NCBI GenBank assembly: GCA_018223105.1
Contig: JAAEYY010000010.1
Coordinates: forward strand, 9,199 to 73,198
Direction: 5' to 3'
DNA: 64,000 nt
Source: a bacterium
GTDB lineage: Bacteria; Bacteroidota; Bacteroidia; NS11-12g; UBA9320
Part shown: positions 1-64,000 of the stretch, piece after piece
Layout: each line of letters starts with the position of its first letter
How positions within the stretch are numbered: position 1 is the first letter of the stretch
The notes under the pieces: generated by a model
Told to the model about the DNA's origin: nothing
The model's input: only the letters and a program-made list of their open reading frames with translations
Database searches by the model: none
Position numbers and translations under genes: made by a program

Positions 1-1390
1 TCCTTATGCATTAGCGAAGTTCCAGACTCAACCCACAGTCTTGATTGCATATGAAGACGAAGAAGCTCAACAAGTGAAAGCAGCGCAAGCTTTATACGGA
101 CATATTCATATCAATGGTAAACTACCGGTAAGTGTTAATTCAGATTATGTGGTTGGAAATGGTTTGATCACACAGTCTACCTCAAGTTTTTTAAGAGTAC
201 GGCCGGAAGAAGTTGGAATGTCGCCTCAAAAACTGGGTGAAATTGATAAGATCGCGGAAAAAGCCATATACATTGGAGCTACTCCGGGGATGCAGGTTTT
301 GGTAGCTAAAGACGGTAAAATCGTATATCAAAAGAGTTTTGGTAAACATGTTTACAGAGAAGATCGAAAAGTAGAAAACTCAGATCTGTACGACCTCGCA
401 TCAATTACTAAAGTAGCTGCTACAACTCTTTCTATCATGAAATTGGTAGAGAATAAGCAAATGAGTTTAGACGATCCTTTGGCTAAATATATGCCGGAAC
501 TCATTCACAGCAATAAAGCCGATATAACCGTAAGGAATATTTTACTTCATAAATCAGGTTTAAAAGATTGGATCCCTTTTTATAGATATACCATGGTTCA
601 TCCGTCGGTTTATGATTCTATCTATTCTACGGTTCCGGATGCGACCCATAATACCTTCGTTGGTAATGGCTTGTATATGCTCGATAGTTATAAAGACGAA
701 GTGTTCAAACAAATATTCGATTCGCCTTTAGGCACAAAAGGTAGGTATAAGTACAGCGATTTGGGCATGATTATGATGAAGGAAGTTATTGAAAGGGTGA
801 GCGGACTTCCTTTGAACGAATATGTAGAAAAGAACTTTTATCGCCCCATGGGCATAGATAGACTTACCTTCTTACCTTTAGATAAGTTTAGCAAAGAAGA
901 AATAGTGCCTACGGCTTTTTCACCAGACATGCGAAAGGGTAGATTGCAGGGTATGGTACACGATCCTGCTGCAGCAATGCTAGGAGGTGTTTCCGGTCAT
1001 GCAGGATTATTTGGTAACGCAGAATCTCTCGCTACTGTAATGCAAATGCTCTTGAACAATGGTTTATATAATGAACAACGATTTCTTGAAGAGCAGACAA
1101 TTAGAGAGTTTACAAGCTATCAGGCTTCAGACTCAAGAAGGGGTATTGGCTGGGATAAGCCTGAGAACAGTAGCAGAAGAATAAACCCGGCTTCGGATTA
1201 CGCCAGTGGCCAAACATTCGGCCATAGCGGCTTTACAGGAACCATTGTCTGGGCCGACCCCAAGTACAATTTGATCTATGTATTCTTATCAAACAGAGTT
1301 TATCCCGATCAGGAGAACAAAAAACTTATTCGAGAGAATATTAGAACAGACATCATGGATAAGATTTATGAAAGTTTTCTAAAACCTTGA
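1..1390 (+). CDS. GH3 C-terminal domain fused to class C beta-lactamase-like serine hydrolase (5' truncated by window)
   Basis: The frame is open from base 2, so the gene starts before the window. The first ~45 visible residues match the end of a glycoside hydrolase family 3 C-terminal domain. A serine hydrolase domain follows (class C beta-lactamase / penicillin-binding-protein fold), with its SxxK nucleophile as SITK (Ser codon at base 401), a YSD motif for the usual YxN, and an HSG motif near the end. Such Bacteroidota fusions combine a NagZ-like beta-N-acetylglucosaminidase with a beta-lactamase-like domain, and probably act on peptidoglycan fragments or other amino-sugar material in the periplasm. 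The signal peptide and GH3 catalytic domain lie outside the window, so substrate and export are inferred from the family. Confidence 0.88.
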   Translation, partial: PYALAKFQTQPTVLIAYEDEEAQQVKAAQALYGHIHINGKLPVSVNSDYVVGNGLITQSTSSFLRVRPEEVGMSPQKLGEIDKIAEKAIYIGATPGMQVLVAKDGKIVYQKSFGKHVYREDRKVENSDLYDLASITKVAATTLSIMKLVENKQMSLDDPLAKYMPELIHSNKADITVRNILLHKSGLKDWIPFYRYTMVHPSVYDSIYSTVPDATHNTFVGNGLYMLDSYKDEVFKQIFDSPLGTKGRYKYSDLGMIMMKEVIERVSGLPLNEYVEKNFYRPMGIDRLTFLPLDKFSKEEIVPTAFSPDMRKGRLQGMVHDPAAAMLGGVSGHAGLFGNAESLATVMQMLLNNGLYNEQRFLEEQTIREFTSYQASDSRRGIGWDKPENSSRRINPASDYASGQTFGHSGFTGTIVWADPKYNLIYVFLSNRVYPDQENKKLIRENIRTDIMDKIYESFLKP

Positions 1391-1429
1391 ATATGGTGCT
1401 ATTTTTGAACATCAACTAGAAAGAAACAT

Positions 1430-2167
1430 ATGAAAAAGATATATCTACTATTAATCACGATTTCTGTTATTGGAGTTTCCTGCGGAGAATTGGGAAATGT
1501 AATTGGAAATGAAGTTTTAAAAACACTTGAAGGTGGAATTACACAAGACGAAGCTGCAAATGGCTTAAAGGAAGCTCTGGTTAAAGGAGTGAATAATGGC
1601 ACAGGGTTTTTAGGGAAAACGGATGGATTCCTAAAAAATGCTGCATATAAAATATTGGTTCCTTCAGAAGTGCAGGAAGCAGAACAGAAAATCAGAAATA
1701 ATGTAATTGCAAATGCACTTGTGGGTGATTATATCGACAAGCTTGTAACCGCAATGAACCGCGGAGCAGAGAATGCGATGGATGAGGCCAAGCCGATCTT
1801 CGTTAATGCAATCAAAGCTATGACAATCCAGGATGCCATTAATATTGTTACCGGAGGTGATGGAGCGGCTACAGATTATCTTAAGAGAACTACTTCAGCG
1901 CAGCTGCAAGAAAAATTCTATCCAGTTATCAAGGAATCGCTGGATAAAGTAAATGCCAATGAGCCTTGGACTAAGGTAACTACAGCCTATAATATGGTGA
2001 TGAGCAAAGAAGTAACTACAGATTTGAATCAGTACGTTACAGATAATGCGATGAGTGCTCTATTTAAAGAAATCCTCAAAGAGGAAAATAATATCAGAGC
2101 TAATCCGGGAGCTAGAACTACAGAAATACTAGAAAAGGTATTTGGTTATGCCGATTCTCAAAAGTAA
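1430..2167 (+). CDS. DUF4197 family lipoprotein
   Basis: This 245-residue protein has a lipoprotein signal peptide ending in a lipobox with Cys18 (GVSCG). The mature part has the DUF4197 pattern: an early GLKEAL segment, a GF..NAAYKILVP segment and several helices rich in Ala/Asn. DUF4197 proteins are conserved in Gram-negative bacteria and have no established biochemical role. It starts 40 bp after the GH3/hydrolase gene on the same strand and overlaps the BioY gene by about 20 bp, so the three could be co-transcribed. I infer an outer-membrane or periplasm-facing lipoprotein. Confidence 0.85.
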   Translation: MKKIYLLLITISVIGVSCGELGNVIGNEVLKTLEGGITQDEAANGLKEALVKGVNNGTGFLGKTDGFLKNAAYKILVPSEVQEAEQKIRNNVIANALVGDYIDKLVTAMNRGAENAMDEAKPIFVNAIKAMTIQDAINIVTGGDGAATDYLKRTTSAQLQEKFYPVIKESLDKVNANEPWTKVTTAYNMVMSKEVTTDLNQYVTDNAMSALFKEILKEENNIRANPGARTTEILEKVFGYADSQK

Positions 2168-2693
2168 ATCAGCCAAACTCAAATTACTTCTTATCCCTGT
2201 TTTTGTGCTTGCCGTTGCAATTGGAGCACAAGCAGTTTACAACTATGACCTGAATATTCAGTTCACCTTTCAAACGCTATGTATGGGAGTGCTATTTTGC
2301 TATATGCCCAAAGCACACCGGCTGATCTCAGTACTGATTTATTTGGCTTTGGGAATAGCTGGGCTTCCGATCTTTAGCAATGGGAACAATGGATGGGAAT
2401 ATTTCTCTAGTCCGGCCATAGGCTTTTTCTTAGGGTTTATTGCTGCTGCATTTATTCCAACACCGGATTACAAAAGATGGGACAATGTTTTTGGGTACTT
2501 TGTGTACTTGCATCTCCTCATTGTAGGAATTGGATTGTTTGTGATTGGATATTACACCCAATCTTGGTCAGACATCCTGGATCGACTTATAAAATACACC
2601 CCTGGTATGGCTGTTAAGACCATTTTAGGAGGTTTAATAGTAATGGGAATAGAAAGGCTTCAATTAGCCCTCAATCGCGGCAATGCCGGGTAA
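2148..2693 (+). CDS. bioY: BioY family biotin transporter substrate-specificity component
   Basis: The ~181-residue membrane protein has about six hydrophobic helices and the BioY signature region (GIAGLPIFSNG followed by a Gly-rich helix, then GFFLGFIAAAF). BioY is the S-component that binds biotin in the inner membrane; it works with an EcfAT energising module or, in some bacteria, alone. No ecfA/ecfT is visible nearby. A TTG at 2142 is possible, but I chose the ATG at 2148. The start lies inside the end of the DUF4197 gene, which suggests translational coupling. Its 3' end overlaps the 3' end of the convergent pgk by 30 bp. Confidence 0.85.
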   Translation: MPILKSKSAKLKLLLIPVFVLAVAIGAQAVYNYDLNIQFTFQTLCMGVLFCYMPKAHRLISVLIYLALGIAGLPIFSNGNNGWEYFSSPAIGFFLGFIAAAFIPTPDYKRWDNVFGYFVYLHLLIVGIGLFVIGYYTQSWSDILDRLIKYTPGMAVKTILGGLIVMGIERLQLALNRGNAG

Positions 2694-3851
2694 AATTTTT
2701 CCTTCGAAGTATTCAAGTAATGCACCACCTCCGGTAGAAACGTAGCTCACGCTATTGGTATAGCCAAACTTCTTCACTGCAGCACTGCTATCTCCTCCGC
2801 CTATCAGAGAAAACGCACCTGCTTTAGTTGCATTTGCAACTGCTTGTGCAATTGATTTTGTGCCATTTTCAAAGCTACTCATTTCAAAAACACCCATTGG
2901 TCCGTTCCACAAGATAGTTTTAGAAGCATTTAAGACCTCTGAGAACTCTTCTATCGCCCTAGGGCCAATATCCAAGCCCATCCAGCCTGCGCCAATTTGG
3001 TCGCTATCTGAAGTGCTGGAAGATGCATCATTGCTAAATTGATCTGCAACTACAGAGTCAACCGGTAAGTGAATTTGAACGCCGCGTTTATCTGCTTCGG
3101 CAAGAATCTCCTTACAGGTATCAACTCGTTCTTCTTCAAACAAAGAGTTTCCAATATCTCCCCCCATAGCCTTCTTAAAAGTATACGCCATTCCACCACC
3201 GATGATGATATGATCTGCAATATTGAGTAGGTTTTGAATGATCAGAATTTTATCGCTCACCTTTGCTCCACCTACAATTGCAGTAAATGGACGTTCAGGA
3301 TTCTTCATTAGTTTTTGTGCATTCTCTACTTCTTTCGCCATGAGATACCCAAAACACTTTTCATCAAAGAATTGAGCAATAACTGAAGTAGAAGCATGGG
3401 CTCTGTGGGCAGTTCCAAAAGCATCATTCACATAAACATCACCGTGTTCTGCCAGACGTTTTGCAAATGCAACATCTCCGGAGGTTTCTTCACTGTGAAA
3501 ACGCAGATTTTCAAGTAAAAGAATATCTCCCATAGGCAAAGTTGAACTGATGCTCATCGCATTATCATCAATACAATCCGGAGCAAAATGCACGGTTCTC
3601 TTTGTGATTTTTGAAAGATGCTCAACCAGGTGTTTCATGCTAAATCGGTCTGCATGCTCACCTTTGGGTCTTCCTAAATGAGAAATCAATACAACAGCTC
3701 CGCCATCATTCAAGATTTTTTCGATAGTGGGAAGAGCTGCCATCATTCTCGAATCATCTGTAATCTCCAGATGATCATTTAGAGGCACATTAAAGTCTAC
3801 CCTGATTAAGGCCTTTTTATCTTTAAAATTGATACTCTCTACTGTTTTCAT
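2664..3851 (-). CDS. pgk: Phosphoglycerate kinase
   Basis: Full-length 395-residue phosphoglycerate kinase, which interconverts 1,3-bisphosphoglycerate + ADP and 3-phosphoglycerate + ATP in glycolysis and gluconeogenesis. Visible motifs are RVDFNVP at residues 17-23, ISHLGRPKG, the hinge-region segment VGGAKVSDKI and the C-terminal nucleotide site GGGDSSAA. Its ATG shares one base with the stop of the upstream cyclophilin gene (TAATG), so the two form a tight operon. The 3' end overlaps convergent bioY. Confidence 0.97.
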   Translation of the reverse strand: MKTVESINFKDKKALIRVDFNVPLNDHLEITDDSRMMAALPTIEKILNDGGAVVLISHLGRPKGEHADRFSMKHLVEHLSKITKRTVHFAPDCIDDNAMSISSTLPMGDILLLENLRFHSEETSGDVAFAKRLAEHGDVYVNDAFGTAHRAHASTSVIAQFFDEKCFGYLMAKEVENAQKLMKNPERPFTAIVGGAKVSDKILIIQNLLNIADHIIIGGGMAYTFKKAMGGDIGNSLFEEERVDTCKEILAEADKRGVQIHLPVDSVVADQFSNDASSSTSDSDQIGAGWMGLDIGPRAIEEFSEVLNASKTILWNGPMGVFEMSSFENGTKSIAQAVANATKAGAFSLIGGGDSSAAVKKFGYTNSVSYVSTGGGALLEYFEGKILPGIAAIEG

Positions 3852-4570
3852 TATCGGTTTTTGAAGGTAGCAGCAGCATCAAATTTTTCGGCAGCGTCGC
3901 CTTTTCTTATTATTTCTACAGACTCAATTACAACGTTCTCTTGAGGTCTGTCTTGAGGTCCGGTAGGCACATTTATAATAGCATTTACTACATCCATTCC
4001 TTCAACTACATGTCCAAAAACAGTATGTCTTCCATCGAGGTGTGGAGTAGGCACTGCTGTAATGAAAAATTGGCTTCCATTGGTGCCGGGTCCGGCATTT
4101 GCCATGCTCAGAATACCGGGTTTATCATGGCGTAATCTAGGATCGAATTCATCTTTAAAAGCATAACCGGGTCCTCCTCTTCCAGAACCTTCAGGATCTC
4201 CACCTTGGATCATAAAGTTAGGAATTACCCTGTGAAAAATTAAACCGTTGTAATAAGGAGTTCCGAGGGGTTTAGCATTATTTTCAATTTTTCCCTCTGC
4301 AAGTCCAACGAAATTTGCCACAGTGATGGGCGTTTTTTCCATTTCAAGTCTTAATAGAATACTCCCCTTAGAAGTATTCATTTTAGCGAATAAGCCATTT
4401 TCCATTGATGTGTTATTATCTGTTTCTGTTGTACTAGTTAAACCTTGATCTTGAGGTTTTTCAACCTGATCATTATTAATCTTTCTAGCATTTCTGCTAT
4501 TATCTTCGGTAGGTCCCGAGCATCCTGCAAAGGATGCGAAAAGGATAAGAATTGAAAGAATTTGTTTCAT
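3851..4570 (-). CDS. Cyclophilin-type peptidylprolyl isomerase, lipoprotein
   Basis: This 239-residue cyclophilin carries a lipoprotein signal (Cys17 in AGCSG), then an Asn/Gln/Thr-rich linker to about residue 55. The cyclophilin domain follows, with [17 protein letters not shown], the active-site Phe/Met/Gln pattern, NGSQFFIT and [11 protein letters not shown]. It should catalyse prolyl cis-trans isomerisation during protein folding in the periplasm or at the membrane. It is the first gene of an operon with pgk. Upstream, its start region is divergent from the glycosyltransferase gene. Confidence 0.93.
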
Positions 4571-4640
4571 ACTCTAAATATATAGGCTGACAAATGTATC
4601 AAATTCAAAAATCTAACCGAGGCACTGATATGAAAAGTTT

Positions 4641-4648
4641 TAAATTTG
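4641..4648 (+). promoter_or_regulatory. Bacteroidota-type -7 box (TAAATTTG)
   Basis: TAAATTTG matches the TAnnTTTG consensus and sits 18 nt before the ATG at 4667. No clear TTG is seen at the expected -33 spacing, so this is half-site evidence. Confidence 0.4.
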
Positions 4649-4666
4649 TCCATTAAGCATTTGTCC

Positions 4667-6373
4667 ATGGCTAAAAAACAGAAGCAAAAAGTAAAGAAAA
4701 CCGAACCCAAAAAAGTAGTAGAAAAAAAATCGTCGCTATTTGAAAGACTGGAGTCTTGGATGGACAAACGGCATCATCTCATTGCACTCGTGATAACTGC
4801 CATAGCTTTAGTTCTGTCTTTCTTAATGTTTAATGCAAAGATTTCAACAGGCTTAGATGATTCCACTTATATAGAGCAAGGGTACAAGTATTCTAAAGAT
4901 TTCTTTAACCATTTCTTTACTTCACAGGCACCATTTTACGCCATGGTTTTGGCCTTTCCCATAGCCATTTGGGGAATTAACATAGTGTTGCTTAAAGTAA
5001 TAACAGTCATGTTTTTTGTGGCCAGTGTTTATTTACTCTATAGAGCTTTTAGATTTAAAGTTTCTTGGCTCGTTCTTTTTCCTGCTCTGTTTATTTACGC
5101 CACTAATTCAGAGGCTCTAAAATATGCAAGTTTAACCTATGCTGAGGCACTTTACTTATTCCTTCAAGCTTTGTTTTTAGTGTTTTTGATAAAACTTATT
5201 AGTGAAGCTAATAACTCAGATGACGTGAAAACTATTATTAAGAAGAATCTGAAAATGATAATTCTTTCTTCTGTAGTTTTCTACTTTTTATTTTTTACAC
5301 GAACAGTAGGATTAGCGGCAATACTCGCCGTTGGTGCTCTATATTTAATTCGAAAAGAATATAAGCTGATGCTTATAATTCCGAGCTTTTTTGCAGCTTC
5401 CTATGTTCTGTTCGAGTTTATAAAAAACCGGATATGGAGCAATGTAGATCAGTTTAGCACACAAAGCAAGATACTATTTCAGAAGGATGCATATGACGCT
5501 TCCTTGGGAAATGAAGACTTCAATGGATTTCTGACCAGAGCTTTTGAAAATACGAAACAATATTTTGCAGGAAGATTCTATGAAATACTGGGAATAAGAG
5601 ATTTCCCTACCATGTGGCAAGAAGACGGCGGACTCATGTTTATTACAGTACTGCCCATTTTTATTGCTTTATATATCGCAGCGAAAAGGAAGAATAAAAT
5701 GATGCTGTTTAATGTGCTCTTTCTTGGTGCTATTTGTGGCTTTACCTTTTTTGCTTTGCAAACCAGCTGGGGACAAGCAAGATATATCATGATTGTTCTA
5801 CCTTTTATTTTCATGACCTGGTGGTGGTTGATTCAACATTGGTTTAGCTTTGAAAGGACAAGACCATATCAAATATTCGCATTAATATTTATGGGGATTT
5901 TTATCTGGCAAAACCTGTCCTATACAAGCAGTTTGGCTAATAAGAACATACCGATAGCTAAAGCGAACCTGTTACAAGGTGATAAGTATATGGGCTATAC
6001 TCCGGATTGGGTTAACTTCTTGAGAATGAGTGAATGGTGTGGGAAAAATTTACCGGACTCAACCCTTGTTGCCAGTCGTAAAGCTCCGATGTCATTTCTT
6101 TATGCCGATGGTAAAAAGTTCTATCCAATTTGGCGAACAACACCAAATCCTGATCCAGATTCTACACTACAAGCGTTTAAAGAAGCGGGAGTGACACATG
6201 TTATAGTAGGGACTCTTAGAGTTAATCCACTAGTGTCCGGCCAAGGATTTATTAATACTGTACATAGAATTTTAAGTCCTATTGAAAGGAAGTATCCGCA
6301 GGCATTAGAGTTCGTGAGGCAAGAAGGCAAAACGGAAGATGCTAAACTGTTTAAAATTAATTATGTTCAATAA
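4667..6373 (+). CDS. GT-C superfamily membrane glycosyltransferase (family 39-like)
   Basis: This 568-residue multi-pass membrane protein has a Lys-rich cytosolic N-terminus (residues 1-30), about 10-11 hydrophobic helices and a soluble C-terminal domain of ~130 residues. After the first helix, Asp64-Asp65 (GLDDSTY) occupies the position of the acidic pair that coordinates metal/lipid phosphate in GT-C enzymes (ArnT/PMT type). It probably transfers a sugar from a polyprenyl-phosphate donor on the outer face of the inner membrane; the acceptor is unknown. I chose the ATG at 4667 over upstream TTGs. It overlaps the methyltransferase gene by one base (TAATG), so the two are probably coupled. Confidence 0.8.
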   Translation: MAKKQKQKVKKTEPKKVVEKKSSLFERLESWMDKRHHLIALVITAIALVLSFLMFNAKISTGLDDSTYIEQGYKYSKDFFNHFFTSQAPFYAMVLAFPIAIWGINIVLLKVITVMFFVASVYLLYRAFRFKVSWLVLFPALFIYATNSEALKYASLTYAEALYLFLQALFLVFLIKLISEANNSDDVKTIIKKNLKMIILSSVVFYFLFFTRTVGLAAILAVGALYLIRKEYKLMLIIPSFFAASYVLFEFIKNRIWSNVDQFSTQSKILFQKDAYDASLGNEDFNGFLTRAFENTKQYFAGRFYEILGIRDFPTMWQEDGGLMFITVLPIFIALYIAAKRKNKMMLFNVLFLGAICGFTFFALQTSWGQARYIMIVLPFIFMTWWWLIQHWFSFERTRPYQIFALIFMGIFIWQNLSYTSSLANKNIPIAKANLLQGDKYMGYTPDWVNFLRMSEWCGKNLPDSTLVASRKAPMSFLYADGKKFYPIWRTTPNPDPDSTLQAFKEAGVTHVIVGTLRVNPLVSGQGFINTVHRILSPIERKYPQALEFVRQEGKTEDAKLFKINYVQ

Positions 6374-7137
6374 TGCTTAGCTTTTTAAGATTAAAAGATA
6401 TAGATAAATATGACCTTGATGATCCAAGGAGAACGATTCATCATAAGGAAATAATAAAATCAAAGCCTTTTCTAAATGAACTTTATATTAATTGGTACAG
6501 TCGGATCAAGGATTTGTGTGATGATGCTCCTGAAGGAAGAATAATAGAATTAGGTTCAGGCGGCGGCTTTTTGAAAGAGGTCTTTCCTGAGATAGAAACA
6601 TCAGATATTCTTGAATTACCTGATAATGACCATACCTTCAATGCGCTAAATATGCCTTTTGAAGATGGGAGTTTATCTGCAATTGTAATGGTAGATGTTT
6701 TTCACCATGTGCCTGATAGCGAAAAGTTTATAAGTGAAATGAATCGCTGTTTAAAGCCAGGCGGACTCATTGTTATGTCGGAACCTTGCACAACATGGTG
6801 GTCTAAAATCATTTTCAAGAATTTCCATCATGAACCTTTTAATGAAAAAGGAGACTGGACAATCCCCGGAACGGGACCCATGAGCGACGCTAATGGAGCC
6901 TTACCATGGATCGTGCTAAACCGAGACCAGAAAAGGTTTAAAACAACGTTTCCTAAATTGGAAATAGAGAAAATTAAACTTCATTCTCCAATGTCTTATA
7001 TGCTAAGTGGAGGAGTTTCAATGAAACAATTAGTGCCCTCTTGGTCTTACAAACCCATACTGGCCATCGAAAAATTGATGACCAGCATTGTTCCCGGGTT
7101 TGCAATGTTCCAATTTATTAAAATCAGAAAGGTTTAA
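6373..7137 (+). CDS. Class I SAM-dependent methyltransferase
   Basis: This 254-residue protein contains a Rossmann methyltransferase core: motif I IIELGSGGGF at residues 57-66, an acidic post-I segment (DILELPD), the methyltransferase-11-type motif MPFEDGSLSAIVMVDVFHHV, and LKPGGLIVMSEP. The catalytic domain is followed by a ~100-residue C-terminal part with hydrophobic stretches, which suggests membrane association or a lipid-linked substrate. Its start codon overlaps the stop of the GT-C glycosyltransferase, so the pair may modify the same glycan or lipid. The substrate is unknown. Confidence 0.8.
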   Translation: MLSFLRLKDIDKYDLDDPRRTIHHKEIIKSKPFLNELYINWYSRIKDLCDDAPEGRIIELGSGGGFLKEVFPEIETSDILELPDNDHTFNALNMPFEDGSLSAIVMVDVFHHVPDSEKFISEMNRCLKPGGLIVMSEPCTTWWSKIIFKNFHHEPFNEKGDWTIPGTGPMSDANGALPWIVLNRDQKRFKTTFPKLEIEKIKLHSPMSYMLSGGVSMKQLVPSWSYKPILAIEKLMTSIVPGFAMFQFIKIRKV

Positions 7138-7140
7138 AGA

Positions 7141-7788
7141 TTAATATGGGATTGAAATAGTATCATGTTCCCATGCTTTAGGTTCAACTTTAATAAAAGA
7201 TCGTTTGATGAGCTCCCAATGTGAAGCTTCATGCTCAAGATCAATTTTATAATAGGAAATCACCAGACTATCTGTACGATTAGCATGCAGCCAGAGTTTT
7301 CCATGTATTAGGTCATCATCAGGTGTGAAATATAACTCTGACCCTAAGTTTAGTCCGTGCAAGTCACTACAGTACCCCAGATTATAACCTTTTGTATAAT
7401 ATAAATTTTCCAGGATAATATGTGAAGACCTATGAGGTATCATACTTTTTTGTATAAAGTAGTGATTCGTATTGACCCAAATTGCACCACTGCTCACTCT
7501 GTCATTAACAATAGATTCACCAGAACTGTACTCATCCGGAACTTCGAAATCCAACGAAAAATAGCGTGCACTTTGTTCCTTGAACTTAAAAGAAAACATG
7601 CCATGTTGATCCGTTTGAAAAGTATCAAAGGCGCTTTCTTCCAAATACAGAATTACTTGCAAATCTTGTAGTGGGATATTTGTTCCTTCAATTTTAATTT
7701 CTCCATTAATCTCGACCCATTTCAATGTTCTGTCTTTCTTACAAGCAGATAAAATCAAGAGTAATGAGGCTCCTAAAAGTAACTTCAT
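7141..7788 (-). CDS. Hypothetical lipoprotein with carboxypeptidase-regulatory-like beta domain
   Basis: 215 residues with a lipoprotein signal (lipobox SACKK, Cys16). The first ~75 mature residues (EINGEIKIEGTNIPLQDLQV and on) look like an Ig/transthyretin-type carboxypeptidase-regulatory domain, common in Bacteroidota surface proteins. The rest is beta-rich and not recognisable. Its start overlaps the stop of the large T9SS hydrolase gene by 4 bases, so the two form an operon. The mature protein may work at the outer membrane with that hydrolase, but no function can be assigned. Confidence 0.6.
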   Translation of the reverse strand: MKLLLGASLLLILSACKKDRTLKWVEINGEIKIEGTNIPLQDLQVILYLEESAFDTFQTDQHGMFSFKFKEQSARYFSLDFEVPDEYSSGESIVNDRVSSGAIWVNTNHYFIQKSMIPHRSSHIILENLYYTKGYNLGYCSDLHGLNLGSELYFTPDDDLIHGKLWLHANRTDSLVISYYKIDLEHEASHWELIKRSFIKVEPKAWEHDTISIPY

Positions 7789-10700
7789 TCCTTTATTAGC
7801 TTTTTAACACTTGAAAAGCCGGATCCTGTGATTCGAAGAAAATAAAGTCCGGGTTTCAACTCAGGTCCTATTTCTATTGTAACCAAACCATGGTCTAAGG
7901 AAACAACCTCTTGCCTCAACACTGTTCCTGAAGCCGAAACAAGCTCAACTTCGATAGTCTGATTCAATTCCCCCGACACTTTTAGATTAATTCTATTACC
8001 AATAGGGTTTGGATATACTTCAACTTCATCTGTTAAACCTAATTCATCAATACCAGATACTGCTCCTGGTATGAGTTCAAGTTCATTTATGAAATCCGGA
8101 TTCAACAAGAAGCATTCATCGTTATAGTTTAAAAGCATTGAACCCTCAAGTTCACTGTATATTGGATGAGGAAAGCTCCAAACGGTAAGAGCATAATAGA
8201 ATGCACCAGCGCCTGTGATACTGCCGCCACTAGGTTTAGGGTACCAGAAGTTATCTCCGGCTAAAAGATGATTTGAAGGACTTAGGCATGGACAAGAAGG
8301 ATTAACCTGAACATCAATGAAAGGTAGGTTATTTGATATAGCTTTAAAAAAGTTATTCATACCGGCTTCAAGATAAAGTTCAGTGTTACCTTTAATACAT
8401 TGTTTATTGGCGTAGAAACTATTAGATCCACCCTGCTTTCCGTTTAGCAATAATGAGGTGCTTAAATTTAGAATACCGAATGATCGAATGGCTAGTTGAT
8501 TATACTGGAAAATGTTGCATTTCAATGTGAGACTATTGAAATCTTCAGTGTATATAGCCTCGTCCAGACCTTCAAAGAAGTTATTTTCAAGGTAATGTTG
8601 CTTAACTGTGAATCCCTTATTTATTATAGTTATTCCTTTACTTAACCCTATAAACTTATTTGATATTAGCTGCTGATTCTCAGTTGTATTCAACAAAACC
8701 CCTGAAGAGGAACAATTGATGAAATTATTTGCATTAATGCTGGACTTACCTTCTTCTACATAAATACCGGTACCACAAGATTTAAACTGACACCATTTTA
8801 TAGCTTGAGTAAGCCCCGGACTTTTTCTGAGCTCAATTCCGGTCGTTAGGTTCTCGAATCTATTATTTTGAATTAAATCTGAACCAGCATACATTAGCAC
8901 CAAAGAGCTAGTTAGACTTGCATCTATATCTGCTTTATAAAGAACATATTCAGTTTCAATTTTAGAATGCACCTCCAGTGAAGATCCATCACCATATAAA
9001 ACTGACCCTTTATTAATACCTACGGACTCAAACTGGGCTTGAAAAACCAAACTACCTCCATCAATCCGAAGCAATGTTTCTCCGAAGTTTCTCGATCCAT
9101 TGAGAAGTAGTTTTACACCTGATCCTAAAAGATCGAAGATTTTACCTTCATTATACTGATTAATGTAAGTATGAAGATAGCCTGTTTCTGATGCTGCACC
9201 TTTTCGGATTTCGAATACAGCATTGGCCTCAACTTGAATTTTGCCATGAACTTCAATCTTTGAATTAGATCCCAGAAGTTCTATTTGGGCACCTTTTGCA
9301 TAAATCAGTTTTGCTCCCTCTTCAATAACAAGTTTACTTCCGTTATGAATTCTAAGCATACCCCCTTGCCTTAGGTCTATTACGCTTCCTTTCCCTAAAT
9401 AAAACACCGCTGCACTTGCAGGTTGGCTTGCATCTCCTAATTCCAATACGCCTTCAGAATTAACCTTAATATACGATCCGCAACTGCTGCTATAAAAGTT
9501 CTGAGTGCTACCTTTTGGCGATGGCCATGGATCATTTAATGTGCCATAATTCTTTCTTGCATAACGGTTGAGATATAACTGTCCGCCATTATTAATCTCA
9601 ATGTTGGGAACAATCTTTCTGTAATATCCAATCTCACTATAATTAAACCTGTTCTGACCGGATGCGGTAGGTAATTGATCATCAATCTGTGGATCGGATT
9701 TATGGAGTTCTTCCATTAACCAGTCTACATTCTGCCCGGGATCGCTATCTACAAAAACATGAACTTGATTGCCGGGAACAGAGGAGCTTGTAGGGCTGTG
9801 ATTGTAGAAACTATGAAAAGGATGTTTGAAACTCTCAACCGTTCTGCTCACAGTGCCGGGAAATTCATCCCTTACATTTAAAAATCGATCCGGGAAATAG
9901 TAGTCCAATGCACTGTATGTAGGAACAAAGCAGGAAGACCCGTTATTCTTAATAATGGTACCACCACATCTGTTTTTTAAACTCGGTGGATCGAGACTTG
10001 CCGAAATCCCTTGATCAAGTGTCCTAATCCAATCTGAGGTTCCTCCGGCGGCATGGTCATAGTAGGTATGGTTATCAGGTGCAAAGACCTCGGTCTCTAC
10101 TCCGGTTCCGACCAGTGCATTAAACCAGCCTAGCCATCCCCCTAAACCTGTTGGATACTTTCCTCTAAAAACCGTTCCTCCGGGATTAGCAGCGTAGATT
10201 ACACATTCAAAATTGGGACTACTTCCAACCCTTATACATTTCTTGTATAGGAGTGCATAGTCCGTAAAATCGCCAACTCCATGAGGATGTCCATTAGTTA
10301 AACATATTCTTCTGGGTATTTGTGGGTGTCCATTTGCATCTAGCCAGGCTTGCCACTCTGCTCTTTTGCTCTTTGCCCCTGGGTAAATATTGTATATCAG
10401 CATTTGCATTGCTGCTGCTGAACCTAGCCCATTATATGCAGTTAATGAGCTGGCACTGAAGTCTTTAAAGAAATAAGTTGCATGTTGAAGGCCCAAAGGA
10501 ATATTGGCACCCTGATGTGGACTATCAAAGGTTCCATACAATTTCGTGCAATGGTTACAATCCTGTAGCTCCATTTTTCGCAAAGCATATCGCGCAATTA
10601 AGCCTCCCATACTCGCACCCATTACGATCAACTCTTCATCGCTTGTTTTTTCTTGATTAATCCATTGAATGATATTGATCACGGAGTTACCATTTTTGAA

Positions 10701-11804
10701 TAAGTCGCCGGAGCCATCTTGAAAGTCAATGAAAATCAGGTCGTAATTATCCTGGTATAACCTCTCAGTAAGATCCTTTAAATCTGCCAGGTTTTTCCTA
10801 ACCGGTTCGTTGTTCGTATTAAATGAGAGGCCTGAGATCACTGTAGACCACCCTACATCACCAAAGCGGCCATCATTAGGGTTATTGTCTATATCAAACC
10901 CCTCGATCAAAATAAACGGTTTTCGAATCTCTTTGGAAGCAGACTGACTCTTACCATATCTGATATAGATTCTAGCAGGACCTAAATCTTTCCGCTCAAA
11001 CTTTTCGCAGGGATTTCGGACAATAATGTTCAGGCTAGATGTAGTGTAGTCAGGATCGGGAATAGTAAAGGCAGGCAAAGTGGATTCTGCACGGTTTAAG
11101 ACTTGTTCTCCTAATTTTAGAAACAATGCAACATTAACCCCTTGTTCCAGGCCATCTAATACTCCTGTATAATCAATGGTGATTGGCTCACCGCAAATAA
11201 CCTGTCTTAAGCCATTACCGTCTCCAAAATCCATAAAAATTGAGTCAGCTGAGTTTCTATTGCTGATGAAAAGTTCATAGGGCAGAATAAACCTCACTTT
11301 GTCTTGATTGAGAATAGGATCAAATCCTGTAAACAGCAGTACTCGTTTCTTTTCAAAGTATTGACTTGGATCTTGATCAAATTCGAGTCTGTAGTTGGCT
11401 TCGTCGAAACTCAATTCATCCCAGAAATAAAACCCCGAATCCAGCCGAGCATAGTCATAGTCAATGATAGAAATGGGATGATAACCTTGATCTCTGTACT
11501 GACCAACTATACTATCGAATTGCCATAAACTCGGGATAGAATTTTGGTCCTCTACCATAGACTTAAGGGTGTGAATAGTTTGTCTAACGGCATCAGGACT
11601 TCCCAAACTATCCTCGGGATGACCTGTGTGATTTTCAAACATTAAACTGGTAAAATTGAGGTCTGCCAAGGCTTGTCCGGGAACATCATAATCGAATAGT
11701 TTAGAATAGAGGATTCGTGTAGAATCCAAATTTGAAGTAGTGGTTTGTGCATGCAAAATTGAAGGGAGCAGAAGAATAATGCTCCATAGATAAAAAGTTC
11801 TCAT
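7785..11804 (-). CDS. Large T9SS-exported protein with alpha/beta-hydrolase, beta-helix and C-terminal sorting domain
   Basis: A 1339-residue secreted protein. Residues 1-20 form a signal peptide. Residues ~290-560 contain an alpha/beta-hydrolase-like domain with nucleophile elbow GASMGG (Ser398), preceded by FILIEGFD and DLIFIDF strands as in PGAP1/lipase-type hydrolases. Residues ~700-1200 are repetitive, with short beta-strand rungs (NNRFENLTTGIEL-type) typical of right-handed beta-helices. The last ~75 residues (VEVYPNPIGNRINLKV ... GLYFLRI ... KKLIKE) are a type A T9SS sorting domain, so the protein should be exported and anchored at the cell surface. I infer an esterase/lipase-like activity with an unknown substrate. 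Confidence 0.85.
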   Translation of the reverse strand: MRTFYLWSIILLLPSILHAQTTTSNLDSTRILYSKLFDYDVPGQALADLNFTSLMFENHTGHPEDSLGSPDAVRQTIHTLKSMVEDQNSIPSLWQFDSIVGQYRDQGYHPISIIDYDYARLDSGFYFWDELSFDEANYRLEFDQDPSQYFEKKRVLLFTGFDPILNQDKVRFILPYELFISNRNSADSIFMDFGDGNGLRQVICGEPITIDYTGVLDGLEQGVNVALFLKLGEQVLNRAESTLPAFTIPDPDYTTSSLNIIVRNPCEKFERKDLGPARIYIRYGKSQSASKEIRKPFILIEGFDIDNNPNDGRFGDVGWSTVISGLSFNTNNEPVRKNLADLKDLTERLYQDNYDLIFIDFQDGSGDLFKNGNSVINIIQWINQEKTSDEELIVMGASMGGLIARYALRKMELQDCNHCTKLYGTFDSPHQGANIPLGLQHATYFFKDFSASSLTAYNGLGSAAAMQMLIYNIYPGAKSKRAEWQAWLDANGHPQIPRRICLTNGHPHGVGDFTDYALLYKKCIRVGSSPNFECVIYAANPGGTVFRGKYPTGLGGWLGWFNALVGTGVETEVFAPDNHTYYDHAAGGTSDWIRTLDQGISASLDPPSLKNRCGGTIIKNNGSSCFVPTYSALDYYFPDRFLNVRDEFPGTVSRTVESFKHPFHSFYNHSPTSSSVPGNQVHVFVDSDPGQNVDWLMEELHKSDPQIDDQLPTASGQNRFNYSEIGYYRKIVPNIEINNGGQLYLNRYARKNYGTLNDPWPSPKGSTQNFYSSSCGSYIKVNSEGVLELGDASQPASAAVFYLGKGSVIDLRQGGMLRIHNGSKLVIEEGAKLIYAKGAQIELLGSNSKIEVHGKIQVEANAVFEIRKGAASETGYLHTYINQYNEGKIFDLLGSGVKLLLNGSRNFGETLLRIDGGSLVFQAQFESVGINKGSVLYGDGSSLEVHSKIETEYVLYKADIDASLTSSLVLMYAGSDLIQNNRFENLTTGIELRKSPGLTQAIKWCQFKSCGTGIYVEEGKSSINANNFINCSSSGVLLNTTENQQLISNKFIGLSKGITIINKGFTVKQHYLENNFFEGLDEAIYTEDFNSLTLKCNIFQYNQLAIRSFGILNLSTSLLLNGKQGGSNSFYANKQCIKGNTELYLEAGMNNFFKAISNNLPFIDVQVNPSCPCLSPSNHLLAGDNFWYPKPSGGSITGAGAFYYALTVWSFPHPIYSELEGSMLLNYNDECFLLNPDFINELELIPGAVSGIDELGLTDEVEVYPNPIGNRINLKVSGELNQTIEVELVSASGTVLRQEVVSLDHGLVTIEIGPELKPGLYFLRITGSGFSSVKKLIKE

Positions 11805-11824
11805 TATAATAATTTTAAGTTACC

Positions 11825-11841
11825 CGGAGATTCCGTCTCCG
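11825..11841. other. Short perfect hairpin in the leader of the T9SS hydrolase gene
   Basis: CGGAGA and TCTCCG pair perfectly around a 5-base loop, 20 bp upstream of the minus-strand start at 11804. It has no T-tract. It could be an mRNA leader structure; no known riboswitch is recognised. The remaining gap 11842-12010 is AT-rich and I see no gene in it. Confidence 0.3.
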
Positions 11842-12010
11842 TGCGGCCTAAAAGATTTCTAACGAGGGTTTAGGAATTTGAGCTCGTTTTGACAGATAGA
11901 AAAAGAGGCTGTCTTAGACCTTCAAATTAAGATGAAACTAAGATTGAAAATCATTAAAAAATTGCTTACGCGATTAAATAGCTTATGAGCGTGTAAGTAA
12001 AAAAAGGCAT

Positions 12011-12037
12011 AAAAAAACCGGAATGGGGGATTCCGGT
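12011..12037 (-). terminator. Rho-independent terminator of the LytTR/LytS operon
   Basis: ACCGGAAT / ATTCCGGT forms a perfect 8-bp stem with a GGGGG loop. Read on the minus strand it is followed by a run of seven T (bases 12017 to 12011). It lies ~125 bp downstream of the response-regulator stop. Confidence 0.85.
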
Positions 12038-12160
12038 ATAATCTTAATTTTCAGGGTACAAGCCTGGTAAGTAAGGGTCTAAAATAATATCGAAATCGGC
12101 AATTTCTTCACCGTAGAAGGGCTGCGAGTATCAACGCGACAGATATCTTATTGAACGCGT

Positions 12161-12895
12161 TTAATTCTGAGATACTAATGACATAAACTCTGATTTCCTG
12201 CGATAAGCAACCGGTAAAACGAGTCCGTTTTTCATCACCATTTCACCACCTCGGCCGGATTCTATGGACTTCACTTGTTTGCAATTAACTATGCAGGATT
12301 TATGTGCTCGATAAAAATAATCAGGAGTGATATCGCTGTAATGGGATAAACTAAAGCTTACAAGGTGATAGCTGTCTTCTAAATGAATTTTGGTGTAATT
12401 ACCATCCGAAACAAGTGCTAAAATATCCTCAAAAAGCAGTTTGATATAACTACCTTTCGAATAGATCATTAGCTCCGTATTTTCATTCTGCAAGCTTTGA
12501 TTTAATACGCTTATATTTTGACCTAGTTGGCGGCTTGTTGCTTTAGCTTTATTTAATGCTTCAATTAACTCATCAATATCTACCGGTTTGAGTATATAGT
12601 CAATAGCACTTAGCTTCAAAGCTTTTAAGGTGTAGTGAATATGGCTGGTTATGAATATTACTTTATATTGGAAATATTCTATCTGATCTAGAATTTTAAA
12701 GCTCAAGCCGTCGCGGAGTTCAATATCTAAAAGAATAATATCGGGGTTTAATCTGTTGATAGTTTCTAGACCGTCTACTATACTCTCTGCCTCGCCTACT
12801 ATCTCAAATTCAGTTGTATACTTCTGAATAGTATTTCTCAAGAATGCACGAGAGTTGAGTTCATCCTCAACTATTACAATTTTGATTTTATCCAT
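12161..12895 (-). CDS. LytTR-family response regulator
   Basis: 244 residues. Residues 1-120 form a receiver domain with acidic pair Glu10-Asp11, phosphoacceptor Asp57 (IILLDIE), Thr in FITSH and Lys in YILKPVD. Residues ~140-240 form a LytTR DNA-binding domain (YIKLLFEDILALVSDGNYTKIHL ... FYRAHKSCIVNCKQV). It should activate or repress genes on phosphorylation by the sensor encoded directly upstream, whose stop overlaps its start by one base. The target genes are unknown; the nearby T9SS protein is a possible target but there is no direct evidence. Confidence 0.93.
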   Translation of the reverse strand: MDKIKIVIVEDELNSRAFLRNTIQKYTTEFEIVGEAESIVDGLETINRLNPDIILLDIELRDGLSFKILDQIEYFQYKVIFITSHIHYTLKALKLSAIDYILKPVDIDELIEALNKAKATSRQLGQNISVLNQSLQNENTELMIYSKGSYIKLLFEDILALVSDGNYTKIHLEDSYHLVSFSLSHYSDITPDYFYRAHKSCIVNCKQVKSIESGRGGEMVMKNGLVLPVAYRRKSEFMSLVSQN

Positions 12896-15846
12896 TAATC
12901 AATTTCAGTTGCAATTTTTAATACAACGTACGTACCTGAGTTTACATTGCCCTGACTTTCTTTATCTATAATTTCAATTGTTGATTGGAACTCAGAACTT
13001 TTATTTAATATTTCAAGTTGGTTTTGAACAATAGCAAGTCCTTTCGAATTGTGAAGATTACTCTGTGCTGTTGATTTAATACCCATTCCATTATCTTCTA
13101 CCTCTACAATGATATGAGTTCGGTCTGCACTTAATTTTATTCGTAAATCAATTTGTTCAGAATCATTTATCCTCTGTTTAAATGCATGCTTAACGGAGTT
13201 TTCCAATATTGGTTGGATCAGATGAGGAGGAATAGTATATTCTTCTGATAAAAGTTGTGGATCAACCTCAAGATTGAAAATAAACCTTTCCGGAAACCTT
13301 AGTTTCTCTATTCGCATATAATCTTTCAGAAACTTTACCTCTTGCTCCACTGGGACTACCTTAACATCACTGTTTTCAAGACCGCTTCGTATCAGCCTTG
13401 AAAAGGTGGAAATATATGAATTGGCCTCTTTGTTCCTTTGCTCAAAAAATAAATGTTGAATCGAATTTAAAGCGTTATAAATAAAATGAGGATTCATTTG
13501 GAGTTTCAGTTTAGAAAGAATCGCTTCCTGGTTTTTAATGGTTTCCACATCTAGCTTTCTCAGGTAATTCAATTCTCTAAATTTTCTTTTATTCCGCTCC
13601 CTGAGAATCATAACTACAATACCTGATAGGATAAATAATATGATAGTATAAAACCACCAGGTTTGAGTAAAATGCGGATTAATATGAAATTCGGAAACCA
13701 CCGGCTCACTCCATAATCCAAACTGATTTCTACCCTCTACTTGAAAGACATAATCGCCGGGGTCAAGATCGATGAATTGTGCGTAGGGGTCAAACGTATA
13801 ATATTCTATTATAAGTTTACTTTTATGAAACAGTTCTACTCTGTATGGCTCTGATTTTGAAGAAGTAAAAGACGTGAGAAGGTTATATCTAAAACGAATA
13901 TTGTTCTCATTATAAGCTAATATTTTACTCGCTTCTTTCTTAATATCTTGGTCTAGGATTATGGTTTGAACAATAACCATTTTAGGCCGTACTTTTTTTG
14001 TATTAAGAAACTTCATTTTGATGAAATCTACAGAAGACTCTCCTACAAGAACTAAGAAATCTTTATACTGAACACCATTTCGAATGTCAACAGACTGGAT
14101 TCCATAAGAATCATCTAGAACATGTTTTAATCTAAACCCAAGACCTTCGCTACTTCTGGAAATTTGGTATATTAATAAGCCTATATTAGTAAATAAATAC
14201 AGATCATCATTGTAAATTCGAAAGGTGTTTATTCTTTCTGTCGGGCAGTAAGCCAGATCCTTTAAGTACACTATTTCTTTGCTTTGAGGCTTATAAATAC
14301 CAAAACCTTTTTCGAGTGTACTGTATAAAATATACTCTCCGTAACTATTTAATGCTGTTACTGAACAACTATCGTCTAAAGTATATTCATCATAGAAAGT
14401 TAACTTATCATCTTTATAGATATAGGAAAATTGGGTTAATCCTTTTTGATTTCCAATAAAGAAAAAATCATTAAAGAATTTAGACCATTTTATTGATTGA
14501 ATGGTTTGAGGGAAATTTGTATGAACTAAAACAGTGTCTCTGTAAAACTTTAGTCTGCGAATACCACAAGCTTGAAAAGGATCAGAAAATGGATTAGAAA
14601 TACGCGGATAGCCCAGGTTCTTATAAGGAGCAACTTGCTCTTTGTTGTTTTCTGGATTATAATAAGAACCAAACCGATTGTAGATTAGTCCATTATTAGT
14701 GATTATTTCATATTGAGGTCTTGCAAAGCTATGTTCATTTAACAGCGTGTTGGAAACAGAGTCGTAGCGTAAAATAGCACCTTTACCTGTTGAGAAATAC
14801 AGTTTATCATTAATTAAAGCGATGTCTGTTAATGCACCTGAAGGTGCTGGGACACTGAATACCCCTTCATGAAATCTTATTACACCATGGTCATGGGTCG
14901 TTAACCACAGTTGTCCTTCATAATCTTCAATAGCATCAGTTATTACAAATTGCTTAAAGAAAGGTAGGTGTGTTATTTGAAAGTTGCTATCGATCGTTAT
15001 TATCCCTTGAGATGTGAAAACCCAGTCTTTCCCTTTGTAATAATAATGAGCAACATGGTTAGTTTTAAAATCAACAACTCGACCTTTTTTCCTTTTGGGA
15101 TCAGCCATAATTAATTCAAAGCCTGTTGAACTTACTAGTATACCATTAGATTGCTTCACAACATGATAACAACCTGCATTCTGTAAAACCACATAATCTC
15201 CTTTAAATCTAATACTTGGATATATACCATCAACTTTATAGTGGTCAGATAATAATGGGGTTGGACCATTTAAAATTACCGAGCTCTGCTTTACAGAGTC
15301 AATTTCAAATGGAAAGTCAAACTCCATGAAGGTATTATCCTGAAATATTTTGACGTAACGAAAAGTGCCAAAAGAAACGAGCATATTATTCTCTTCATCA
15401 AAATAAAAGTCAAATGCGAATTGATTCTGATAAGGTTCTGGTAATAAGACATATTCAAAAATGTCTTCGGCCCTATTGTACTTGTAAAAACCATCTTTAT
15501 GGCAATAGACATATAGGTTACCATTCTGATCCAACTTCATATTCACGCAGATCAAGGTTCGCAAGCCATCAGCAACACCATAATACTTAAATTCCTTGAA
15601 ATCAAATCGGGCAATTCCCCGGTCTGTAGCAAACCACATAAACCCCTCATGGTCTTGTACTACCCGATAAACTTCATTACTTGGCAATCCGTGTTTTATT
15701 GTATAATTGGTGATATTGCTTTCGCTAATATCGAACCCCTGTGAAGCCATTGGCACACAAAAAATCAAAGACAAAAACAGTATATAACTGCAGTTTGAAA
15801 CCTTAAATCCCTTGGTCAATTGACTTAATCTTTCCAATAAAAGCAC
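12895..15846 (-). CDS. LytS-type sensor histidine kinase with beta-propeller sensor
   Basis: A 983-residue membrane sensor. A hydrophobic segment near residues 20-36 targets export. Residues ~40-620 contain two-component-regulator propeller repeats (GFMWFATDRGIARFD, GQLWLTTHDHGVIRF), followed by a Y_Y_Y-type Ig domain (DPGDYVFQVEGRNQFGLWSEP), a transmembrane helix at ~727-745 and a His_kinase domain with phosphoacceptor His787 (QMNPHFIYNALNSIQ), an N box (ILENSVKHAF) and a G box. It is the cognate kinase of the LytTR regulator immediately downstream. The periplasmic propellers imply recognition of an extracellular ligand that is not identifiable from sequence. Confidence 0.92.
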   Translation of the reverse strand: MLLLERLSQLTKGFKVSNCSYILFLSLIFCVPMASQGFDISESNITNYTIKHGLPSNEVYRVVQDHEGFMWFATDRGIARFDFKEFKYYGVADGLRTLICVNMKLDQNGNLYVYCHKDGFYKYNRAEDIFEYVLLPEPYQNQFAFDFYFDEENNMLVSFGTFRYVKIFQDNTFMEFDFPFEIDSVKQSSVILNGPTPLLSDHYKVDGIYPSIRFKGDYVVLQNAGCYHVVKQSNGILVSSTGFELIMADPKRKKGRVVDFKTNHVAHYYYKGKDWVFTSQGIITIDSNFQITHLPFFKQFVITDAIEDYEGQLWLTTHDHGVIRFHEGVFSVPAPSGALTDIALINDKLYFSTGKGAILRYDSVSNTLLNEHSFARPQYEIITNNGLIYNRFGSYYNPENNKEQVAPYKNLGYPRISNPFSDPFQACGIRRLKFYRDTVLVHTNFPQTIQSIKWSKFFNDFFFIGNQKGLTQFSYIYKDDKLTFYDEYTLDDSCSVTALNSYGEYILYSTLEKGFGIYKPQSKEIVYLKDLAYCPTERINTFRIYNDDLYLFTNIGLLIYQISRSSEGLGFRLKHVLDDSYGIQSVDIRNGVQYKDFLVLVGESSVDFIKMKFLNTKKVRPKMVIVQTIILDQDIKKEASKILAYNENNIRFRYNLLTSFTSSKSEPYRVELFHKSKLIIEYYTFDPYAQFIDLDPGDYVFQVEGRNQFGLWSEPVVSEFHINPHFTQTWWFYTIILFILSGIVVMILRERNKRKFRELNYLRKLDVETIKNQEAILSKLKLQMNPHFIYNALNSIQHLFFEQRNKEANSYISTFSRLIRSGLENSDVKVVPVEQEVKFLKDYMRIEKLRFPERFIFNLEVDPQLLSEEYTIPPHLIQPILENSVKHAFKQRINDSEQIDLRIKLSADRTHIIVEVEDNGMGIKSTAQSNLHNSKGLAIVQNQLEILNKSSEFQSTIEIIDKESQGNVNSGTYVVLKIATEID

Positions 15847-15869
15847 GCGGGCAATTTAGCCAAATTCTA

Positions 15870-15877
15870 TACATTTG
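15870..15877 (+). promoter_or_regulatory. Bacteroidota -7 box (TACATTTG)
   Basis: TACATTTG lies 25 nt upstream of the ATG at 15903, in the divergent gap with the LytS-type kinase. No strong -33 TTG is seen. Confidence 0.4.
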
Positions 15878-15902
15878 AAATCTACACTAATCAATTAATA
15901 CA

Positions 15903-16946
15903 ATGAAAATTCTAAAAGGATTACTCTATTTTATCCTGATTTTAGCAGTGGCCTATTTATTAGCTTGTGCTTTTGCACCGGCAGAGAAGGTGATTGAAAG
16001 ATCAGAAACTATTAATGCTCCACTAGACAAAGTCTACAGTCAGGTAGCTAACTTCGAGCGTTGGGAAGCATGGGATCCATGGTATGGAAGAGATACTTCA
16101 CAAGTGAGAGAAATGATGGGAACGCCCGGTGAACCAGGTTACGGATACTCTTGGAAATCGGATAATGATGATGTAGGTTCAGGAACGATGAAGTTCACTG
16201 AATACGAGGGACAAGAAAAACTCACCTATGAACTATATTTTGAAGGAATGGGCGAAAGTTCAGGTTATTTCCTCTTGGAAGAGATGAGTGAAACCACCAA
16301 GGTGACATGGGCTTATATTTCAAAACTTCCTTTCTTTCAAAGGTTCTTGAACTATATGATGGATGGGTTTTTAGGACCGGATTTTGAAAAGGGCTTAGCT
16401 AATCTCAAGAAACTGGTTGAAAACTCAACGGATGAAGAATTGGGAATAGCTCCAATAGGACCTGAGGTTTCAGAAAATATGGTTCACGGAGTCAACTATG
16501 CCATGGTGAAAGAAGAGATCGCTATCGATGCAGGTATGCAAGATTGGTTCAGTAAAGCTTATGGCGCTATTTATAGTTATTGTGAAGAAATGGGAAAAGC
16601 TCCACTCGGACCTCCATGCGGATTTTACTATACCTGGGATATGGAGAATAACAAAACTACGGCCGCTGCTGCTGTTCCACTTACAAAAGTTGAGTATGAA
16701 GAAGGTGAGACTGTTAGTCTTGAAGGTCTGGGAGATGCTACATTAAGAGAGAATCATATTATGTACAATATGGTTGGTTCATACAGCGATACCGGTTTTG
16801 GTGCCGCTCATAATGCACTCGAAAAATGGTGCAATGACAATGGAAAAACAATGGTAGGCCCGGCTATGGAAGAATATGTAAAAGGTCCGGGCGATCAAGT
16901 TGCTCCGGAAGAGTATGTTACCAATATCTATTACTTCTTCGAGTAA
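15903..16946 (+). CDS. SRPBCC-domain protein fused to GyrI-like effector-binding domain
   Basis: 347 residues. A hydrophobic N-terminal helix (residues 4-24) may anchor it. Residues ~30-175 form a SRPBCC / polyketide-cyclase-like domain (SETINAPLDKVYSQVANFERWEAWDPW). Residues ~195-345 form a GyrI-like/AraC effector-binding domain (PLGPPCGFYYTWD ... YEEGETVSLEGL). Both folds bind small hydrophobic ligands. The fusion is common in Bacteroidota with no defined role. It is a single-gene unit ending at a strong terminator. Confidence 0.8.
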   Translation: MKILKGLLYFILILAVAYLLACAFAPAEKVIERSETINAPLDKVYSQVANFERWEAWDPWYGRDTSQVREMMGTPGEPGYGYSWKSDNDDVGSGTMKFTEYEGQEKLTYELYFEGMGESSGYFLLEEMSETTKVTWAYISKLPFFQRFLNYMMDGFLGPDFEKGLANLKKLVENSTDEELGIAPIGPEVSENMVHGVNYAMVKEEIAIDAGMQDWFSKAYGAIYSYCEEMGKAPLGPPCGFYYTWDMENNKTTAAAAVPLTKVEYEEGETVSLEGLGDATLRENHIMYNMVGSYSDTGFGAAHNALEKWCNDNGKTMVGPAMEEYVKGPGDQVAPEEYVTNIYYFFE

Positions 16947-16965
16947 TGAAGACGATATAAATTTG

Positions 16966-16993
16966 AAAGTCCCGAAATTTCGGGACTTTTTTT
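16966..16993 (+). terminator. Rho-independent terminator
   Basis: AAAGTCCCGAAA / TTTCGGGACTTT is a self-complementary 12+12 hairpin followed by a T-run, 20 bp after the SRPBCC/GyrI gene stop. Confidence 0.92.
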
Positions 16994-17063
16994 ATTGTAA
17001 GAATTTCGTCAACATGCCTGAAGCCTAAACTAAAGTGCGCTTGTCTTGTTGTATCTTTACAAT

Positions 17064-17240
17064 ATGACCCGAGTAACCTGTCCACATTGCTATCATCACA
17101 GCTTTGAGATAAAGGCAAAAACAGGTAGTTCGGTTTTAGATTATACAGAGAAAGTTCTTGTGAATCTTGGCATGCCCGCAAAGTGGTTTAAAAATGTCTT
17201 TGTGAGATGCAAAACTTGCAAGTTCTATTGGAGAGCCTAA
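17064..17240 (+). CDS. Small zinc-ribbon-like protein
   Basis: About 58 residues from the ATG at 17064 (a TTG at 17046 would add 6). It has two CxxC pairs, CPHC near the N-terminus and CKTC near the C-terminus, about 44 residues apart, which fits a single zinc ribbon. The -7-like box TATCTTTA ends 4 nt before the ATG, so the mRNA may be leaderless. The function is unknown; nucleic-acid or protein binding is a guess from the fold. Confidence 0.55.
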   Translation: MTRVTCPHCYHHSFEIKAKTGSSVLDYTEKVLVNLGMPAKWFKNVFVRCKTCKFYWRA

Positions 17241-17259
17241 CTCTCCCTGTACAATCTGT

Positions 17260-17853
17260 TTAACCTGAGCTACTAAGTTTATGATGTGATTTCCAACAGT
17301 AGGAAAAATGATGATTCACCATTCCTACCGCCTCCATGTATGCCATACATGTAGTGCTTCCAACAAATTTAAAACCTCGCTTTTTTAGGTCTTTTGCCAT
17401 TGCATCGCTTTGCGGAATAGTTTTTTGAACGTCAGACCATTCATCTATTTTGAAGTCTAATGTTTTACCATCCGTAAACTGCCAGATGTACGAATCAAAT
17501 GATCCGAACTCTTCGCAAATTCCTATATAACAACTGGCATTGTTTATAGCAGCCTTAATCTTAGCTCTATTCCTAATAATACCTTCGTCTCGCATAAGTC
17601 TTTCAATATCATTCTCTCCCATCTTCGACATTTTATGGGCATCAAAATCATAAAATGCAGATTTGAAATTTTCCCGTTTTACCAGTATGGTATACCAACT
17701 TAAACCCGATTGAAAGGTCTCTAATATCAAATGCTCGAAGAGATGTTGGTCTTCATGTGAAGGAATACCCCATTCGTTGTCGTGATAATCCATATACAGC
17801 TCATCCTTCAAACACCACTCACACCTTTTTTTGTCACTGTTCTGTTTTGCCAT
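17260..17853 (-). CDS. tag: DNA-3-methyladenine glycosylase I
   Basis: This 197-residue Tag enzyme removes 3-methyladenine from alkylated DNA in base excision repair. It shows the family's N-terminal zinc Cys (RCEWC), the YHDNEWG.P segment, LFEHLILETFQSGLSWYTIL (with the Glu and Trp used for base recognition) and the C-terminal zinc-binding VNHHFSYC. Length and motif order are normal for Tag. It is a stand-alone minus-strand gene. Confidence 0.95.
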   Translation of the reverse strand: MAKQNSDKKRCEWCLKDELYMDYHDNEWGIPSHEDQHLFEHLILETFQSGLSWYTILVKRENFKSAFYDFDAHKMSKMGENDIERLMRDEGIIRNRAKIKAAINNASCYIGICEEFGSFDSYIWQFTDGKTLDFKIDEWSDVQKTIPQSDAMAKDLKKRGFKFVGSTTCMAYMEAVGMVNHHFSYCWKSHHKLSSSG

Positions 17854-17934
17854 TAACTTAGCACTATCAACGCAAAATATAATATTGACCTTTATTCTTC
17901 AAATTCCGAAGTACTTAAGTTAACCATTGATCAA

Positions 17935-18183
17935 ATGGAGAAGGATCTTGCATTGGCCGGCTTTAGCTATTCCTTTGTTTCTTCAGAATCGAAAAGCTTA
18001 ATCAAAGAGTTAAGGAGCTTTTTGAAGAAACAAGACCAGAAAAGAGACTTGCGCAATATTTTTTATCAGACGGATGTAAATATCCAAAGTAAAAACATTG
18101 CATTGGATGACTATGAAAGTCTCGCAATATTGCTCTGGAACAGAGTGTTACAAAAAGTTGTTTCCAGAAAACTCTATAAATAA
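17935..18183 (+). CDS. Small hypothetical protein
   Basis: 82 residues, highly charged (Lys/Asp/Arg-rich) and predicted mostly helical, with no signal peptide and no recognised family. The ATG at 17935 is preceded by a short AT-rich leader. It precedes the large T9SS protein gene by 54 bp on the same strand and could be its leader gene, or an independent small ORF. Confidence 0.4.
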   Translation: MEKDLALAGFSYSFVSSESKSLIKELRSFLKKQDQKRDLRNIFYQTDVNIQSKNIALDDYESLAILLWNRVLQKVVSRKLYK

Positions 18184-18237
18184 AATTGCAACGATTACGA
18201 GAATAAGGTTCAAATTATATACTATCGTATCTAACAC

Positions 18238-21213
18238 ATGAAGAAGATTTTACTAATTCTAAGCTTTCTGTTTACTCTTGGTCTAAACTCCGAGGCTCAA
18301 ATCACAGGGGGTGATATTACCATCACAGCTCAAGATAGTTTCACTTATCAAGTTGATTTGGTTGTTTATAGGGCTTGCAGATCAGACTCTATTCCTGTAC
18401 CCAATATGCTTTTTGTAAAAGAGGAAGGGTCAAATGACTCGGCTCATATCCCACTTAGCAGAAAGAGTATAGAAGACATTAGCCAGATATGTACTAGCGC
18501 AGCTACCGGTTGCGATCCGGCCAATTCTCCGTTTACAGGTTCGGGCATGGAAAAACATATCTATACCGGAATAATTGACTTAAATGATACGAGCTACGAC
18601 CACCTTCTTAACTCATGTGTTCTGAGGTTTTTTGTTCATATTGATGAACGACATTTAGAAATAAATACAGGCCCTGGAGGAACAAATTATTACAATTTTT
18701 CCCTCTTTAACCGATGTCGAGCTCCTCTAAATAACAGTCCCAAATCACTCATCCAGCATCGCTACATAAACGCTTGTAACCAACCGGTGTATCGCTCATT
18801 AGGTATAGCAGATACCTCAGATCGGGATTCTTTAAGTTTCAGCATAGGTGATGTCTTTACCAGTGAAAACACTTCTGCCTCTTTTAATAGCGGATATACC
18901 TACTTCATCCCATTTCAAGTGTATTATGGAACCTATACCTATCCTTTTAGCAATCCATTAGCATCACCACCCATTGGAATTTATTTGAATGGAGAAACAG
19001 GAGAGTTGGTATACACTCCAACGCGCTGCGATGAAGTGGCCGTTATAGATATTGTAGTGGATGAATGGAGAGACGACAGTATTATTTCAACAACAAGATT
19101 CGAAAGGGTGTTTACAAACGATACTTTATACAATTACACCCCGTACTTTGAAGATGCCATCACCTTAACGTACGACGCTTGTGTGGGCACGGAACTGTGT
19201 TTTGATATTGAGATATTCGATCCTATTTACGTTCCTCCTCCTTCTGCTCCACCTGCAACTTCAGATACCGGAACTTTGAGTTGGAATCACGAAATAGAGG
19301 GAGCCGAGTTTTCGGTTAGATATGAAGATGGGATAGCAATCGGTAGGTTTTGCTGGACACCGGATTCTGCCGACATGACGGGCAAACCACATTTCTTTAC
19401 AGTAGAAGCAACTGATAATTACTGCCCAAGAACCTATTCAAGTTCAACGGTGTATTCTATACTGGTTAGAGAACCGCTTAATAAAACAGTTGAAGTAGAT
19501 TCTCTTGGTTGTGGCCTGTTTGCACTAGAAAGTGTGTGGGATTCTATTTCCGGCTTAAATGCAGGGCATTCCTGGACCCTCCTCGACTCACAAATGAATC
19601 CACTGCCCAATGCTGAACTATCAAGGTTTAGTGTTTCAGATTCAAATATTAGCACTTCAAGCATAGATACATTAAAGGTGCGTAAGGGAGGGACCTACTA
19701 TATCAAACACGAGTTAGTAAATTTCCCTTTCTTCTGTAACAACACAAGCTACACCAAAATTAATGTCCCGAATCAGTTCACTGTTGATTTGAGCTTCAGA
19801 GATACTACACTTTGCTATAATTCCAGTGCCTTATTAGTAGGTTCTACCAATAACGCTCAAGGCAGTGTTTCCTATCAATGGTATAGAGGAGATACATCCT
19901 ATCTGCAAGATACTTTCGCCTTTTTACCCATAGATGCTCAGACCCAAGGAATGGATTCTACGTATACCTTATATGCCACAGATCAAGCAGGTTGTGTTGA
20001 TTTTCTGGATACTCGGGTACAGAGCTATGATTCGATAGTTGTTTATTTTCAAGATTCCTTGGATGTATGTAATGACTCTATCCAAGTTACCATTACGGAA
20101 AGCAGTAATAATGTACAATGGAATAATTCAAAAACCGGATCTACTATTTGGATAGCACAATCCGGAGTTTATACCGCTACAATTACAGATGCTAATCAAT
20201 GCAAAAGAAGCACCTCATTCAGGGCAGATATTAGACCTCTGCCTATTATCCCTTTAAAGGATACAACATTGTGTAATGGCGACTCATTAGATGCCGGCCC
20301 TTTCGAATCTTTTGAATGGTCTACAGGAGCAACAACGAGATACTACGAGCCTTTTGCTCAAGGTCAATACCGCGTTGATGTAGTAGACGTGTTCGGTTGT
20401 GAAAATAGTAAGGTGTTTAACTTATGGCTTAAAATAAAGCCCGCGGTGGTTATTTTAGGTTTGGATATTTGCCAAGATCAGGGAATTATCGATTTAGACT
20501 CTCAGGTTGTGTTGCAACCTACAAATCCACTGAGAGGAGATCAACTTTGGACTTGCTTGAAATGTAATGGCTCAGACTTCTCCAAGATGATTGAAGATTA
20601 CAGTACTAACTCAGATCCTGATTACTTTTTGAATGTACAAGACTCCGTTTACTCTGTTGTGAATAACAAAACTGATTCTTTGTATATCAGATACACTTTT
20701 ACTGACACCAACGGCTGTGCTGTGAGCAAAGACGCCTTGTTTCGAGTTCATAAAAAACCGGATGCGCCGGTAATTTATAAAGACAATAGCACCGGTACAA
20801 TGAGAAGTAACGATACTGTGTTCTGGTTTAGAAACGATTCTGCCTTAAACCGCTATTCGGATTATGTTAACGCCAATGTTTTCGGAGTATACAAAGCCTA
20901 TAAACTAGACCGGTTTAACTGTAGATCTGAGTTTTCAAACGAGCTTGAAAGAACCATCGGCGTTGAAACCATAGAGTCTCTAGGAATTCGATACTATCCT
21001 AACCCCTCAAGCGGACAAGTATTTGTTGAAGATCCCGGAAACAGAATTGTCGAACTCCATCTTTTTGATGCTCAAGGTAAAGAGTTACTAATGGAGTATG
21101 AGCGTAATGGAAAGCAGTTCATTGTTAATTATGATGCGCCTGCTCAAATAGTCTGGCTAAGAGTAAGTACAGAAAATGGGATGTATTATTTAAAACTTTT
21201 AAACCTCCCTTAG
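18238..21213 (+). CDS. Large surface protein with T9SS type A sorting domain
   Basis: 991 residues with a signal peptide (cleavage near Ala20 in SEAQI). The long body is beta-rich and Ser/Thr/Asp/Asn-rich with scattered Cys pairs. It contains PKD/Ig-like stretches (e.g. DTTLCYNSSALLVGSTN, DTTLCNGDSLDAG) like those in flavobacterial gliding and adhesion proteins. The last ~75 residues (IRYYPNPSSGQVFVED ... GMYYLKLLNLP) form a type A sorting domain. I infer a cell-surface adhesin or cell-envelope structural protein. No catalytic motif is seen. Confidence 0.8.
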   Translation: MKKILLILSFLFTLGLNSEAQITGGDITITAQDSFTYQVDLVVYRACRSDSIPVPNMLFVKEEGSNDSAHIPLSRKSIEDISQICTSAATGCDPANSPFTGSGMEKHIYTGIIDLNDTSYDHLLNSCVLRFFVHIDERHLEINTGPGGTNYYNFSLFNRCRAPLNNSPKSLIQHRYINACNQPVYRSLGIADTSDRDSLSFSIGDVFTSENTSASFNSGYTYFIPFQVYYGTYTYPFSNPLASPPIGIYLNGETGELVYTPTRCDEVAVIDIVVDEWRDDSIISTTRFERVFTNDTLYNYTPYFEDAITLTYDACVGTELCFDIEIFDPIYVPPPSAPPATSDTGTLSWNHEIEGAEFSVRYEDGIAIGRFCWTPDSADMTGKPHFFTVEATDNYCPRTYSSSTVYSILVREPLNKTVEVDSLGCGLFALESVWDSISGLNAGHSWTLLDSQMNPLPNAELSRFSVSDSNISTSSIDTLKVRKGGTYYIKHELVNFPFFCNNTSYTKINVPNQFTVDLSFRDTTLCYNSSALLVGSTNNAQGSVSYQWYRGDTSYLQDTFAFLPIDAQTQGMDSTYTLYATDQAGCVDFLDTRVQSYDSIVVYFQDSLDVCNDSIQVTITESSNNVQWNNSKTGSTIWIAQSGVYTATITDANQCKRSTSFRADIRPLPIIPLKDTTLCNGDSLDAGPFESFEWSTGATTRYYEPFAQGQYRVDVVDVFGCENSKVFNLWLKIKPAVVILGLDICQDQGIIDLDSQVVLQPTNPLRGDQLWTCLKCNGSDFSKMIEDYSTNSDPDYFLNVQDSVYSVVNNKTDSLYIRYTFTDTNGCAVSKDALFRVHKKPDAPVIYKDNSTGTMRSNDTVFWFRNDSALNRYSDYVNANVFGVYKAYKLDRFNCRSEFSNELERTIGVETIESLGIRYYPNPSSGQVFVEDPGNRIVELHLFDAQGKELLMEYERNGKQFIVNYDAPAQIVWLRVSTENGMYYLKLLNLP

Positions 21214-22718
21214 AATTGGAAGTAAATGAAGGGTTGGATGTCTGCTGAAGTTGCCTGAAAAGTAAGGAAGATTACAGCTGCAAAAACCCCAACTTTCACA
21301 GCTAGTGGTGCTTTTGTAAACCAGAATCTTAAAACAGATTTCCATCGTGTAGGGAAGTAATGAAGCAGGTATCCAATAAGGATTACAGCAAATACAAGTT
21401 TGTATCCCTCTATTCTACTTCCTATTCCAGCCCAGTCGAAGTTGGTGCCGATATTGTGGAGCATTACACGTACAGTTTCCATATCCGCAGCTCTGAAGTA
21501 CAACCAACAGAAAGCAACAAAATGAAAAGTAAGGATGATACTCAATATTTTGCCAAACTTGCCCCAACTCACTTTCACTTTCGACATCCAAACTTTATGA
21601 AATGCCAATGCTACGCCGTGCAATCCACCCCAAATAATAAATTTAGTTGCTGCACCATGCCACAAACCACCAAGAAGCATGGTCATCATCAAATTGAAAT
21701 AGGTTCTGATTTTTCCTTTTCTATTTCCACCTAGAGAGATATAAAGATAATCGCGAAGCCATGTCGACAGTGATATATGCCATCTTCTCCAGAAGTCGGT
21801 AATGCTATCGGCTTTATAAGGGGAGTTGAAGTTAATAGGCAGCCTAAAACCCAGCAAGGCGGCTAAACCTATCGCCATATCAGAATAGCCTGAAAAATCG
21901 CAATAAATCTGAATCGAATAACCGTAAATAGCCATTAAATTCATGAATCCGGAGTAGAGAATGGGATCTGCAAAAACCCGGTCTACAAAGTTGATACTGA
22001 TATAATCCGATATAAATACTTTCTTGATTAGTCCTGCCATAATCAGGAAAATAGCAGCAGCAAAGGTTCGTTTAGAGATAAAAAACGGCTTGCGAATTTG
22101 CGGTATAAAATCCGCAGCTCTAACAATTGGACCGGCAACTAATTGCGGAAAGAAGGATACAAAAAATGCAAAATCAAAGATGTTCTTGCAAGGTTCTAGC
22201 CTGTTCCTATAAATATCGATGCTGTAGCTCATGGTCTGGAAGGTATAGAATGAAATACCTACCGGCAGCATAATTTCAAATATGTCGAGATTAGTAGAAA
22301 AGAGTTCGTTTGACCATACTTTCAAGAAATTAACCGCTCTAAAATCTGTTCCGAAGGATTGGTTAATCAAATCAACAACATAGTAAGAATACTTAAAGAA
22401 GGCGAGCAATCCCAGGTTAGATATCATGCTCAAAACGAGGAAAAACTTCTTCCGCCACCTCGATTTTGCATGGAATATTCCAAATCCACAACCGTAATCT
22501 ACCAGAGTTGAGAATATCAATAGACTAAAATAGATTCCACCGCATTTGTAGTAGAAAAACAAGCTAAAAACCAATAAATAAATGCTTCTAAGCTTGAAAT
22601 TTTTGTAAACAAAGGTGTAGCCAATAAACATGGCCGTAAAGAGGAATAGAAACGCATACTGGCTAAAGAGCAGTGGATTCGTTTCGTCGTATATGAATAT
22701 TTCCGGATAGTGTAGCAT
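21210..22718 (-). CDS. MBOAT family O-acyltransferase (AlgI-like)
   Basis: A 502-residue multi-pass membrane protein of the MBOAT/AlgI family. It has the SFYTFQTMSYSIDIYR segment, YFFPQ-like FFPQLVAGPIVRA, DFWRRWHISLSTWLRDYLYI and the WHGAATKFIIWGGLHG segment with the conserved His. AlgI-type proteins transfer acetyl groups across the inner membrane to extracellular polysaccharides, normally with an SGNH-fold partner. That partner is encoded immediately upstream, with its stop sharing one base with this start. I infer O-acetylation of a cell-surface glycan. Confidence 0.92.
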   Translation of the reverse strand: MLHYPEIFIYDETNPLLFSQYAFLFLFTAMFIGYTFVYKNFKLRSIYLLVFSLFFYYKCGGIYFSLLIFSTLVDYGCGFGIFHAKSRWRKKFFLVLSMISNLGLLAFFKYSYYVVDLINQSFGTDFRAVNFLKVWSNELFSTNLDIFEIMLPVGISFYTFQTMSYSIDIYRNRLEPCKNIFDFAFFVSFFPQLVAGPIVRAADFIPQIRKPFFISKRTFAAAIFLIMAGLIKKVFISDYISINFVDRVFADPILYSGFMNLMAIYGYSIQIYCDFSGYSDMAIGLAALLGFRLPINFNSPYKADSITDFWRRWHISLSTWLRDYLYISLGGNRKGKIRTYFNLMMTMLLGGLWHGAATKFIIWGGLHGVALAFHKVWMSKVKVSWGKFGKILSIILTFHFVAFCWLYFRAADMETVRVMLHNIGTNFDWAGIGSRIEGYKLVFAVILIGYLLHYFPTRWKSVLRFWFTKAPLAVKVGVFAAVIFLTFQATSADIQPFIYFQF

Positions 22719-23935
22719 TAATCAAAACGCTCTTCGTAGCCCTTTAAAATTGCCTCGTAAAGTAAATCTCCCTGTAGTCTGTATCCTTCCTTGCTAAAGT
22801 GAATTAGATCGCCTCTAGCCAAACCACCTCTGTGCCATGTCATTATAGATCTCGCTCCACCCATAACAGAATAAAGGTCCCAAACTGCCACCTTTTGTTC
22901 TTTGGCCAACTCATACATTGCAGATCTGAAGTATTTCAAGTTATTATTATCGTATCGTCTTCTATAATATGAATCCGGCGGGGTAGTTATAAGTATGGAT
23001 GTTTCCGGACTTTCCGCTCTAATTCTTCTTATAATTTTTCTATATCTTTCTTTTATACAAGAACTACAAAATCTGGATCCCGGCAGGTAGCTGTCATTGG
23101 TACCGAAACTTAGAATCACCAAATCGGCATTCAACTCTGCAATTTGATACTCAAAATCAGTACTGCGTAAGAACTGCAAAGTGCTGGCACCATTGGTTCC
23201 CATCGCATGATAAAGTACTCCGGGGTATTCGTTCTCTAATACTACACCGTGTAACTCAGCAGAGTTCTTAGTGCTGGCAATAAGCGTAAGACTGTCGTAA
23301 TTCTTGCGGAGCAAAAAACGAGAATAATTCATTCGATCTGTCGACTTTACTCCCGACATGACCACAAAAACGGAATTTGGTTCCGGATAGTAAATTCCAT
23401 TACGTTCGAAAATGGTGATTTTATTGAAGCCATAATACGGCGAAACCGTGTTTTTTAAATTGAATACCACCTGTGAACTATCGTCGCAGGTTAACACAAA
23501 TCCACTTGCACCAATTCTACTTCCCTCAAAGTCTTTGAAAATACTTTTGGCATACCAGTTTCCATTGAAGCTTACATCAATATCGGAAGGACCATTACTT
23601 CTTGCAATTTGATATGGAAAGACAAAGCCTCTTCCTCCATTTCCGAAATCACCTTGAAATCTTTTTCGGGTTTGACCTGAGAGGTAATCCGCCTGAATAT
23701 GAGAATCTCCAATATGAACGATGTTTACCTTCCGCTTTCCTCTCACAAATACCACTGAGTTTTGCTTCACACTTGAAACCAAGCTATCCAGTTTTGAATA
23801 GAAGAATTCCATATGCTCATTATGATCAACTTTATTGAGTTTGGGATTGTAGTAAAGAACCGTCTCATCCTCAAAAGCAAAATCTTTGGAAGCAATAGAA
23901 ATAAGGACTAGGATTGTGAAAAGCAATCGGATCAC
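22718..23935 (-). CDS. SGNH/GDSL-hydrolase family protein, partner of the MBOAT acyltransferase
   Basis: 405 residues with an N-terminal signal/anchor. Its SGNH-fold blocks are all visible: block I IVHIGDSHIQ (Ser78), block III LSFGTND and block V DLIHFSKEG with the catalytic Asp/His. It probably acts in the periplasm as the acetyl-acceptor or transferase half of the glycan O-acetylation pair with the downstream MBOAT protein, as AlgX/AlgJ-type or PatB-like proteins do. It sits 6 bp after manC in the same operon. Confidence 0.88.
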   Translation of the reverse strand: MIRLLFTILVLISIASKDFAFEDETVLYYNPKLNKVDHNEHMEFFYSKLDSLVSSVKQNSVVFVRGKRKVNIVHIGDSHIQADYLSGQTRKRFQGDFGNGGRGFVFPYQIARSNGPSDIDVSFNGNWYAKSIFKDFEGSRIGASGFVLTCDDSSQVVFNLKNTVSPYYGFNKITIFERNGIYYPEPNSVFVVMSGVKSTDRMNYSRFLLRKNYDSLTLIASTKNSAELHGVVLENEYPGVLYHAMGTNGASTLQFLRSTDFEYQIAELNADLVILSFGTNDSYLPGSRFCSSCIKERYRKIIRRIRAESPETSILITTPPDSYYRRRYDNNNLKYFRSAMYELAKEQKVAVWDLYSVMGGARSIMTWHRGGLARGDLIHFSKEGYRLQGDLLYEAILKGYEERFD

Positions 23936-23941
23936 TTAGTA

Positions 23942-25024
23942 TTAACTGTATTTATCGTTAAATTCTTTCTTTATACTAGTCGCAATTTTCTTAATTTCTT
24001 GTTCTTGATCGTTAGGACATATCAACAAGGCATCTTCTGTGTCTATTATATAGAGGTCTTTTACGTCTTTGATTACTACCAGTTTTTCCGTTTCAGACAC
24101 CACAAGATTATTCGATGAATTTAAGCTTTTTACCTTTGCTTTAATCACTTTGTTTTCATCGTCGGACTCTAAATTATCTGCCACACTCCTCCAGGTTCCT
24201 AAATCACTCCAACCGAAATCAGAAGGCAAAACATAAACATTATCCGCCTTTTCCAATAATCCGTTATCAATAGAAATTCCTGCGATTCTGGAGTAAATAT
24301 GCTCAATATGTTCTGATTCAATAGAAGTATTATAAGCACCGTTTCCTTCTTTGAAGATGAGATCCATCTCGGTAAGATGTTCCTCTAATGCTTTTCTAAC
24401 ACTGTTTACGCTCCAGATAAACATTCCTGAGTTCCAGAGAAAATCTCCGCTTTCCAGAAATTTCTCTGCCATTTCCAAAGGTGGTTTTTCAGTAAAAGTC
24501 TTCACCTTATTAATGCCTTCTTCTACTTCTTCCTGGATAAATTGAATATAGCCATAACCGGTATCGGGTCTATGTGGCTTAATTCCTAAAGTAACCAGAA
24601 CATCATTATCGGAGCAGAAATCTATGGCTTTCTTTACTTGCCCAAAGAAATTCTCGTCGTTTATAATCAAGTGATCAGAAGGTGCTACAATCATATTAGC
24701 ATCTTGGTTCAGATCAGAAATTTTATGCGCTGCATATGCCACACATGGCGCAGTATTTTTACCAAAGGGTTCAGCTAAAATTTGTTCATCTTTTATCTCC
24801 GGAAGATGCTCTTTGATTAAAGGTACATACTTTCCGTTGGCGATGATATAAATATGATCCGGATCCACCACTTTCAGATAGCGCTCATAACAAGCTTGTA
24901 TCAAAGACTTTCCGGTACCTAATATATCTAAGAATTGTTTTGGCTTATTTTCTCTGCTTAAAGGCCAGAACCTGCTTCCTATTCCTCCGGCCAATATAAC
25001 TACATACGTATTTTCCAATTTCAT
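23942..25024 (-). CDS. manC: Mannose-1-phosphate guanylyltransferase
   Basis: 360 residues. The nucleotidyltransferase signature AGGIGSRFWPLSRENKPKQF is at the N-terminus and the FTEKP motif is present. The enzyme makes GDP-mannose from mannose-1-phosphate and GTP for polysaccharide or LPS synthesis. It lacks the PMI domain of bifunctional enzymes, as expected for this length. Its start overlaps the kdsD stop by 4 bases. It feeds the same surface-sugar operon. Confidence 0.93.
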   Translation of the reverse strand: MKLENTYVVILAGGIGSRFWPLSRENKPKQFLDILGTGKSLIQACYERYLKVVDPDHIYIIANGKYVPLIKEHLPEIKDEQILAEPFGKNTAPCVAYAAHKISDLNQDANMIVAPSDHLIINDENFFGQVKKAIDFCSDNDVLVTLGIKPHRPDTGYGYIQFIQEEVEEGINKVKTFTEKPPLEMAEKFLESGDFLWNSGMFIWSVNSVRKALEEHLTEMDLIFKEGNGAYNTSIESEHIEHIYSRIAGISIDNGLLEKADNVYVLPSDFGWSDLGTWRSVADNLESDDENKVIKAKVKSLNSSNNLVVSETEKLVVIKDVKDLYIIDTEDALLICPNDQEQEIKKIATSIKKEFNDKYS

Positions 25025-26001
25025 ATTAATCCTTCCCTCATTAAATCTTGAATATGAATTATTCCCTCAAATTTTCCGTTTCGGGTCGCAATTACGTGAT
25101 TGATCTTGAATTCATTAATCATTTGTACTGCTTCCACAGCTAAAGCGCTGGATTCCAGTGTTTTTGGGTTTTTTGTCATGATGTCTGCGACTCTAATTTC
25201 TTCCAATTGAGTTGCGTTAGACAACATTCTTCTTAAATCCCCGTCGGTAATAATTCCTTTCACTTTGTCATCCTCACAAACTACAGCAGCTCCCATTCTC
25301 CCTTTAGTGATGGCTAAAATACAGGCTTTTAAATCATCTGTCTCCTTCAATACGGGCTTTGCATTTAAGTCCGACAATGCTTCAACCCTCAAATAAAGTT
25401 TTTTACCCAAAGCACCTCCCGGATGAAATTTAGCAAAATCTTCTGCTTTGAAATCTCTACAACTCAATAAAACCACGGCCAAGGCATCGCCCATTGCCAT
25501 TTGTGCCGTTGTGCTGGTGGTAGGTGCAAGATTGTTAGGACAAGCCTCTTTTTCAACCGTTGTATCCAAAACCAAATCAGATTCTTTTGCGAGATAAGAT
25601 TGCATGTCTCCTGTCATGCCCACAAGGGTATTTGAACCCTGTTTCAATAAAGGTACTAGGGCCTTTATCTCCGGGCTGCTTCCGCTTTTCGAAATACATA
25701 TCACCAAATCGTTGGAGCGAATCATGCCTAAATCACCGTGGATGGCATCTGCAGCATGCATATACATTGATGCCGTACCTGTACTATTCAGGGTGGCTAC
25801 AATTTTTTGTGCAATGATGGCAGATTTTCCTATCCCCGTGATAACAACACGTCCATCGATATTTATGATACGATGAACTATTTCTACAAACGATTTGTTG
25901 AGTTTTTCTGTTAGAGAAGAGATACTTTTGCTCTCCAATTCCAGCGTTTTTCTGGCGATTGATAAGATATTGCTTTCAGTTAGCAAGGTTTTTGGATGCA
26001 A
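25021..26001 (-). CDS. kdsD: Arabinose-5-phosphate isomerase (KpsF/GutQ family)
   Basis: 326 residues. The SIS domain (~residues 30-180; GRVVITGIGKSAIIAQKIVATLNSTGT, AIHGDLGM, SKSGSSPEI) is followed by two CBS domains (~205-326). This is the full KpsF/KdsD layout. The enzyme converts ribulose-5-phosphate to arabinose-5-phosphate, the first committed step to Kdo for LPS inner core. The start appears to be TTG at 26001; no in-frame ATG precedes the conserved N-terminus. It is the first gene of the surface-sugar operon. Confidence 0.93.
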   Translation of the reverse strand: MHPKTLLTESNILSIARKTLELESKSISSLTEKLNKSFVEIVHRIINIDGRVVITGIGKSAIIAQKIVATLNSTGTASMYMHAADAIHGDLGMIRSNDLVICISKSGSSPEIKALVPLLKQGSNTLVGMTGDMQSYLAKESDLVLDTTVEKEACPNNLAPTTSTTAQMAMGDALAVVLLSCRDFKAEDFAKFHPGGALGKKLYLRVEALSDLNAKPVLKETDDLKACILAITKGRMGAAVVCEDDKVKGIITDGDLRRMLSNATQLEEIRVADIMTKNPKTLESSALAVEAVQMINEFKINHVIATRNGKFEGIIHIQDLMREGLI

Positions 26002-26101
26002 ATTAAATTTATTTTAAAGAATACTGAAAGAAGTATTATATTAGTAACATTATCATATTAAAACTGGTAAAATATCCAATTTATAAGGTTCTATTCTTAA
26101 G

Positions 26102-28294
26102 ATGATTTCAGAAGCGGTTGATTTAAAAGGGAGTTTGAAGGAGTTTTTTGGCTTTGACTCGTTCAAAGGGATGCAGGAAGACGTAATAAACACAGTCCTC
26201 AATGGAGAAGACTGCTTTGTTATTATGCCAACAGGTGCAGGTAAGTCACTTTGCTACCAACTACCCGCTCTAACTAGTCAAGGTACAGCCATAATAATAT
26301 CACCACTCATTGCACTGATGAAAAATCAGGTTGATGCAATTCGAGGTTTTGGTGATAGCGACTCAGTAGCACATTTTCTTAATTCTTCATTAACTAAAAC
26401 TCAAGCAGCACGCGTTAAAAGCGATGTGATGGGCGGTAAAACTAAAATGTTATACGTAGCTCCGGAAACATTGAAAAAAGACGAAACTGTAGATTTTCTG
26501 CGCTCCGTAGAGGTAAGTTTTGTTGCAGTTGATGAGGCGCATTGTATTTCGGAGTGGGGACATGATTTCCGACCTGAGTACAGAAGAATAAAGCAAATTG
26601 TTAAGGCTATTGACGATGTGCCCATGATGGCACTTACAGCTACAGCTACGCCTAAAGTGCAATCCGATATTCAGAAAAACCTGAATATGCAGGATGCTAA
26701 AGTCTTTAAATCATCCTTTAACCGTACAAACTTGTACTACGAGGTGATGCCCAAAGGCAACAAGGCGCAAACTATGAAGGACCTCATTTCCTTCATCAAT
26801 AAAAGAAAAAATAAAAGTGGTATTGTTTACTGTCTGAGTAGAAAGAAAACAGAAGAAATTGCTGAAATTCTGCAGGCAAACAATATCAATGCTCTTCCAT
26901 ATCACGCAGGTTTAGACGCAAAAACAAGAGCCGGAAATCAGGATAAATTCCTGATGGAAGAAATCGATGTGATAGTTGCTACTATCGCCTTCGGGATGGG
27001 AATTGATAAGCCGGATGTGAGGTTTATTATTCACTACGATGTTCCAAAATCACTTGAAGGCTATTACCAGGAAACAGGTAGAAGCGGTAGAGATGGACTC
27101 GAAGGGGATTGTCTTTTATTCTTCAACCCAAAAGACACAGAAAAACTGGAGAAATTCCTGAAAGACAAGCCGGTAGCAGAACGCGAAATCGGGAGTCAGT
27201 TGATTGCTGAAATGGCCTATTTTGCTGAGTCTTCTCAGTGCAGAAGGAAATCGCTTTTACATTATTTTGGGGAGAATTTTGATGCAGATGACTGTAACAA
27301 AATGTGCGATAACTGTAGACATCCGAGAGAAACTCAAGAAGTTTCAGATGATGTTGTTACTGCACTTAAAACCATTGAATATACCGGCGGAAAAGTGGGT
27401 ATAAAGCATATTATTGAGATCTTAATTGGAAAAGCTTCTCAAGAAGTTAAGGCTTATCGCCATAATGAAGTGGAGTTTTTCGGAAAGGGTAAAGAGCAAG
27501 GTGCTAATTACTGGAAAACCATTATTCGCTATGCTCAAATCAATAATTACATTGTAAAAAATATAGAGCTTTACGGACTCCTTTCTATTAGTCCGGAAGG
27601 TTTGAGATATCTCGCTAACCCTACTCCGGTTCATATTGCACAAGACCGCGAGTTTGAAGCGGTAAGCGATGAGGATTTTGATAAAGTTCAAAATGAGGCT
27701 GTTTATGACGAAGAGTTATACGCTCAACTCAAGCAGCTTCAAAAAGATGTAGCCCGCGAAATGGGCCTTCCACCTTATGTTATCTTCCAGGAAACTTCTT
27801 TGGAAGACATGGCCTTCAAATATCCAATTACTATTAACGAATTGGAGAACATTAGCGGTGTAGGTAAAAACAAAGCCAAGAAATTTGGTAAACCCTTTGT
27901 TGAGCTAATTTCTCGCTATGTTGAGGAAAACGAAATTGACAGACCGGATGAATTAGTGCTTAAATCCGTAGTGAATAAAAGCGCGAGAAAAATTCATATC
28001 ATCCAAAACATCGATAAGAAAGTAACACTGGAAGACATTGCCAAAGGACAGGGAATGGATTTCCAGGAATTACTAGACGAACTTACTGCCATTGTATACT
28101 CAGGAACTCAGGTCGACTTGAATTATTACATCGATGAGATCATTGATGAAGAGGGTCGCGATGAAATTTACGACTATTTCAAATCTACTGATTCTAGTAG
28201 TATTGACGCGGCTGTAGACGAATTTGGAGGCGAGTTTACTCATGAGGAAATGAAAATATTTCAGATTCAATTCATGAGTGATGTTGCAAATTAA
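26102..28294 (+). CDS. recQ: ATP-dependent DNA helicase RecQ
   Basis: 730 residues. Walker A is MPTGAGKSLCYQL (Lys48), DEAH is at 144-147 in VDEAHCISEWGHDFR, motif VI is QETGRSGRDG, and the RecQ zinc site has four Cys in SQCRRKS ... CNKMCDNC. A winged-helix RQC region and an HRDC-like ENISGVGKNKAKKFG segment follow. It unwinds recombination and replication intermediates 3' to 5'. The ~120-residue acidic extension after HRDC is longer than in E. coli RecQ but common in Bacteroidota. Confidence 0.96.
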   Translation: MISEAVDLKGSLKEFFGFDSFKGMQEDVINTVLNGEDCFVIMPTGAGKSLCYQLPALTSQGTAIIISPLIALMKNQVDAIRGFGDSDSVAHFLNSSLTKTQAARVKSDVMGGKTKMLYVAPETLKKDETVDFLRSVEVSFVAVDEAHCISEWGHDFRPEYRRIKQIVKAIDDVPMMALTATATPKVQSDIQKNLNMQDAKVFKSSFNRTNLYYEVMPKGNKAQTMKDLISFINKRKNKSGIVYCLSRKKTEEIAEILQANNINALPYHAGLDAKTRAGNQDKFLMEEIDVIVATIAFGMGIDKPDVRFIIHYDVPKSLEGYYQETGRSGRDGLEGDCLLFFNPKDTEKLEKFLKDKPVAEREIGSQLIAEMAYFAESSQCRRKSLLHYFGENFDADDCNKMCDNCRHPRETQEVSDDVVTALKTIEYTGGKVGIKHIIEILIGKASQEVKAYRHNEVEFFGKGKEQGANYWKTIIRYAQINNYIVKNIELYGLLSISPEGLRYLANPTPVHIAQDREFEAVSDEDFDKVQNEAVYDEELYAQLKQLQKDVAREMGLPPYVIFQETSLEDMAFKYPITINELENISGVGKNKAKKFGKPFVELISRYVEENEIDRPDELVLKSVVNKSARKIHIIQNIDKKVTLEDIAKGQGMDFQELLDELTAIVYSGTQVDLNYYIDEIIDEEGRDEIYDYFKSTDSSSIDAAVDEFGGEFTHEEMKIFQIQFMSDVAN

Positions 28295-28324
28295 TTTCAG
28301 GTGATTAATTTTGCAGGCCGAAAT

Positions 28325-28397
28325 TGACCGATGGTGTAACTGGCAACACGTCTGGTTTTGGTCCAGAAGAGTCCAGGTTCGAGCCCTGGTCGGTCAA
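28325..28397 (+). tRNA. tRNA-Gln (anticodon UUG)
   Basis: A cloverleaf can be drawn by hand. The acceptor stem is TGACCGA/TCGGTCA. The anticodon stem TCTGG/CCAGA encloses the loop TTTTGGT, giving anticodon TTG (Gln, CAA). The T-arm is CCAGG-TTCGAGC-CCTGG and the discriminator is A. CCA is not encoded. It lies 30 bp downstream of recQ and upstream of prs. Confidence 0.95.
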
Positions 28398-28413
28398 CAA
28401 AGTAGAGCTGGGA

Positions 28414-28443
28414 AGGGCTTCGACATATTGAAGCCCTGCTCAA
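28414..28443 (+). terminator. Hairpin after tRNA-Gln, probable terminator
   Basis: AGGGCTTC / GAAGCCCT is a perfect 8-bp stem with an 8-base loop, 16 bp past the tRNA. The T-tract after it is short (ATTTT), so termination is likely but may be incomplete. Confidence 0.5.
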
Positions 28444-28577
28444 TTTTCAAAATAGAGAATTACGTTCTTACTCATCGCCGAAAGGCAAAAACGGTTCAGG
28501 CCGGATCCTGAAATTACGCTTTCTAATTTGAAAGCAGTTTATGATAACCACCAAAGGAGTGGTGAAAGTAGAACACT

Positions 28578-29549
28578 ATGCCGTCATTTATAAATAAAGT
28601 AAAACTATTCTCTGGTTCAGCCTCAAATTATCTGGCTGATAAAATCGCTGTATCTTATGGACAAAAGCTAGGCTCTGTTACATTGAGTAAGTTTAGCGAT
28701 GGTGAATTCCAACCTAGTTTGGATGAATCAGTTCGTGGATGCGATATTTTCATCGTTCAATCTACCTTTCCACCTTCGGATAACTTGATGGAGCTTCTCA
28801 TGCTCATCGATGCTGCTAAGCGTGCTTCTGCACATAAAGTAGTTGCGGTTATTCCTTATTTCGGATTGGCAAGACAAGATCGTAAAGACAAGCCCAGAGT
28901 TCCAATCAGCTCTAAAATGGTGGCCAACATTCTCACTGCAGCAGGTGCAGATCGAGTAATGACCATGGACCTCCACGCTCCGCAAATTCAAGGATTTTTT
29001 GATATTCCGGTAGATCACTTAGATTCTACTGTAATCTTCATTCCTTATATCAAAAACCTAGGTTTAGATAACCTAATCTTAGCAGCTCCGGATATCGGTG
29101 CTTCTAAAAGAGTGAGAGAATTTGCGAAAATTCTAGGAGTGGAAATGGTAATCTGCGATAAAGCCAGAAAAAGAGCAAATGAAATTGCGTCTATGACCAT
29201 CATTGGTGATGTGGAAGGACAAGATGTTGTGCTTATTGACGATATCTGCGACACAGCAAACACACTTTGTAAAGCAGCCGCTCTACTAAAAGAAAAAGGA
29301 GCTCGCTCAGTTCGCGCGGTTTGTACTCACCCTGTTTTGAGTGGAAAAGCATACGAGAATATTGCAAACTCTGAAATGGAAGAGTTAGTAGTATGTGATA
29401 CTATTCCTTTGAAACCCGGTCATCATGACAAAATAAAAACGCTTAGCGTAGACCGTCTATTTGCTAACGCGATTAGAAATGTAAGTGAGTTTGGTTCAAT
29501 CAGCTCATTATTCAGCATTTCAGATTCTTATCAACCCGAATTAATTTAA
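28578..29549 (+). CDS. prs: Ribose-phosphate pyrophosphokinase
   Basis: 323 residues. PRPP synthase makes 5-phosphoribosyl-1-pyrophosphate from ribose-5-phosphate and ATP for purine, pyrimidine, His and Trp synthesis. Motifs are FSDGEFQP, the divalent-cation/flexible loop MDLHAPQIQGFFD, and the PRPP-binding loop VVLIDDICDTANTL. It is co-oriented with rplY 18 bp downstream, an arrangement typical of Bacteroidota. Confidence 0.97.
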   Translation: MPSFINKVKLFSGSASNYLADKIAVSYGQKLGSVTLSKFSDGEFQPSLDESVRGCDIFIVQSTFPPSDNLMELLMLIDAAKRASAHKVVAVIPYFGLARQDRKDKPRVPISSKMVANILTAAGADRVMTMDLHAPQIQGFFDIPVDHLDSTVIFIPYIKNLGLDNLILAAPDIGASKRVREFAKILGVEMVICDKARKRANEIASMTIIGDVEGQDVVLIDDICDTANTLCKAAALLKEKGARSVRAVCTHPVLSGKAYENIANSEMEELVVCDTIPLKPGHHDKIKTLSVDRLFANAIRNVSEFGSISSLFSISDSYQPELI

Positions 29550-29567
29550 AAAAAACAGAATAAAACA

Positions 29568-30209
29568 ATGAAAGTAATTGCACTAAAAGGTGACTTACGT
29601 AAGTCTACCGGGAGGTCCGAAACTAAAAAATTACGTAAAGAAGGTAAAGTACCTTGCGTAGTTTACGGTGCCTCAGACAACATGAACTTCAGTGTCTTTC
29701 AAGCCGATTTTAAAAATCTGGTATATACTCCAAATACATACCTAGTAAAACTTGATGTAGAAGGAGATGCTAGATTGGCTAAAGTTCAGGATCTTCAATT
29801 CCATCCTGTATCTGAAGACATTTTACATGCAGATTTCTACGAAGTAGATGTAACCAAACCGGTTAAAATCGCTATTCCTGTACACATTGAAGGGATCTCT
29901 CCCGGTGTTAGAGCAGGTGGTAAACTTCAAGTGAAAATCAAGAAACTTTTAGTTTCAGGTCTAGTTCAGGATATTCCTGAATTTATTCCGGTTGACATTT
30001 CAAAACTTGAAATCGGAAAAAGTATTAAAGTTAAAGATATCTCAGTAGACAAATTAGATCTATTGGATTCTGGTTCTAACTCTATCGTTTCATGCGTTGT
30101 TACTAGAGCTGCTAAATCTGCGGCATCTGGTGATGTTGCTGATGAAGAAGCAGAAGGCGAAGAAGGAGAAGGAGAAGCTTCAGAAGGAGGCGAGGAATCA
30201 GCAGAATAA
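29568..30209 (+). CDS. rplY: 50S ribosomal protein L25/general stress protein Ctc
   Basis: 213 residues. The L25 domain (residues ~1-95, with GDLRKSTGRSETKKLRKEGKVPCVVYG) binds 5S rRNA, and a C-terminal TL5/Ctc-type beta domain follows (~96-185). It ends in a Glu-rich tail of ~25 residues. It shares an operon with prs and is closed by a bidirectional terminator. Confidence 0.95.
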   Translation: MKVIALKGDLRKSTGRSETKKLRKEGKVPCVVYGASDNMNFSVFQADFKNLVYTPNTYLVKLDVEGDARLAKVQDLQFHPVSEDILHADFYEVDVTKPVKIAIPVHIEGISPGVRAGGKLQVKIKKLLVSGLVQDIPEFIPVDISKLEIGKSIKVKDISVDKLDLLDSGSNSIVSCVVTRAAKSAASGDVADEEAEGEEGEGEASEGGEESAE

Positions 30210-30231
30210 TATTTGCAGAACTCACAATGAA

Positions 30232-30257
30232 AAAGCTCACCTCGGTGGGCTTTTTTT
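30232..30257. terminator. Bidirectional rho-independent terminator between rplY and the SDR gene
   Basis: AAAGCTCACC / GGTGGGCTTT forms a 10-bp stem (one G-U) with T-runs on both strands (TTTTTTT at 30251-30257; AAAA before the stem). The stop codon of the minus-strand SDR gene is inside the left arm, so both genes share this element. Confidence 0.88.
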
Positions 30258-31238
30258 ATAGGCTTCCGCTGCGCGATTTATTACCGTTTCAAGAGATGCA
30301 AACTCGAACCTTAATGCCTGTTTCACTTTCGCATTGGAATATCTCTGTTTAGATGTTGCAGCCCGCACCGTCTCTTCAGACAATAGACCTCTCATCCTAA
30401 AAATACGTTTTAAGAACACCATTCCCTTGATTAGGTTTAAAAGCAAACCTTTAACCGGAATTTTGGGTCGCTTTTTACCTAAAGCATCTGCCATCATAAA
30501 TTGAACTTCTTTATGACTTGCGTTTTCATTAAACACCAGAAATCGCTCATTAAATTGTTCTTGGATTAAAAGCTGCTCTATTACTGCAGATAAATCTCGT
30601 ATGCCCGTAAAAGCAGTAATCCCTTCACTGTAAAATGGAAATGATTTCCAGGCATTTTTAAAGAGTTGACAAGAACTTTTGTTCCAATCGCCGTAGCCTA
30701 AAACTACTCCCGGATTCACAATAACAGCATTCAGGCCTTCTTCAATTCCCCGGTAAACTTCCATCTCGGCCAAAGACTTACTTAAGCCATAATTACTGTG
30801 AGGCTGTGAATTATCCCAGACCTCAGATTCATCCAGAATATCTTTAGCAGCATTCTTTGAAACTGCAGAAGTTGAACTCACATGACAAAGGCCTTTGATC
30901 TTTGCACTTAAACATGAATTCACCACATGGGCAGTGTATCCCGCATTAATTCGAATCAGTTCATTTAAGTCTTGTTTGTGATAGGAGATAAATCCGGCGG
31001 TGTGAATCACATAATCTGCTTCAGAGAATATTTCCACAAGACGTGGAACATCATATAGTTCTGCATCTATCCAGCTTAGTTCACCTCTTTGCTCAGTGTA
31101 AAAAGGAGATAGCAATTCAAACTCGGAGAGCGAGCTGCTACTGCGTTTAATTCCAACGACATCATGGCCATTAGCTCGTAAGTGATGAATTAAGTGAACA
31201 CCTATAAATCCTGTGGCACCTGTGATAGCAAATTTCAA
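30237..31238 (-). CDS. NAD-dependent epimerase/dehydratase (extended SDR)
   Basis: 333 residues. Rossmann motif GATGFIGVHLIHHL is at the N-terminus, the active-site YGLSK (YxxxK) has a matching Ser in HVSSTSAVS, and an NPGVVLGYGDW segment follows. It is closest in pattern to dihydroflavonol-reductase-like or sugar-epimerase SDRs. The substrate cannot be stated. It is convergent with rplY and divergent from the arginase-like gene. Confidence 0.85.
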   Translation of the reverse strand: MKFAITGATGFIGVHLIHHLRANGHDVVGIKRSSSSLSEFELLSPFYTEQRGELSWIDAELYDVPRLVEIFSEADYVIHTAGFISYHKQDLNELIRINAGYTAHVVNSCLSAKIKGLCHVSSTSAVSKNAAKDILDESEVWDNSQPHSNYGLSKSLAEMEVYRGIEEGLNAVIVNPGVVLGYGDWNKSSCQLFKNAWKSFPFYSEGITAFTGIRDLSAVIEQLLIQEQFNERFLVFNENASHKEVQFMMADALGKKRPKIPVKGLLLNLIKGMVFLKRIFRMRGLLSEETVRAATSKQRYSNAKVKQALRFEFASLETVINRAAEAYKKSPPR

Positions 31239-31250
31239 GATACAGTTCGA

Positions 31251-31258
31251 TAACTTTG
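31251..31258 (+). promoter_or_regulatory. Bacteroidota -7 box (TAACTTTG)
   Basis: TAACTTTG matches TAnnTTTG, 24 nt upstream of the ATG at 31283. No convincing -33 TTG is seen. Confidence 0.45.
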
Positions 31259-31282
31259 TGACCTAAAGTACGAAAATACGCC

Positions 31283-32404
31283 ATGTTTGAAGACTACCTC
31301 GAAGCACTTCCGATAATTTCTGAATATAAAGCTTATCAAATTGGATCGTCTATTCGTTCCTATGATAAAAACACCGACTTCGAGAAAGTAAAAGCAGCAC
31401 TAATTTGTGTTCCCGATGGCAGAGCGTCCAACAAAAACTCAGGAACGGAAAAAGGTCCGGAACAGGCGAGATTGGAGCTTCTTAAACTGAGCAATAACCT
31501 GGCTCCGGAAGAGTGGGTCGACCTGGGAAAGCTAAAACCCGGAAGTTCATTTAATGATACCTTATCTGCCTTGCAAGAGGTGTGTAAGGAGCTTCGAAGT
31601 CATAAGGTGATTCCTATAGTGCTTGGTGGTTCAAGAGAACTGATGTTTGCGATGTATAAAAGTCTGGAGGGGCAAACCCAAAATGCGGATATCACTAATA
31701 TTTCTGCAGATCTTCCTTTAGCAGAAGAGGAGGTTTTGGAAAAGATCGTGCTGCACGAACCCAATTACCTTTTCAATTTGAATGCATTGGGTTTTCAGGG
31801 ACACTATGTTCCCGCCAAGGCGTTTGATACATTGTTAAATATGGGCTTTGAGCATATGCGATTGGGTACTTTAAAATCAAATGTAGAAGAAGCGGAACCC
31901 CTGATTAGAAATACCAATATTTTCGCTTTTGATATTGGAGCAATTAAACAAGCAGACGCTCCGGCGAATTATTATTCTAATCCCATTGGTTTAGATGGTG
32001 ATCTTGCTTGTCAGCTTTCATGGTATGCCGGCATAAGCGATACCTGTGGGCAGTATGGAGTGTTTGAACTCAATCCGGAATTTGATTACAGAAACCAAAG
32101 TGCGAAGCTCGTTGCCCAAATGGTTTGGTATTTTATGGATGGGGTAAAGAGCAGAAAAAATGATCATCCCAATCTTCACGACGACTTCTTGAGATACCGA
32201 TGCAATTTGAATGAAAAGTATCCCGATATTGTATTTCACAAGAGTAAAAGAACCAATCGTTGGTGGATGGAATTGCCAAATCCGAAAAGTTTAAATAATA
32301 AAGAAATGAATGTGTTGATTCCATGCTCATACGCTGATTATCAGGATGCTGCGAAAGGAACCTTGCCCGAAAGATACCTTCGCGCCTTACAAAAAATGCA
32401 TTGA
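31283..32404 (+). CDS. Arginase/formimidoylglutamase-family protein lacking metal ligands
   Basis: 373 residues. The ureohydrolase fold is visible in the order of its landmarks: GPEQARLELLKL near residue 58, the glycine turn VLGGSRE (115-119) where active enzymes have GGDH, and FAFDIGAIKQADAP (from ~214) where active enzymes have SxDxDxxDP. The His and most Asp ligands for the two Mn ions are replaced, so it is probably not a manganese ureohydrolase. Such proteins are widespread in Bacteroidota under the arginase family name. It is a monocistronic gene; its function is unknown. Confidence 0.7.
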   Translation: MFEDYLEALPIISEYKAYQIGSSIRSYDKNTDFEKVKAALICVPDGRASNKNSGTEKGPEQARLELLKLSNNLAPEEWVDLGKLKPGSSFNDTLSALQEVCKELRSHKVIPIVLGGSRELMFAMYKSLEGQTQNADITNISADLPLAEEEVLEKIVLHEPNYLFNLNALGFQGHYVPAKAFDTLLNMGFEHMRLGTLKSNVEEAEPLIRNTNIFAFDIGAIKQADAPANYYSNPIGLDGDLACQLSWYAGISDTCGQYGVFELNPEFDYRNQSAKLVAQMVWYFMDGVKSRKNDHPNLHDDFLRYRCNLNEKYPDIVFHKSKRTNRWWMELPNPKSLNNKEMNVLIPCSYADYQDAAKGTLPERYLRALQKMH

Positions 32405-32472
32405 TTTAGACCATTTTGAAAAGTTTGGCGTTAAAATTGTATAGTATCTAACAACCTTATTATTTAAAAGAA

Positions 32473-32595
32473 GTGAAGTCAAAATCTATTTACATCGTTT
32501 TATTCCTAGCAGTAAGTTGTATGCTTTTCTCATCATGTGCAAAAACTAAATGTAGCACAAGAGGGAAAACCAGAACTGAAATGGGCTGGATGTAA
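32473..32595 (+). CDS. Very small lipoprotein (40 residues)
   Basis: The frame starts at GTG 32473. A Lys/hydrophobic signal of ~20 residues is followed by lipobox FSSC (Cys22), and the mature peptide is only 19 residues, Lys/Arg/Thr-rich, with two Cys and the ending TEMGWM. The lipobox and the distinctive C-terminus argue against chance. The function is unknown. The rest of the gap to 32748 holds a hairpin (32660-32682) and a terminator. Confidence 0.55.
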   Translation: MKSKSIYIVLFLAVSCMLFSSCAKTKCSTRGKTRTEMGWM

Positions 32596-32659
32596 TCAAT
32601 TTCAAAAGAAATTTGGTTAAAACAACGTCTTCGCGATGCGCGGAGAATGGATAGTAGAT

Positions 32660-32682
32660 CCTTAAATTCATGAGATTTAAGG
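32660..32682. other. Perfect 8-bp hairpin in an intergenic region
   Basis: CCTTAAAT and ATTTAAGG pair around a 7-base loop. It lies between the small lipoprotein and the terminator at 32713. It may be part of the transcript's 3' UTR. Confidence 0.35.
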
Positions 32683-32712
32683 GACTGACACATGAACGTT
32701 AATTATTGTCTG

Positions 32713-32743
32713 AAAGGTGATGGTGTTACTATCACCTTTTTTT
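32713..32743 (+). terminator. Rho-independent terminator
   Basis: AAAGGTGAT / ATCACCTTT is a 9-bp stem with a 9-base loop followed by a T-run. It would end the small-lipoprotein transcript, just before the convergent transglutaminase-like gene. Confidence 0.85.
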
Positions 32744-32748
32744 GTGCC

Positions 32749-33270
32749 TTAAAGTGCGGCAATACAGCGTTCACGTATCGCCCATAATTCATCAAAAGAG
32801 TAGGGTAAATCTTGGGAGCCAAGCCAGCGCTGCAAGAACTTCTTATGATACTCTACTTTAAATTCACTCACCTGTTCCGGAGAAATATTCTGTTCTTCTA
32901 AGAGAGCTTCTTGAATCAAATCAAAATTAGATTCCCCAAAAGTCACGTCCAACGGAGCTCCTTTTATCTTGAGATAGCAATGCGCTTCAGGAATAGCATC
33001 TACCTTGGCTTCATTAAGAACCTCTTTAACACCGGGAGTATTCACAGGATCCATGAGATAAATCCCCATAATGAGTTCCACATCTTGCTCTCCAAAATGA
33101 TCTGCTATCATTTTAAGCAAAGCGTGTTTAGAACTGCAGGTCCCTTTTTCTTCAGAAAGAACCAGTGTTGGATCGCAGCGGTTCGCATTCCGGCCGTAAG
33201 GTAAAGCAGAGACGTAGTTTATTGCTTTTGGCCAGGTAGTTATTCCTTTATGTTGGAGTACATTTTTCAC
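32749..33270 (-). CDS. Transglutaminase-like cysteine protein
   Basis: 173 residues with no signal peptide. Cys45 in EKGTCSSKHALL, His in IPEAHCYLKI (~97) and Asp in APLDVTFG (~108) give the Cys-His-Asp order of transglutaminase-like (papain-fold) proteins. The family is found in many Gram-negative bacteria without a defined substrate. It is a stand-alone gene. Confidence 0.65.
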   Translation of the reverse strand: MKNVLQHKGITTWPKAINYVSALPYGRNANRCDPTLVLSEEKGTCSSKHALLKMIADHFGEQDVELIMGIYLMDPVNTPGVKEVLNEAKVDAIPEAHCYLKIKGAPLDVTFGESNFDLIQEALLEEQNISPEQVSEFKVEYHKKFLQRWLGSQDLPYSFDELWAIRERCIAAL

Positions 33271-33325
33271 ATTTAATAATTCACTTAGATGGGCAAATTC
33301 ACTTAAATTGGGACCAAGCTATGTA

Positions 33326-33940
33326 ATGTCTATGAAGAATATCATATCAAGAGGAGCCAAAGAAGTGAATTACAGTCTACTTTTATTTTGCTACGCATTG
33401 ATCATATTGTCTTCCTGTTCAAACAAAGAAAATAATAGTGAAGATTTGATTAATTGGTTTGAATATAAAAAAAAAGAACTTCTTAGTATGGATTTAGATC
33501 AAATAGATTCAGTTGTAGGAGGTGAAAATCATCAATACATTAATTATAAGGAAAAATCGAACTACACCTTTCTTAAATATTACAAAGATGGAAATGTTAT
33601 CTGTGAGGCAGTTTATTCTGGTAAAGATACAAGTCAATTGCATGTATGTTCATACTATGACACACAATCTCGTTTTGAATTTAGACAGGAGATAGTAGGT
33701 TCCGGTACAATTCGCTTTGAAGGGTTCTTTTTTAATGGATATCGTTGCGGGCATTTTAAAAATCATGATTATGATGGCAATTTGAGACAAGAAGGGTTAA
33801 GTTTTAAAAGTAATAAAGTAGGTTATTTGAAATTTTACTCAGAGGATGGATTACTTGAAGAGTCATATAAGGTTAGCAAAAGTATTAACGGCAAAGACAT
33901 GAATTATATAGACTCAATTTGGAGTAGGATCAGGAATTGA
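33326..33940 (+). CDS. Hypothetical lipoprotein with MORN-like/YwqK-like repeats
   Basis: About 204 residues from the ATG at 33326 (ATG 33332 also possible). A hydrophobic segment ends in lipobox LSSCS. The second half repeats a pattern of aromatic-Gly-hydrophobic turns (FEGFFFNGYRCGHFKNHDYDGNLRQEG ... KVGYLKFYSEDGLLEES), like the toxin-antitoxin YwqK/MORN_2-type repeats of Bacteroidota proteins. The function is not known. Lower GC than its neighbours and a long empty 3' flank suggest it may be accessory. Confidence 0.55.
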   Translation: MSMKNIISRGAKEVNYSLLLFCYALIILSSCSNKENNSEDLINWFEYKKKELLSMDLDQIDSVVGGENHQYINYKEKSNYTFLKYYKDGNVICEAVYSGKDTSQLHVCSYYDTQSRFEFRQEIVGSGTIRFEGFFFNGYRCGHFKNHDYDGNLRQEGLSFKSNKVGYLKFYSEDGLLEESYKVSKSINGKDMNYIDSIWSRIRN

Positions 33941-34378
33941 TATGTCTTCAAGATGACCAAATTCCAACATCCATATATCAGTATTTATTAAATACGTCTA
34001 GGTAACTATACTATATAGAGACGAGAAGTGCGGGCTGGCACACAATATTGCGGGCCGGCGTTGGGGTGAATCAGATTATTGATTAGAAAATTAATAAAAG
34101 TGCTTGCATTTAAATCTGTGGCTCATGCAAAAAACCCACATACTAAGGAAAAAGTAATAAGACTCAAGAGGATTGAAGTTCCTTCAGAGGATAACAGATT
34201 TGTTGCTTTTATTAAATTTTCTTCAATAAGCTGAGAGAGCGCCGGAAGCATTATATTGTGAAAGACTTTTTGTTTCTTTTTGGTCTCAAAAAGAAAGTAG
34301 AAGAGTCAAGACAAAAAGAAGGAAAGGTTCCTGTCTCTTATGAATTCGCCGTCAGGCGGATTCAGAAAAGATGGAAGT
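33941..34378. other. 438-bp gap with REP-like hairpins
   Basis: No gene is supported here. It contains a GC-rich direct repeat, GCGGGCTGGC (34030-34039) and GCGGGCCGGC (34050-34059). There is a perfect 9-bp hairpin, TTTCTTTTT/AAAAAGAAA (34273-34296), and a near-perfect 9-bp hairpin, GAATTCGCC/GGCGGATTC (34362-34383 region). The last two resemble intergenic palindromes often dispersed in Bacteroidota genomes. Confidence 0.4.
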
Positions 34379-34383
34379 TTATT
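34362..34383. repeat. REP-like palindrome
   Basis: GAATTCGCC (from 34342) with loop GTCA and GGCGGATTC (to 34363) precedes the gene end. One mismatched pair lies in the stem. The motif with the CGCC-GTCA-GGCG core is a common type of short dispersed intergenic repeat. The coordinates listed cover only its immediate 3' flank up to the neighbouring gene; the palindrome itself is 34342-34363. Confidence 0.3.
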
Positions 34384-34705
34384 GCGCTTTCCCCGCCTTC
34401 CATTCTACCGCCATTCTATTCGTAAAACCAATCATATCAAAAGGGCAGGTAGATTCACTCCTTTCTATAGGAAATACCGGTAAATCAGGTTTGAGTTTTT
34501 GAATGAAATTCTCCATGGAGATGCGTTGATCATCGGGCAAGCCGGCTCCTATCACCACAAAATCTGGAGGATTGTTTTCTAAGATTTCCATAATCTCATC
34601 TCGACCTGTAGCTATTGTAACTTTTCGATGGAATACCTTGAGCTCCTCCTTAAGAATATTGAGCACTTCTATTTTTCTTCCAATCATCAAAATTTGAGGT
34701 TCCAT
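34379..34705 (-). CDS. Small receiver-like protein lacking phosphoacceptor
   Basis: 108 residues with a Rossmann/receiver-like pattern: hydrophobic strand ILMIGRK, helix, then PDFVVIGAGLPDD, where true receivers have an Asp at the end of the third strand (here Gly/Ala). The acidic N-terminal pair is also absent. I infer a pseudo-receiver or nucleotide-fold protein. It lies 59 bp downstream of the DUF3052 gene on the same strand, so the two may be co-transcribed. Confidence 0.5.
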   Translation of the reverse strand: MEPQILMIGRKIEVLNILKEELKVFHRKVTIATGRDEIMEILENNPPDFVVIGAGLPDDQRISMENFIQKLKPDLPVFPIERSESTCPFDMIGFTNRMAVEWKAGKAQ

Positions 34706-34763
34706 GCGCGATTAAGGTACATAGAATAAAAGGGAATTGGAAATTATTTGAAGGAAATTGAGT

Positions 34764-35180
34764 CTAACGATCCTTCAGCCGATAAACAAACTTCAAAGCA
34801 CTCCAGTCTGTATCAACTGAAGCAACTTTTGTGTCGACCAAACCTAGGTCCAAGACATAAAGTCGGATCAACTCTCTATGTAAGGTGTTAGGAATAAGGG
34901 AAGTACCCTTAGGCCAGCTTATCCATAACATTCCATCCTTCTTTAAGGCCTTAATAAACAGTGGAATCTCGCCTTTTAATTCCTCTTCGGAGGTGATAAA
35001 TGCGTGAATGAAATCCAGTGTGTCATCCTCCAAATACTCTTGCACTTGCAAGTTCTCCGGCAAAGGATCCAATAAGTCAAAGTAAAATGCAGGCTGATTG
35101 TAAAAGTAGCAAGTTTGCTCTTCCTGCAAGCCCAACTTACGGGCCAGATCTGATAGCTGTTCACGGTCTCCAGCTGCCAC
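34764..35180 (-). CDS. DUF3052-like protein
   Basis: 138 residues starting at GTG 35180. The pattern of a short beta/alpha domain with DFIHAFITSEEEL, the helix EIPLFIKALKKDGMLWISWPKG and the ending LVDTKVASVDTDWSALKFVYR is the DUF3052 signature seen across many phyla. The usual N-terminal part (~15-20 residues with a Gly-Pro turn) is missing, so it is either short or starts differently. The GTG sits 5 nt after a perfect -7 box, which favours this start and a leaderless mRNA. Confidence 0.65.
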   Translation of the reverse strand: MAAGDREQLSDLARKLGLQEEQTCYFYNQPAFYFDLLDPLPENLQVQEYLEDDTLDFIHAFITSEEELKGEIPLFIKALKKDGMLWISWPKGTSLIPNTLHRELIRLYVLDLGLVDTKVASVDTDWSALKFVYRLKDR

Positions 35181-35185
35181 AGAGA

Positions 35186-35216
35186 CAAATGTATAAAATT
35201 ATTAAAAACGACTCAA
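35186..35216 (-). promoter_or_regulatory. Bacteroidota promoter (TTG-N20-TACATTTG) for the DUF3052 gene
   Basis: On the minus strand, TACATTTG occupies 35193-35186 and TTG 35216-35214, spaced by 20 bp. This fits the -7/-33 consensus. The box ends 5 nt before the GTG start codon, so the transcript would begin at or very near the start codon. Confidence 0.7.
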
Positions 35217-35218
35217 GT

Positions 35219-35971
35219 CTATTGCGACTCGTATTCTGAAAACAGACTTTCTGTGTAGTTCAACAAACCCATTTTACCCGGTGCTCCGTGTCCCGGGACC
35301 ACAATTTCTAAGTCGGGGTATTCCGATTTGATTTTAGCTATAGTCTTTGGCCAGGCAATGACATCGGCATCTGCCAAGTTTCCTGCACCTGATCCCAAAG
35401 ATTTTACCATACAACCACCGAAAAGTGCGGCTTCAGCAGGAATGTAAGAAACGATATTATCTTCGGTGTGTGCAGGTCCAAAATATTTGTTGATCACCAC
35501 TTCTTCTCCTACCCTAAGATTTAGGCTATTGCTAAAAGGGTTTTGAGGTTTAACGCCTTCCGCCTTTGCAACCGTCATTTCATTCGCATAAGAAGGTATT
35601 CCGGCATCGTGAAACACCTCTAAACTTCCCAGACAATCCACATGGAAATGATTGATTACAATTCCTTTAATGCTAGCTTTCTTCTTTTCTGTAATCCAAT
35701 GTATCAACAATTTTGCTGCGACAGAATCTACCGGAGCATCCATGATTAAGGCCTCGCCATTATTGAAATAGACTAGGCCGTTACACGCTACTTTGCCCCA
35801 TTTCTCAGTTTCTAAGTAAGAAATATGCATGAAAAGCGATGAATTGAGCTTTAAGGTTTTAAGTTCTTCCCCAATGGTAGAATATCGGGGTCCTGAGCAA
35901 GAAATTGCCGAAAGGATGAATCCCGCAATAAAAAGTCCTGCAAATTTTAAGGTTGAAATTCTTCTAGCCAT
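35219..35971 (-). CDS. Subclass B1 metallo-beta-lactamase-like lipoprotein
   Basis: 250 residues with lipobox SAISC (Cys25). The complete B1 zinc ligand set is visible: His108, His110 and Asp112 (NHFHVDC), His168 (PAHTEDN), Cys187 (GGCMVKS) and His228 (VPGHG), plus the Asn of GNLADAD. WGKVACNGLVYFNNGEALIMDAP matches the B1 N-terminal strands. It should hydrolyse beta-lactams in the periplasm, anchored as a lipoprotein. It appears chromosomal with no mobile element beside it. The C after HFHVD is unusual compared with common B1 enzymes. Confidence 0.87.
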   Translation of the reverse strand: MARRISTLKFAGLFIAGFILSAISCSGPRYSTIGEELKTLKLNSSLFMHISYLETEKWGKVACNGLVYFNNGEALIMDAPVDSVAAKLLIHWITEKKKASIKGIVINHFHVDCLGSLEVFHDAGIPSYANEMTVAKAEGVKPQNPFSNSLNLRVGEEVVINKYFGPAHTEDNIVSYIPAEAALFGGCMVKSLGSGAGNLADADVIAWPKTIAKIKSEYPDLEIVVPGHGAPGKMGLLNYTESLFSEYESQ

Positions 35972-36056
35972 CTACTGTCGCAATATTAATTCATTCAAGA
36001 TGATCAAGCTTTGAATATTCCAACTTTGGGTCTTTTATAAGATCAAATTTAAGAGT

Positions 36057-36064
36057 TATCTTTG
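36057..36064 (+). promoter_or_regulatory. Possible -7 box (TATCTTTG) for a short transcript
   Basis: TATCTTTG fits TAnnTTTG. About 65 bp downstream a terminator starts at 36129, and no gene lies between them. No good -33 TTTG is seen at standard spacing. Confidence 0.35.
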
Positions 36065-36069
36065 AATTG

Positions 36070-36158
36070 TAATGCTTGATCAAGCCTCTTCTCTTTTTAG
36101 AGAACGTAATCAAGTCTAAGATTTTAATGAGCTCTCTTTTGGGGGGCTCTTTTCTTTT
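36070..36158 (+). ncRNA. Candidate small RNA of ~90 nt
   Basis: The stretch lies between the -7 box at 36057 and a terminator ending at ~36158. It includes palindrome GCTTGATCAAGC, hairpin TCTCT/AGAGA and the terminator stem. A 15-codon ORF (ATG 36071) is also present but unconvincing. No known RNA family is recognised. Confidence 0.3.
36129..36158 (+). terminator. Rho-independent terminator
   Basis: GAGCTCTC / GGGGGCTC pair over 8 bp (two G-U pairs) around a TTTTG loop, followed by TTTTCTTTT. Confidence 0.6.
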
Positions 36159-36243
36159 GTACGCTGTTGATTTGAACTGGTTTTATATACTCAAAAGTAT
36201 GATATCTAAATACTCGGGCAAGATCCGGTTTCTCGCTGGTAGG

Positions 36244-36585
36244 TCAGATATAATCGCGTGAGATGCCCTCGACCTCGTAGAAAGATCCTATTAGACGTAC
36301 TCTATTCGAGCAGCAATAGATTTCTTCTGAGACTTGATACGTTGAAGGACCAGCTTCTATAAAAATACAGGATTCGTCTGTGATTGAATCTTCAATCTGC
36401 ACACCATTGAGTTTTGTCGGTTGCCAATTCGCACAAGCGCAAGCCCAGCTAATGTAGCTAACTTCAATAGTGTCGACTTTCTCAGATAAGACGTCCGGAT
36501 AAGAGTTGAACAAGCGATCACCCAGCCAACACGAGTTAAAGCTAGTACTTACAATAATGCAGAAAAGCACCCTAATCAGTCCCAT
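36244..36585 (-). CDS. Hypothetical small lipoprotein
   Basis: 113 residues with a hydrophobic signal ending in FNSCW (lipobox-like Cys19). The mature protein has Cys pairs (ACAC; YCC) that could form disulfides or bind metal. No family is recognised. It overlaps the DoxX gene by 10 bases and follows it on the minus strand, so the two are probably co-expressed. Confidence 0.5.
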   Translation of the reverse strand: MGLIRVLFCIIVSTSFNSCWLGDRLFNSYPDVLSEKVDTIEVSYISWACACANWQPTKLNGVQIEDSITDESCIFIEAGPSTYQVSEEIYCCSNRVRLIGSFYEVEGISRDYI

Positions 36586-36977
36586 TTAGATCGTTTGGAA
36601 AGCGCGTATTTTCCTCCGCCTTTCAAAGCCAATACTACGGCGCCAAAGAAGAATAAGGCTTGAAGTTCTATTGCCCAGGCACCTCCTTTACTCAGTGCAA
36701 AAACATCCTCAGCATGTGCTAACCACACAGCCACTACCATAGTAAATGCATAAAGAATAGCTGCGAGTCGGGTGCGATAGCCAATGATCATCATAATAGG
36801 AGCAATCACTTCGCCAATGAAAACAGCATATGCTAAAAAGGAAGGCAATCCAACAGAATCAAATTTCTTCTCGATACCGCCTATACCATTGGTTAATTTA
36901 GAAATTCCGTGCAGTAACATCATCCCACCTAAACTGAGACGAAGAATAAGAGACGCAATATCGTGTCTGTTTTTCAT
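36576..36977 (-). CDS. DoxX family membrane protein
   Basis: 133 residues with four predicted transmembrane helices. The DoxX hallmarks are LRLSLGGMMLLHGISKL, GEVIAPIMMIIGYRTRLAAI and a C-terminal ELQALFFFGAVVLAL helix. DoxX proteins are implicated in thiol/redox homeostasis or sulfur oxidation in some species; the role here is not defined. Confidence 0.87.
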   Translation of the reverse strand: MKNRHDIASLILRLSLGGMMLLHGISKLTNGIGGIEKKFDSVGLPSFLAYAVFIGEVIAPIMMIIGYRTRLAAILYAFTMVVAVWLAHAEDVFALSKGGAWAIELQALFFFGAVVLALKGGGKYALSKRSKWD

Positions 36978-37007
36978 ACCTATATTAAAACAAAAGTACG
37001 GAAGAAC

Positions 37008-37217
37008 TTAGTCTTCTAAAACTTCGCAGGTAAAGCCGAGATCGGTGACATGATGTGGGAGCTGAGGATCGATCTGATCTGCTTCAAATCGCAAGATTTT
37101 ATCGCAATCTTCGAGGTCAATATTAATTATGGCAAAAGGGTATTTTGTTGAAAGAGCATCAACTACAGTTTGAGCACTTTTCGGATCCTTAATATTGGTT
37201 CTAAAAACCTCTACCAT
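37008..37217 (-). CDS. Small conserved-looking protein, ferredoxin-like fold
   Basis: 69 residues with the pattern beta-alpha-beta-beta-alpha-beta (VEVFRTNIKDP.SAQTVVDALSTKYPFAIINIDLEDCDKILRFEAD). It resembles heavy-metal-associated (HMA)-like folds but lacks CxxC, so metal transport is not supported. It lies 30 bp before DoxX on the minus strand and could be the first gene of that group. Confidence 0.5.
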   Translation of the reverse strand: MVEVFRTNIKDPKSAQTVVDALSTKYPFAIINIDLEDCDKILRFEADQIDPQLPHHVTDLGFTCEVLED

Positions 37218-37471
37218 TGTGCTCTAACAAGTTCTGAAATCAAACCTGATCTGAAAGTCTGACTGGGGTGTAACATGAATTTGGTTCTCGCTTTAATTCG
37301 GTGTTCAATTTTAGGCATTTTCTTAAATGCCATTGAAACCTCATTCGGTACAGTTTAAGTTTAAGTCGACCAAAACCATAATGGCCAGCACAAAATTAAT
37401 AGACATAACAATTCCATTGCAGGCAATTCATGCATTATAAAGGGCCATTTAGGCCAAAGTGAAAGATGAGA
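37218..37471. other. 254-bp gap downstream of rpoD
   Basis: No gene supported. On the minus strand, GGCC-taaat-GGCC followed by CTTTAT (37441-37458) is a weak hairpin just after rpoD. Nothing else is recognised. Confidence 0.3.
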
Positions 37472-38335
37472 TTATCCTAGGTAAGATTTAAGGATCTTGC
37501 TTTTTGAAGATTTTCTCAATCTTCTCAATGCTTTTTCCTTAATCTGACGAACACGCTCTCTGGTTAATCCTACCTTTTCACTGATATCTTCCAGTGTATG
37601 AGCAGGACCACCATCTAAACCGTAGTAATACCTCAATACATCTCTTTCTTTCTCAGAAAGGGTTGAGATTACACGGTTAATTTCCTTTCTCAAAGACTCT
37701 TCCATAAGAGGTTGATCAGGATTTGGTTCGTCGTTGTTATCCAACACACCCAATAGTGAATTGTCTTCACCTTCTGTTAAAGGAGCATCGATAGAGAGGT
37801 GTCTTCCCGAAGATTTGAAAGCATTTTCAACTTCAGTAGAGTTTATCTCCAATTCGTTTGCAATTTCTTCAGCAGTTGGTTCACGCTCTTGAGTTTGCTC
37901 TAAACGAGCCGCCGCCGCGCTAATTCTTCCGATAGATCCAACCTTGTTTAGAGGTAGACGTACAATTCTAGACTGATCTGCCAATGCTTGTAAGATAGAT
38001 TGTCTAATCCACCAAACAGCATACGAGATAAATTTAAAACCTCTTGTTTCATCAAAACGCTTTGCAGCTTTGATCAAACCTAAGTTTCCTTCATTAATCA
38101 GATCGCCTAGGGTTAAACCTTGATTTTGGTACTGTTTTGATACAGAAACCACGAAACGAAGGTTTGCATTTACTAACTTTTCCAATGCCGCTTGATCGCC
38201 CTCTCTAATCCTTCTCGCTAACTCCACCTCTTCTTGGGCGTCGATCATCGGAACTTTACTAATTTCGTTTAAGTACTTGTCAAGTGACTTGTTTTCACGG
38301 TTCGTGAACTGTTTACTAATTTTTAACTGCCTCAT
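37472..38335 (-). CDS. rpoD: Primary RNA polymerase sigma factor RpoD/SigA (Bacteroidota type)
   Basis: 287 residues, the short form typical of Bacteroidota, with no region 1.1 extension. It has region 1.2 ([15 protein letters not shown]), region 2 ([57 protein letters not shown]), region 3 and region 4 helix-turn-helix ([28 protein letters not shown]). This factor recognises TTG/TAnnTTTG promoters in this phylum, matching the boxes found elsewhere in the window. Confidence 0.96.
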
Positions 38336-38372
38336 TTAGACTCTATTTCTTGGGTGTTATTATAAGAACCTG

Positions 38373-38405
38373 CAAAGATAGCATTTTGTTCTATTATCGC
38401 GCAAA
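38373..38405 (-). promoter_or_regulatory. Promoter of rpoD (TTTG-N21-TATCTTTG)
   Basis: On the minus strand TATCTTTG lies at 38380-38373, and a TTTTTG element ends at 38402, 21 bp away. The box is 37 nt upstream of the rpoD ATG. Confidence 0.6.
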
Positions 38406-38459
38406 AATGATGGAGTTTTGAAGCATATTAACAGAATGGCTTAATTCGCGGCTCTTGCT

Positions 38460-38467
38460 TACTTTTG
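38460..38467 (+). promoter_or_regulatory. -7 box (TACTTTTG) for isocitrate dehydrogenase
   Basis: TACTTTTG matches TAnnTTTG, 16 nt before the ATG at 38484. No -33 TTG at canonical spacing. Confidence 0.45.
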
Positions 38468-38483
38468 CCAACTTCTAAAAAAA

Positions 38484-39941
38484 ATGGATAAAATAAAGAT
38501 TTCTGTAGCGAAGGGTGATGGAATTGGTCCTGAGATCATGGACGCCGTAATTTCAATTTTTGAACACTGTAATGTGCCTCTTGAGTATGAGTACATTCAA
38601 ATGGGAAAATCGGTTTACGATCAAGGTTACCTTACCGGTATGACCGATGAAGCCAAAGAAAGCGTTGAAAGAACCGGCGTATTGTTCAAGGGTCCGATGG
38701 AAACTCCAAAAGGAGGCGGTGTTAAAAGTATTAACGTAACCGCTAGAAAAACCTGGAATACCCATTCTAACATAAGAAAGTTTAAAACTATAAAAGGAGT
38801 GGATACCGTTTTTAGCAAAGCGGGAATTCCGATTGATATCACCGTTGTTAGAGAAAATATTGAAGATACCTACGGAGGTATTGAGCACTATGTTTCCAAA
38901 GACGTTGCGGTATCGAGAAGAATTATCTCCAGACCGGGTTCTGAGCAAGTAATTCGTGCCGCTTTTGAAACAGCGTTGAAAGAAGGCTATACCAAAGTTA
39001 CTTGCGGTCACAAGGCCAATATCATGAAGCTTACCGATGGAATGTTCCTCGATACTTTTTATGAAATCGCGAAGGAATATCCTCAATTAGAAGCAGATGA
39101 TGTTATTGTGGATGCGCTTTGCATGAAGCTTGTAGTTCAACCGGAAACTTTTCAGCTCGTTGTTTTAACCAACCTTCAGGGCGATATAGTTTCTGACCTT
39201 TGCGCCGGATTGGTAGGTGGATTAGGTTTTGCGCCTTCGGCGAATTTAGGAGATCATATCAAAATCTTTGAAGCTGTTCACGGTACTGCTCCGGATATTG
39301 CAGGAAAAGGTTTAGCAAACCCAACTTCACTTTTATTAAGTGGTGTGATGATGCTAAATTTCCTCGGATTCGAAACTCACGCTGAAAGAATCAGAACTGC
39401 TCTTTATACCGTAATCGACAATGGAGTTCACACGGGCGACTTTGGAGAAGACCGATCAAAATCAGTGGGAACAAAAGCATTTGCAGACGCAATAATCACA
39501 GAATTAGGTGCATTTGATTTCACAGATCTCAGCAACACCTATAAACCACCATTGAGTCTTGAAGGAAATAGAATGATGCATTCTAGCACAGAAACTATTG
39601 AGACTGTGGGTGTGGATTTATTTGTGGAGTCTAAATCGAGTCCGAAAGAAATAGCGGATATTGTAAATTCACGTATTTATCCCGATATGGAGCTAACTAC
39701 CATCACCAACCGTGGTACACAAGTTTGGCCGAGCGGTTCAGTTTACACCGATTTGGTAGATAACTATGTAGTTCGAATAGAGAAAAAAGGCGGTCCTGAA
39801 GTAAAAAAGAAACGTTTTATGGAACAGGCTGTTGATTTATTTGATCACCTCAGAGTAAGTGGCATTGAAATGCTCATAACGCTAGATGGCGTGAGAAAAT
39901 ACTCCCTAGGCCAGGGACAAGGCGAGAAGAAATCTACATGA
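38484..39941 (+). CDS. icd: Isocitrate dehydrogenase (Thermus-type, C-terminal extension)
   Basis: 485 residues. The isocitrate/isopropylmalate dehydrogenase core (GDGIGPEIM, the substrate loop VRENIEDTYGGIEH, Asp-rich NLQGDIVSDL, HGTAPDIAGKG) covers residues ~1-345. A ~140-residue C-terminal domain follows (VGVDLFVESKS ... KKRFMEQAVDLFDHL), as in Thermus thermophilus IDH. It oxidatively decarboxylates isocitrate in the TCA cycle; cofactor preference (NADP vs NAD) cannot be fixed by eye, although the family is annotated NADP-dependent in Bacteroidota. It overlaps the next gene (ATGA). Confidence 0.92.
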   Translation: MDKIKISVAKGDGIGPEIMDAVISIFEHCNVPLEYEYIQMGKSVYDQGYLTGMTDEAKESVERTGVLFKGPMETPKGGGVKSINVTARKTWNTHSNIRKFKTIKGVDTVFSKAGIPIDITVVRENIEDTYGGIEHYVSKDVAVSRRIISRPGSEQVIRAAFETALKEGYTKVTCGHKANIMKLTDGMFLDTFYEIAKEYPQLEADDVIVDALCMKLVVQPETFQLVVLTNLQGDIVSDLCAGLVGGLGFAPSANLGDHIKIFEAVHGTAPDIAGKGLANPTSLLLSGVMMLNFLGFETHAERIRTALYTVIDNGVHTGDFGEDRSKSVGTKAFADAIITELGAFDFTDLSNTYKPPLSLEGNRMMHSSTETIETVGVDLFVESKSSPKEIADIVNSRIYPDMELTTITNRGTQVWPSGSVYTDLVDNYVVRIEKKGGPEVKKKRFMEQAVDLFDHLRVSGIEMLITLDGVRKYSLGQGQGEKKST

Positions 39942-40987
39942 GCACATTAGACCAACTCCGTGGATATTTTGAAGGGCGAAAGCTCATCATTCCTATTCTG
40001 ATAGGACTCGGAGTTGCAGGTTTTATGTTGGCCCGGGATTTTGATCTCGATGCACTTAAAGATTTTACATGGGGTCCTAAGGCCTATCTCTTTATTTTTT
40101 TAGCGATCCTGATGATGGTATTCCGAGATTTGGGATACATCATCCGCTTGCGGATACTTTCAGATAAACTGCTTTCTTGGAAACAGAGCTTTCAGCTTAC
40201 TTTTCTCTGGGAGTTTGCTTCTGCTATTTCACCCGGTATTATCGGTGGAACAGCAGCGGCATTTATCCTCCTCGCCCAAGAAAAAATTGGTACCGGAAGA
40301 TCAACGGCAATTGTATTGGCTACTTCCTTTCTCGATGTATTATTTTATATCATCACCGTACCCTTAATTCTCATTTTTACCGGATTTTCAGAACATATTC
40401 CCAATATCGCGCTAAGCGAAAGCAATATTGAATCGAGCATTTTAAGCACGTACATCATTGTTTCATATAGCATACTTTTTATTTGGGCTGCTGTAGTTTA
40501 CATCGGCTTATTTCTTCGTCCCATTCTCATTCGCAATGCAGTAAGATCTATATTTTCAATTCCTTTTTTAAAGCGATGGAAAGACGATGCAAAAGACTGG
40601 GGAGATGAAGTTGTGGTAGCATCTATTGAACTCAAAAAGAAAAAATTCGGCTTTTGGGCTTCCGCATTTGGCGCCACCTTCTTTTCATGGGTAGCGCGTT
40701 TTGCAGTGGTGAATTTTATCATTTTAGCTCTGGGACCCACAGATGGACACCTAGAAATCATGATACGTCAGTTATTAATGTGGTGTATTCTAATTTTACC
40801 GGTTACACCGGGAGCAAGTGGTTTGGCAGAAGCAATTTTCCCGGCCTTCCTCGGAAGGTATTTCGCCAATGGAACTTTGGCTAGTATCGGAGCATTAATC
40901 TGGAGATTGCTGAGTTACTACCCTTATTTAATTATCGGCTTTGTCTTATTCCCGATCTGGATTAGAAGAATAATAAAAAAGGACTAA
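39938..40987 (+). CDS. YbhN/MprF-type flippase-like membrane protein (LPG synthase TM family)
   Basis: 349 residues with about eight hydrophobic helices. The pattern (FQLTFLWEFASAISPGIIGGTAAAFILLAQEKIGTGRSTAIVLATSFLDVLFY ... LLMWCILILPVTPGASGLAEAIFPAFLG) matches the lysylphosphatidylglycerol synthetase TM/UPF0104 family. These proteins probably move lipids across the inner membrane. No MprF synthase domain is present. It is translationally coupled to icd by a 4-base overlap, although no functional link is known. Confidence 0.8.
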   Translation: MSTLDQLRGYFEGRKLIIPILIGLGVAGFMLARDFDLDALKDFTWGPKAYLFIFLAILMMVFRDLGYIIRLRILSDKLLSWKQSFQLTFLWEFASAISPGIIGGTAAAFILLAQEKIGTGRSTAIVLATSFLDVLFYIITVPLILIFTGFSEHIPNIALSESNIESSILSTYIIVSYSILFIWAAVVYIGLFLRPILIRNAVRSIFSIPFLKRWKDDAKDWGDEVVVASIELKKKKFGFWASAFGATFFSWVARFAVVNFIILALGPTDGHLEIMIRQLLMWCILILPVTPGASGLAEAIFPAFLGRYFANGTLASIGALIWRLLSYYPYLIIGFVLFPIWIRRIIKKD

Positions 40988-40992
40988 TCCGG

Positions 40993-41024
40993 TTGCGGCT
41001 GTTTGCCGGCTTACAATAACTTTG
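40993..41024 (+). promoter_or_regulatory. Promoter (TTG-N21-TAACTTTG) of the enoyl-CoA hydratase gene
   Basis: TAACTTTG at 41017-41024 matches TAnnTTTG exactly. A TTG at 40993-40995 lies 21 bp upstream. The box ends 7 nt before the ATG at 41032, implying a leaderless or 1-3 nt leader mRNA. Confidence 0.6.
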
Positions 41025-41031
41025 CTGCCTC

Positions 41032-41802
41032 ATGAATTATCAAACCATTAGTTCTGAACGAGAGGGTGCCGCTCAAATCATTCGTATTGAGCGTGAATCC
41101 AAAATGAATGCACTCAATATTCAACTTTTACAAGAAATTGGACAAGAGATTGGCAGATTACAAGACGAATCCGGAATTCGAGGTATTATTATCACCGGAA
41201 GTGGAAGTAAGGCTTTCGCTGCAGGTGCTGATATTGCTGAATTTGCCGAGTTTTCTCCTGAGAAAGCAAAGAAAATGAGTGCTGATGGTCATGCCGTTTT
41301 CAACTCCATTGAAAACAGTAAGATTCCGGTAATTGCGGCAGTAAATGGATACAGTCTCGGTGGAGGTTGCGAATTGGCCATGGCTTGCCATATCAGAATC
41401 GCTTCGGATAATGCGAAATTTGGTCAGCCTGAAGTAAATCTTGGTGTGCCTCCGGGATACGGTGGAACACAGAGACTTGCTCAAATCATAGGAAAAGGTA
41501 GAGCATTAGAGCTTTTAATCTCTGCCAGAACCATTGATGCAGAAACAGCTTTACAATATGGTTTAGTTTCACAAGTGGTTAGTTTTGAGGATTTACTTTC
41601 TACTTGTAAAGCGTATATAGAGAAACTCGTTGCTAAATCTCCTGCTGCAATTGCAGAAGTTATAGCTTGTATGAACGCTTTGTATAGTGATCAAGACGGA
41701 TTTGATTATGAAATAGACAGTTTCTCTAATTCCTTTGGAAGCCCTGATTTTAAAGAAGGAACGAGTGCTTTCGTCGAGAAGCGTAAGCCTGAGTACAAAT
41801 AA
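41032..41802 (+). CDS. Enoyl-CoA hydratase/isomerase family protein
   Basis: 256 residues of the crotonase fold. The oxyanion-hole segment KAFAAGADIAEFAEF and the signature AAVNGYSLGGGCELAMACHIRIASDNAKFGQPEVNLGVPPGYGGTQRL include both catalytic Glu of the enoyl-CoA hydratase subfamily (in ELAMAC and QPEVNLG). It likely hydrates 2-enoyl-CoA in fatty-acid or amino-acid breakdown. It is monocistronic. Confidence 0.93.
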   Translation: MNYQTISSEREGAAQIIRIERESKMNALNIQLLQEIGQEIGRLQDESGIRGIIITGSGSKAFAAGADIAEFAEFSPEKAKKMSADGHAVFNSIENSKIPVIAAVNGYSLGGGCELAMACHIRIASDNAKFGQPEVNLGVPPGYGGTQRLAQIIGKGRALELLISARTIDAETALQYGLVSQVVSFEDLLSTCKAYIEKLVAKSPAAIAEVIACMNALYSDQDGFDYEIDSFSNSFGSPDFKEGTSAFVEKRKPEYK

Positions 41803-41840
41803 AACCTGACTAAAAAAAGAGGATTTTCTTTGGCATTGTA

Positions 41841-41871
41841 TTTGATACTTACTGATTGAAATTTAACTTTG
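41841..41871 (+). promoter_or_regulatory. Promoter (TTTG-N19-TAACTTTG) of the DUF1573 gene
   Basis: TTTG at 41841-41844 and TAACTTTG at 41864-41871 are exactly 19 bp apart, a full match to the Bacteroidota -33/-7 consensus. The ATG at 41893 is 21 nt downstream. Confidence 0.8.
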
Positions 41872-41892
41872 AACAAATAAAAATTAATTGAA

Positions 41893-42339
41893 ATGAAACA
41901 GATAGTTTTACTTTTAGCAGTAATAGTTGGCTTAGGGACTATAGGATTTACAAACGCACAGAAGATTGAAATTTCTCAAGATGCGATGTCTAAAATCGAA
42001 TTTGAGAAGAAAACACATGACTTTGGAGAGTTTGAAGAAGGTATTCAAGCTACCACAGTATTTAAATTTAAGAACACAGGTAATGCACCTCTAGTTCTTA
42101 ACGCGGTAACTCCTTCATGTGGATGTACTTCACCTTCTTGGACTAAGGAGCCTGTTGCTCCCGGAGAAGAAGGCGAAATTAAAGTAGTATATAACTCAAA
42201 AGGACGTCCGGGTCAGTTCACAAAAACCATCACTGTAAAACACAATGGTGAAGGTGGAACTGTATTCTTGAACATCAGAGGAGTTGTGAAAAAAGCTGAG
42301 GTTGCACCAGAACCTACAGTTAAATCACCAGAAAACTAA
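41893..42339 (+). CDS. DUF1573 family secreted protein
   Basis: 148 residues with a signal peptide (cleavage near FTNAQ). The mature domain FEKKTHDFGEFEEGIQATTVFKFKNTGNAPLVLNAVTPSCGCTSPSW is the DUF1573 Ig-like signature with its CGC pair. These periplasmic beta domains are very common in Bacteroidota, and their function is undefined. The gene has its own strong promoter. Confidence 0.88.
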   Translation: MKQIVLLLAVIVGLGTIGFTNAQKIEISQDAMSKIEFEKKTHDFGEFEEGIQATTVFKFKNTGNAPLVLNAVTPSCGCTSPSWTKEPVAPGEEGEIKVVYNSKGRPGQFTKTITVKHNGEGGTVFLNIRGVVKKAEVAPEPTVKSPEN

Positions 42340-42348
42340 AAAACAGTT

Positions 42349-43263
42349 TTATAAATTATTGAGGAAGCCGGTAATTAAATTATCGGCTTTCTTTTTGACC
42401 TTATTTTCTTGCATTCCCCACCAACCACTCAAACCGCCGGTATGAATAAAAGTGATAGTAGAACCCGGCTCAAAGTACCCGTAGTCAATCTTGGCGGTTA
42501 ATCCATACATGGCTTTTGCAGTATACACCGGGTCGAAGAGTATGCCCGTTTTATCAAAAAGAAACTCTGTAGCTCTAATCAAGGTATCATTAGTTTTAGC
42601 GAATCCCCCAAAGTGATACTCAGTCCATAAGTCAAAGCGATCTGCCCCAACAGCACGTGCTTCTTGTTGGATAAAGTCGCCGCCCTTTAAAGCAGAAACA
42701 CCAATGGTTTTCCCTTTAAATCCTTTGCTTAATCCGGCAACACTGGTGCCGGTACCACAGCTAATTACGGCATAGTCGGTATCCAATTCCTCAGCTAGCC
42801 TTTTAAGCCCAATGGTGCCATCTACGCAATGCCCCCCTTCCGGAATAGTAAGCACTCCGTCTTTGAAAGAGTAGGTTCTGCATTGCTCTTTATAATCAGA
42901 TCGAGGTATAAAAACCAGCTTCATGCCTAGTCTTTCACACGATTTTAGCACATCATTATCTGCACTTAGCTCTTCACCCCGTATGACCCCGGTTACCGGT
43001 ATTTTGAGATAATAACACAGCATCGCAAGCGCAATTAAATGATTAGAATAAGCTCCTCCGAAGCTCACCACAGATTTAGGTTCCGGGTTGTTTTCAAAGA
43101 TCCCTTCTAATTTCCGCAACTTATTGCCTGAAATCAAAGGATGAATTAAATCATCCCGCTTCACAAAAACCTGAACTTCTCTTTCGGGGTGCCATATTAC
43201 CGAGAGTTCTTCAGTAGGCGTGTTCAGGTTAATATGTTCTTGAAGCTTTTTGCGGATATTCAT
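42349..43263 (-). CDS. 1-aminocyclopropane-1-carboxylate deaminase/D-cysteine desulfhydrase-like PLP enzyme
   Basis: 304 residues of the tryptophan-synthase-beta/ACC deaminase fold. PLP lysine is Lys48 in SGNKLRK. The phosphate-binding region (SFGGAYSNHLIA) and SCGTGTSVAGL are present. The family contains ACC deaminases, D-cysteine desulfhydrases and racemases, so the exact substrate is uncertain. Its ATG overlaps the recX stop by 4 bases. Confidence 0.85.
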   Translation of the reverse strand: MNIRKKLQEHINLNTPTEELSVIWHPEREVQVFVKRDDLIHPLISGNKLRKLEGIFENNPEPKSVVSFGGAYSNHLIALAMLCYYLKIPVTGVIRGEELSADNDVLKSCERLGMKLVFIPRSDYKEQCRTYSFKDGVLTIPEGGHCVDGTIGLKRLAEELDTDYAVISCGTGTSVAGLSKGFKGKTIGVSALKGGDFIQQEARAVGADRFDLWTEYHFGGFAKTNDTLIRATEFLFDKTGILFDPVYTAKAMYGLTAKIDYGYFEPGSTITFIHTGGLSGWWGMQENKVKKKADNLITGFLNNL

Positions 43264-43739
43264 TCTAATGTTTTAAGGTAGGCCCATACAAGGTCTGGTT
43301 CGTAGCCTTTGGTAATTACAAATCGCGCAGCTTTACTTCTCCTCTCATAGATATTGGCAGCTTTCGCCTTTTCAAAGGCTTTAAAACTGAGCTCTTCCAG
43401 TTTCTCCATGTAGGCATTTTCATCAATTTCTTCCATGCCCTTTTTTATGTTATAAGGGCTGATATCATTGCGAGACAAAACTTGATTAATTTTAATTTTT
43501 CCCCAGTTATTATGCAAAAACTTCCCTCTACATAGTGCTTGAGCATAACGAGTTTCATTAAGGTAATTCCACTCTATAAGTTGTACCAACATTTCATCTG
43601 CTTCCTGGTAAGAGGCTCCCATTTCTATCATCTTGCTACGCACCTCTTTATGGCAACGCTCACGGTAAGCACAAAACTTCAGGATTCTCTCTTTGCGTTC
43701 TGTGCGACTCAATTTTTTTGTTCCCGGCTCCATCTGCAT
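43260..43739 (-). CDS. recX: Regulatory protein RecX
   Basis: 159 residues, all-helical, with tandem three-helix repeats: AYRERCHKEVRSKMIEMGASYQEADEMLVQLIEWNYLNETRYAQALCR and KIKINQVLSRNDISPYNIKKGMEEI. RecX binds RecA filaments and limits recombination. It precedes the PLP enzyme gene with a 4-base overlap. Its promoter region overlaps the start of the divergent murF/alr gene. Confidence 0.88.
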   Translation of the reverse strand: MQMEPGTKKLSRTERKERILKFCAYRERCHKEVRSKMIEMGASYQEADEMLVQLIEWNYLNETRYAQALCRGKFLHNNWGKIKINQVLSRNDISPYNIKKGMEEIDENAYMEKLEELSFKAFEKAKAANIYERRSKAARFVITKGYEPDLVWAYLKTLE

Positions 43740-43758
43740 GAGAAGTCTGCAATATATC

Positions 43759-43777
43759 TAATTTTGCATCAAATGTA
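43759..43777. promoter_or_regulatory. Overlapping divergent -7 boxes of recX and murF/alr
   Basis: TAATTTTG (plus, 43759-43766) ends 6 nt before the murF/alr ATG. TACATTTG (minus, 43777-43770) lies 30 nt before the recX ATG and overlaps that same murF/alr ATG. Both fit TAnnTTTG. Each RNA polymerase would block the other; -33 boxes are not obvious. Confidence 0.45.
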
Positions 43778-46208
43778 TACCGCGGGAGATATCGCTAAAA
43801 TTGTAAATGGAACTCTCGTAGGAGATGCGGGAATTCACATCAAATCTCTCGCTTTTGATAGCCGTAAAATTGGCCGACCCGCAGAAACCTTGTTTTTTGC
43901 CATTCGGTCTCAACATGCCGATGGACACAAATACCTCAATGAGGTGAAAGCAGCCGGAATCGCTGCTGTTGTTGTAGACCACGATCCGGAAATTGATGGT
44001 TTAAACTATATCCGAGTTCAAGATACCTTAGCCGCCTTGCAAACCTTGGCGAAAGATCATCGAAATCGCTTTGATCTAAAAGTCGTTGGTATTACCGGAA
44101 GCAACGGGAAAACCATAGTAAAAGAATGGATATATCATCTTGCTGCTTCCACTTTTAATACTGTTAAAAACCCTAAAAGCTATAACTCTCAAATTGGAGT
44201 ACCGTTCTCCATCTGGAATATTAAAAAAGAGCATAAACTTGGGATTTTTGAGGCGGGAATATCGCAGCCGGGAGAAATGTCCCGACTCGAACAAATTATT
44301 CAGCCTCATATTGGTATTTTTACCTATTTGGGTGATGCGCATAATGCTAATTTCAAATCTGACGAGGAGAAATTAGAGGAGAAACTGCAGCTCTTTGATC
44401 ATTGCGAAACAGTAATTTGTCCGGCAAACCAAACTTTAGCACTGCAAAAGCTTAGAGAAAAAGGTTTAAACGTCTTAACCTGGAGCGATAAAGAAACTGC
44501 TCAACTTCAGGTTTTGAATGTGCAAAAAGAGAAATCGGAAACTCGAGTTCAATTATTATATCGAGGCAGCGGAATTACTTTCGACCTAGATCTGCCGTTT
44601 TCTGATGACAGTTCAATACACAATGCCTTAAGCGCTTCACTTTGCGCATTGCATCTGGGTGTTTCGGTTGAGGAATTACGTTCTAAAGCAAAATCACTGC
44701 AAGCCATAGACATGCGGCTTCAGCAAGTTCCGGGAATCAATCAAAACCATCTGGTTTTAGACTTCTACAACTCCGACATGGAGAGTTTGAAAATTGCTTT
44801 AGACTTCCTCAAACAACAACAGGGAGATAAAAAAGCAGTGATCATTTTGTCTGATATCTTACAGTCAGGGTTGGATGAAACAAGTATTGTTAAAGACATT
44901 CAAAAGCTGCTGAAGGAATATTCAGTTAAGAAACTCATCGCTATAGGGAATCAATTCAAGCAATTACAAGCAGACCATTATGAAATTGAGGTTTTTGAGG
45001 ATACCGATGATTTTTTAAATCGTTTTCCGTTATACACCTTGCACGATGATTTCATATTATTAAAAGGAGCGAGGCCCTTCAAGTTTGAAAAGATCGCTGA
45101 TCGGTTGAGCGCTAAAGTACATCAAACCGTGCTGGAGGTGAACATGACCCAATTACAGTTGAACCTCAAACTTCATCAAGCTCAAAGTGGTCCGAATACC
45201 AAGACCATGGCCATGGTAAAAGCTTTTGCCTATGGTGTTGGGGGATATGAAGTTGCCAAGTTGATGGAGTATAATAAGGTGGATTACCTTGGAGTAGCGT
45301 ATTTAGATGAAGCCATAAGCCTCAGGGAGTCGGGAATTCATGCTCCGATTATGATTCTCAACGCCGATTTCAGCAAAGCGAGCACCATAAGTGAATATCA
45401 GGTGGAACCGACAGTGTATTCACTGGAATCTTTAAGTGATTTAATTCGCTACGGGGATGGATTACCTATTACCATTCACCTCGAGTTTGACACCGGAATG
45501 CATAGGCTCGGTTTTACTGATGAAGACCTTGAAGCGCTCATTAAAATCTTGCATCAACATGAAAACCTAAAGCCTGCCTCGGTATACAGTCATTTAGCCG
45601 TGGCAGATGATTCAAGTCAAGATGAGTTTACTTTATCACAATACAAACGATTCTCTTTAATCGCAAAAAGAATAAAACAAGAGTTTGGTGAAGAGGTACT
45701 AAGCCATATTTCCAACTCTTCCGGCATTCAGCGCTTTCCGGAGTTCGACTTAGATATGGTGCGATTGGGCATTGGTTTATATGGAATTTCCTCGGATCCC
45801 GAAATCGGTGAGAAGCTCGATAATGTAGTGACCTTTAAAAGCTATATCGCTCAAATCAGGATAGTAAAAGCGGGAGAAGGTATAGGTTACGGACTGCATA
45901 GCAAATCAGACCGGGATAGAAAAATTGCAGTGGTTGCTGTGGGCTACGCCGATGGTTATAGCAGAGATTACAGTCAGGGGAAAGGATATTTTCTCATCAA
46001 CAATAAAAAAGCAGAAGTCACGGGAAATGTGTGCATGGATATGACCATGTGCGATGTGACAGATATCGATTGCAAAGCCGGAGATGAAGTCATTATTTTT
46101 GGCGAGCATCCTTCGATAGAAGAGTTGGCCAAGATTCAAAACACAATTCCGTACGAAGTTTTATCGGCGGTGAGCCAGAGAGTGAATAGAGTATTTTATC
46201 AGGAGTAA
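43773..46208 (+). CDS. Bifunctional MurF ligase / alanine racemase
   Basis: 811 residues. Residues 1-~450 are MurF-like (UDP-MurNAc-tripeptide:D-Ala-D-Ala ligase) with ATP loop GITGSNGKT (to ~114). Residues ~455-811 are alanine racemase with PLP Lys483 (MVKAFAYG), HLEFDTGMHRLG, SNSSG and the catalytic-Tyr segment GIGYGLHS. The fusion is characteristic of Bacteroidota and couples D-Ala supply with its ligation to peptidoglycan precursor. The frame stays open back to 43539, but the domain begins at ATG 43773, which I chose. Confidence 0.95.
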   Translation: MYTAGDIAKIVNGTLVGDAGIHIKSLAFDSRKIGRPAETLFFAIRSQHADGHKYLNEVKAAGIAAVVVDHDPEIDGLNYIRVQDTLAALQTLAKDHRNRFDLKVVGITGSNGKTIVKEWIYHLAASTFNTVKNPKSYNSQIGVPFSIWNIKKEHKLGIFEAGISQPGEMSRLEQIIQPHIGIFTYLGDAHNANFKSDEEKLEEKLQLFDHCETVICPANQTLALQKLREKGLNVLTWSDKETAQLQVLNVQKEKSETRVQLLYRGSGITFDLDLPFSDDSSIHNALSASLCALHLGVSVEELRSKAKSLQAIDMRLQQVPGINQNHLVLDFYNSDMESLKIALDFLKQQQGDKKAVIILSDILQSGLDETSIVKDIQKLLKEYSVKKLIAIGNQFKQLQADHYEIEVFEDTDDFLNRFPLYTLHDDFILLKGARPFKFEKIADRLSAKVHQTVLEVNMTQLQLNLKLHQAQSGPNTKTMAMVKAFAYGVGGYEVAKLMEYNKVDYLGVAYLDEAISLRESGIHAPIMILNADFSKASTISEYQVEPTVYSLESLSDLIRYGDGLPITIHLEFDTGMHRLGFTDEDLEALIKILHQHENLKPASVYSHLAVADDSSQDEFTLSQYKRFSLIAKRIKQEFGEEVLSHISNSSGIQRFPEFDLDMVRLGIGLYGISSDPEIGEKLDNVVTFKSYIAQIRIVKAGEGIGYGLHSKSDRDRKIAVVAVGYADGYSRDYSQGKGYFLINNKKAEVTGNVCMDMTMCDVTDIDCKAGDEVIIFGEHPSIEELAKIQNTIPYEVLSAVSQRVNRVFYQE

Positions 46209-46209
46209 G

Positions 46210-47160
46210 ATGGACAAGCAAAAGATCATAGCGGGAATGGAGCAGGGCGATCATCGCAGCTTATCAAAAGCAATCACCCTTGCAGAGAGCAGTAGACCCG
46301 ATAAATACGAAATGGCGCTTGAAATACTAGAGCATTTTGGTCAGGTAGAGGGAAGCTTTAGAATAGGAATTACCGGTACTCCTGGCGCAGGTAAAAGTAC
46401 TTTGATTAATGTTTTAGGCAAAGAACTTATAGATCTTAACCCCAATGAAAAACTAGCTGTACTCAGTATTGATCCGAGCAGCTCAGTTTCGGGAGGTAGT
46501 ATTTTGGGCGATAAAACAAGAATGGCAGATCTATCTCAAAGAGATGATGTGTTTATTAGACCCACAGCTTCCGGGACCTATGCAGGAGGTTTGTCAAGGA
46601 ATACCCGTTTGGCCATGTTAATGTGCGAAGCTGCCGGTTTTAAGCAAATCATCGTTGAAACCGTTGGAGTTGGACAAGGTGAAACTGAAATATCTCAGTT
46701 GACCGATATGTTTGTCTTGTTGCTTAGTCCGGGAGGCGGCGACGAGCTTCAAGGCATCAAACGAGGGATTGTAGAGCTTGCAGATTTATTGGTGGTGAAC
46801 AAAGCTGATGGAGATTCAGAAGAAAGTGCAAAACGCACGGCGAAGGAGTACGCCATGGCTCAGCACTTGTTGCCAGAGACAGATAGTGGTTGGAAACCCA
46901 AAGTCTTAACCTGCTCTGCATTAAAAAATATCAGAATAGATAAGCTGGCAGAAGAGATCTTAAATTACAAGAAGTTTGCCGAAGGAGATGTCATAAAATC
47001 GACGCGAGAAGCTCAAGCTGAATTTTGGCTTTTAAAGAATTTGCAGGCCCATTTGATGAAGGTGTTTTCTTCCTTAAACTCTGAGCATAAGGAGCAATAC
47101 GATGCTTCAGCTTTACCGGAACGCATTGCGCTCGAGCTCAGCAAGAAAATCAGCTTGTAA
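46210..47160 (+). CDS. meaB: Methylmalonyl-CoA mutase-associated GTPase MeaB
   Basis: 316 residues of the G3E/MeaB family. Walker A GITGTPGAGKST (54-65), switch region DPSSSVSGGSILGDKTRM, ETVGVGQGE and guanine motif NKAD are present. MeaB protects and loads methylmalonyl-CoA mutase. It starts 1 nt after the murF/alr stop, so they share an operon. No mutase gene is in the window. Confidence 0.93.
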   Translation: MDKQKIIAGMEQGDHRSLSKAITLAESSRPDKYEMALEILEHFGQVEGSFRIGITGTPGAGKSTLINVLGKELIDLNPNEKLAVLSIDPSSSVSGGSILGDKTRMADLSQRDDVFIRPTASGTYAGGLSRNTRLAMLMCEAAGFKQIIVETVGVGQGETEISQLTDMFVLLLSPGGGDELQGIKRGIVELADLLVVNKADGDSEESAKRTAKEYAMAQHLLPETDSGWKPKVLTCSALKNIRIDKLAEEILNYKKFAEGDVIKSTREAQAEFWLLKNLQAHLMKVFSSLNSEHKEQYDASALPERIALELSKKISL

Positions 47161-47183
47161 AATTTGATCTAAAAAATCTTCTA

Positions 47184-47215
47184 TTTTGATTAAAAAATAA
47201 AAATTTTTATGTTGG
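47184..47215 (+). promoter_or_regulatory. Probable promoter of ald (TTTTG-N19-TATGTTGG)
   Basis: TATGTTGG differs by one base from TAnnTTTG, and TTTTG lies 19 bp upstream. The ATG at 47243 is 27 nt downstream. Confidence 0.45.
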
Positions 47216-47242
47216 TTTGCCCACTTTTTAATTGATAGTACC

Positions 47243-48358
47243 ATGATTATTGGCGTACCTAAAGAAATCAAAAACAACGAAAACCGAATTGCACTTACCC
47301 CCGGTGGTGCTTTAGAACTTATTAAGCGCGGACATACTGTATATGTTCAGCAAGGTGGTGGAAACGGAAGTGGATTCCCTGATGAACAGTATATCGATGC
47401 AGGAGCGAAAATTCTTCCTACCATCGAAGAAGTGTATGACATTGCTGAGATGATTATTAAGGTGAAAGAGCCTATTGAATCTGAGTACAAGTTAATTAAA
47501 GAAAATCAGCTGGTATTTACTTACTTCCACTTCGCGAGTCATGAGCCTTTAACTAAAGCTATGATCGACAGTGGTGCTATTTGTCTTGCATACGAAACTG
47601 TTGAAGCTCCGGATAGAAGTTTACCACTTTTGATTCCGATGAGTGAAGTAGCTGGTAGAATGGCAATTCAGGAAGGTGCTAAATACCTCGAGAAGCCTAT
47701 TAAAGGTAAAGGAGTTTTACTAGGAGGTGTTCCGGGTGTTGCTCCGGGTAAGGTACTAGTGATCGGTGGCGGTGTTGTGGGAACACAAGCTGCTAAAATG
47801 GCTGCCGGACTTGGTGCTCAGGTTACCATCCTCGATGTTAGCTTAAACCGATTAAGATATTTGAACGATGTTATGCCGGCTAACGTGGTAACTCGTTTTT
47901 CAAGCGAAATGAACATCCGCGACCTGGTTCCTCAAATGGACCTCATTGTTGGTGCTGTTCTTATTCCGGGTGCTAAAGCTCCAAACTTGATTACCAGAGA
48001 CATGCTTAAAACGATGTCGCCAGGTACCGTTTTGGTAGACGTGGCAGTGGATCAAGGTGGATGTATCGAAACCTGTAAACCTACCACTCACGAAGATCCT
48101 ACTTTCATTATTGATGATGTAGTTCATTACTGTGTGGCTAACATGCCGGGTGCAGTGCCTTATACTTCTACTATTGCTCTTACCAACGCTACTCTTCCAT
48201 ATGCTATTAAATTAGCCGATATGGGTTGGAAAGAAGCTTGTCAGAAAGATATTGGAATTCGTACCGGACTCAATGTGGTTCACGGTAAAGTATGTTACAA
48301 AGGGGTTGCAGAAGCATTTAACCTCGAGTACCATCCTGTGGATGAATTACTGGCCTAA
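47243..48358 (+). CDS. ald: Alanine dehydrogenase
   Basis: 371 residues. The N-terminal IGVPKEIKNNENRIALTPGGA, catalytic Lys/His segments (KVKEPI, FTYFHFASHE), the Rossmann motif VIGGGVVGTQAAKMAAGLGAQVTILD and MPGAVPYTSTIALTNAT are those of Ald. The enzyme converts alanine to pyruvate with NAD. Its stop overlaps the hydrolase start by one base (TAATG). Confidence 0.95.
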   Translation: MIIGVPKEIKNNENRIALTPGGALELIKRGHTVYVQQGGGNGSGFPDEQYIDAGAKILPTIEEVYDIAEMIIKVKEPIESEYKLIKENQLVFTYFHFASHEPLTKAMIDSGAICLAYETVEAPDRSLPLLIPMSEVAGRMAIQEGAKYLEKPIKGKGVLLGGVPGVAPGKVLVIGGGVVGTQAAKMAAGLGAQVTILDVSLNRLRYLNDVMPANVVTRFSSEMNIRDLVPQMDLIVGAVLIPGAKAPNLITRDMLKTMSPGTVLVDVAVDQGGCIETCKPTTHEDPTFIIDDVVHYCVANMPGAVPYTSTIALTNATLPYAIKLADMGWKEACQKDIGIRTGLNVVHGKVCYKGVAEAFNLEYHPVDELLA

Positions 48359-49131
48359 TGCCTGTTGATTTATTCCATAAAACCTATTCAAATCCAAACT
48401 CTAATCGCTACCTGATTATCCTACATGGATTATTCGGGATGCTGGATAATTGGCATAAAATAGCCAAATCACTTTCTAGTGAGATCAATGTGGTTACAGT
48501 AGATCTCAGAAATCATGGTCAGAGTCCGCATACCGATGAAATGTCATTGAAGTTGATGTCGGAAGACCTTTCAAAGCTCTTCGAAACCTTGGGCATTGAA
48601 AAGGCCATTTTAATGGGACATAGCATGGGAGGTAAGGTAGCTATGGCTTTTGCTGATCAGTTTCCTCAGTATTTAGAGAAGCTGATTGTGGTGGATATTG
48701 CACCAAAAGAATACCCTCGGGGTCATGATCGATATTTTAAAGCGTTTAGGGAGCTTGATTTTGCTTCTTTTGAGAATCGCAAGGATGCGGATGATGCTTT
48801 AGCTGAGCGCGAGCCTGTATTGGCTATACGTCAGTTCTTGTTGAAGAATATCGATAGAAAAGAAGGGGGAGGATATGAGCTTAAATTGAATGTGGAGGCT
48901 ATTGAGAAGTTCTATCCAAGTTTGATTCAGTCGCTTGATTTTCAGTGGATTATTGATGTTCCGAGTCTGTTTATTAATGGGGCTAAATCTGAGTATATTT
49001 TAGAGGAGGATAGAGCAGTTATTGCTGAGACGTTTACGAACGCTGAGTTTGAGACGATTGAGGGAGCGGGGCATTGGATACATGCGGAGAAGCCGGAGGA
49101 GTTTAAGGAAGTGGTGCGGAGGTTTATTTGA
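48358..49131 (+). CDS. Alpha/beta hydrolase (YbfF-like)
   Basis: 257 residues. HGLFGMLDNW oxyanion region, nucleophile GHSMGG, VVDIAPKEYP (a segment typical of YbfF esterases) and GHWIHAEKP with catalytic His are present. It probably has thioesterase/esterase activity on small acyl substrates. It is coupled to ald by a 1-base overlap. Confidence 0.88.
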   Translation: MPVDLFHKTYSNPNSNRYLIILHGLFGMLDNWHKIAKSLSSEINVVTVDLRNHGQSPHTDEMSLKLMSEDLSKLFETLGIEKAILMGHSMGGKVAMAFADQFPQYLEKLIVVDIAPKEYPRGHDRYFKAFRELDFASFENRKDADDALAEREPVLAIRQFLLKNIDRKEGGGYELKLNVEAIEKFYPSLIQSLDFQWIIDVPSLFINGAKSEYILEEDRAVIAETFTNAEFETIEGAGHWIHAEKPEEFKEVVRRFI

Positions 49132-49210
49132 TTTCTCTCGCGGAGCCGCTGAGTACGCAGAATATCTCTCACAAAGCCACGAAGCCACGAAGGGCAATTA
49201 AAAAACACTT
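49132..49210. repeat. Degenerate intergenic repeat with tandem AGCCACGA units
   Basis: The stretch around GCTGAGTACGCAG and AAAGCCACGAAGCCACGAAGG has a short tandem copy of AGCCACGA. This type of sequence is often found dispersed in intergenic DNA. It is not a CRISPR: only two units and no spacers. Confidence 0.35.
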
Positions 49211-49490
49211 TCTGTTTAGTTTGACGCTTTTGGCAACCTACTAGGCAAATTATTCTCTCACAGAGGCCTTTAGATTCGAACTTTAATATTTCAGATTATA
49301 TTTATTAAACATATCTGGAGAACCAGAGAAATTGAAGTGAACTAAACAGAGGCATAGATCAGGATCTATTCTGTGTATTAGACTTCTCTTTCTCAAGGGT
49401 TTATGTGCCATTTAGAATTTTAAGCGTGTAGGCTTATTAAAGGTATTAGCTTAAAACCCCTCTTGTGGTTCCCCAAAAATTTAAAAAGGT
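49211..49490. other. Structured non-coding segment upstream of the IS110 transposase fragment
   Basis: An 11-bp perfect inverted repeat, TCTGTTTAGTT (49211-49221) and AACTAAACAGA (49340-49350), encloses 118 bases with smaller hairpins: TCTGG-AGAA-CCAGA and CAGAT...ATCTG. A further hairpin, ATAGATC-AG-GATCTAT, lies just after. No gene is found. IS110 elements encode a guide (bridge) RNA upstream of the transposase, so this may be its relic. Confidence 0.4.
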
Positions 49491-49886
49491 ATGGAAAAGA
49501 TATTTACAGGAATTGACATTTCAAAGGACTGGCTGGATTTTGTTGTTTGTTCTGACCAACATCAAGTTCTTCTCGGTCCTGAAAGAGTGACTAATGATGC
49601 CAAGGGTATCAGTAAACTCATCGCTAAATCATCTGCTCTTGCTCAATCTAATTGGTTCTGTTTTGAACACACCGGTAGTTATGGACTCGTTCTGTGCAGT
49701 TTACTACAAGCCAGAGATTGCGACTTCTCAGTTGTTCCCGCCTTAGAGATTATTCAGTCTCAAGGCATGACTCGAGGTAAGTCTGACAAGATTGATGCTC
49801 AAAGAATTGCACAGGGTGCACAGAGGATCTACATTCTACGTAGCTTCAGCGGAGGTGAAGAGGGTTTACTGGGACAAAGCGGCTAG
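49491..49886 (+). pseudogene. IS110-family transposase, 3'-truncated
   Basis: 131 codons. The N-terminal DEDD (RuvC-like) domain is recognisable: GIDISKDWLDF with the first Asp, FEHTGSYG with the Glu, and KSDKIDAQRIAQ with the Asp. Intact IS110 transposases are ~320-400 residues and include a C-terminal Transposase_20 domain with a catalytic Ser, which is absent here. The last ~15 residues are unrelated, so the element is broken at about 49840. It cannot be active. Confidence 0.88.
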
Positions 49887-49962
49887 ATTACATTCTTTTT
49901 GCTCGTAAATTCCTTGCTGCGGTAGTTATGAAATTCTTTATAATTGTTACAGAAATTAAGAG

Positions 49963-52461
49963 GTGAGGCTAAACGCATTTTTAATACTACTTTTTTACGC
50001 TGTACTTTCCTTTGCTCAAAACACGGTCATTACGGGTAGAGTTGTGGATGGAAACACGGGTGAACCTTTGCCTTTTGTTACCATGCGGGCTTCTAATGCT
50101 CAGGTGGGTGCCATCACAGATTTCGATGGATATTACAAACTAACTACCGACGTTCCTTTCGACAGTCTAATCGCCGATTATTTTGGTTATGAAGATCTAG
50201 CTCTTCCAGTTAAGAACGGAGAGACTCAGGTGCTTGATTTTACCTTGTATCCTGCCACCAATACCATAGGTGAAGTAGTAGTAAAACCGGGAGGGGTAAA
50301 CCCCGCCGAAATCATTATGAAACGAGCGAGGAAGAACAAGAAAGAGTACAATCCGGAGAAAATAGAATATTACCAATACGACGGATATAATAAGGTTCAA
50401 CTGGCCGTAGATAATGTCACCGACAAGTTCCAAAAGCGTAAAATCTTTAAGGCAATGGAGCCGTTGTTTGATACAATTTCTGCGTTTACAGATTCTTCGT
50501 CTAATAAAGTATTGCCAGTTTTTGTATCGGAGACCGTGAGTGAATACTACTTCAGGAAAACGCCGAGAAGAACAAAAGAAGTGATATTAGCTACCAAGGT
50601 CCAAGGTGTGGGCGTTGGCGAAGAGAGCTACATCGCACAAGTGCTGGGATCTACATTTCAGCAGTATAATTTCTACGAAAACAACCTCTATATCTTAGAT
50701 AAAGATTTTATATCACCTCTGTCCATTCAAGCGAGTTTATACTACTATTTCCAACTCATAGATACCATGAGGATTGATGGTCAGCTTTGCCATCAAATCC
50801 ATGTCACGGGACAAAACCCCAAAGACCTCGTATTCAATGGTATGATCTGGATTACCGACTCTACCTATGCTATAAAAAGACTCAATTTGGAGATCACCAA
50901 AGAGGCCAATCTTAACTTTATTGAGAAGCTCAAGATACAGCAAGAATTTGTAGAAGTGGAGCCTAACTACTGGCTGCCGTACAAAACCAGGGTATTAATT
51001 GACATTTCTGAGCTTACAGGAAACACTGCCGGGATGATAGGCTTGTATTACAATTCAGCAAAGAATATCACTATCAACCGTGCTAAAGAATTGAGCTTTT
51101 ACGAGGAGAAAATCAATGTAAAAGAGGATGCATACCACAAAACCACGGAATACTGGGATTCAGCCCGACACGAACAAATTAGCGAGGTAGATAAACGGGT
51201 CTACAAACTGGTCGACTCACTTAAAAACCAACCTTTGGTAAAGACCTATGTCGACATTGTCGAGATCTTGGTTGAGGGTCATGTGCCCATGGGCAAAATA
51301 GAACTGGGTCCTTATCATTATTTGGTAGGATATAACCGATTGGAAGGATTTAGAACCAGAATTGGCTTTAGAACGAGTCCGGAGTTTTCAAAGAACTTCA
51401 TGTTCCGAACCTATGGAGCTTATGGTTTTAAGGACGAGCAGTTTAAGTATGGATTCTTTGCAGATTATGTATTTAACCGCACCAAATGGGCCAAGGGAGG
51501 AGCGTACATTAAAAAAGATGTGGAGTTGATAGGTTTAACCGATGAAGAAGTGGGAACTTCTGCCTTGTACGATGCCTTTGCTACCTTTGGAACGGATCAA
51601 CTGAACCGGGCGTTTACAAAACGGATTTGGTATGAGAAAGAATTGATCAAAGGCTACACCCAAAAGATCAATTTCACTCAAAAAGACTTCATTTTCGACC
51701 CCATTGGCGAGTTTAATTTTAAATATGACCCATTTCCACTGGACAGTAATAATGAACTTCAATCTGATTTCAGTATTACCACCGTCAATTTAAGAGGAAG
51801 AATCTCGCATAAGGAACAGTTTATCATCCGAAGGAACAATCGCTACAGCTTGGGTAACTTAAAAGCTCCTGTGCTGAGCATAGACTATACTCATGGATTT
51901 AAAAATGTGCTTGGCGGTGATTTTGATTTCGACAAACTCGGATTGGAGTTATGGCAGTTCAATAGCCTGGGCAACTTAGGAACTTTTGAATATACCGTAA
52001 AAGCCTATAAGGTCTTTGGTACCTTACCTTACCCTATTTTGTTCATCATGCGGGGAAATGAGAGTCCTTTGAGTAGTTCTATTTCTTACAACCTCATGGA
52101 CTTCTTTGAGTTTGCTGCGGATCAATATCTTTCTGTGGATTATGAGCATCAGTTTAATGGAATCATATTGAACCGAGTTCCATTGATTAAAAACCTCAAA
52201 TGGAGGGCTTTTGTAAACACCAAAGCGGTGTATGGCACTATGAGTACAGCCAACAGTGCTTTAATGCCCATGGACGAAACGGGAATTACCAATCCGGCCT
52301 TTTTCAGATCAGGTATTCCCTATTGGGAATTGGGCTATGGAATAGAAAACATCTTCCGTTTTATAAGGGTGGATTTCATTCATAGAATGACCTATGTAGG
52401 GGATAATTATCCCGATGCAAGGAGATTTGGTGTGAAGTTTAATGCGGTGTTGAGATTCTAG
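49963..52461 (+). CDS. DUF5686 family outer-membrane protein with carboxypeptidase-regulatory domain
   Basis: 832 residues. The start is GTG 49963; the signal peptide ends near FAQ. Residues ~22-95 are a carboxypeptidase-like regulatory domain (ITGRVVDGNTGEPLPFVTMRA ... GAITDFDGYYKL). The rest is DUF5686, beta-rich and ending in an aromatic residue (AVLRF) as outer-membrane beta-barrels do. DUF5686 proteins are common in Bacteroidota without known function; outer-membrane location is inferred. It sits next to the IS110 fragment but looks intact. Confidence 0.88.
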   Translation: MRLNAFLILLFYAVLSFAQNTVITGRVVDGNTGEPLPFVTMRASNAQVGAITDFDGYYKLTTDVPFDSLIADYFGYEDLALPVKNGETQVLDFTLYPATNTIGEVVVKPGGVNPAEIIMKRARKNKKEYNPEKIEYYQYDGYNKVQLAVDNVTDKFQKRKIFKAMEPLFDTISAFTDSSSNKVLPVFVSETVSEYYFRKTPRRTKEVILATKVQGVGVGEESYIAQVLGSTFQQYNFYENNLYILDKDFISPLSIQASLYYYFQLIDTMRIDGQLCHQIHVTGQNPKDLVFNGMIWITDSTYAIKRLNLEITKEANLNFIEKLKIQQEFVEVEPNYWLPYKTRVLIDISELTGNTAGMIGLYYNSAKNITINRAKELSFYEEKINVKEDAYHKTTEYWDSARHEQISEVDKRVYKLVDSLKNQPLVKTYVDIVEILVEGHVPMGKIELGPYHYLVGYNRLEGFRTRIGFRTSPEFSKNFMFRTYGAYGFKDEQFKYGFFADYVFNRTKWAKGGAYIKKDVELIGLTDEEVGTSALYDAFATFGTDQLNRAFTKRIWYEKELIKGYTQKINFTQKDFIFDPIGEFNFKYDPFPLDSNNELQSDFSITTVNLRGRISHKEQFIIRRNNRYSLGNLKAPVLSIDYTHGFKNVLGGDFDFDKLGLELWQFNSLGNLGTFEYTVKAYKVFGTLPYPILFIMRGNESPLSSSISYNLMDFFEFAADQYLSVDYEHQFNGIILNRVPLIKNLKWRAFVNTKAVYGTMSTANSALMPMDETGITNPAFFRSGIPYWELGYGIENIFRFIRVDFIHRMTYVGDNYPDARRFGVKFNAVLRF

Positions 52462-52486
52462 AAAATTGGAATTTCCATTCATTCAC

Positions 52487-52626
52487 CGTGCGCACAATTC
52501 CTATCAACGTTGCATTTTGCTATAACGTGTCCGGAGACGTTAAGGTTTTGGGTCGATGGGAAGTTCTATCCTAAATGTAGACCCCACACCCTCTTCCGAC
52601 TCAAAACTTATACTCCCTTTATGATC
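52487..52626. repeat. 140-bp direct repeat, copy 1
   Basis: Identical to 53790-53929 except for two bases, offset 1303 bp. It covers the last ~28 codons of a histidine kinase (minus strand) plus 53 bp after its stop. The non-coding end includes palindromes GTGCGCAC and TAACGTGTCC/GGAGACGTTA. Confidence 0.97.
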
Positions 52627-52632
52627 TTCCAT
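52540..52632 (-). pseudogene. Histidine-kinase 3' fragment, copy 1
   Basis: About 30 codons ([18 protein letters not shown] and [11 protein letters not shown]) match the C-terminal end of a HATPase domain. The same end is at 53843 and a paralogous one is in the complete kinase at 58012. The upstream side joins the outer-membrane-barrel fragment 12-17 bp away. Confidence 0.85.
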
Positions 52633-52643
52633 TAAAATACATC

Positions 52644-53171
52644 TTATAAATAAACCTTTAAGCCTAAATTACCTAAAATAAGAAACTTATTTGGTTTATA
52701 ATTAGGTACAGCTGGTCTGACTAGAGGATTCAAAGTTATTTCAGTTTTTGGAAAGTAGTACATGTTTAGGTCACAATAGATCCCAAGATGCCTGATAAGT
52801 TTAATGTTGAATGCACTACCCAGTCTAAAACCTAATTCATGATATCTATTAAAATCAACGCTTGTGTGACCAAAAAATTTACTGTAGATTACCATTTCAC
52901 CGTAACCATATCTATATGCAAGGCCTGCAACAGTGTTTAGGTAGAAACCTGTCTGATTGCGCATTTTGCTAAAGGTGTTTCGCTGAACATTTACTTCTAT
53001 TAGGTTTGCATTTAAAAACTCAATATCTCCTACACTATTACTATAGTCAAAATACTCAAAATAAATATGTTGGAATTTTGAGTGTAGAGACCACGTAGAA
53101 TCTAAATGATAACCAACTCCAACCTCACCTGTAATAGTACCTTGCCAGTTGGCTCTCCTATTAACTTTAAG
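52644..53171 (-). pseudogene. Outer-membrane beta-barrel protein, C-terminal fragment
   Basis: 175 codons are open from just after a stop at 53172-53174. The reading (WQGTITGEVGVGYHLDSTWS ... GLAYRYGYGEMVIYSKFF ... HELGFRLGSAFNIKLIRHLGIYCDL ... LGNLGLKVYL) alternates polar and aromatic residues like porin/outer-membrane barrels. There is no signal peptide and no convincing start, so it looks like a 5'-truncated gene. An internal ATG at 52964 would give 106 residues but cuts the barrel. Confidence 0.6.
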
Positions 53172-53184
53172 TTATAGACGAATA

Positions 53185-53276
53185 ATATCATAACGCATAG
53201 TTGATCCAATGTTCAATTCAAATTTTTGCCCATAGCAAGAATTTACGAAGCATTGGATCAACAGCGTTATTGATAT
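53185..53276. other. attC-like imperfect palindrome
   Basis: Left arm ATATCA-TAACGC-(ATA)-GTTGATCCAATG pairs with right arm CATTGGATCAAC-(A)-GCGTTA-(T)-TGATAT around a ~39-base centre. The outer TAAC/GTTA and inner GTTG/CAAC cores, with small unpaired spacers, are the layout of an integron attC site. There is no T-run, so a terminator is unlikely. Confidence 0.5.
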
Positions 53277-53295
53277 CAGTTGAAAAGAAATAACT

Positions 53296-53757
53296 TTACA
53301 ATTTGACAAATCTTATTTTACTTTCAAACGGTCCACTTAATTCAATATAGTAAACTCCTTGTTCTAATTCAGTAACATCTATTACTACTTTACTAGATCC
53401 ATTTTCTGCATTTACTTTCTGAACAGCTCGACCATTTTGGTCAACAAGTGTAATAATAGTATTTATATTGCTATTTACAGATTTCCATTCAACAGTAATA
53501 GTATTGTTTGTTGGATTTGGATAAGCTACTAAGTTAGTATTATCATCCAATTTTTCAATATTTAAGCCAGGGTTTGCTTCACCAGGAGGATCAAAACCGC
53601 CGCCATCAAATGTTGGACATGCTGGAGCTTCACATACACATGGGCCACCGACATTAATAGCTGTCCAAGCTTTGAATGTTTCAAATTCCTCGGTTGAGCA
53701 GGCACCAAATGAAAATCTAGCCGCAGCTCGTTCATTTGCTAAAGCTTGAAAGGTAGG
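53296..53757 (-). pseudogene. T9SS cargo protein, C-terminal fragment
   Basis: 153 codons open from just after a stop at 53758-53760. The reading ends in a type A T9SS sorting domain (LVAYPNPTNNTITVEWK ... GVYYIELSG ... SKIRFVKL) and includes a Cys-rich linker (CVCEAPACPTFDGGG). No start codon or signal peptide is visible, so it is 5' truncated and should not be exported. Confidence 0.75.
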
Positions 53758-53773
53758 CTAAGTTAAAATTGGA

Positions 53774-53781
53774 GTTAGCGG
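53774..53781 (+). other. GTTAGCGG attC-like core, site 1
   Basis: GTTAGCGG lies between the T9SS fragment and copy 2 of the direct repeat. It also occurs at 54096. It may be a recombination core (see findings). Confidence 0.35.
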
Positions 53782-53789
53782 GGTATAAT

Positions 53790-53929
53790 CGTGCGCACAA
53801 TTCCTATCAACGTTGCATTTTGCTATAACGTGTCCGGAGACGTTAAGGTTTTGGGTCGATGGGAAGTTCTATCCTAAATGTTGACCCCACACCCTCTTCC
53901 GACTCAAAACTTATATTCCCTTTATGATC
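53790..53929. repeat. 140-bp direct repeat, copy 2
   Basis: Copy of 52487-52626 with two mismatches. It includes the end of a histidine-kinase fragment and the same palindromic non-coding tail. Confidence 0.97.
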
Positions 53930-54067
53930 CTCTATAATTGCATACGAAATAGACAAGCCCAGCCCGGTACCTTTACCCACCGGTTTGGAAGTATAAAAAG
54001 GCTCGAATATTTTGTTTTGGATATCTTTGATTTTATTAAATGACAAAAATTCTAATTTAGACCGCAA
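53843..54067 (-). pseudogene. Histidine-kinase 3' fragment, copy 2
   Basis: 74 codons. From about codon 15 it matches the G2 box/ATP-lid region and end of a HATPase domain ([20 protein letters not shown] and [10 protein letters not shown]), near-identical in protein to residues ~640-698 of the complete kinase at 58012. The first ~15 codons are unrelated, so the junction is near 54045. His and N boxes are missing, so it cannot function. Confidence 0.85.
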
Positions 54068-54095
54068 TCTTTGACCAATAATTTAATGAAAAGAT

Positions 54096-54103
54096 GTTAG
54101 CGG
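54096..54103 (+). other. GTTAGCGG attC-like core, site 2
   Basis: GTTAGCGG lies 17 nt before the ATG at 54120. Upstream CCGC-A-ATCTTT can pair with AAAGAT-GTTA-GCGG (54062-54103). Confidence 0.35.
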
Positions 54104-54119
54104 CAAAAAAGACATTCTA

Positions 54120-54608
54120 ATGAATAATGATTCCAACTTAAATCTTAGTACCGAACTTCAACATGGAATATCGGTAGATGACATCAAAGGCCTTCAAGTC
54201 TTGGTACTGCCCGAAAATTTCAACAGTGTATCTGACAAAGAAAGTTTGATTGAGGCTTCTGACTCTTTGAACATAAGTAAGATCTTTAAAGAGGAAGGTA
54301 TTAAATGCGCGAATGCGTTTGACCTAGGACTGGATGTTCCAGCTTTAGAGCGAAGAGGTTCGGATATTTGGTTGGGTCAAATCTTTATCATAGATAATGT
54401 TGCATTACCTCTTGTTATCAATGTCTTGACAGCTTTTATTCAAGACAAAATTTCTAAGAAGTCAAAGAAAAATGCCAATGTAGCACCAGAAAGGAAAGTG
54501 CATTTGGAGTTGAAAATGCATAAAAATGGCAACATTAATAAACTGAAGTATCACGGCGACTCCAAGACATTACTCAAAGTGTTACAAAACTTGAAAAATG
54601 ATGATTGA
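54120..54608 (+). CDS. Unknown protein, first gene of a two-gene cassette
   Basis: 162 residues with no signal peptide. The N-terminal half is charged; a hydrophobic helix (IFIIDNVALPLVINVLTAFIQDKI, ~residues 88-112) separates it from a short C-terminal beta domain (VHLELKMHKNGNINKLKYHGDSKTLLKVLQNL). This layout recalls small partner proteins of bacterial conflict systems, but I cannot assign a family. It overlaps the next gene by 11 bases, indicating translational coupling. Confidence 0.6.
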   Translation: MNNDSNLNLSTELQHGISVDDIKGLQVLVLPENFNSVSDKESLIEASDSLNISKIFKEEGIKCANAFDLGLDVPALERRGSDIWLGQIFIIDNVALPLVINVLTAFIQDKISKKSKKNANVAPERKVHLELKMHKNGNINKLKYHGDSKTLLKVLQNLKNDD

Positions 54609-55308
54609 GAATGTAGAAATAGACAATAAAGACTATCTCTCACAAGCCGAAAACCTAATTCAACAATGGTATGATTTTATTCAGAAAAGAAAATTGGATA
54701 AGGCGATTGCCATATGCAAAAGTTTAATACAATCTTACAAACAAATACTAAAAAACCGAGATTGGCCAAAAGCAACTGAAAACGATTATAATAACTTTCT
54801 AATTTTAGCAATCACCTTTAAAGCATTCGAAGACTATGCAGAGTTGGGAAAGATAATAACACAAGCTAAATGGGATCAAAATAACTCCAACCTTGAGGCA
54901 GTTTGGTTAAAGTTATGGGACTCTAAAGACAGACTTGATTCTGTAAGAGGTAGAATTCAGTCTGATATTGTTGAAAGAATTTACAGTAACCTTGAGGACT
55001 TATTAGATCAATATAGACAAAACTTTGGAAATGGTCTTTATGCAAGTCCAGAGATTCTAATAAAGAAGGAAACATGTTCTATTTGCAAAAATGATATTAG
55101 GGCTTGTTCGCATATTAAAGGTAGATGGTATGATGGACATATTTGTCGTGGAATTGCAGAAGATATTGAGTTAAAGACAATTTCTCTAGTAACTGTTCCA
55201 AAAGACCCTAGGTGTAGAATGTGGCCTTGGCGCGAGAGGGAAGATAGGGTTTTTGAAATGGTAGTGTTGACTTTATTTCAGGTAGACAACTTTTTAATTG
55301 ATGACTAA
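54598..55308 (+). CDS. Unknown protein with Cys/His putative zinc site, second gene of the cassette
   Basis: 236 residues (ATG 54598 or 54601). Residues 1-150 are helical. Near the C-terminus are Cys160, Cys163, Cys170, His172 and Cys183 in the order CxxC..D.R.C.H..G..Y.G..C, a probable metal site, followed by LKTISLVTVPKDPRCRMWPW. No family is assigned. Low GC, coupling to the upstream gene and flanking attC-like sites suggest a mobile two-gene module. Confidence 0.65.
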   Translation: MMIENVEIDNKDYLSQAENLIQQWYDFIQKRKLDKAIAICKSLIQSYKQILKNRDWPKATENDYNNFLILAITFKAFEDYAELGKIITQAKWDQNNSNLEAVWLKLWDSKDRLDSVRGRIQSDIVERIYSNLEDLLDQYRQNFGNGLYASPEILIKKETCSICKNDIRACSHIKGRWYDGHICRGIAEDIELKTISLVTVPKDPRCRMWPWREREDRVFEMVVLTLFQVDNFLIDD

Positions 55309-55320
55309 AAAAACCGGTGC

Positions 55321-55446
55321 TAACAGTGTATATAAAAAATAGGTGAAATAATAGTAATATCAAGTCTTTTAGCACGTTTCACACACTTTATGCATAGCCA
55401 ACATTTTGGTGTTTCAGAATCGCCTACTTTTCATATATTAAACGTT
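55321..55446. other. attC-like element after the two-gene cassette
   Basis: It begins TAACAGTGTATATAAAAAATAGG and ends with CCTACTTTTCATATATTAAACGTT. The arms are imperfectly complementary (outer AAC/GTT, TATAT and TAGG/CCTA blocks), starting 12 bp after the stop at 55308. It is long (126 bp), with an internal asymmetric centre, as many attC sites are. Confidence 0.4.
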
Positions 55447-55455
55447 GACATATAT

Positions 55456-56334
55456 TTAAAGTGAATAGTTTAATAATAAACGATCAGAGACCAATTCAGA
55501 CTCCAAAGTTTGACCCTCCATTTGGAATCTTCTTAACATAGAGCGGCCGACAGATACGAACATTTCTTCCTCAAAAAGACCCGGTGGTATTGGCAAATCA
55601 CATAAATAATTTCCTGACTTTTTATTTCCATCAATACTAAGTGCGACACGAACACCTTTTGATTTGGCATGATCTATTGACTCCAAAAGCTCTTCAAGTT
55701 TGAATGACTGCGCTCCGTATAAAATACTCTGACTATGACTGTATGGTGGGTCACAGTAAATCAAATCTCCGGTTTGGGCCATATCAAAAATCTCCTTGTA
55801 GTCAACATTCAAGAAAGTAACGTTTTTCATTCTTATAGACCATTCTTTGACTCTTTTTCGAAATGTTTCAACGGGTATTGGTTTGTGTACGCCACAAGGT
55901 GTACTCATATATCCATCTGCTTTTCTAAACCTGACAATTCCACCATAGCATGAACGGGTCAAATACAGAAAGTCTGCTCCATTATGTTTTGAATTAAAAG
56001 ATGCCAAAACGCTATTATAAACCTCTTTTTTGTCCTCGGTATCAAGCCTGTTACGCCTTTCTGCATACCATTCTATTAGTTCTTCTGGGTCGTCCTTTAG
56101 CTTTTGCCATATTTCGACCAAAGGAGCGAATATATCAGAACCAACTCCTGCAATTGGAGCAACAGTTGCCAAAACTGCACCACTTCCTAAAAACGGTTCA
56201 TAGAAAGTTCCGAAGTCTGGAGGAAAACACTTAGTTATTTCACCTGCGAATTTTTGCTTGTTTCCAACCCATTTTAACAATTGAGATTTGGGAGGTGTGT
56301 ATGTAGGGAACTTTGAATCCGTAGAAAATTGCAT
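55456..56334 (-). CDS. DNA adenine methylase, D12 class (type II RM)
   Basis: 292 residues. Motif I FYEPFLGSGAV (44-54) and the catalytic DPPY (195-198) give the alpha order of D12-class N6-adenine methyltransferases (Dam, DpnM, EcoRV type). KWVGNKQKFAGEI is the N-terminal SAM-binding start. It should protect host DNA from the endonuclease encoded on the other side of the operator. The recognition site cannot be read from sequence. Confidence 0.93.
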   Translation of the reverse strand: MQFSTDSKFPTYTPPKSQLLKWVGNKQKFAGEITKCFPPDFGTFYEPFLGSGAVLATVAPIAGVGSDIFAPLVEIWQKLKDDPEELIEWYAERRNRLDTEDKKEVYNSVLASFNSKHNGADFLYLTRSCYGGIVRFRKADGYMSTPCGVHKPIPVETFRKRVKEWSIRMKNVTFLNVDYKEIFDMAQTGDLIYCDPPYSHSQSILYGAQSFKLEELLESIDHAKSKGVRVALSIDGNKKSGNYLCDLPIPPGLFEEEMFVSVGRSMLRRFQMEGQTLESELVSDRLLLNYSL

Positions 56335-56373
56335 AGTCTTTAAGTTCTGTCAAATCTAAGACTAATTGTTCGA

Positions 56374-56407
56374 ATATCCTATTTTGGGTTATCCTGAACT
56401 AGGATAT
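56374..56407. promoter_or_regulatory. C-box-like operator between methylase and C/R genes
   Basis: Three half-sites are visible: TATCCT at 56375-56380 and 56390-56395, and AGGATA at 56401-56406. This gives TATCCT-N9-TATCCT-N5-AGGATA, with an outer ATATCCTA/TAGGATAT inverted pair. It lies between divergent genes and just upstream of the HTH regulator, so it is probably bound by it. Confidence 0.55.
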
Positions 56408-56418
56408 ATTTTGGTGGC

Positions 56419-56670
56419 TTGAAAAAGACTATTCATAGTAGAGAATACAGAGTTCTACTTGAAACCCTTTACAGTTTAAGGGTTGGCAACAACTTACTTC
56501 AATCTCAACTAGCAGAGAAACTAGATGTTCCACAATCATTTATAAGTAAAATAGAAAGTGGCGAGAGACGAATTGATGTAGTTGAATTAAAGGAAATAGT
56601 TGAATCTATGAAAACCAGTTTACCCGAATTCATTAAAGAGTACATAAAAAGATTGGATGCTACCGAATGA
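56419..56670 (+). CDS. XRE-family HTH regulator (restriction-modification controller-like)
   Basis: 83 residues starting at TTG 56419 (no suitable ATG). The HTH is at residues ~27-60 ([27 protein letters not shown]), the layout and size of C proteins that control RM systems. It overlaps the endonuclease gene by 14 bases, so it is likely to delay or set endonuclease expression through the operator upstream. Confidence 0.88.
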
Positions 56671-57523
56671 CAAATACAAAGAACTTGGCTTAGAGTTTTG
56701 GGCAAATATCAAATTGCTTAACCAGAGATTGGGTTATGCAGAAAGAAGAACTAGTAAGAATCCTAATCCCGGCTTTGTAGTTCCTACTGTTGAGCAAATT
56801 CTTCAAGTTTTTAAAGACGAAGGGTTAAATCCTGAAAGACTTGTAAATGATAATGAACTGACTGAGTTAGGCCTCCTTCTCCAAGAATATATGCAATACA
56901 GGGGTGATGTTTTGACCAACGACGTTGAACCAAACCTCATGAATAAGGATCAAGCTAAAGACCTATTTGAGACCAAAAGAGCAGAGTTAAACCCAAATTG
57001 TCCACTACCAATGAATAAGCAAAAGGGAGAAAAACGAGATCACGCTTTTTTAACTGGATTAGTCAACATGCTAGTTGAAGCAAACAAAGGAAATTGTGAT
57101 TGTGACTATGACCCAAGAGAATTAACTGCGTTGACAATTGACAAATTCCCTGTAAGAACTCTATCTAGGCGAGTTGACGGAGCATTCCCAAATATTGTTG
57201 ATCCAAAAGCAATTTGGGAAATTAAAGAATACTACTACACAACAACATTCGGAAGTCGGGTTGCAGACGGAGTTTATGAAACTCAATTAGACGGATGGGA
57301 ACTTTGGGAAGCAAAGACTAATCTTGGAAGGGAAATCAATCATTATTTGATAGTTGACGATTATTTCACTTGGTGGACGTGTGGTCGCTCTTATCTCTGT
57401 CGCCTTTTAGATTCAATGCACATGGGGCTAGTTACTGAAGTGATTTTTGGGAAAGAAGTCACAAGGAGGATTCCCGCTTTAGTTAAAGAATGGACGGAGT
57501 GTGAAAATTGTCAAGATAAATAA
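56657..57523 (+). CDS. Probable type II restriction endonuclease
   Basis: 288 residues. A PD-(D/E)xK-like core is seen: Asp174 ([10 protein letters not shown]), Asp182 and Glu188-Ile-Lys190 (IWEIKEYY). The rest matches no family I can name. The context with the D12 methylase and C-like regulator makes restriction endonuclease the most likely role. The start at 56657 is inside the regulator gene. It could be solitary (no second subunit). Confidence 0.75.
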
Positions 57524-57630
57524 ACGGTAGTTGATGAATCCTAATCTACCACTTATGTAATCGACATATCTTTATGTACTTGGAATAAGTAAAAGTTCAT
57601 TAAGTTCGTTTATGTGATTAATGATGATTT

Positions 57631-58029
57631 ATGCAAAAAAACAATATTGAAAATATAGTATCTGTAATTTCAGGAGACTCTGATATTAACTCAATTATTG
57701 TAAAAGGTCATTTACTGTCAAGGGAGTATATAATGAAATATGTTAGAAATAATAACAGCCTTCTCGCATCTAAAACAAAAAAATTGGATTTTGAAACACT
57801 GTTAGCAATGGCAAGAACCGCGGGGGTAGAGAATTCTCTTATTTATAGGTTAGATGTAGTGTTTAAACTTTATAACTCATGTCATTCTCTTGATAATAGT
57901 AAAAAACTTGAATTCAACATATTAATTGAGTGTAATATCCGAAAACTAGGCTCGAATTCAATAACCGATGACATTACCAATTATATTGCACACAATATAT
58001 ACGAACTCCAGCTACTTTGTAATAGGTAG
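57631..58029 (+). CDS. Hypothetical protein
   Basis: 132 residues, Asn/Ser/Leu-rich and mostly helical, with no signal peptide. Low GC like the RM genes. Its last 18 bases overlap the end of the convergent histidine kinase. No family recognised; a cassette-borne or accessory gene is likely. Confidence 0.4.
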   Translation: MQKNNIENIVSVISGDSDINSIIVKGHLLSREYIMKYVRNNNSLLASKTKKLDFETLLAMARTAGVENSLIYRLDVVFKLYNSCHSLDNSKKLEFNILIECNIRKLGSNSITDDITNYIAHNIYELQLLCNR

Positions 58030-60108
58030 TTCAATTCTGAACAGCGAACCTTCTCCTTCTTTAGATTCAAAGTTTATTACGCCATTGTGATCTTCAATAA
58101 TTGCATAAGATATTGATAGGCCTAATCCTGTTCCTTTGCCTACTGGCTTAGATGTATAAAAAGGCTCAAAAACTTTCGACTGAATATTTTCTGGAATCCC
58201 ATTGCCATTATCTCGCACTTTTATAACTATACAATCATCCTCTAGAATCGAGGAAACGTCTATTTCTGCTTTAGAAATGTCTGATGAATGCCTGTCTTCT
58301 ACCGCATGAATAGCATTATTTAGAAGATTTAGAAATACTTGATTCAATTTACCTAGTTGACATTGAATATCCGGAATATTTTCGTCTAAACTCAGATTTA
58401 CTTTTATTGAGTTCAACTCATTTTTAAGTATAGCTAATGTAGATTTCAGTCCTTTGTTAATATTAGCTTGTTGACTAGCACCAGAATCACTTCTACTGAA
58501 TGTTCTTAACCCTTCAACTATATTATATGTTCTTTTAGCACCTTCCTCAATTCCATCAATTAATTCATCAGTTTCTTTTAGTGTGTAGTCCAGTTCAATT
58601 TCATCCTCGTAAGCTTCAATTTTCTTCATTTCAGACTCTTGATCTTCAACACTTGGTAAAGCTTTATATCGACTCAATAGTTCACTTATTATCTCAATAT
58701 TCTCGCGTAATGGTATGACATTCGCAGTGACATAATTAATAGGATTATTAATTTCATGGGCTATACCAGCGGTAAGAACACCCAGACTTGCCATTTTCTC
58801 AGATTCAATTAATTTCACTTGTGCTTTTTTCAAGTCTTCCAGAGTTTTCTCTAGCTCTTCCGTTCTCTGCTTTACCTTTTCTTCCAAAATCACATTTTGA
58901 TTTTTTATTAGGTTCTCATTTCGTGCTAACTCTTCTATAACCCGCTCTTGAGCTTCATCAGTTTCTTTGCGAAGGGTATTTATTCTATCAGCTAATGCCA
59001 CTGAAATTAGAATTGTTTCAACAGCAATCCCAATAGGTAAACTGAATATCGATAGGTTGTTCGTAGGGATTATTCCTGAGTCTTTCATTACATAAAAAAT
59101 TAAGCCTACAATTAATAAAGACCATGAAAGAAGATATATTTTGGCACTCCTTACTCCTTTAAGTGAAAGCAGTAAACTTGTAAGTAATATTACCATTGCA
59201 CCATACAATCCTGAAAGTTGTATCAGTTGATAAGATATGTTAAGCAAACCTAAAAAATAGGTGACTGCTACTATAGAATATAAGAAGATTAGAATAATGT
59301 ATAAGATGTAATAAATCTTCTTCAACCGTTCTCTAATTTTAAGAAAATTTAGGGCAAATAGTGCACCGAGAATTCCACTAAAGGAAGAGCCAAGGAACAT
59401 GAAATGATTTGACCATACAGGCCTTATACCTAGCAGATAATAATCAATACCTAGAAAACTGAATTGAGCTAATCCAATGAAAAGTATGTAACCTAAATAG
59501 TACCAGTAGTTTCTGTCATGAGTATAAAATGCAAGTACTAGGTTATATAGGAGCATACATAACATAATACCTGCAAACGCTCCCAGAAAAATATTTCTGA
59601 TAGAAATAAAACTACTATAAGACTCTTCCTCTGCTATTATTAACGGAACTACATAGAATGTCTTAGTACTAACTTTGATAAATACATCAATTTCATCTTT
59701 GCCATTAAAATCTATATCAAAAGTTGGATAAGGGTCTTTATCTGATCTTCGCTCTTTACTTATGTATTTTCCACTAATTTGTTTCACTAATTCTCCTCTG
59801 GATTTAGTATAGGCACTAATTGAATCAAAATAAGGTATTGGTGAGTAAAGCTTGTAATGATTTGTCTCAAAAGGTTTTATCAACTTGAACTTTATAAGAA
59901 CTGAACTGTCACGAGGACCAAGGTCAATTACTGTTGATTCTATCTTTGTAAACTTCAGATTATCAGATGCTTGGTCTTTGAGACTATAGTCATGCGGGAT
60001 AAGGCTATAAGAAACAGACTTCCCATCAATTTGAATTGTACGGTCAATGTTCTGAGCAAACAAATGACTTGACAGGACGATCATTAGGGTTAGTAAAACT
60101 GATTTCAT
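58012..60108 (-). CDS. 7TMR-DISM histidine kinase
   Basis: 698 residues. A signal peptide (to ~19) is followed by a periplasmic 7TMR-DISMED2-like beta domain (~25-165), a seven-helix 7TMR-DISM membrane domain (~170-375), a coiled coil (375-437) and HisKA with phosphoacceptor His451 (GIAHEINNPINY). HATPase_c comes last (DNGNGI ... [14 protein letters not shown]). It has no receiver domain of its own. Its start overlaps the GNAT gene stop by 4 bases. The extracytoplasmic domain suggests it senses a small molecule. The kinase-tail fragments at 52.5 and 53.8 kb derive from a paralogue. Confidence 0.93.
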   Translation of the reverse strand: MKSVLLTLMIVLSSHLFAQNIDRTIQIDGKSVSYSLIPHDYSLKDQASDNLKFTKIESTVIDLGPRDSSVLIKFKLIKPFETNHYKLYSPIPYFDSISAYTKSRGELVKQISGKYISKERRSDKDPYPTFDIDFNGKDEIDVFIKVSTKTFYVVPLIIAEEESYSSFISIRNIFLGAFAGIMLCMLLYNLVLAFYTHDRNYWYYLGYILFIGLAQFSFLGIDYYLLGIRPVWSNHFMFLGSSFSGILGALFALNFLKIRERLKKIYYILYIILIFLYSIVAVTYFLGLLNISYQLIQLSGLYGAMVILLTSLLLSLKGVRSAKIYLLSWSLLIVGLIFYVMKDSGIIPTNNLSIFSLPIGIAVETILISVALADRINTLRKETDEAQERVIEELARNENLIKNQNVILEEKVKQRTEELEKTLEDLKKAQVKLIESEKMASLGVLTAGIAHEINNPINYVTANVIPLRENIEIISELLSRYKALPSVEDQESEMKKIEAYEDEIELDYTLKETDELIDGIEEGAKRTYNIVEGLRTFSRSDSGASQQANINKGLKSTLAILKNELNSIKVNLSLDENIPDIQCQLGKLNQVFLNLLNNAIHAVEDRHSSDISKAEIDVSSILEDDCIVIKVRDNGNGIPENIQSKVFEPFYTSKPVGKGTGLGLSISYAIIEDHNGVINFESKEGEGSLFRIELPITK

Positions 60109-60812
60109 ATCAAATTTTTATAATGAATTAAAACACCACCACGTTTATTTTTTTCAATTTTCGTTTGATTAAAGTTAGCTCTTAAGGTTAGCATCGAGTT
60201 TCTAGCATAGATTGTAGCATACTTTAGAGTCAATAAATCTTCGTGTATCCATAATGCGGAATGGAACCTTTCCACGGGGTATTTGAAAATTCCCTCATTT
60301 CCAATTTCTGTAACCATTCTAAGTCCAAGCTCTCTAGGTATTCTGTATGTGTATACGCCATTAAAGCTCAAAACAGCATCAATCCCCAGTAATGGGGCTA
60401 AAGCAATACTTGCTCTACAGAGAAAGATGGAAATTTCATGCCCCGCTACTTCTCTTGAATTCCATAGACCACATGCTTCATAAATATTAGTATAATTTAG
60501 GGAGTCAAGATAATTGCTAACAATCTGCTTTTCAGATTTTAGAGCCTTTTCTAATGGCAAGTCTTTATCATGAACTTTCTTTTCAAATCGAATACCACCA
60601 ACAGGTACGTTGTTTTTTAGAGCAATAAATGCGTAAGCATCTTCTTGTTTAATCCAATAATCTTCTTTGGAGGTTAAATGTCCAAGACCGTGTTCTTCCA
60701 ACACTTTTTGATGCCCATCAACAAATTTCTCGCAAAATTCAGGATGTTCTATTGGTCTGAATGCAATTATCTCACACTCTAATGCTGTTTTTGATTTATT
60801 CTCTTTAGTCAT
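60105..60812 (-). CDS. GNAT-fold acyltransferase (N-acyl amino acid/autoinducer-synthase-like)
   Basis: 235 residues. The N-terminal third has GNAT-like strand/helix patterns (DYWIKQEDAYAFIALKNNVPVGGIRFEKKV) and a second part with conserved-looking EACGLWNSREVAGHEISIFLCRASIALAPLLGIDAVLSF. The size and layout resemble FeeM/acyl-homoserine-lactone-synthase-like acyltransferases, which make amphiphilic acyl-amines. That is an inference by shape; plain GNAT is the safe call. It is the middle gene of the ThiF-GNAT-kinase operon. Confidence 0.6.
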   Translation of the reverse strand: MTKENKSKTALECEIIAFRPIEHPEFCEKFVDGHQKVLEEHGLGHLTSKEDYWIKQEDAYAFIALKNNVPVGGIRFEKKVHDKDLPLEKALKSEKQIVSNYLDSLNYTNIYEACGLWNSREVAGHEISIFLCRASIALAPLLGIDAVLSFNGVYTYRIPRELGLRMVTEIGNEGIFKYPVERFHSALWIHEDLLTLKYATIYARNSMLTLRANFNQTKIEKNKRGGVLIHYKNLI

Positions 60813-60821
60813 TAATTACCT

Positions 60822-61877
60822 TCAACTCAATTGAATAAAACAACCAGATTCTATATCACCTTTAAATAAAATGTTCTGAATGTAATTAGAGACAAATCCT
60901 GCCCCCAAATAAATCTCCGAAGCCAGTTGTGGCCAGCTACGGGTTTGGGTACCAAAGCCCGGCATGGAGCGTTTCATGCCCTCTGAAACAGCATCTATAT
61001 CAATAATTTGTGAGAGAAATTGTACTTTTTCTTCCATGGTTAAATCTCGTTTTATATCAGTGTAGTTTGTCACTTTACCGTGGAAGATGGGTCGGTTAGG
61101 CTCCAGATCAAAGCGTTCAATATCAATCTGGCAGCGATCATTGGTTTCCATAATCACCGGTATACCCAGCTTTCGGCAAGCTAAACGCGACTGAATTTTA
61201 ATGTAAATATCGTCGCATTCTTCTACAAAAATATCCAACTTTCTCCCATCGTCTAAAAACTGATCAATATTATCATCAGTTAGGCCTTCGGTGAAGCACT
61301 TTACTTCCAAATAGGGATCCAGCTCTGCTATAGCTCGCGCAGCAGAAATACTTTTATTCTGTCCCAGTTCCTGCAAGCCCCCCGTAATGCGGTTGAGGTT
61401 GGAGAGTTCTATACTGTCAAAATCGGCCAAATAAAAACTGCCGGCTATTCTTTCTGTGGCCAGGCAGAGTGCAACGGCGCGTCCTACCGAGAGTCCTACA
61501 ATGCCCACCCGCTTTTTGCGCAATTCTGCCTGCTCTTCCCGGGTAATTTTCTCGCGGTTTCTATTGGTACGTACCTCTATAAATTCTTCCTCAGTAAGAA
61601 TGTGAACTAAGCGCTCAGCCCAGGGATAATACACCCAATTGCCGATGTCTTTTCCCTCCTCCTCACATTTTTGTTTATATCTTTCCAACTCATTTTCTTC
61701 TTTGAGTTGTTTCGCAGATTTTTGTGGATTTCGGCAGAGTAATAGCTCTGTAATTTGATCCTCGAGCAGATCTAATACCTGTACATTATCCGCCGCCCTC
61801 AATACCTTTAACCGCTCCCTATCCTCCGGTACAGAAGGCTTAAGCAGTTCGGGTCTGTACACCTCAGTTCTATTCAT
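60822..61877 (-). CDS. ThiF-family adenylyltransferase (Rv1355c-like)
   Basis: 351 residues. Residues ~75-110 hold the lead-in WVYYPWAERLVHILTEEEF.EVRTNRNR. The E1-like Rossmann motif GLSVGR (128-133), ADFDSIELSNLNRITGG (151-167) and Lys175 form the ATP/Mg site of ThiF/MoeB/E1 enzymes. No CxxC zinc motifs and no obvious catalytic Cys are seen. Related Rv1355c-type proteins carry a C-terminal nitroreductase-like domain, absent here. It should adenylate a carboxylate (a small protein or a small acid). The ATG at 61877 opens the operon. Confidence 0.82.
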   Translation of the reverse strand: MNRTEVYRPELLKPSVPEDRERLKVLRAADNVQVLDLLEDQITELLLCRNPQKSAKQLKEENELERYKQKCEEEGKDIGNWVYYPWAERLVHILTEEEFIEVRTNRNREKITREEQAELRKKRVGIVGLSVGRAVALCLATERIAGSFYLADFDSIELSNLNRITGGLQELGQNKSISAARAIAELDPYLEVKCFTEGLTDDNIDQFLDDGRKLDIFVEECDDIYIKIQSRLACRKLGIPVIMETNDRCQIDIERFDLEPNRPIFHGKVTNYTDIKRDLTMEEKVQFLSQIIDIDAVSEGMKRSMPGFGTQTRSWPQLASEIYLGAGFVSNYIQNILFKGDIESGCFIQLS

Positions 61878-61914
61878 TCAGGTTCCAAATCTGTACAGAA
61901 AAGTTGAAATAAAA

Positions 61915-61944
61915 TTTGTTTTGAAATAAAAGTTATTAACTTTG
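61915..61944 (+). promoter_or_regulatory. Promoter (TTTG-N18-TAACTTTG) of the receiver gene
   Basis: TTTG at 61915-61918 and TAACTTTG at 61937-61944, spaced 18 bp; the ATG is 25 nt downstream. It lies in the divergent gap with the ThiF gene. Confidence 0.75.
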
Positions 61945-61969
61945 TAATACTACTACAATTACATTAACC

Positions 61970-62437
61970 ATGGAACAATCTAAAAAAATCTCCGTGCTTT
62001 ATGTGGATGATGAAACACCAAATCTCTCCGCTTTTAAAGCCAACTTTCGCAAGCAATTCAATGTACATCTTGCAGAGTCTGTAAACCAGGCCCTTGAAAT
62101 TATGTCTGAAAACGAAGTGGATGTTGTTATTACAGACCATATGATGCCGGGTCGCTCAGGTGTAGACTTATTAGAACAGTTAAAGGAAACTGATCCTTAT
62201 ATCTGTCGTATCCTCATTACCGGTTGCTCAGACATCAACATCGTAATCGAAGCCATTAACCGAGGTGAAGTATTCCGTTTTTTAACCAAACCATGGGTAA
62301 AAGACGTACTTGCAAGCACCATACAGAGTGGTTACGAAAACATGCAGGAAAAGAAGAAAGAGCAACGCCTAAACGACAAATTGCTGGAAACAAATCAGCA
62401 GTTGGAATTTATGCTTCGCCAGAAGTTGATTAGCTAA
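61970..62437 (+). CDS. Single-domain response regulator with C-terminal coiled coil
   Basis: 155 residues. The receiver has acidic pair Asp13-Asp14, phosphoacceptor Asp56 (VVITDHMMP), Thr in ILITG and Lys in FLTKPW. The last ~35 residues are a helical/coiled-coil tail. There is no output domain, so it probably acts by protein binding. It is divergent from the ThiF-GNAT-kinase operon and may be its phosphorylation partner. Confidence 0.9.
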   Translation: MEQSKKISVLYVDDETPNLSAFKANFRKQFNVHLAESVNQALEIMSENEVDVVITDHMMPGRSGVDLLEQLKETDPYICRILITGCSDINIVIEAINRGEVFRFLTKPWVKDVLASTIQSGYENMQEKKKEQRLNDKLLETNQQLEFMLRQKLIS

Positions 62438-62457
62438 GTGCTTTTTCAATACCTTTG
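62426..62457 (+). promoter_or_regulatory. Promoter (TTG-N21-TACCTTTG) of pdxA
   Basis: TACCTTTG at 62450-62457 ends 6 nt before the ATG at 62464. TTG at 62426-62428 is 21 bp upstream, inside the receiver gene end. This favours the ATG at 62464 as start and a leaderless mRNA. Confidence 0.6.
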
Positions 62458-62463
62458 CTACCC

Positions 62464-63537
62464 ATGACAGAAAAACTCAGGGTAGGAATAACCGTTGGTG
62501 ATTTCAATGGAATTGGTCCCGAGCTGATATTAAAAACAGTATCGCATGAGACCGTATTGAACTATTGCACCCCTGTTATCTATGCCAGTCCTTATATATT
62601 TAAATTTTACACTCAACATTTAGAGCATCGCGCCCTCGATTTTAATGTAGTACGTAAAGCCGATGATCTCAAAGACAATGTAATAAACCTGAGAAACTGC
62701 ACCAAAGAACGTTTGGAGATTACGCCGGGTGAACCCTCAGCGCAGGCGGGTAAAGTGGCTTTAGAGGCCCTGGACCTAGCCATAGAAGACATAAAAAACG
62801 GACTGATTCAAAACTTACTTACCGCTCCAATAGATAAAAGCACCGTAGCCGAGAATCTCGAAAATTTCTCTGGACATACCGGATATCTCGCCGAGAAACT
62901 GGAGTCGGAAGTACTCATGATCTTAATGAACGAAGGCCTTAAAGTAGCTATGGTTACGGGTCATACTGCTCTTGAAGAAGTAAGTGCCGGAATTACGCAA
63001 GAAAAAATCGTACACAGCCTTAAGAAACTCAACGAAAGCTTAATTACTGATTTTGGTATTCGCAAACCAAAAATTGCGGTATTGGGATTAAACCCTCATT
63101 CGGGAGATCGCGGTTTAATGGGCAATCAAGAAGGGGAATTGATCTCTCCTGCCATAACAGAAGCCCAAGAAGCCGGCATTTTAGCGGTTGGACCCTATGC
63201 TCCGGATGGCTTTTTCGGCTCGGCGGTACGTAAAGAATTCGATGCCGTTTTAGGCATGTATCACGATCAGGTACTCATCCCGTTTAAGCAATTGGCTTTT
63301 TCAGACGGCATAAATTATACAGCCGGTTTGCCAATGGTAAGAACCTCGCCGGATCACGGAACGGCTTATGACATAGCCGGAAAAGGAGTAGCCGATATTT
63401 CTTCTTTTGTAAATGCCCTGTTTGAGATCAATAAAATTCACAGAAACCGTTTGGAATACTACGGTGGAAGAGAGTTTTTGCCTTTTAGAGAGCACAGAAG
63501 AGAGAAATTCAGCATCGGGGTTCCCGATTTAAACTAG
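62464..63537 (+). CDS. pdxA: 4-hydroxythreonine-4-phosphate dehydrogenase
   Basis: About 357 residues. The PdxA signature segments RVGITVGDFNGIGPELILK, LTAPIDK, FSGHTGYLAE, LGLNPHSGDRG and YHDQVLIPFKQLAF (with metal ligand His) are in order. The enzyme oxidises 4-phosphohydroxythreonine in pyridoxal-phosphate synthesis. The ATG at 62464 is preferred over the TTG at 62455 because it lies 6 nt after the -7 box. Confidence 0.94.
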   Translation: MTEKLRVGITVGDFNGIGPELILKTVSHETVLNYCTPVIYASPYIFKFYTQHLEHRALDFNVVRKADDLKDNVINLRNCTKERLEITPGEPSAQAGKVALEALDLAIEDIKNGLIQNLLTAPIDKSTVAENLENFSGHTGYLAEKLESEVLMILMNEGLKVAMVTGHTALEEVSAGITQEKIVHSLKKLNESLITDFGIRKPKIAVLGLNPHSGDRGLMGNQEGELISPAITEAQEAGILAVGPYAPDGFFGSAVRKEFDAVLGMYHDQVLIPFKQLAFSDGINYTAGLPMVRTSPDHGTAYDIAGKGVADISSFVNALFEINKIHRNRLEYYGGREFLPFREHRREKFSIGVPDLN

Positions 63538-63630
63538 CAGAGGCTTAGCACCTTAGATGATATTTCCGGCAAATCGTAAGAAAACCTTCTAAAATCCTTA
63601 GATTTGAGGATACAGGCGTTTTATTGAAAA

Positions 63631-63650
63631 TGTGCTTGGAAACAAGCATA
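63631..63650. other. Hairpin with GAAA loop in the pdxA 3' flank
   Basis: TGTGCTTG / CAAGCATA pair over 8 bp (one G-U) around GAAA. A short T-run (GGTTTTG) follows on the plus strand, so it may be a weak terminator for pdxA. Confidence 0.3.
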
Positions 63651-63676
63651 AGGTTTTGTAGTGATAGTACAAAACA

Positions 63677-64000
63677 ATGAAGGGAAGTGCACCTTACAAA
63701 GAACTCATAGATGATATCCACGGCGTTATTGTCTTTTTGGTAGAGCCTGATGAATTTGGGGTCTGGAGGATACAGCATGCTTCAAAGCAAGTAGAGGTAG
63801 TAACAGATTGTTCGGTAGATCAAATTGTGGGCAAGAAACCACTGGATCTTTATCCTGTTCCTATTCAGCACTTAGACCAGGTTCAACACTTACAAGAGTC
63901 CTGGGATCGCTGCATTCAAAGCAAAAAACCTTTAATTTTTTCCGAAAACCTTACTTTCAGCAATAATAAAAGCGAAACCTGGTGGCAGTCTACCTTAAAC
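63677..64000 (+). CDS. PAS-domain protein, 3' end outside the window
   Basis: ATG 63677 opens a frame of 108 codons that runs to the window edge (MKGSAPYKELIDDIHGVIVF ... WRIQHASKQVEVVTDCSVDQIVGKKPLDLYP). The pattern of a short lead, beta strands, GKKPLDLYP and the later W-rich segment is PAS-like. A histidine kinase or regulator is likely; the output domain cannot be seen. The start is the only ATG near the beginning of the open frame. Confidence 0.6.
   Translation, partial: MKGSAPYKELIDDIHGVIVFLVEPDEFGVWRIQHASKQVEVVTDCSVDQIVGKKPLDLYPVPIQHLDQVQHLQESWDRCIQSKKPLIFSENLTFSNNKSETWWQSTLN

What the first reader, a model, noticed from the sequence alone, without database searches (positions are those of the whole stretch)
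54120..55308. Two-gene unknown module with a Cys/His metal motif, possibly a defence system
The coupled genes (11-bp overlap) have no recognised family. The second has CxxC..D.R.C.H..G..Y.G..C before a SLVTVP.DPR segment. They are low in GC, flanked by attC-like sites and beside a restriction-modification system, as many phage-defence modules are. The hydrophobic helix in the first protein could mean membrane action.
Basis: inference. Interest (0 to 1): 0.62.

Follow-up and report, generated by a model that had tools for sequence, protein, structure and literature searches.

The report
Mobile gene pair with phage-protease relic
Two overlapping genes form a rare but very widespread mobile pair in bacteria and archaea, and one of them carries a worn-down piece of the enzyme that phages use to mature their heads, which suggests an untested role in conflicts with viruses.

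Summary
In detail: two coupled genes (54120-54608, P1, 162 aa; 54598-55308, P2, 236 aa; 11-base overlap) hit no Pfam, NCBIfam or PADLOC family. They are a conserved module. A pattern scan of one genome per species gave 74 loci, 72 encoding P2-like proteins. P1 lies directly upstream in 64, is fused to P2-like sequence in 4, cut off by a contig edge in 2, absent in 2. Hosts span many bacterial phyla, archaea, plasmids and an archaeal virus. P1 and P2 distances correlate (Mantel 0.71). P2 is a helical bundle plus a Cys/His hairpin homologous to the Ser-bearing half of zinc-knuckle head-maturation proteases beside phage portal genes (hhalign 98.4%). The catalytic Ser position is invariant, the His-bearing half is missing and the Glu mostly lost: a predicted pseudoprotease. 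In the four fused proteins the H/S/E triad is intact. In the window the pair is an integron-type cassette; in Enterobacteriaceae it is cargo of an ISLad2 unit on conjugative plasmids. My reading: a mobile anti-virus module in which P2 mimics or senses the head protease or procapsid and P1 is the partner/effector. Anatomy, pairing and mobility are shown; the function is inferred, and no assay or controlled defence-island enrichment was possible.

The parts
54096..54101 (+). GTTAGC, 5' boundary of the cassette-like unit
   Evidence: Homology to the 90.5% identical copy L050 begins at 54106, just inside this core; L050 has GTTAGC at the equivalent place, preceded by a palindromic attC-like site
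54120..54608 (+). P1, 162 aa: small alpha/beta protein with an apolar helix (res 93-115)
   Evidence: model pLDDT 89.4; homologue upstream of P2 in 64 of 72 P2-encoding loci
54396..54464 (+). apolar helix of P1 (residues 93-115), possibly membrane-inserting
   Evidence: DSSP on model; hydropathy
54598..55308 (+). P2, 236 aa: five-helix bundle + Cys/His beta-hairpin domain homologous to phage head-maturation proteases
54634..55026 (+). helical half of P2 (residues 13-143); takes the place of the His-bearing half of the protease
   Evidence: model; absent from the P2/phage-protease alignment, which covers residues 147-211 only
55036..55230 (+). pseudoprotease/zinc-hairpin domain of P2 (residues 147-211)
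   Evidence: hhalign 98.4%, E 4.2e-15 against 12 phage proteins
55045..55047 (+). Ser150 codon, position of the protease catalytic Ser
   Evidence: Ser in 59 of 59 rows of A4 (55 P2-type, 4 fused), 10 residues before the first Cys in 56 of 59, 4 of 4 fused and 12 of 12 phage proteins
55075..55146 (+). C160-C183 Cys/His knuckle (C160, C163, C170, H172, C183)
   Evidence: invariant in A4; C170-P201 were partly selected by the search pattern, S150, C160 and C163 were not
55317..55450 (+). attC-like imperfect palindrome at the 3' end of the cassette
   Evidence: arm complementarity beaten by 28 of 2000 shuffles; 68% identical site at G000:C36:181226-181372 behind a macro-domain-like ORF
55456..56334 (-). 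neighbour: Dam-type N6-adenine methyltransferase (not part of the module)
   Evidence: PF02086 E 8.9e-33
56419..57523 (+). neighbours: HTH protein and predicted type II restriction enzyme (DUF7690/DUF7687; not part of the module)
   Evidence: PADLOC REase_II E 2.6e-58

Best explanation
A horizontally mobile two-protein module. SHOWN BY SEQUENCE: P1 and P2 are inherited as a pair across bacteria and archaea. P2 is a helical bundle joined to a Cys/His hairpin domain homologous to the Ser-strand / zinc-knuckle / (Glu)-strand part of a class of phage head-maturation (prohead) proteases. The Ser position is kept, the His-bearing half is replaced by helices, and the Glu is usually lost. P1 is a small alpha/beta protein with a very apolar helix, and in four genomes a P1-like domain is fused to a full H/S/E protease-like domain. 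INFERRED: P2 is a pseudoprotease that still recognises what head proteases recognise (protease subunits, scaffold, portal or capsid precursor). In an infected cell it acts as a decoy that poisons prohead maturation or as a sensor of it, and the helical half relays this to P1, which acts directly or by membrane disturbance to stop the infection. The module therefore most likely serves conflict with tailed phages and related viruses. Confidence by step: conserved unit 0.97; homology to head-protease domain 0.9; non-catalytic P2 0.8; role in conflict with viruses/mobile elements 0.5; decoy or sensor mechanism about 0.3.
For: P1 directly upstream of P2 in 64 of 72 P2-encoding loci, fused in 4; P1/P2 distance matrices correlate, r 0.71, 0 of 2000 permutations. 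P2 vs phage set: 98.4%, E 4e-15; fused vs phage set 98.5% over 117 columns including the His; P1 vs fused N-terminus 86.4%, E 4.7e-6. PHROG 'head maturation protease' families hit 9 and 3 of 59 P2-like rows, which include the 4 fused proteins, and 3 of 12 phage rows. Two of the phage genes are annotated next to portal and head genes. Structure search in viral models lists prohead proteases or other phage proteins at ranks 1, 2, 4 and 5 (prob 0.85-0.99, E 0.08-0.57). Mobility: cassette boundaries, ISLad2-X-FRG-P1-P2 unit in 6 of 6 enterobacterial loci read, 182 of 211 matching plasmid records predicted conjugative, carriage by a pleolipovirus, patchy distribution.
Against: No functional data. 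No PADLOC system matches. Defence neighbours are a minority of the 110 flanking ORFs and no control was run. The structural hits in the viral library are individually not significant (E at least 0.08). Direction of descent (protease to P2, or a shared zinc hairpin acquired by both) is not proved. P1 has no recognisable fold relative outside the family (best PDB Z 3.8). The P1/fused similarity is moderate and the fused set has only 4 rows.
Confidence: 0.5

Rival explanations
1. The Cys/His hairpin is a generic zinc interaction module that phage head proteases and P2 took up independently; the pair does something unrelated to capsids, for example stress- or redox-linked regulation.
For: 25 of 59 P2-like proteins carry a further SEC-C zinc motif, a module of many unrelated proteins (general knowledge); hosts include organisms with diverse lifestyles.
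Against: Homology is not only the knuckle: the Ser 10 residues upstream is shared (59 of 59 rows, 4 of 4 fused, 12 of 12 phage), as is the following (E)xSxVxxP strand, and fused relatives have the whole protease core.
Confidence: 0.22
2. Type II toxin-antitoxin pair: P1 with its apolar helix is the toxin and P2 the zinc-bearing antitoxin (or the reverse), kept as an addictive cassette.
For: Two small overlapping genes in a cassette, on plasmids and IS units.
Against: No known toxin or antitoxin family in either; P1-like domain fused to a protease-like domain in 4 genomes, unusual for a toxin and its antitoxin; P2 is shortened next to an IS element beside an intact P1 in E. coli AW1.7 (IS3) and in a Klebsiella plasmid (IS1), which argues against a toxic P1.
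Confidence: 0.15
3. An active protease system: P1 regulates a P2-type protease (fused and active in some genomes) that cuts a host or viral protein.
For: The four fused proteins keep His, Ser and Glu, and Ser150 is invariant in P2.
Against: P2 itself lacks the His-bearing half and the window copy has Thr at the Glu position; Glu in 18 of 59 rows, 4 of them the fused ones.
Confidence: 0.13

Closest known systems
Phage head-maturation (prohead) proteases with a Cys/His knuckle (PHROG 16951 / 18299; beside portal in Moorella phage MTATph1 and Acinetobacter phage ME3)
   Same: Ser strand, Cys/His knuckle with the same spacing from Ser, following (E)xSxVxxP strand
   Different: P2 lacks the His-bearing N-terminal half, has a helical bundle instead, mostly lacks the Glu, is paired with P1 and is not in a head gene cluster
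SPN3US gp117, a diverged head-protease homologue without the aligned catalytic His (PMC5694885, passages seen)
   Same: keeps the Ser, no aligned His
   Different: encoded by a phage together with an active protease; keeps an acidic residue; not a cellular pair
SEC-C proteins ('zinc chelation protein SecC')
   Same: public annotation of several relatives; 25 of 59 P2-like proteins have the motif
   Different: window P2 has no SEC-C motif; the conserved core is the other Cys/His domain
ISLad2 (IS1202 family insertion sequences)
   Same: 6 of 6 enterobacterial loci read have ISLad2 transposase, a hypothetical gene, an FRG gene, P1 and P2 in this order
   Different: the published ISLad2 is 1647 bp (PMC10132070, passages seen), so the four genes are extra cargo; no link to the window beyond P1/P2 homology

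Membership tests
Phage head-maturation protease | Homologous Ser/zinc-knuckle core | tested here: met
   hhalign 98.4%, E 4e-15; Ser spacing
Phage head-maturation protease | Catalytic His in the N-terminal half of the domain | tested here: not met
   Only P2 residues 147-211 align, the His half does not; His present in 12 of 12 phage and 4 of 4 fused rows
Phage head-maturation protease | Third residue (Glu/Asp) of the triad | tested here: not met
   Thr194 in the window; Glu in 18 of 59 rows, 4 of them fused proteins
Phage head-maturation protease | Gene in a portal/capsid cluster | tested here: not met
   Window neighbours are R-M genes; the phage relatives do lie there
Integron gene cassette | attC-like site at the 3' end, homology confined between GTTAGC and GCTAAC cores | tested here: met
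   the hairpin energy of the 137-base stretch is not special (z 0.66)
Integron gene cassette | Integron integrase in the genome | tested here: not met
   No TIGR02249 match over cut-off; best 118.7 bits against 265, profile positions 180-240 unmatched; genome about 90% complete
Known anti-phage defence systems | Match to a catalogued system | tested here: not met
   PADLOC, (weak hits only, partly via the SEC-C tail)
Anti-phage defence (general) | Enrichment beside known defence genes | tested here: inconclusive
   R-M, DarT, Drt3a, PglX-like and housekeeping genes among 110 flanking ORFs; no control
Anti-phage defence (general) | Protection against phage | not testable with these tools
   needs plaque assays
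SEC-C protein | SEC-C motif PF02810 | tested here: not met
   absent in window P2; present in 25 of 59 relatives
Type II toxin-antitoxin | Known toxin or antitoxin fold | tested here: inconclusive
   no family match; P1 fold unmatched

The most novel reading that the evidence does not exclude
A previously undescribed antiviral strategy shared by bacteria and archaea: a cellular pseudo-copy of the viral head-maturation protease (P2), captured from tailed viruses and wired to a membrane-active or otherwise lethal partner (P1). It works as a decoy or sensor of procapsid assembly, and mobile elements, including a capsid-less archaeal pleolipovirus, carry it to exclude head-tailed competitors.
Probability: 0.28. 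Interest if true: 0.92.

Novelty: categorically new. Interest (0 to 1): 0.72.

Why it matters
A piece of the viral head-assembly machinery appears, in degenerate form, in a mobile two-gene unit found from cyanobacteria and Flavobacteria to Methanosarcina and haloarchaea, and on conjugative plasmids of Enterobacteriaceae. If it acts on virus assembly it would be a defence principle that targets prohead maturation by mimicry. If not, it is still an unnamed, broadly conserved family now annotated only as hypothetical or 'zinc chelation protein SecC'. The E. coli copies make it directly testable.

Tried and rejected
Single-protein search of 395 phylum genomes found only the own genome. The A6 profile over 395 phylum genomes matched 245, but nearly all listed matches cover only the SEC-C tail end of the profile, often in open frames of about 1000-1100 aa that I take for SecA; I do not count them as the module, which leaves 1 of 395 (not every match is listed there). 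A9 found nothing convincing in the same genomes. Viral-contig scans with the single protein, A9 and A11 gave no confirmed relative; the strict pattern gave 0. Phage tblastn with fused L089 gave none. A match in G471 (L013, E 6.8e-4, stops inside) was dropped as spurious. Loci L052 and L100 (and viral L026) are chance pattern hits without a P2. L033 has only a P2 C-terminal fragment and no P1; L091 has P2 without a detectable P1. PDB matches of the P2 helical half (best Z 8.9, DUF309 protein, 106 residues, 2.8 A) are in the range common for helical bundles and not used. P1 has weak, non-significant PD-(D/E)XK-type hits in the viral library (E 0.1 and above), not used; its one significant hit there, A0A7U3HSL9 (181 aa), has the length of the Humcor2 P1 and is probably that same protein. 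Six neighbouring genes compared with the PDB gave nothing. Literature searches found no description of the pair (listings only, with passages read in PMC7911831, PMC5694885 and PMC10132070); only an open-access subset is held.

Full report
WHAT IS THERE. Two ORFs on the + strand, 54120-54608 (P1, 162 aa) and 54598-55308 (P2, 236 aa), overlap by 11 bases. Neither reaches a Pfam cut-off, PADLOC and NCBIfam give only chance-level hits, and no solved structure matches by sequence. P2 gives one informative hit, PHROG 16951 (unknown function), E 9.3e-7 over residues 156-205, the Cys/His stretch. The window belongs to a 3.09-Mb, 49-contig genome that is about 90% complete.

THE PAIR IS A CONSERVED UNIT. 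tblastn of P2 against plasmid and phage records found distant relatives. In each of the annotated loci L003 (Halorubrum pleolipovirus Humcor2), L004 (Haloterrigena plasmid), L005 (Pseudoalteromonas plasmid), L008 (Klebsiella plasmid) and L009 (Acinetobacter plasmid) an ORF of 146-181 aa stands directly before the P2 relative, and L006 (no annotation) has one too. The upstream proteins align with P1. A degenerate DNA pattern for C-x-H-x5-Y-[ND]-G-x2-C-x14-V-x2-P was then run over one genome per species: 74 loci. Two are chance hits without P2 (L052, L100). Of the other 72, an iterated P1 profile finds P1 directly upstream in 64; 4 have a P1-like domain fused (L070, L075, L085, L089); 2 are cut by a contig edge (L062, L067); L033 is a P2 C-terminal fragment without P1, and L091 has no detectable P1. 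None of the 16 viral-contig loci found with the same pattern has P1. The two genes overlap in 48 of 64 pairs, by a heuristic choice of start codon. P1 and P2 distance matrices correlate over 51 loci (r 0.71; 0 of 2000 permutations as high). A P2 tree puts the window copy with a Flavobacteriia MAG (89% identity), then cyanobacteria, an Ignavibacteria MAG, a Latescibacteria MAG and Methanosarcina (starred set of 10 rows). By the P2 profile only the own genome of 395 sampled in the phylum has the module, once matches to the SEC-C end alone are set aside. So it is rare and patchy but very wide.

P2 CARRIES A HEAD-PROTEASE RELIC. The Cys/His stretch also occurs inside phage proteins encoded next to portal or head genes (Moorella phage MTATph1, Acinetobacter phage ME3) and in viral contigs. 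Twelve of these align with an invariant His, Ser, Cys/His knuckle and, in 10 of 12, a Glu two residues before S/A-x-V. 10 of 12 match PHROG 16951, 3 match PHROG 18299 'head maturation protease', and 1 matches PHROG 3244 'head maturation protease'. Profile comparison of P2 with this set gives 98.4% probability, E 4.2e-15, over P2 residues 147-211. The Ser is not part of the search pattern, yet it is Ser in 59 of 59 aligned P2-like rows (55 P2-type, 4 fused) and stands 10 residues before the first Cys in 56 of them, in 4 of 4 fused and in 12 of 12 phage proteins. Upstream of residue 147 the similarity ends: AlphaFold2 (pLDDT 90.4) shows five helices there and a long beta hairpin with the knuckle after it. 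The Glu position is Thr194 in the window and Glu in 18 of 59 rows, four of which are the fused proteins. I conclude that P2 has lost the His half of the active site and is probably not a protease. A partly similar case, a head-protease homologue in phage SPN3US that keeps Ser and Asp but not the aligned His, is described in PMC5694885 (passages seen). In a viral structure library, P2's model has a prohead protease at rank 1 and other phage proteins at ranks 2, 4 and 5, with good probabilities (0.85-0.99) but E-values of 0.08-0.57; further prohead proteases stand lower in the list.

FUSED RELATIVES LINK P1 TO A WHOLE PROTEASE DOMAIN. L070, L075, L085 and L089 (Flavobacterium, Anaerolineae, Bacteroidetes, Poribacteria) encode an N-terminal region that matches the P1 profile (86.4%, E 4.7e-6), followed by a domain matching the phage set over 117 columns including the His (98.5%). 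His, Ser and Glu are present in 4 of 4. This makes descent of P2 from a protease more economical than independent uptake of a zinc hairpin, but does not prove it.

P1. The model (pLDDT 89.4) is a small alpha/beta protein with a 23-residue helix (93-115). The family has a very apolar stretch there (43 of 53 sequences reach a Kyte-Doolittle mean of 1.6 over 19 residues). No PDB fold stands out (best Z 3.8). Gly146 is invariant in 47 of 47 and Pro31 present in 45 of 47.

MOBILITY. The window and L050 are 90.5% identical from 54106 to 55323, with no match outside. These limits lie at GTTAGC (54096) and GCTAAC (55319) cores. The stretch after the pair is an imperfect palindrome (28 of 2000 shuffles as good), a 68% identical site follows an ORF that I read as a macro domain elsewhere in the genome, and L050 has a palindromic site before the pair. 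Folding of the whole 137-base stretch shows no unusual stability (z 0.66), and no integron integrase reaches the cut-off in the incomplete genome. I call it an integron-type cassette, probably in a cluster without its integrase. In Enterobacteriaceae an ISLad2-type transposase, a hypothetical gene, an FRG-domain gene, P1 and P2 stand in this order in 6 of 6 loci read, on chromosomes and plasmids. 24 of 5426 E. coli genomes hold it, and 182 of 211 matching plasmid records are predicted conjugative. An induced archaeal provirus without a tailed-phage head carries it (PMC7911831, passages seen, describes Humcor2 but says nothing on these two genes in the passages seen).

WHAT IT MAY DO. Pairing, mobility, patchiness, R-M neighbours and a relic of a phage assembly enzyme together point to conflict with viruses. 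The best guess is that P2 engages head-assembly proteins as decoy or sensor and P1 executes. Against this: no catalogued defence system matches, flanking genes are mixed and uncontrolled, and nothing functional is known. Toxin-antitoxin is less likely because of the fusions and because P2 is shortened next to IS elements beside an intact P1 in two enterobacterial loci. I rate it categorically new as a system, since no known system matches; its one recognised domain is a variant of a known one. Literature searches were limited to open-access text.

Noticed in passing
window 52487-52632 and 53790-53935: 146-nt direct repeat, 97% identical; the second copy overlaps a C-terminal fragment resembling the histidine kinase of 58012-60108 (minus strand), so it looks like duplicated kinase-gene debris.
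   Followed up: no
window 53296-53550 (-): ORF ending like a type 9 secretion sorting domain (label recalled, not from a call), apparently a fragment.
   Followed up: no
window 56657-57523: Restriction-enzyme-like protein with DUF7690 + DUF7687 (E 3.7e-24 and 9e-87), PADLOC REase_II E 2.6e-58, with an HTH gene and a divergent Dam-type methyltransferase.
   Followed up: partly
window 57631-58029: 132-aa ORF without family; weak PADLOC LmuA match E 0.0032.
   Followed up: no
L140 (G000:C36:181226-181372 +/- 1.5 kb): Second attC-like site in the same genome, following an ORF that reads like a macro domain (my reading); suggests more cassettes.
   Followed up: partly
L104 12670-14848 and equivalents: A hypothetical gene and an FRG-domain gene always accompany P1-P2 in the ISLad2 unit in the 6 enterobacterial loci read; they may be part of the functional unit there.
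   Followed up: partly
L033 1625-3491: Methyltransferase-like ORF (type I R-M style), then an ORF that reads like an AlbA/Schlafen-type protein (my reading), then a stand-alone P2-type Cys/His domain without P1.
   Followed up: no

Follow-up and report, generated by a model that had tools for sequence, protein, structure and literature searches.

The window, the 64,000-nucleotide stretch of DNA that was analysed, carries three closely packed genes on one strand and a fourth gene divergent from them (Table 1). All four open reading frames were found at the positions and in the order given by the original prediction, with a spacing of 9 bp between the ThiF and acyltransferase genes and an overlap of 4 bp between the acyltransferase and kinase genes. 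A Bacteroidota -7-like TAACTTTG can be read at 61937-61944 on the + strand, inside the region that separates the operon from the receiver gene, and this interval probably holds a promoter.

Table 1. Features of the locus, with coordinates in the window
Feature	Position	Strand	Length	Assignment and basis
ThiF gene	60822-61877	-	351 aa	ThiF-type adenylating cyclase (predicted); PF00899 and NCBIfam Rv1355c
Acyltransferase (GNAT) gene	60105-60812	-	235 aa	FeeM/LuxI-fold N-acyltransferase, predicted amino acid N-acyl synthase
Kinase gene	58012-60108	-	698 aa	Membrane 7TMR-DISM sensor histidine kinase; Pfam, structure model, motifs
Receiver gene	61970-62437	+	155 aa	Stand-alone Response_reg, divergent from operon; Pfam
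Intergenic region, operon/receiver	61878-61969		92 bp	Sequence reading
Type II restriction-modification island	54120-58029			Outside the proposed signalling system; comparison with loci L041-L048

The first gene of the operon encodes a protein that, as had been proposed, is of the adenylating Rv1355c type. It matches PF00899 (1e-19) and NCBIfam Rv1355c (3e-120), the latter over positions 8-330 of 722 with 402 bits, a score that comes from the N-terminal half only and is to be read against a whole-protein cut-off of 476 bits. The adenylation-site residues R163, K175 and D222 are conserved in an alignment with MoeB, and the protein is ~40% identical to Rv1355c-family proteins from Rhodococcus plasmids; by sequence it is a homologue of the cyclase (N-terminal) half of TrzS (Rv1355c). 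The C-terminal flavin-dependent oxidase half is missing, neither fused nor adjacent, and a search for PF00881 across the genome found two small nitroreductases only (198 and 225 aa), both away from the operon. An oxidase is present in 72 of 118 dereplicated ThiF modules. The window protein groups with other oxidase-less ThiF proteins, a natural and common variant; that it is a broken ThiF-oxidase fusion was rejected as the main reading because of the same association with stand-alone proteins.

The acyltransferase matched no family in Pfam, NCBIfam or PHROG, including the autoinducer-synthase family of Pfam, and is thus not a member of the LuxI family as Pfam defines it. A sequence search of the PDB returned no credible relative, so that a comparison of folds was needed. 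The best Foldseek matches of the AlphaFold model (pLDDT 91) are BjaI, FeeM, RpaI and MesI (TMq 0.48-0.58, 12-15% identity), of which BjaI, RpaI and MesI are CoA-dependent acyl-homoserine-lactone (AHL) synthases. The suggested kinship with FeeM and LuxI-type enzymes is therefore borne out by the model: the protein is, in its predicted structure and recognisably only there, a LuxI/FeeM variant of the GNAT fold. An hhalign comparison (93%) indicated remote homology with a protein encoded divergently from an Rv1355c-family gene in Rhodococcus; a neighbour protein from Mycolicibacterium (L224) proved unrelated to the acyltransferase.

The kinase was expected to carry a DISMED2-like domain, and Pfam indeed matched 7TMR-DISMED2, 7TMR-DISM_7TM and HATPase_c, with a weak match to HisKA. 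The DISMED2 sensor spans approximately residues 22-165 and the 7TM region approximately residues 166-390, followed by HisKA/HATPase, in which H451 (HEINNP), the N box and the G box are present. The top Foldseek match of the sensor model (pLDDT 92) is the periplasmic domain of RetS. The divergent protein retains the phospho-acceptor D56 together with K107, and Pfam and NCBIfam found Response_reg only, with no output domain in its 155 residues, as anticipated.

It is clear that this arrangement is not peculiar to the window. The acyltransferase occurs in 76 of 395 sampled genomes of the class (about a fifth) and in 44 of 197 genera. Its gene has the kinase gene as neighbour in 55 of 57 loci of the class and in 60 of 62 named Bacteroidota loci, and 54 of the 57 class loci also hold a stand-alone receiver. 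The co-occurrence across Bacteroidota on which the original prediction depended is thus found in nearly every relative, and since the arrangement is kept in well over 100 loci it goes far beyond chance. The full module in relatives also encodes a REC-histidine kinase and one more small receiver.

What varies is the second enzyme. Across a comparison set of 145 modules it is a ThiF protein with or without oxidase, a soluble methyltransferase, an ICMT-like methyltransferase, a flavoprotein or, in ~11 modules with nothing beside the acyltransferase, absent. These GNAT-only modules, and the two modules in which the enzyme is an FAD_binding_4 flavoprotein, weaken the notion that the carboxylate is the invariable target of the second enzyme. 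Which type of second enzyme a module has agrees with the phylogeny of the kinase sensor region far more closely than with the trees of the kinase core and the acyltransferase. Modules of the methyltransferase type make up a single clade in the sensor-region tree (support 99.8), whereas their monophyly is rejected for the kinase core (p-AU 3e-10) and the acyltransferase (p-AU 1e-83). To account for ThiF versus other types, sensor windows require 6-7 changes and the acyltransferase 12, as against 14-18 for windows that extend beyond residue 400 of the kinase. The signal breaks sharply near that residue, and on resampling at equal column number the ranges of these counts do not overlap. For the presence or absence of the oxidase the sensor is no better a predictor than the acyltransferase, nor was any clustering of ICMT-type modules found on the sensor tree. 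Where the module has a methyltransferase, the gene for it directly adjoins the end of the kinase gene that encodes the sensor, so that physical linkage contributes to the co-segregation.

The reading that we favour, and consider rather probable, is that the window operon is a copy of a Bacteroidota make-and-sense module, the product of which is an N-acyl amino acid derivative sensed by the module's own kinase. Judging from its fold, the FeeM/LuxI-like acyltransferase would take a fatty acyl group from acyl-CoA or ACP and attach it to an amino acid; an aromatic amino acid is likely, given the Tyz, Trz and Oxz relatives. Homology and active-site residues suggest that the ThiF protein would then adenylate the carboxylate and close the ring to give a neutral 2-alkyl-oxazolone. 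An oxidase fused to ThiF would desaturate the oxazolone in relatives; because the window ThiF is without this half, any oxazolone made here would stay in the saturated form. Modules with a methyltransferase probably use that enzyme to mask the carboxylate rather than cyclise it. The amphiphilic product would reach the periplasm or membrane and there be bound by the co-transcribed kinase through its RetS-like domain and 7TM region; the kinase would in this way sense the product of its own operon. Motifs and conserved linkage point to the kinase altering the phosphorylation of the divergent receiver, possibly by phosphorylating it, and in relatives also that of the REC-histidine kinase and another receiver. 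The earlier suggestion that a ThiF and a GNAT protein could together make an amphiphilic acyl signal agrees with the literature, in which Rv1355c/Rv1356c (TrzS/TrzA) and TyzACB produce N-acyl oxazolones from aromatic amino acids (PMC12856293, PMC10404671). The operon, conserved across many Bacteroidota, appears to be a chemical signalling system, perhaps for quorum sensing, that has not been described before.

The direction of information flow cannot be read from operon linkage alone, and a somewhat unlikely alternative is that the kinase responds to some unrelated cue, from the envelope or from stress, and only switches on synthesis of a membrane lipid, antibiotic or protective compound. Sub-inhibitory antibiotics induce oxazolones in several proteobacteria and the tyz genes of Mycobacterium tuberculosis have been linked to oxidative stress, both in keeping with such regulated biosynthesis (PMC12856293). 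The correspondence between second-enzyme type and sensor region, however, is what would be expected of a sensor that reads the product, and locus maps of relatives reveal no conserved transporter or immunity gene in the module.

It is also possible, although improbable, that the ThiF protein activates the carboxylate of an N-acyl amino acid for some other nucleophile, yielding an amide, ester or thioester as signal or metabolite. No oxazolone was found for the stieleriacines, kyonggic acids and thalassotalic acids despite the ThiF genes in their clusters (PMC12479983), and the absence of the usual oxidase from the window would fit such a product; yet the closest characterised relatives, TyzB and TrzS, are cyclases (PMC10404671, PMC12856293).

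The picture of a three-gene operon with a receiver stands as far as the gene set is concerned, and needs refinement in that the ThiF protein is without its oxidase half and the REC-histidine kinase and small receiver of relatives are missing. Compared with loci L041-L048, a restriction-modification island occupies the site of these two genes, and no close copy was found elsewhere in the genome, which is ~90% complete, so that their absence is probable rather than certain; the window copy may thus be a reduced one without two downstream signalling genes. That it is a decaying and perhaps non-working remnant, as a GC step from 43% to 35% at the ThiF/GNAT junction and, nearby, a degraded 3' fragment of a kinase gene might suggest, is doubtful, since the remaining open reading frames are all intact with catalytic residues kept, oxidase-less ThiF proteins are common, and several relatives (e.g. 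L090, L157 and L182) are equally without the downstream genes.

We know of no established acyl-type quorum-sensing system of the Bacteroidota's own. If the make-and-sense reading is extended to the relatives, these would form a widespread, undescribed signalling family of the Bacteroidota. Its members would share a LuxI-fold acyltransferase that makes an N-acyl amino acid, combined with an exchangeable enzyme that sets the head group (oxazolone, dehydro-oxazolone, methyl ester or free acid); a 7TMR-DISM kinase, its sensor suited to the product, would read it, giving chemically distinct types on one chassis, a proposition that we regard as evenly balanced. That head-group enzyme and sensor region change in concert suggests that the system diversifies its chemical dialect. 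What acyl oxazolones do for the cells that make them is described as a major question still to be answered (PMC12856293). Since the conserved operon sets a sensor kinase beside a LuxI-fold acyltransferase and a cyclase of the oxazolone type, both this role and Bacteroidota acyl signalling become testable, with Pedobacter, Salibacter and Arthrospiribacter as culturable carriers.

A search of the openly accessible literature for oxazolone/ThiF enzymes or acyltransferases with 7TMR-DISM kinases, or for Bacteroidota quorum sensing, gave nothing relevant, and parallels are instead with parts of the module. The trzAS (Rv1356c-Rv1355c) N-acyl tryptazolone pathway of mycobacteria and rhodococci has a ThiF domain of the same NCBIfam family (Rv1355c) and, as in the window, an adjacent FeeM-like N-acyltransferase, and its actinobacterial loci adjoin c-di-GMP turnover genes; unlike the window protein, TrzS carries a fused flavin oxidase, the trz locus is without histidine kinase or receiver, and the two acyltransferases are only remotely similar. 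The tyzACB genes of M. tuberculosis and oxzAB of Pseudoalteromonas rubra, for acyl tyrazolones and phenazolones, share the logic of N-acyltransferase and ThiF cyclase (with or without FDO), and the closest folds to TyzA are likewise FeeM and BjaI, but their ThiF proteins belong to a different sub-cluster from TrzS and no linked sensor kinase is reported. The stieleriacine and thalassotalic acid clusters combine an N-acyl amino acid synthase with ThiF and a nitroreductase, and in Stieleria also a methyltransferase; they are reported from Planctomycetota and Pseudomonadota, with no mention of two-component genes in the text that was searched (PMC12479983). With RetS and other 7TMR-DISM kinases the window kinase has DISMED2, the 7TM region and HisKA/HATPase in common, but it is not a hybrid kinase and is encoded beside a biosynthetic pair. 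The LuxI-type AHL synthases share the acyltransferase fold and the genetic pairing of a synthase with a dedicated sensor: LuxI pairs with LuxR, and LuxM/LuxN and CqsA/CqsS use kinases. In the window, by contrast with LuxI systems, the sensor is a 7TMR-DISM kinase and an exchangeable tailoring enzyme is added.

It is clear from the sequence that the four open reading frames lie where the original prediction placed them, with the 9-bp gap and the 4-bp overlap that it described between the operon genes. The ThiF protein matches PF00899 (Pfam search), its best NCBIfam model by far is the Rv1355c family over the first 330 positions, and it ends at the point where that family runs on into a nitroreductase-type oxidase. 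Pfam assigns DISMED2, a 7TM region, HATPase and, weakly, HisKA to the kinase, in which H451 and the ATP-binding boxes are intact, and D56 and K107 are present in the receiver. Searches of Pfam, NCBIfam and PHROGs give no match for the acyltransferase.

Coordinates of features in the window and in comparison loci from other genomes (numbered locally)
Locus	Position	Feature
Window	61970-62437 (+)	divergent receiver
Window	60822-61877 (-)	ThiF
Window	60105-60812 (-)	acyltransferase
Window	58012-60108 (-)	7TMR-DISM kinase
Window	57631-58029	ORF(s) without assigned identity, adjoining restriction-modification set
Window	55456-57523	complete type II restriction-modification set: Dam-like methyltransferase, control protein (56419-56670), REase_II-type DUF7690/DUF7687 protein
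Window	54120-55308	ORF(s) without assigned identity, adjoining restriction-modification set
Window	53843-54067	decayed kinase fragment
Window	53790-53935	146-bp direct repeat, second copy, part of decayed kinase fragment
Window	52487-52632	146-bp direct repeat, first copy
Window	43539-46208	889-aa ORF
L048	4909-6015	REC-histidine kinase downstream of module kinase
L049	7201-9555	second ThiF-oxidase paralogue
L050	7637-9958	second ThiF-oxidase paralogue
L053	7619-9967	second ThiF-oxidase paralogue
L090	6526-7976	two acyltransferase genes
L236		two acyltransferase genes
L260		two acyltransferase genes
L222	3991-5726	GGDEF gene, Rhodococcus plasmid
L238	4431-6008	FAD_binding_4 flavoprotein
L275	7078-8685	FAD_binding_4 flavoprotein

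By profile search, 76 of the 395 class genomes (44/197 genera) carry the acyltransferase, as do 13 of 396 in a phylum-wide draw, one of the 13 from another class. The co-occurrence with the kinase anticipated across Bacteroidota holds: a DISM kinase adjoins the acyltransferase in 55 of 57 readable class loci in neighbourhood maps and in 60 of 62 loci of a second, independent scan that covered named genomes (among them Pedobacter, Arthrospiribacter, Salibacter, Fluviicola and many uncultured Bacteroidota), with common ancestry meaning that the loci in these counts are not independent. Of the 57 class loci, 54 have a stand-alone receiver, which is divergent in 47 and downstream in 7, and 46 have a REC-kinase. 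Several genomes of the window's own family share the order receiver (divergent from ThiF), ThiF, acyltransferase, kinase, REC-histidine kinase and small receiver. Because gene order is kept over some twenty families despite differing flanks, it is strong evidence for a functional unit. Doubled acyltransferase genes in some modules suggest two acylated products for one kinase, or recent duplication. The L048 REC-histidine kinase lacks the H-box histidine (SNEMRS vs SHDLRS), and thus in some lineages this protein may be only a receiver or ATP-binding partner.

The acyltransferase model (mean pLDDT 91, built with 61 homologues) agrees with the expected FeeM/LuxI-type fold, FeeM and CoA-dependent AHL synthases coming out on top: the best thirteen PDB matches are all BjaI, FeeM, RpaI or MesI (E ~1e-7, probability 1.0, TM ~0.5-0.6 on the query). 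BjaI, RpaI and MesI are CoA-dependent AHL synthases, and FeeM is an N-acyl amino acid synthase. FeeM and BjaI are also the folds reported to be nearest to TyzA (PMC10404671). The family profile aligns, at 93% probability, with an uncharacterised Rhodococcus plasmid protein, the gene of which is divergent from one of the Rv1355c family. In that locus the acyltransferase-like gene is directly adjoined by a GGDEF gene, a likeness to mycobacterial trzAS, which has c-di-GMP genes alongside. For the 400-residue sensor (pLDDT 92), the closest structure to the extracytoplasmic domain is its RetS counterpart. Human Wntless, a carrier of a lipid-modified protein, supplies the matches that follow, and with low TM-scores (~0.3) this modelled likeness can be only a hint.

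Acyltransferase, kinase and receivers are the invariant part of the module, and the companion enzyme varies. Among 145 dereplicated modules it is a ThiF-oxidase in 72, ThiF alone in 46, a class I SAM methyltransferase in nine, an ICMT-like membrane methyltransferase in six and an FAD-binding flavoprotein in one, with no adjacent companion in 11. Carboxylates are the targets of both ThiF adenylation and ICMT-type methylation in known relatives, and we infer that the soluble methyltransferase likewise acts on a carboxylate. The FAD_binding_4 flavoprotein (~530 aa), encoded between acyltransferase and kinase, is a possible further tailoring step. A second ThiF-oxidase paralogue in the same family occupies a different conserved context, with no acyltransferase or kinase nearby in the three neighbourhoods L049, L050 and L053.

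On trees of the combined sensor and 7TM region all nine methyltransferase modules fall into a single clade (support 99.8), a grouping that is rejected both on the kinase core (p-AU 3e-10) and on the acyltransferase (p-AU 1e-83). In a sliding window along the kinase the association spans residues 65-398 and is abruptly gone past residue 400, about where sensor passes into kinase part. When column numbers are equalised by resampling, the ThiF-versus-other split requires 5-9 changes for the sensor, against 12-13 for the acyltransferase and 14-18 for the core, ranges that do not overlap. Acyltransferase and sensor pairwise distances remain correlated once the contributions of the receiver and the kinase core are taken out (partial r 0.41, p 0.002). 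Oxidase presence shows no comparable preference for the sensor tree, and ICMT modules do not cluster on it. Physical linkage contributes to the co-segregation, because in the methyltransferase modules the enzyme is encoded right beside the part of the kinase gene that specifies the sensor.

The window's copy may be re-wired or reduced. The restriction-modification set occupies the place of the REC-kinase and small receiver of relatives, and a search of the window's genome found no good REC-kinase copy. The decayed kinase fragment shares ~70% DNA identity with the 3' end of the operon kinase; the direct repeat (97%) covers the final codons of a histidine kinase. GC is 43% in ThiF vs 33-35% in acyltransferase and kinase. 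The placement of the window's ThiF beside an oxidase-less neighbour (locus L047, support 99) and among other stand-alone ThiF proteins argues against simple truncation. Elsewhere in the window, the 889-aa ORF reads as a Mur ligase-type domain apparently fused to an alanine racemase-type domain.

Judged by its missing oxidase, the copy in the window falls short of a complete oxazolone cluster. The Bacteroidota module follows the same biosynthetic logic as the characterised N-acyl oxazolone pathways Tyz, Trz and Oxz, whose authors regard the role of the products as a major unresolved question and note their resemblance to signalling molecules (PMC10404671, PMC12856293). We propose that the module produces an N-acyl amino acid derivative and senses it, and so would work in the manner of quorum-sensing systems that pair a synthase with a sensor kinase; its acyltransferase does not belong to the LuxI family.
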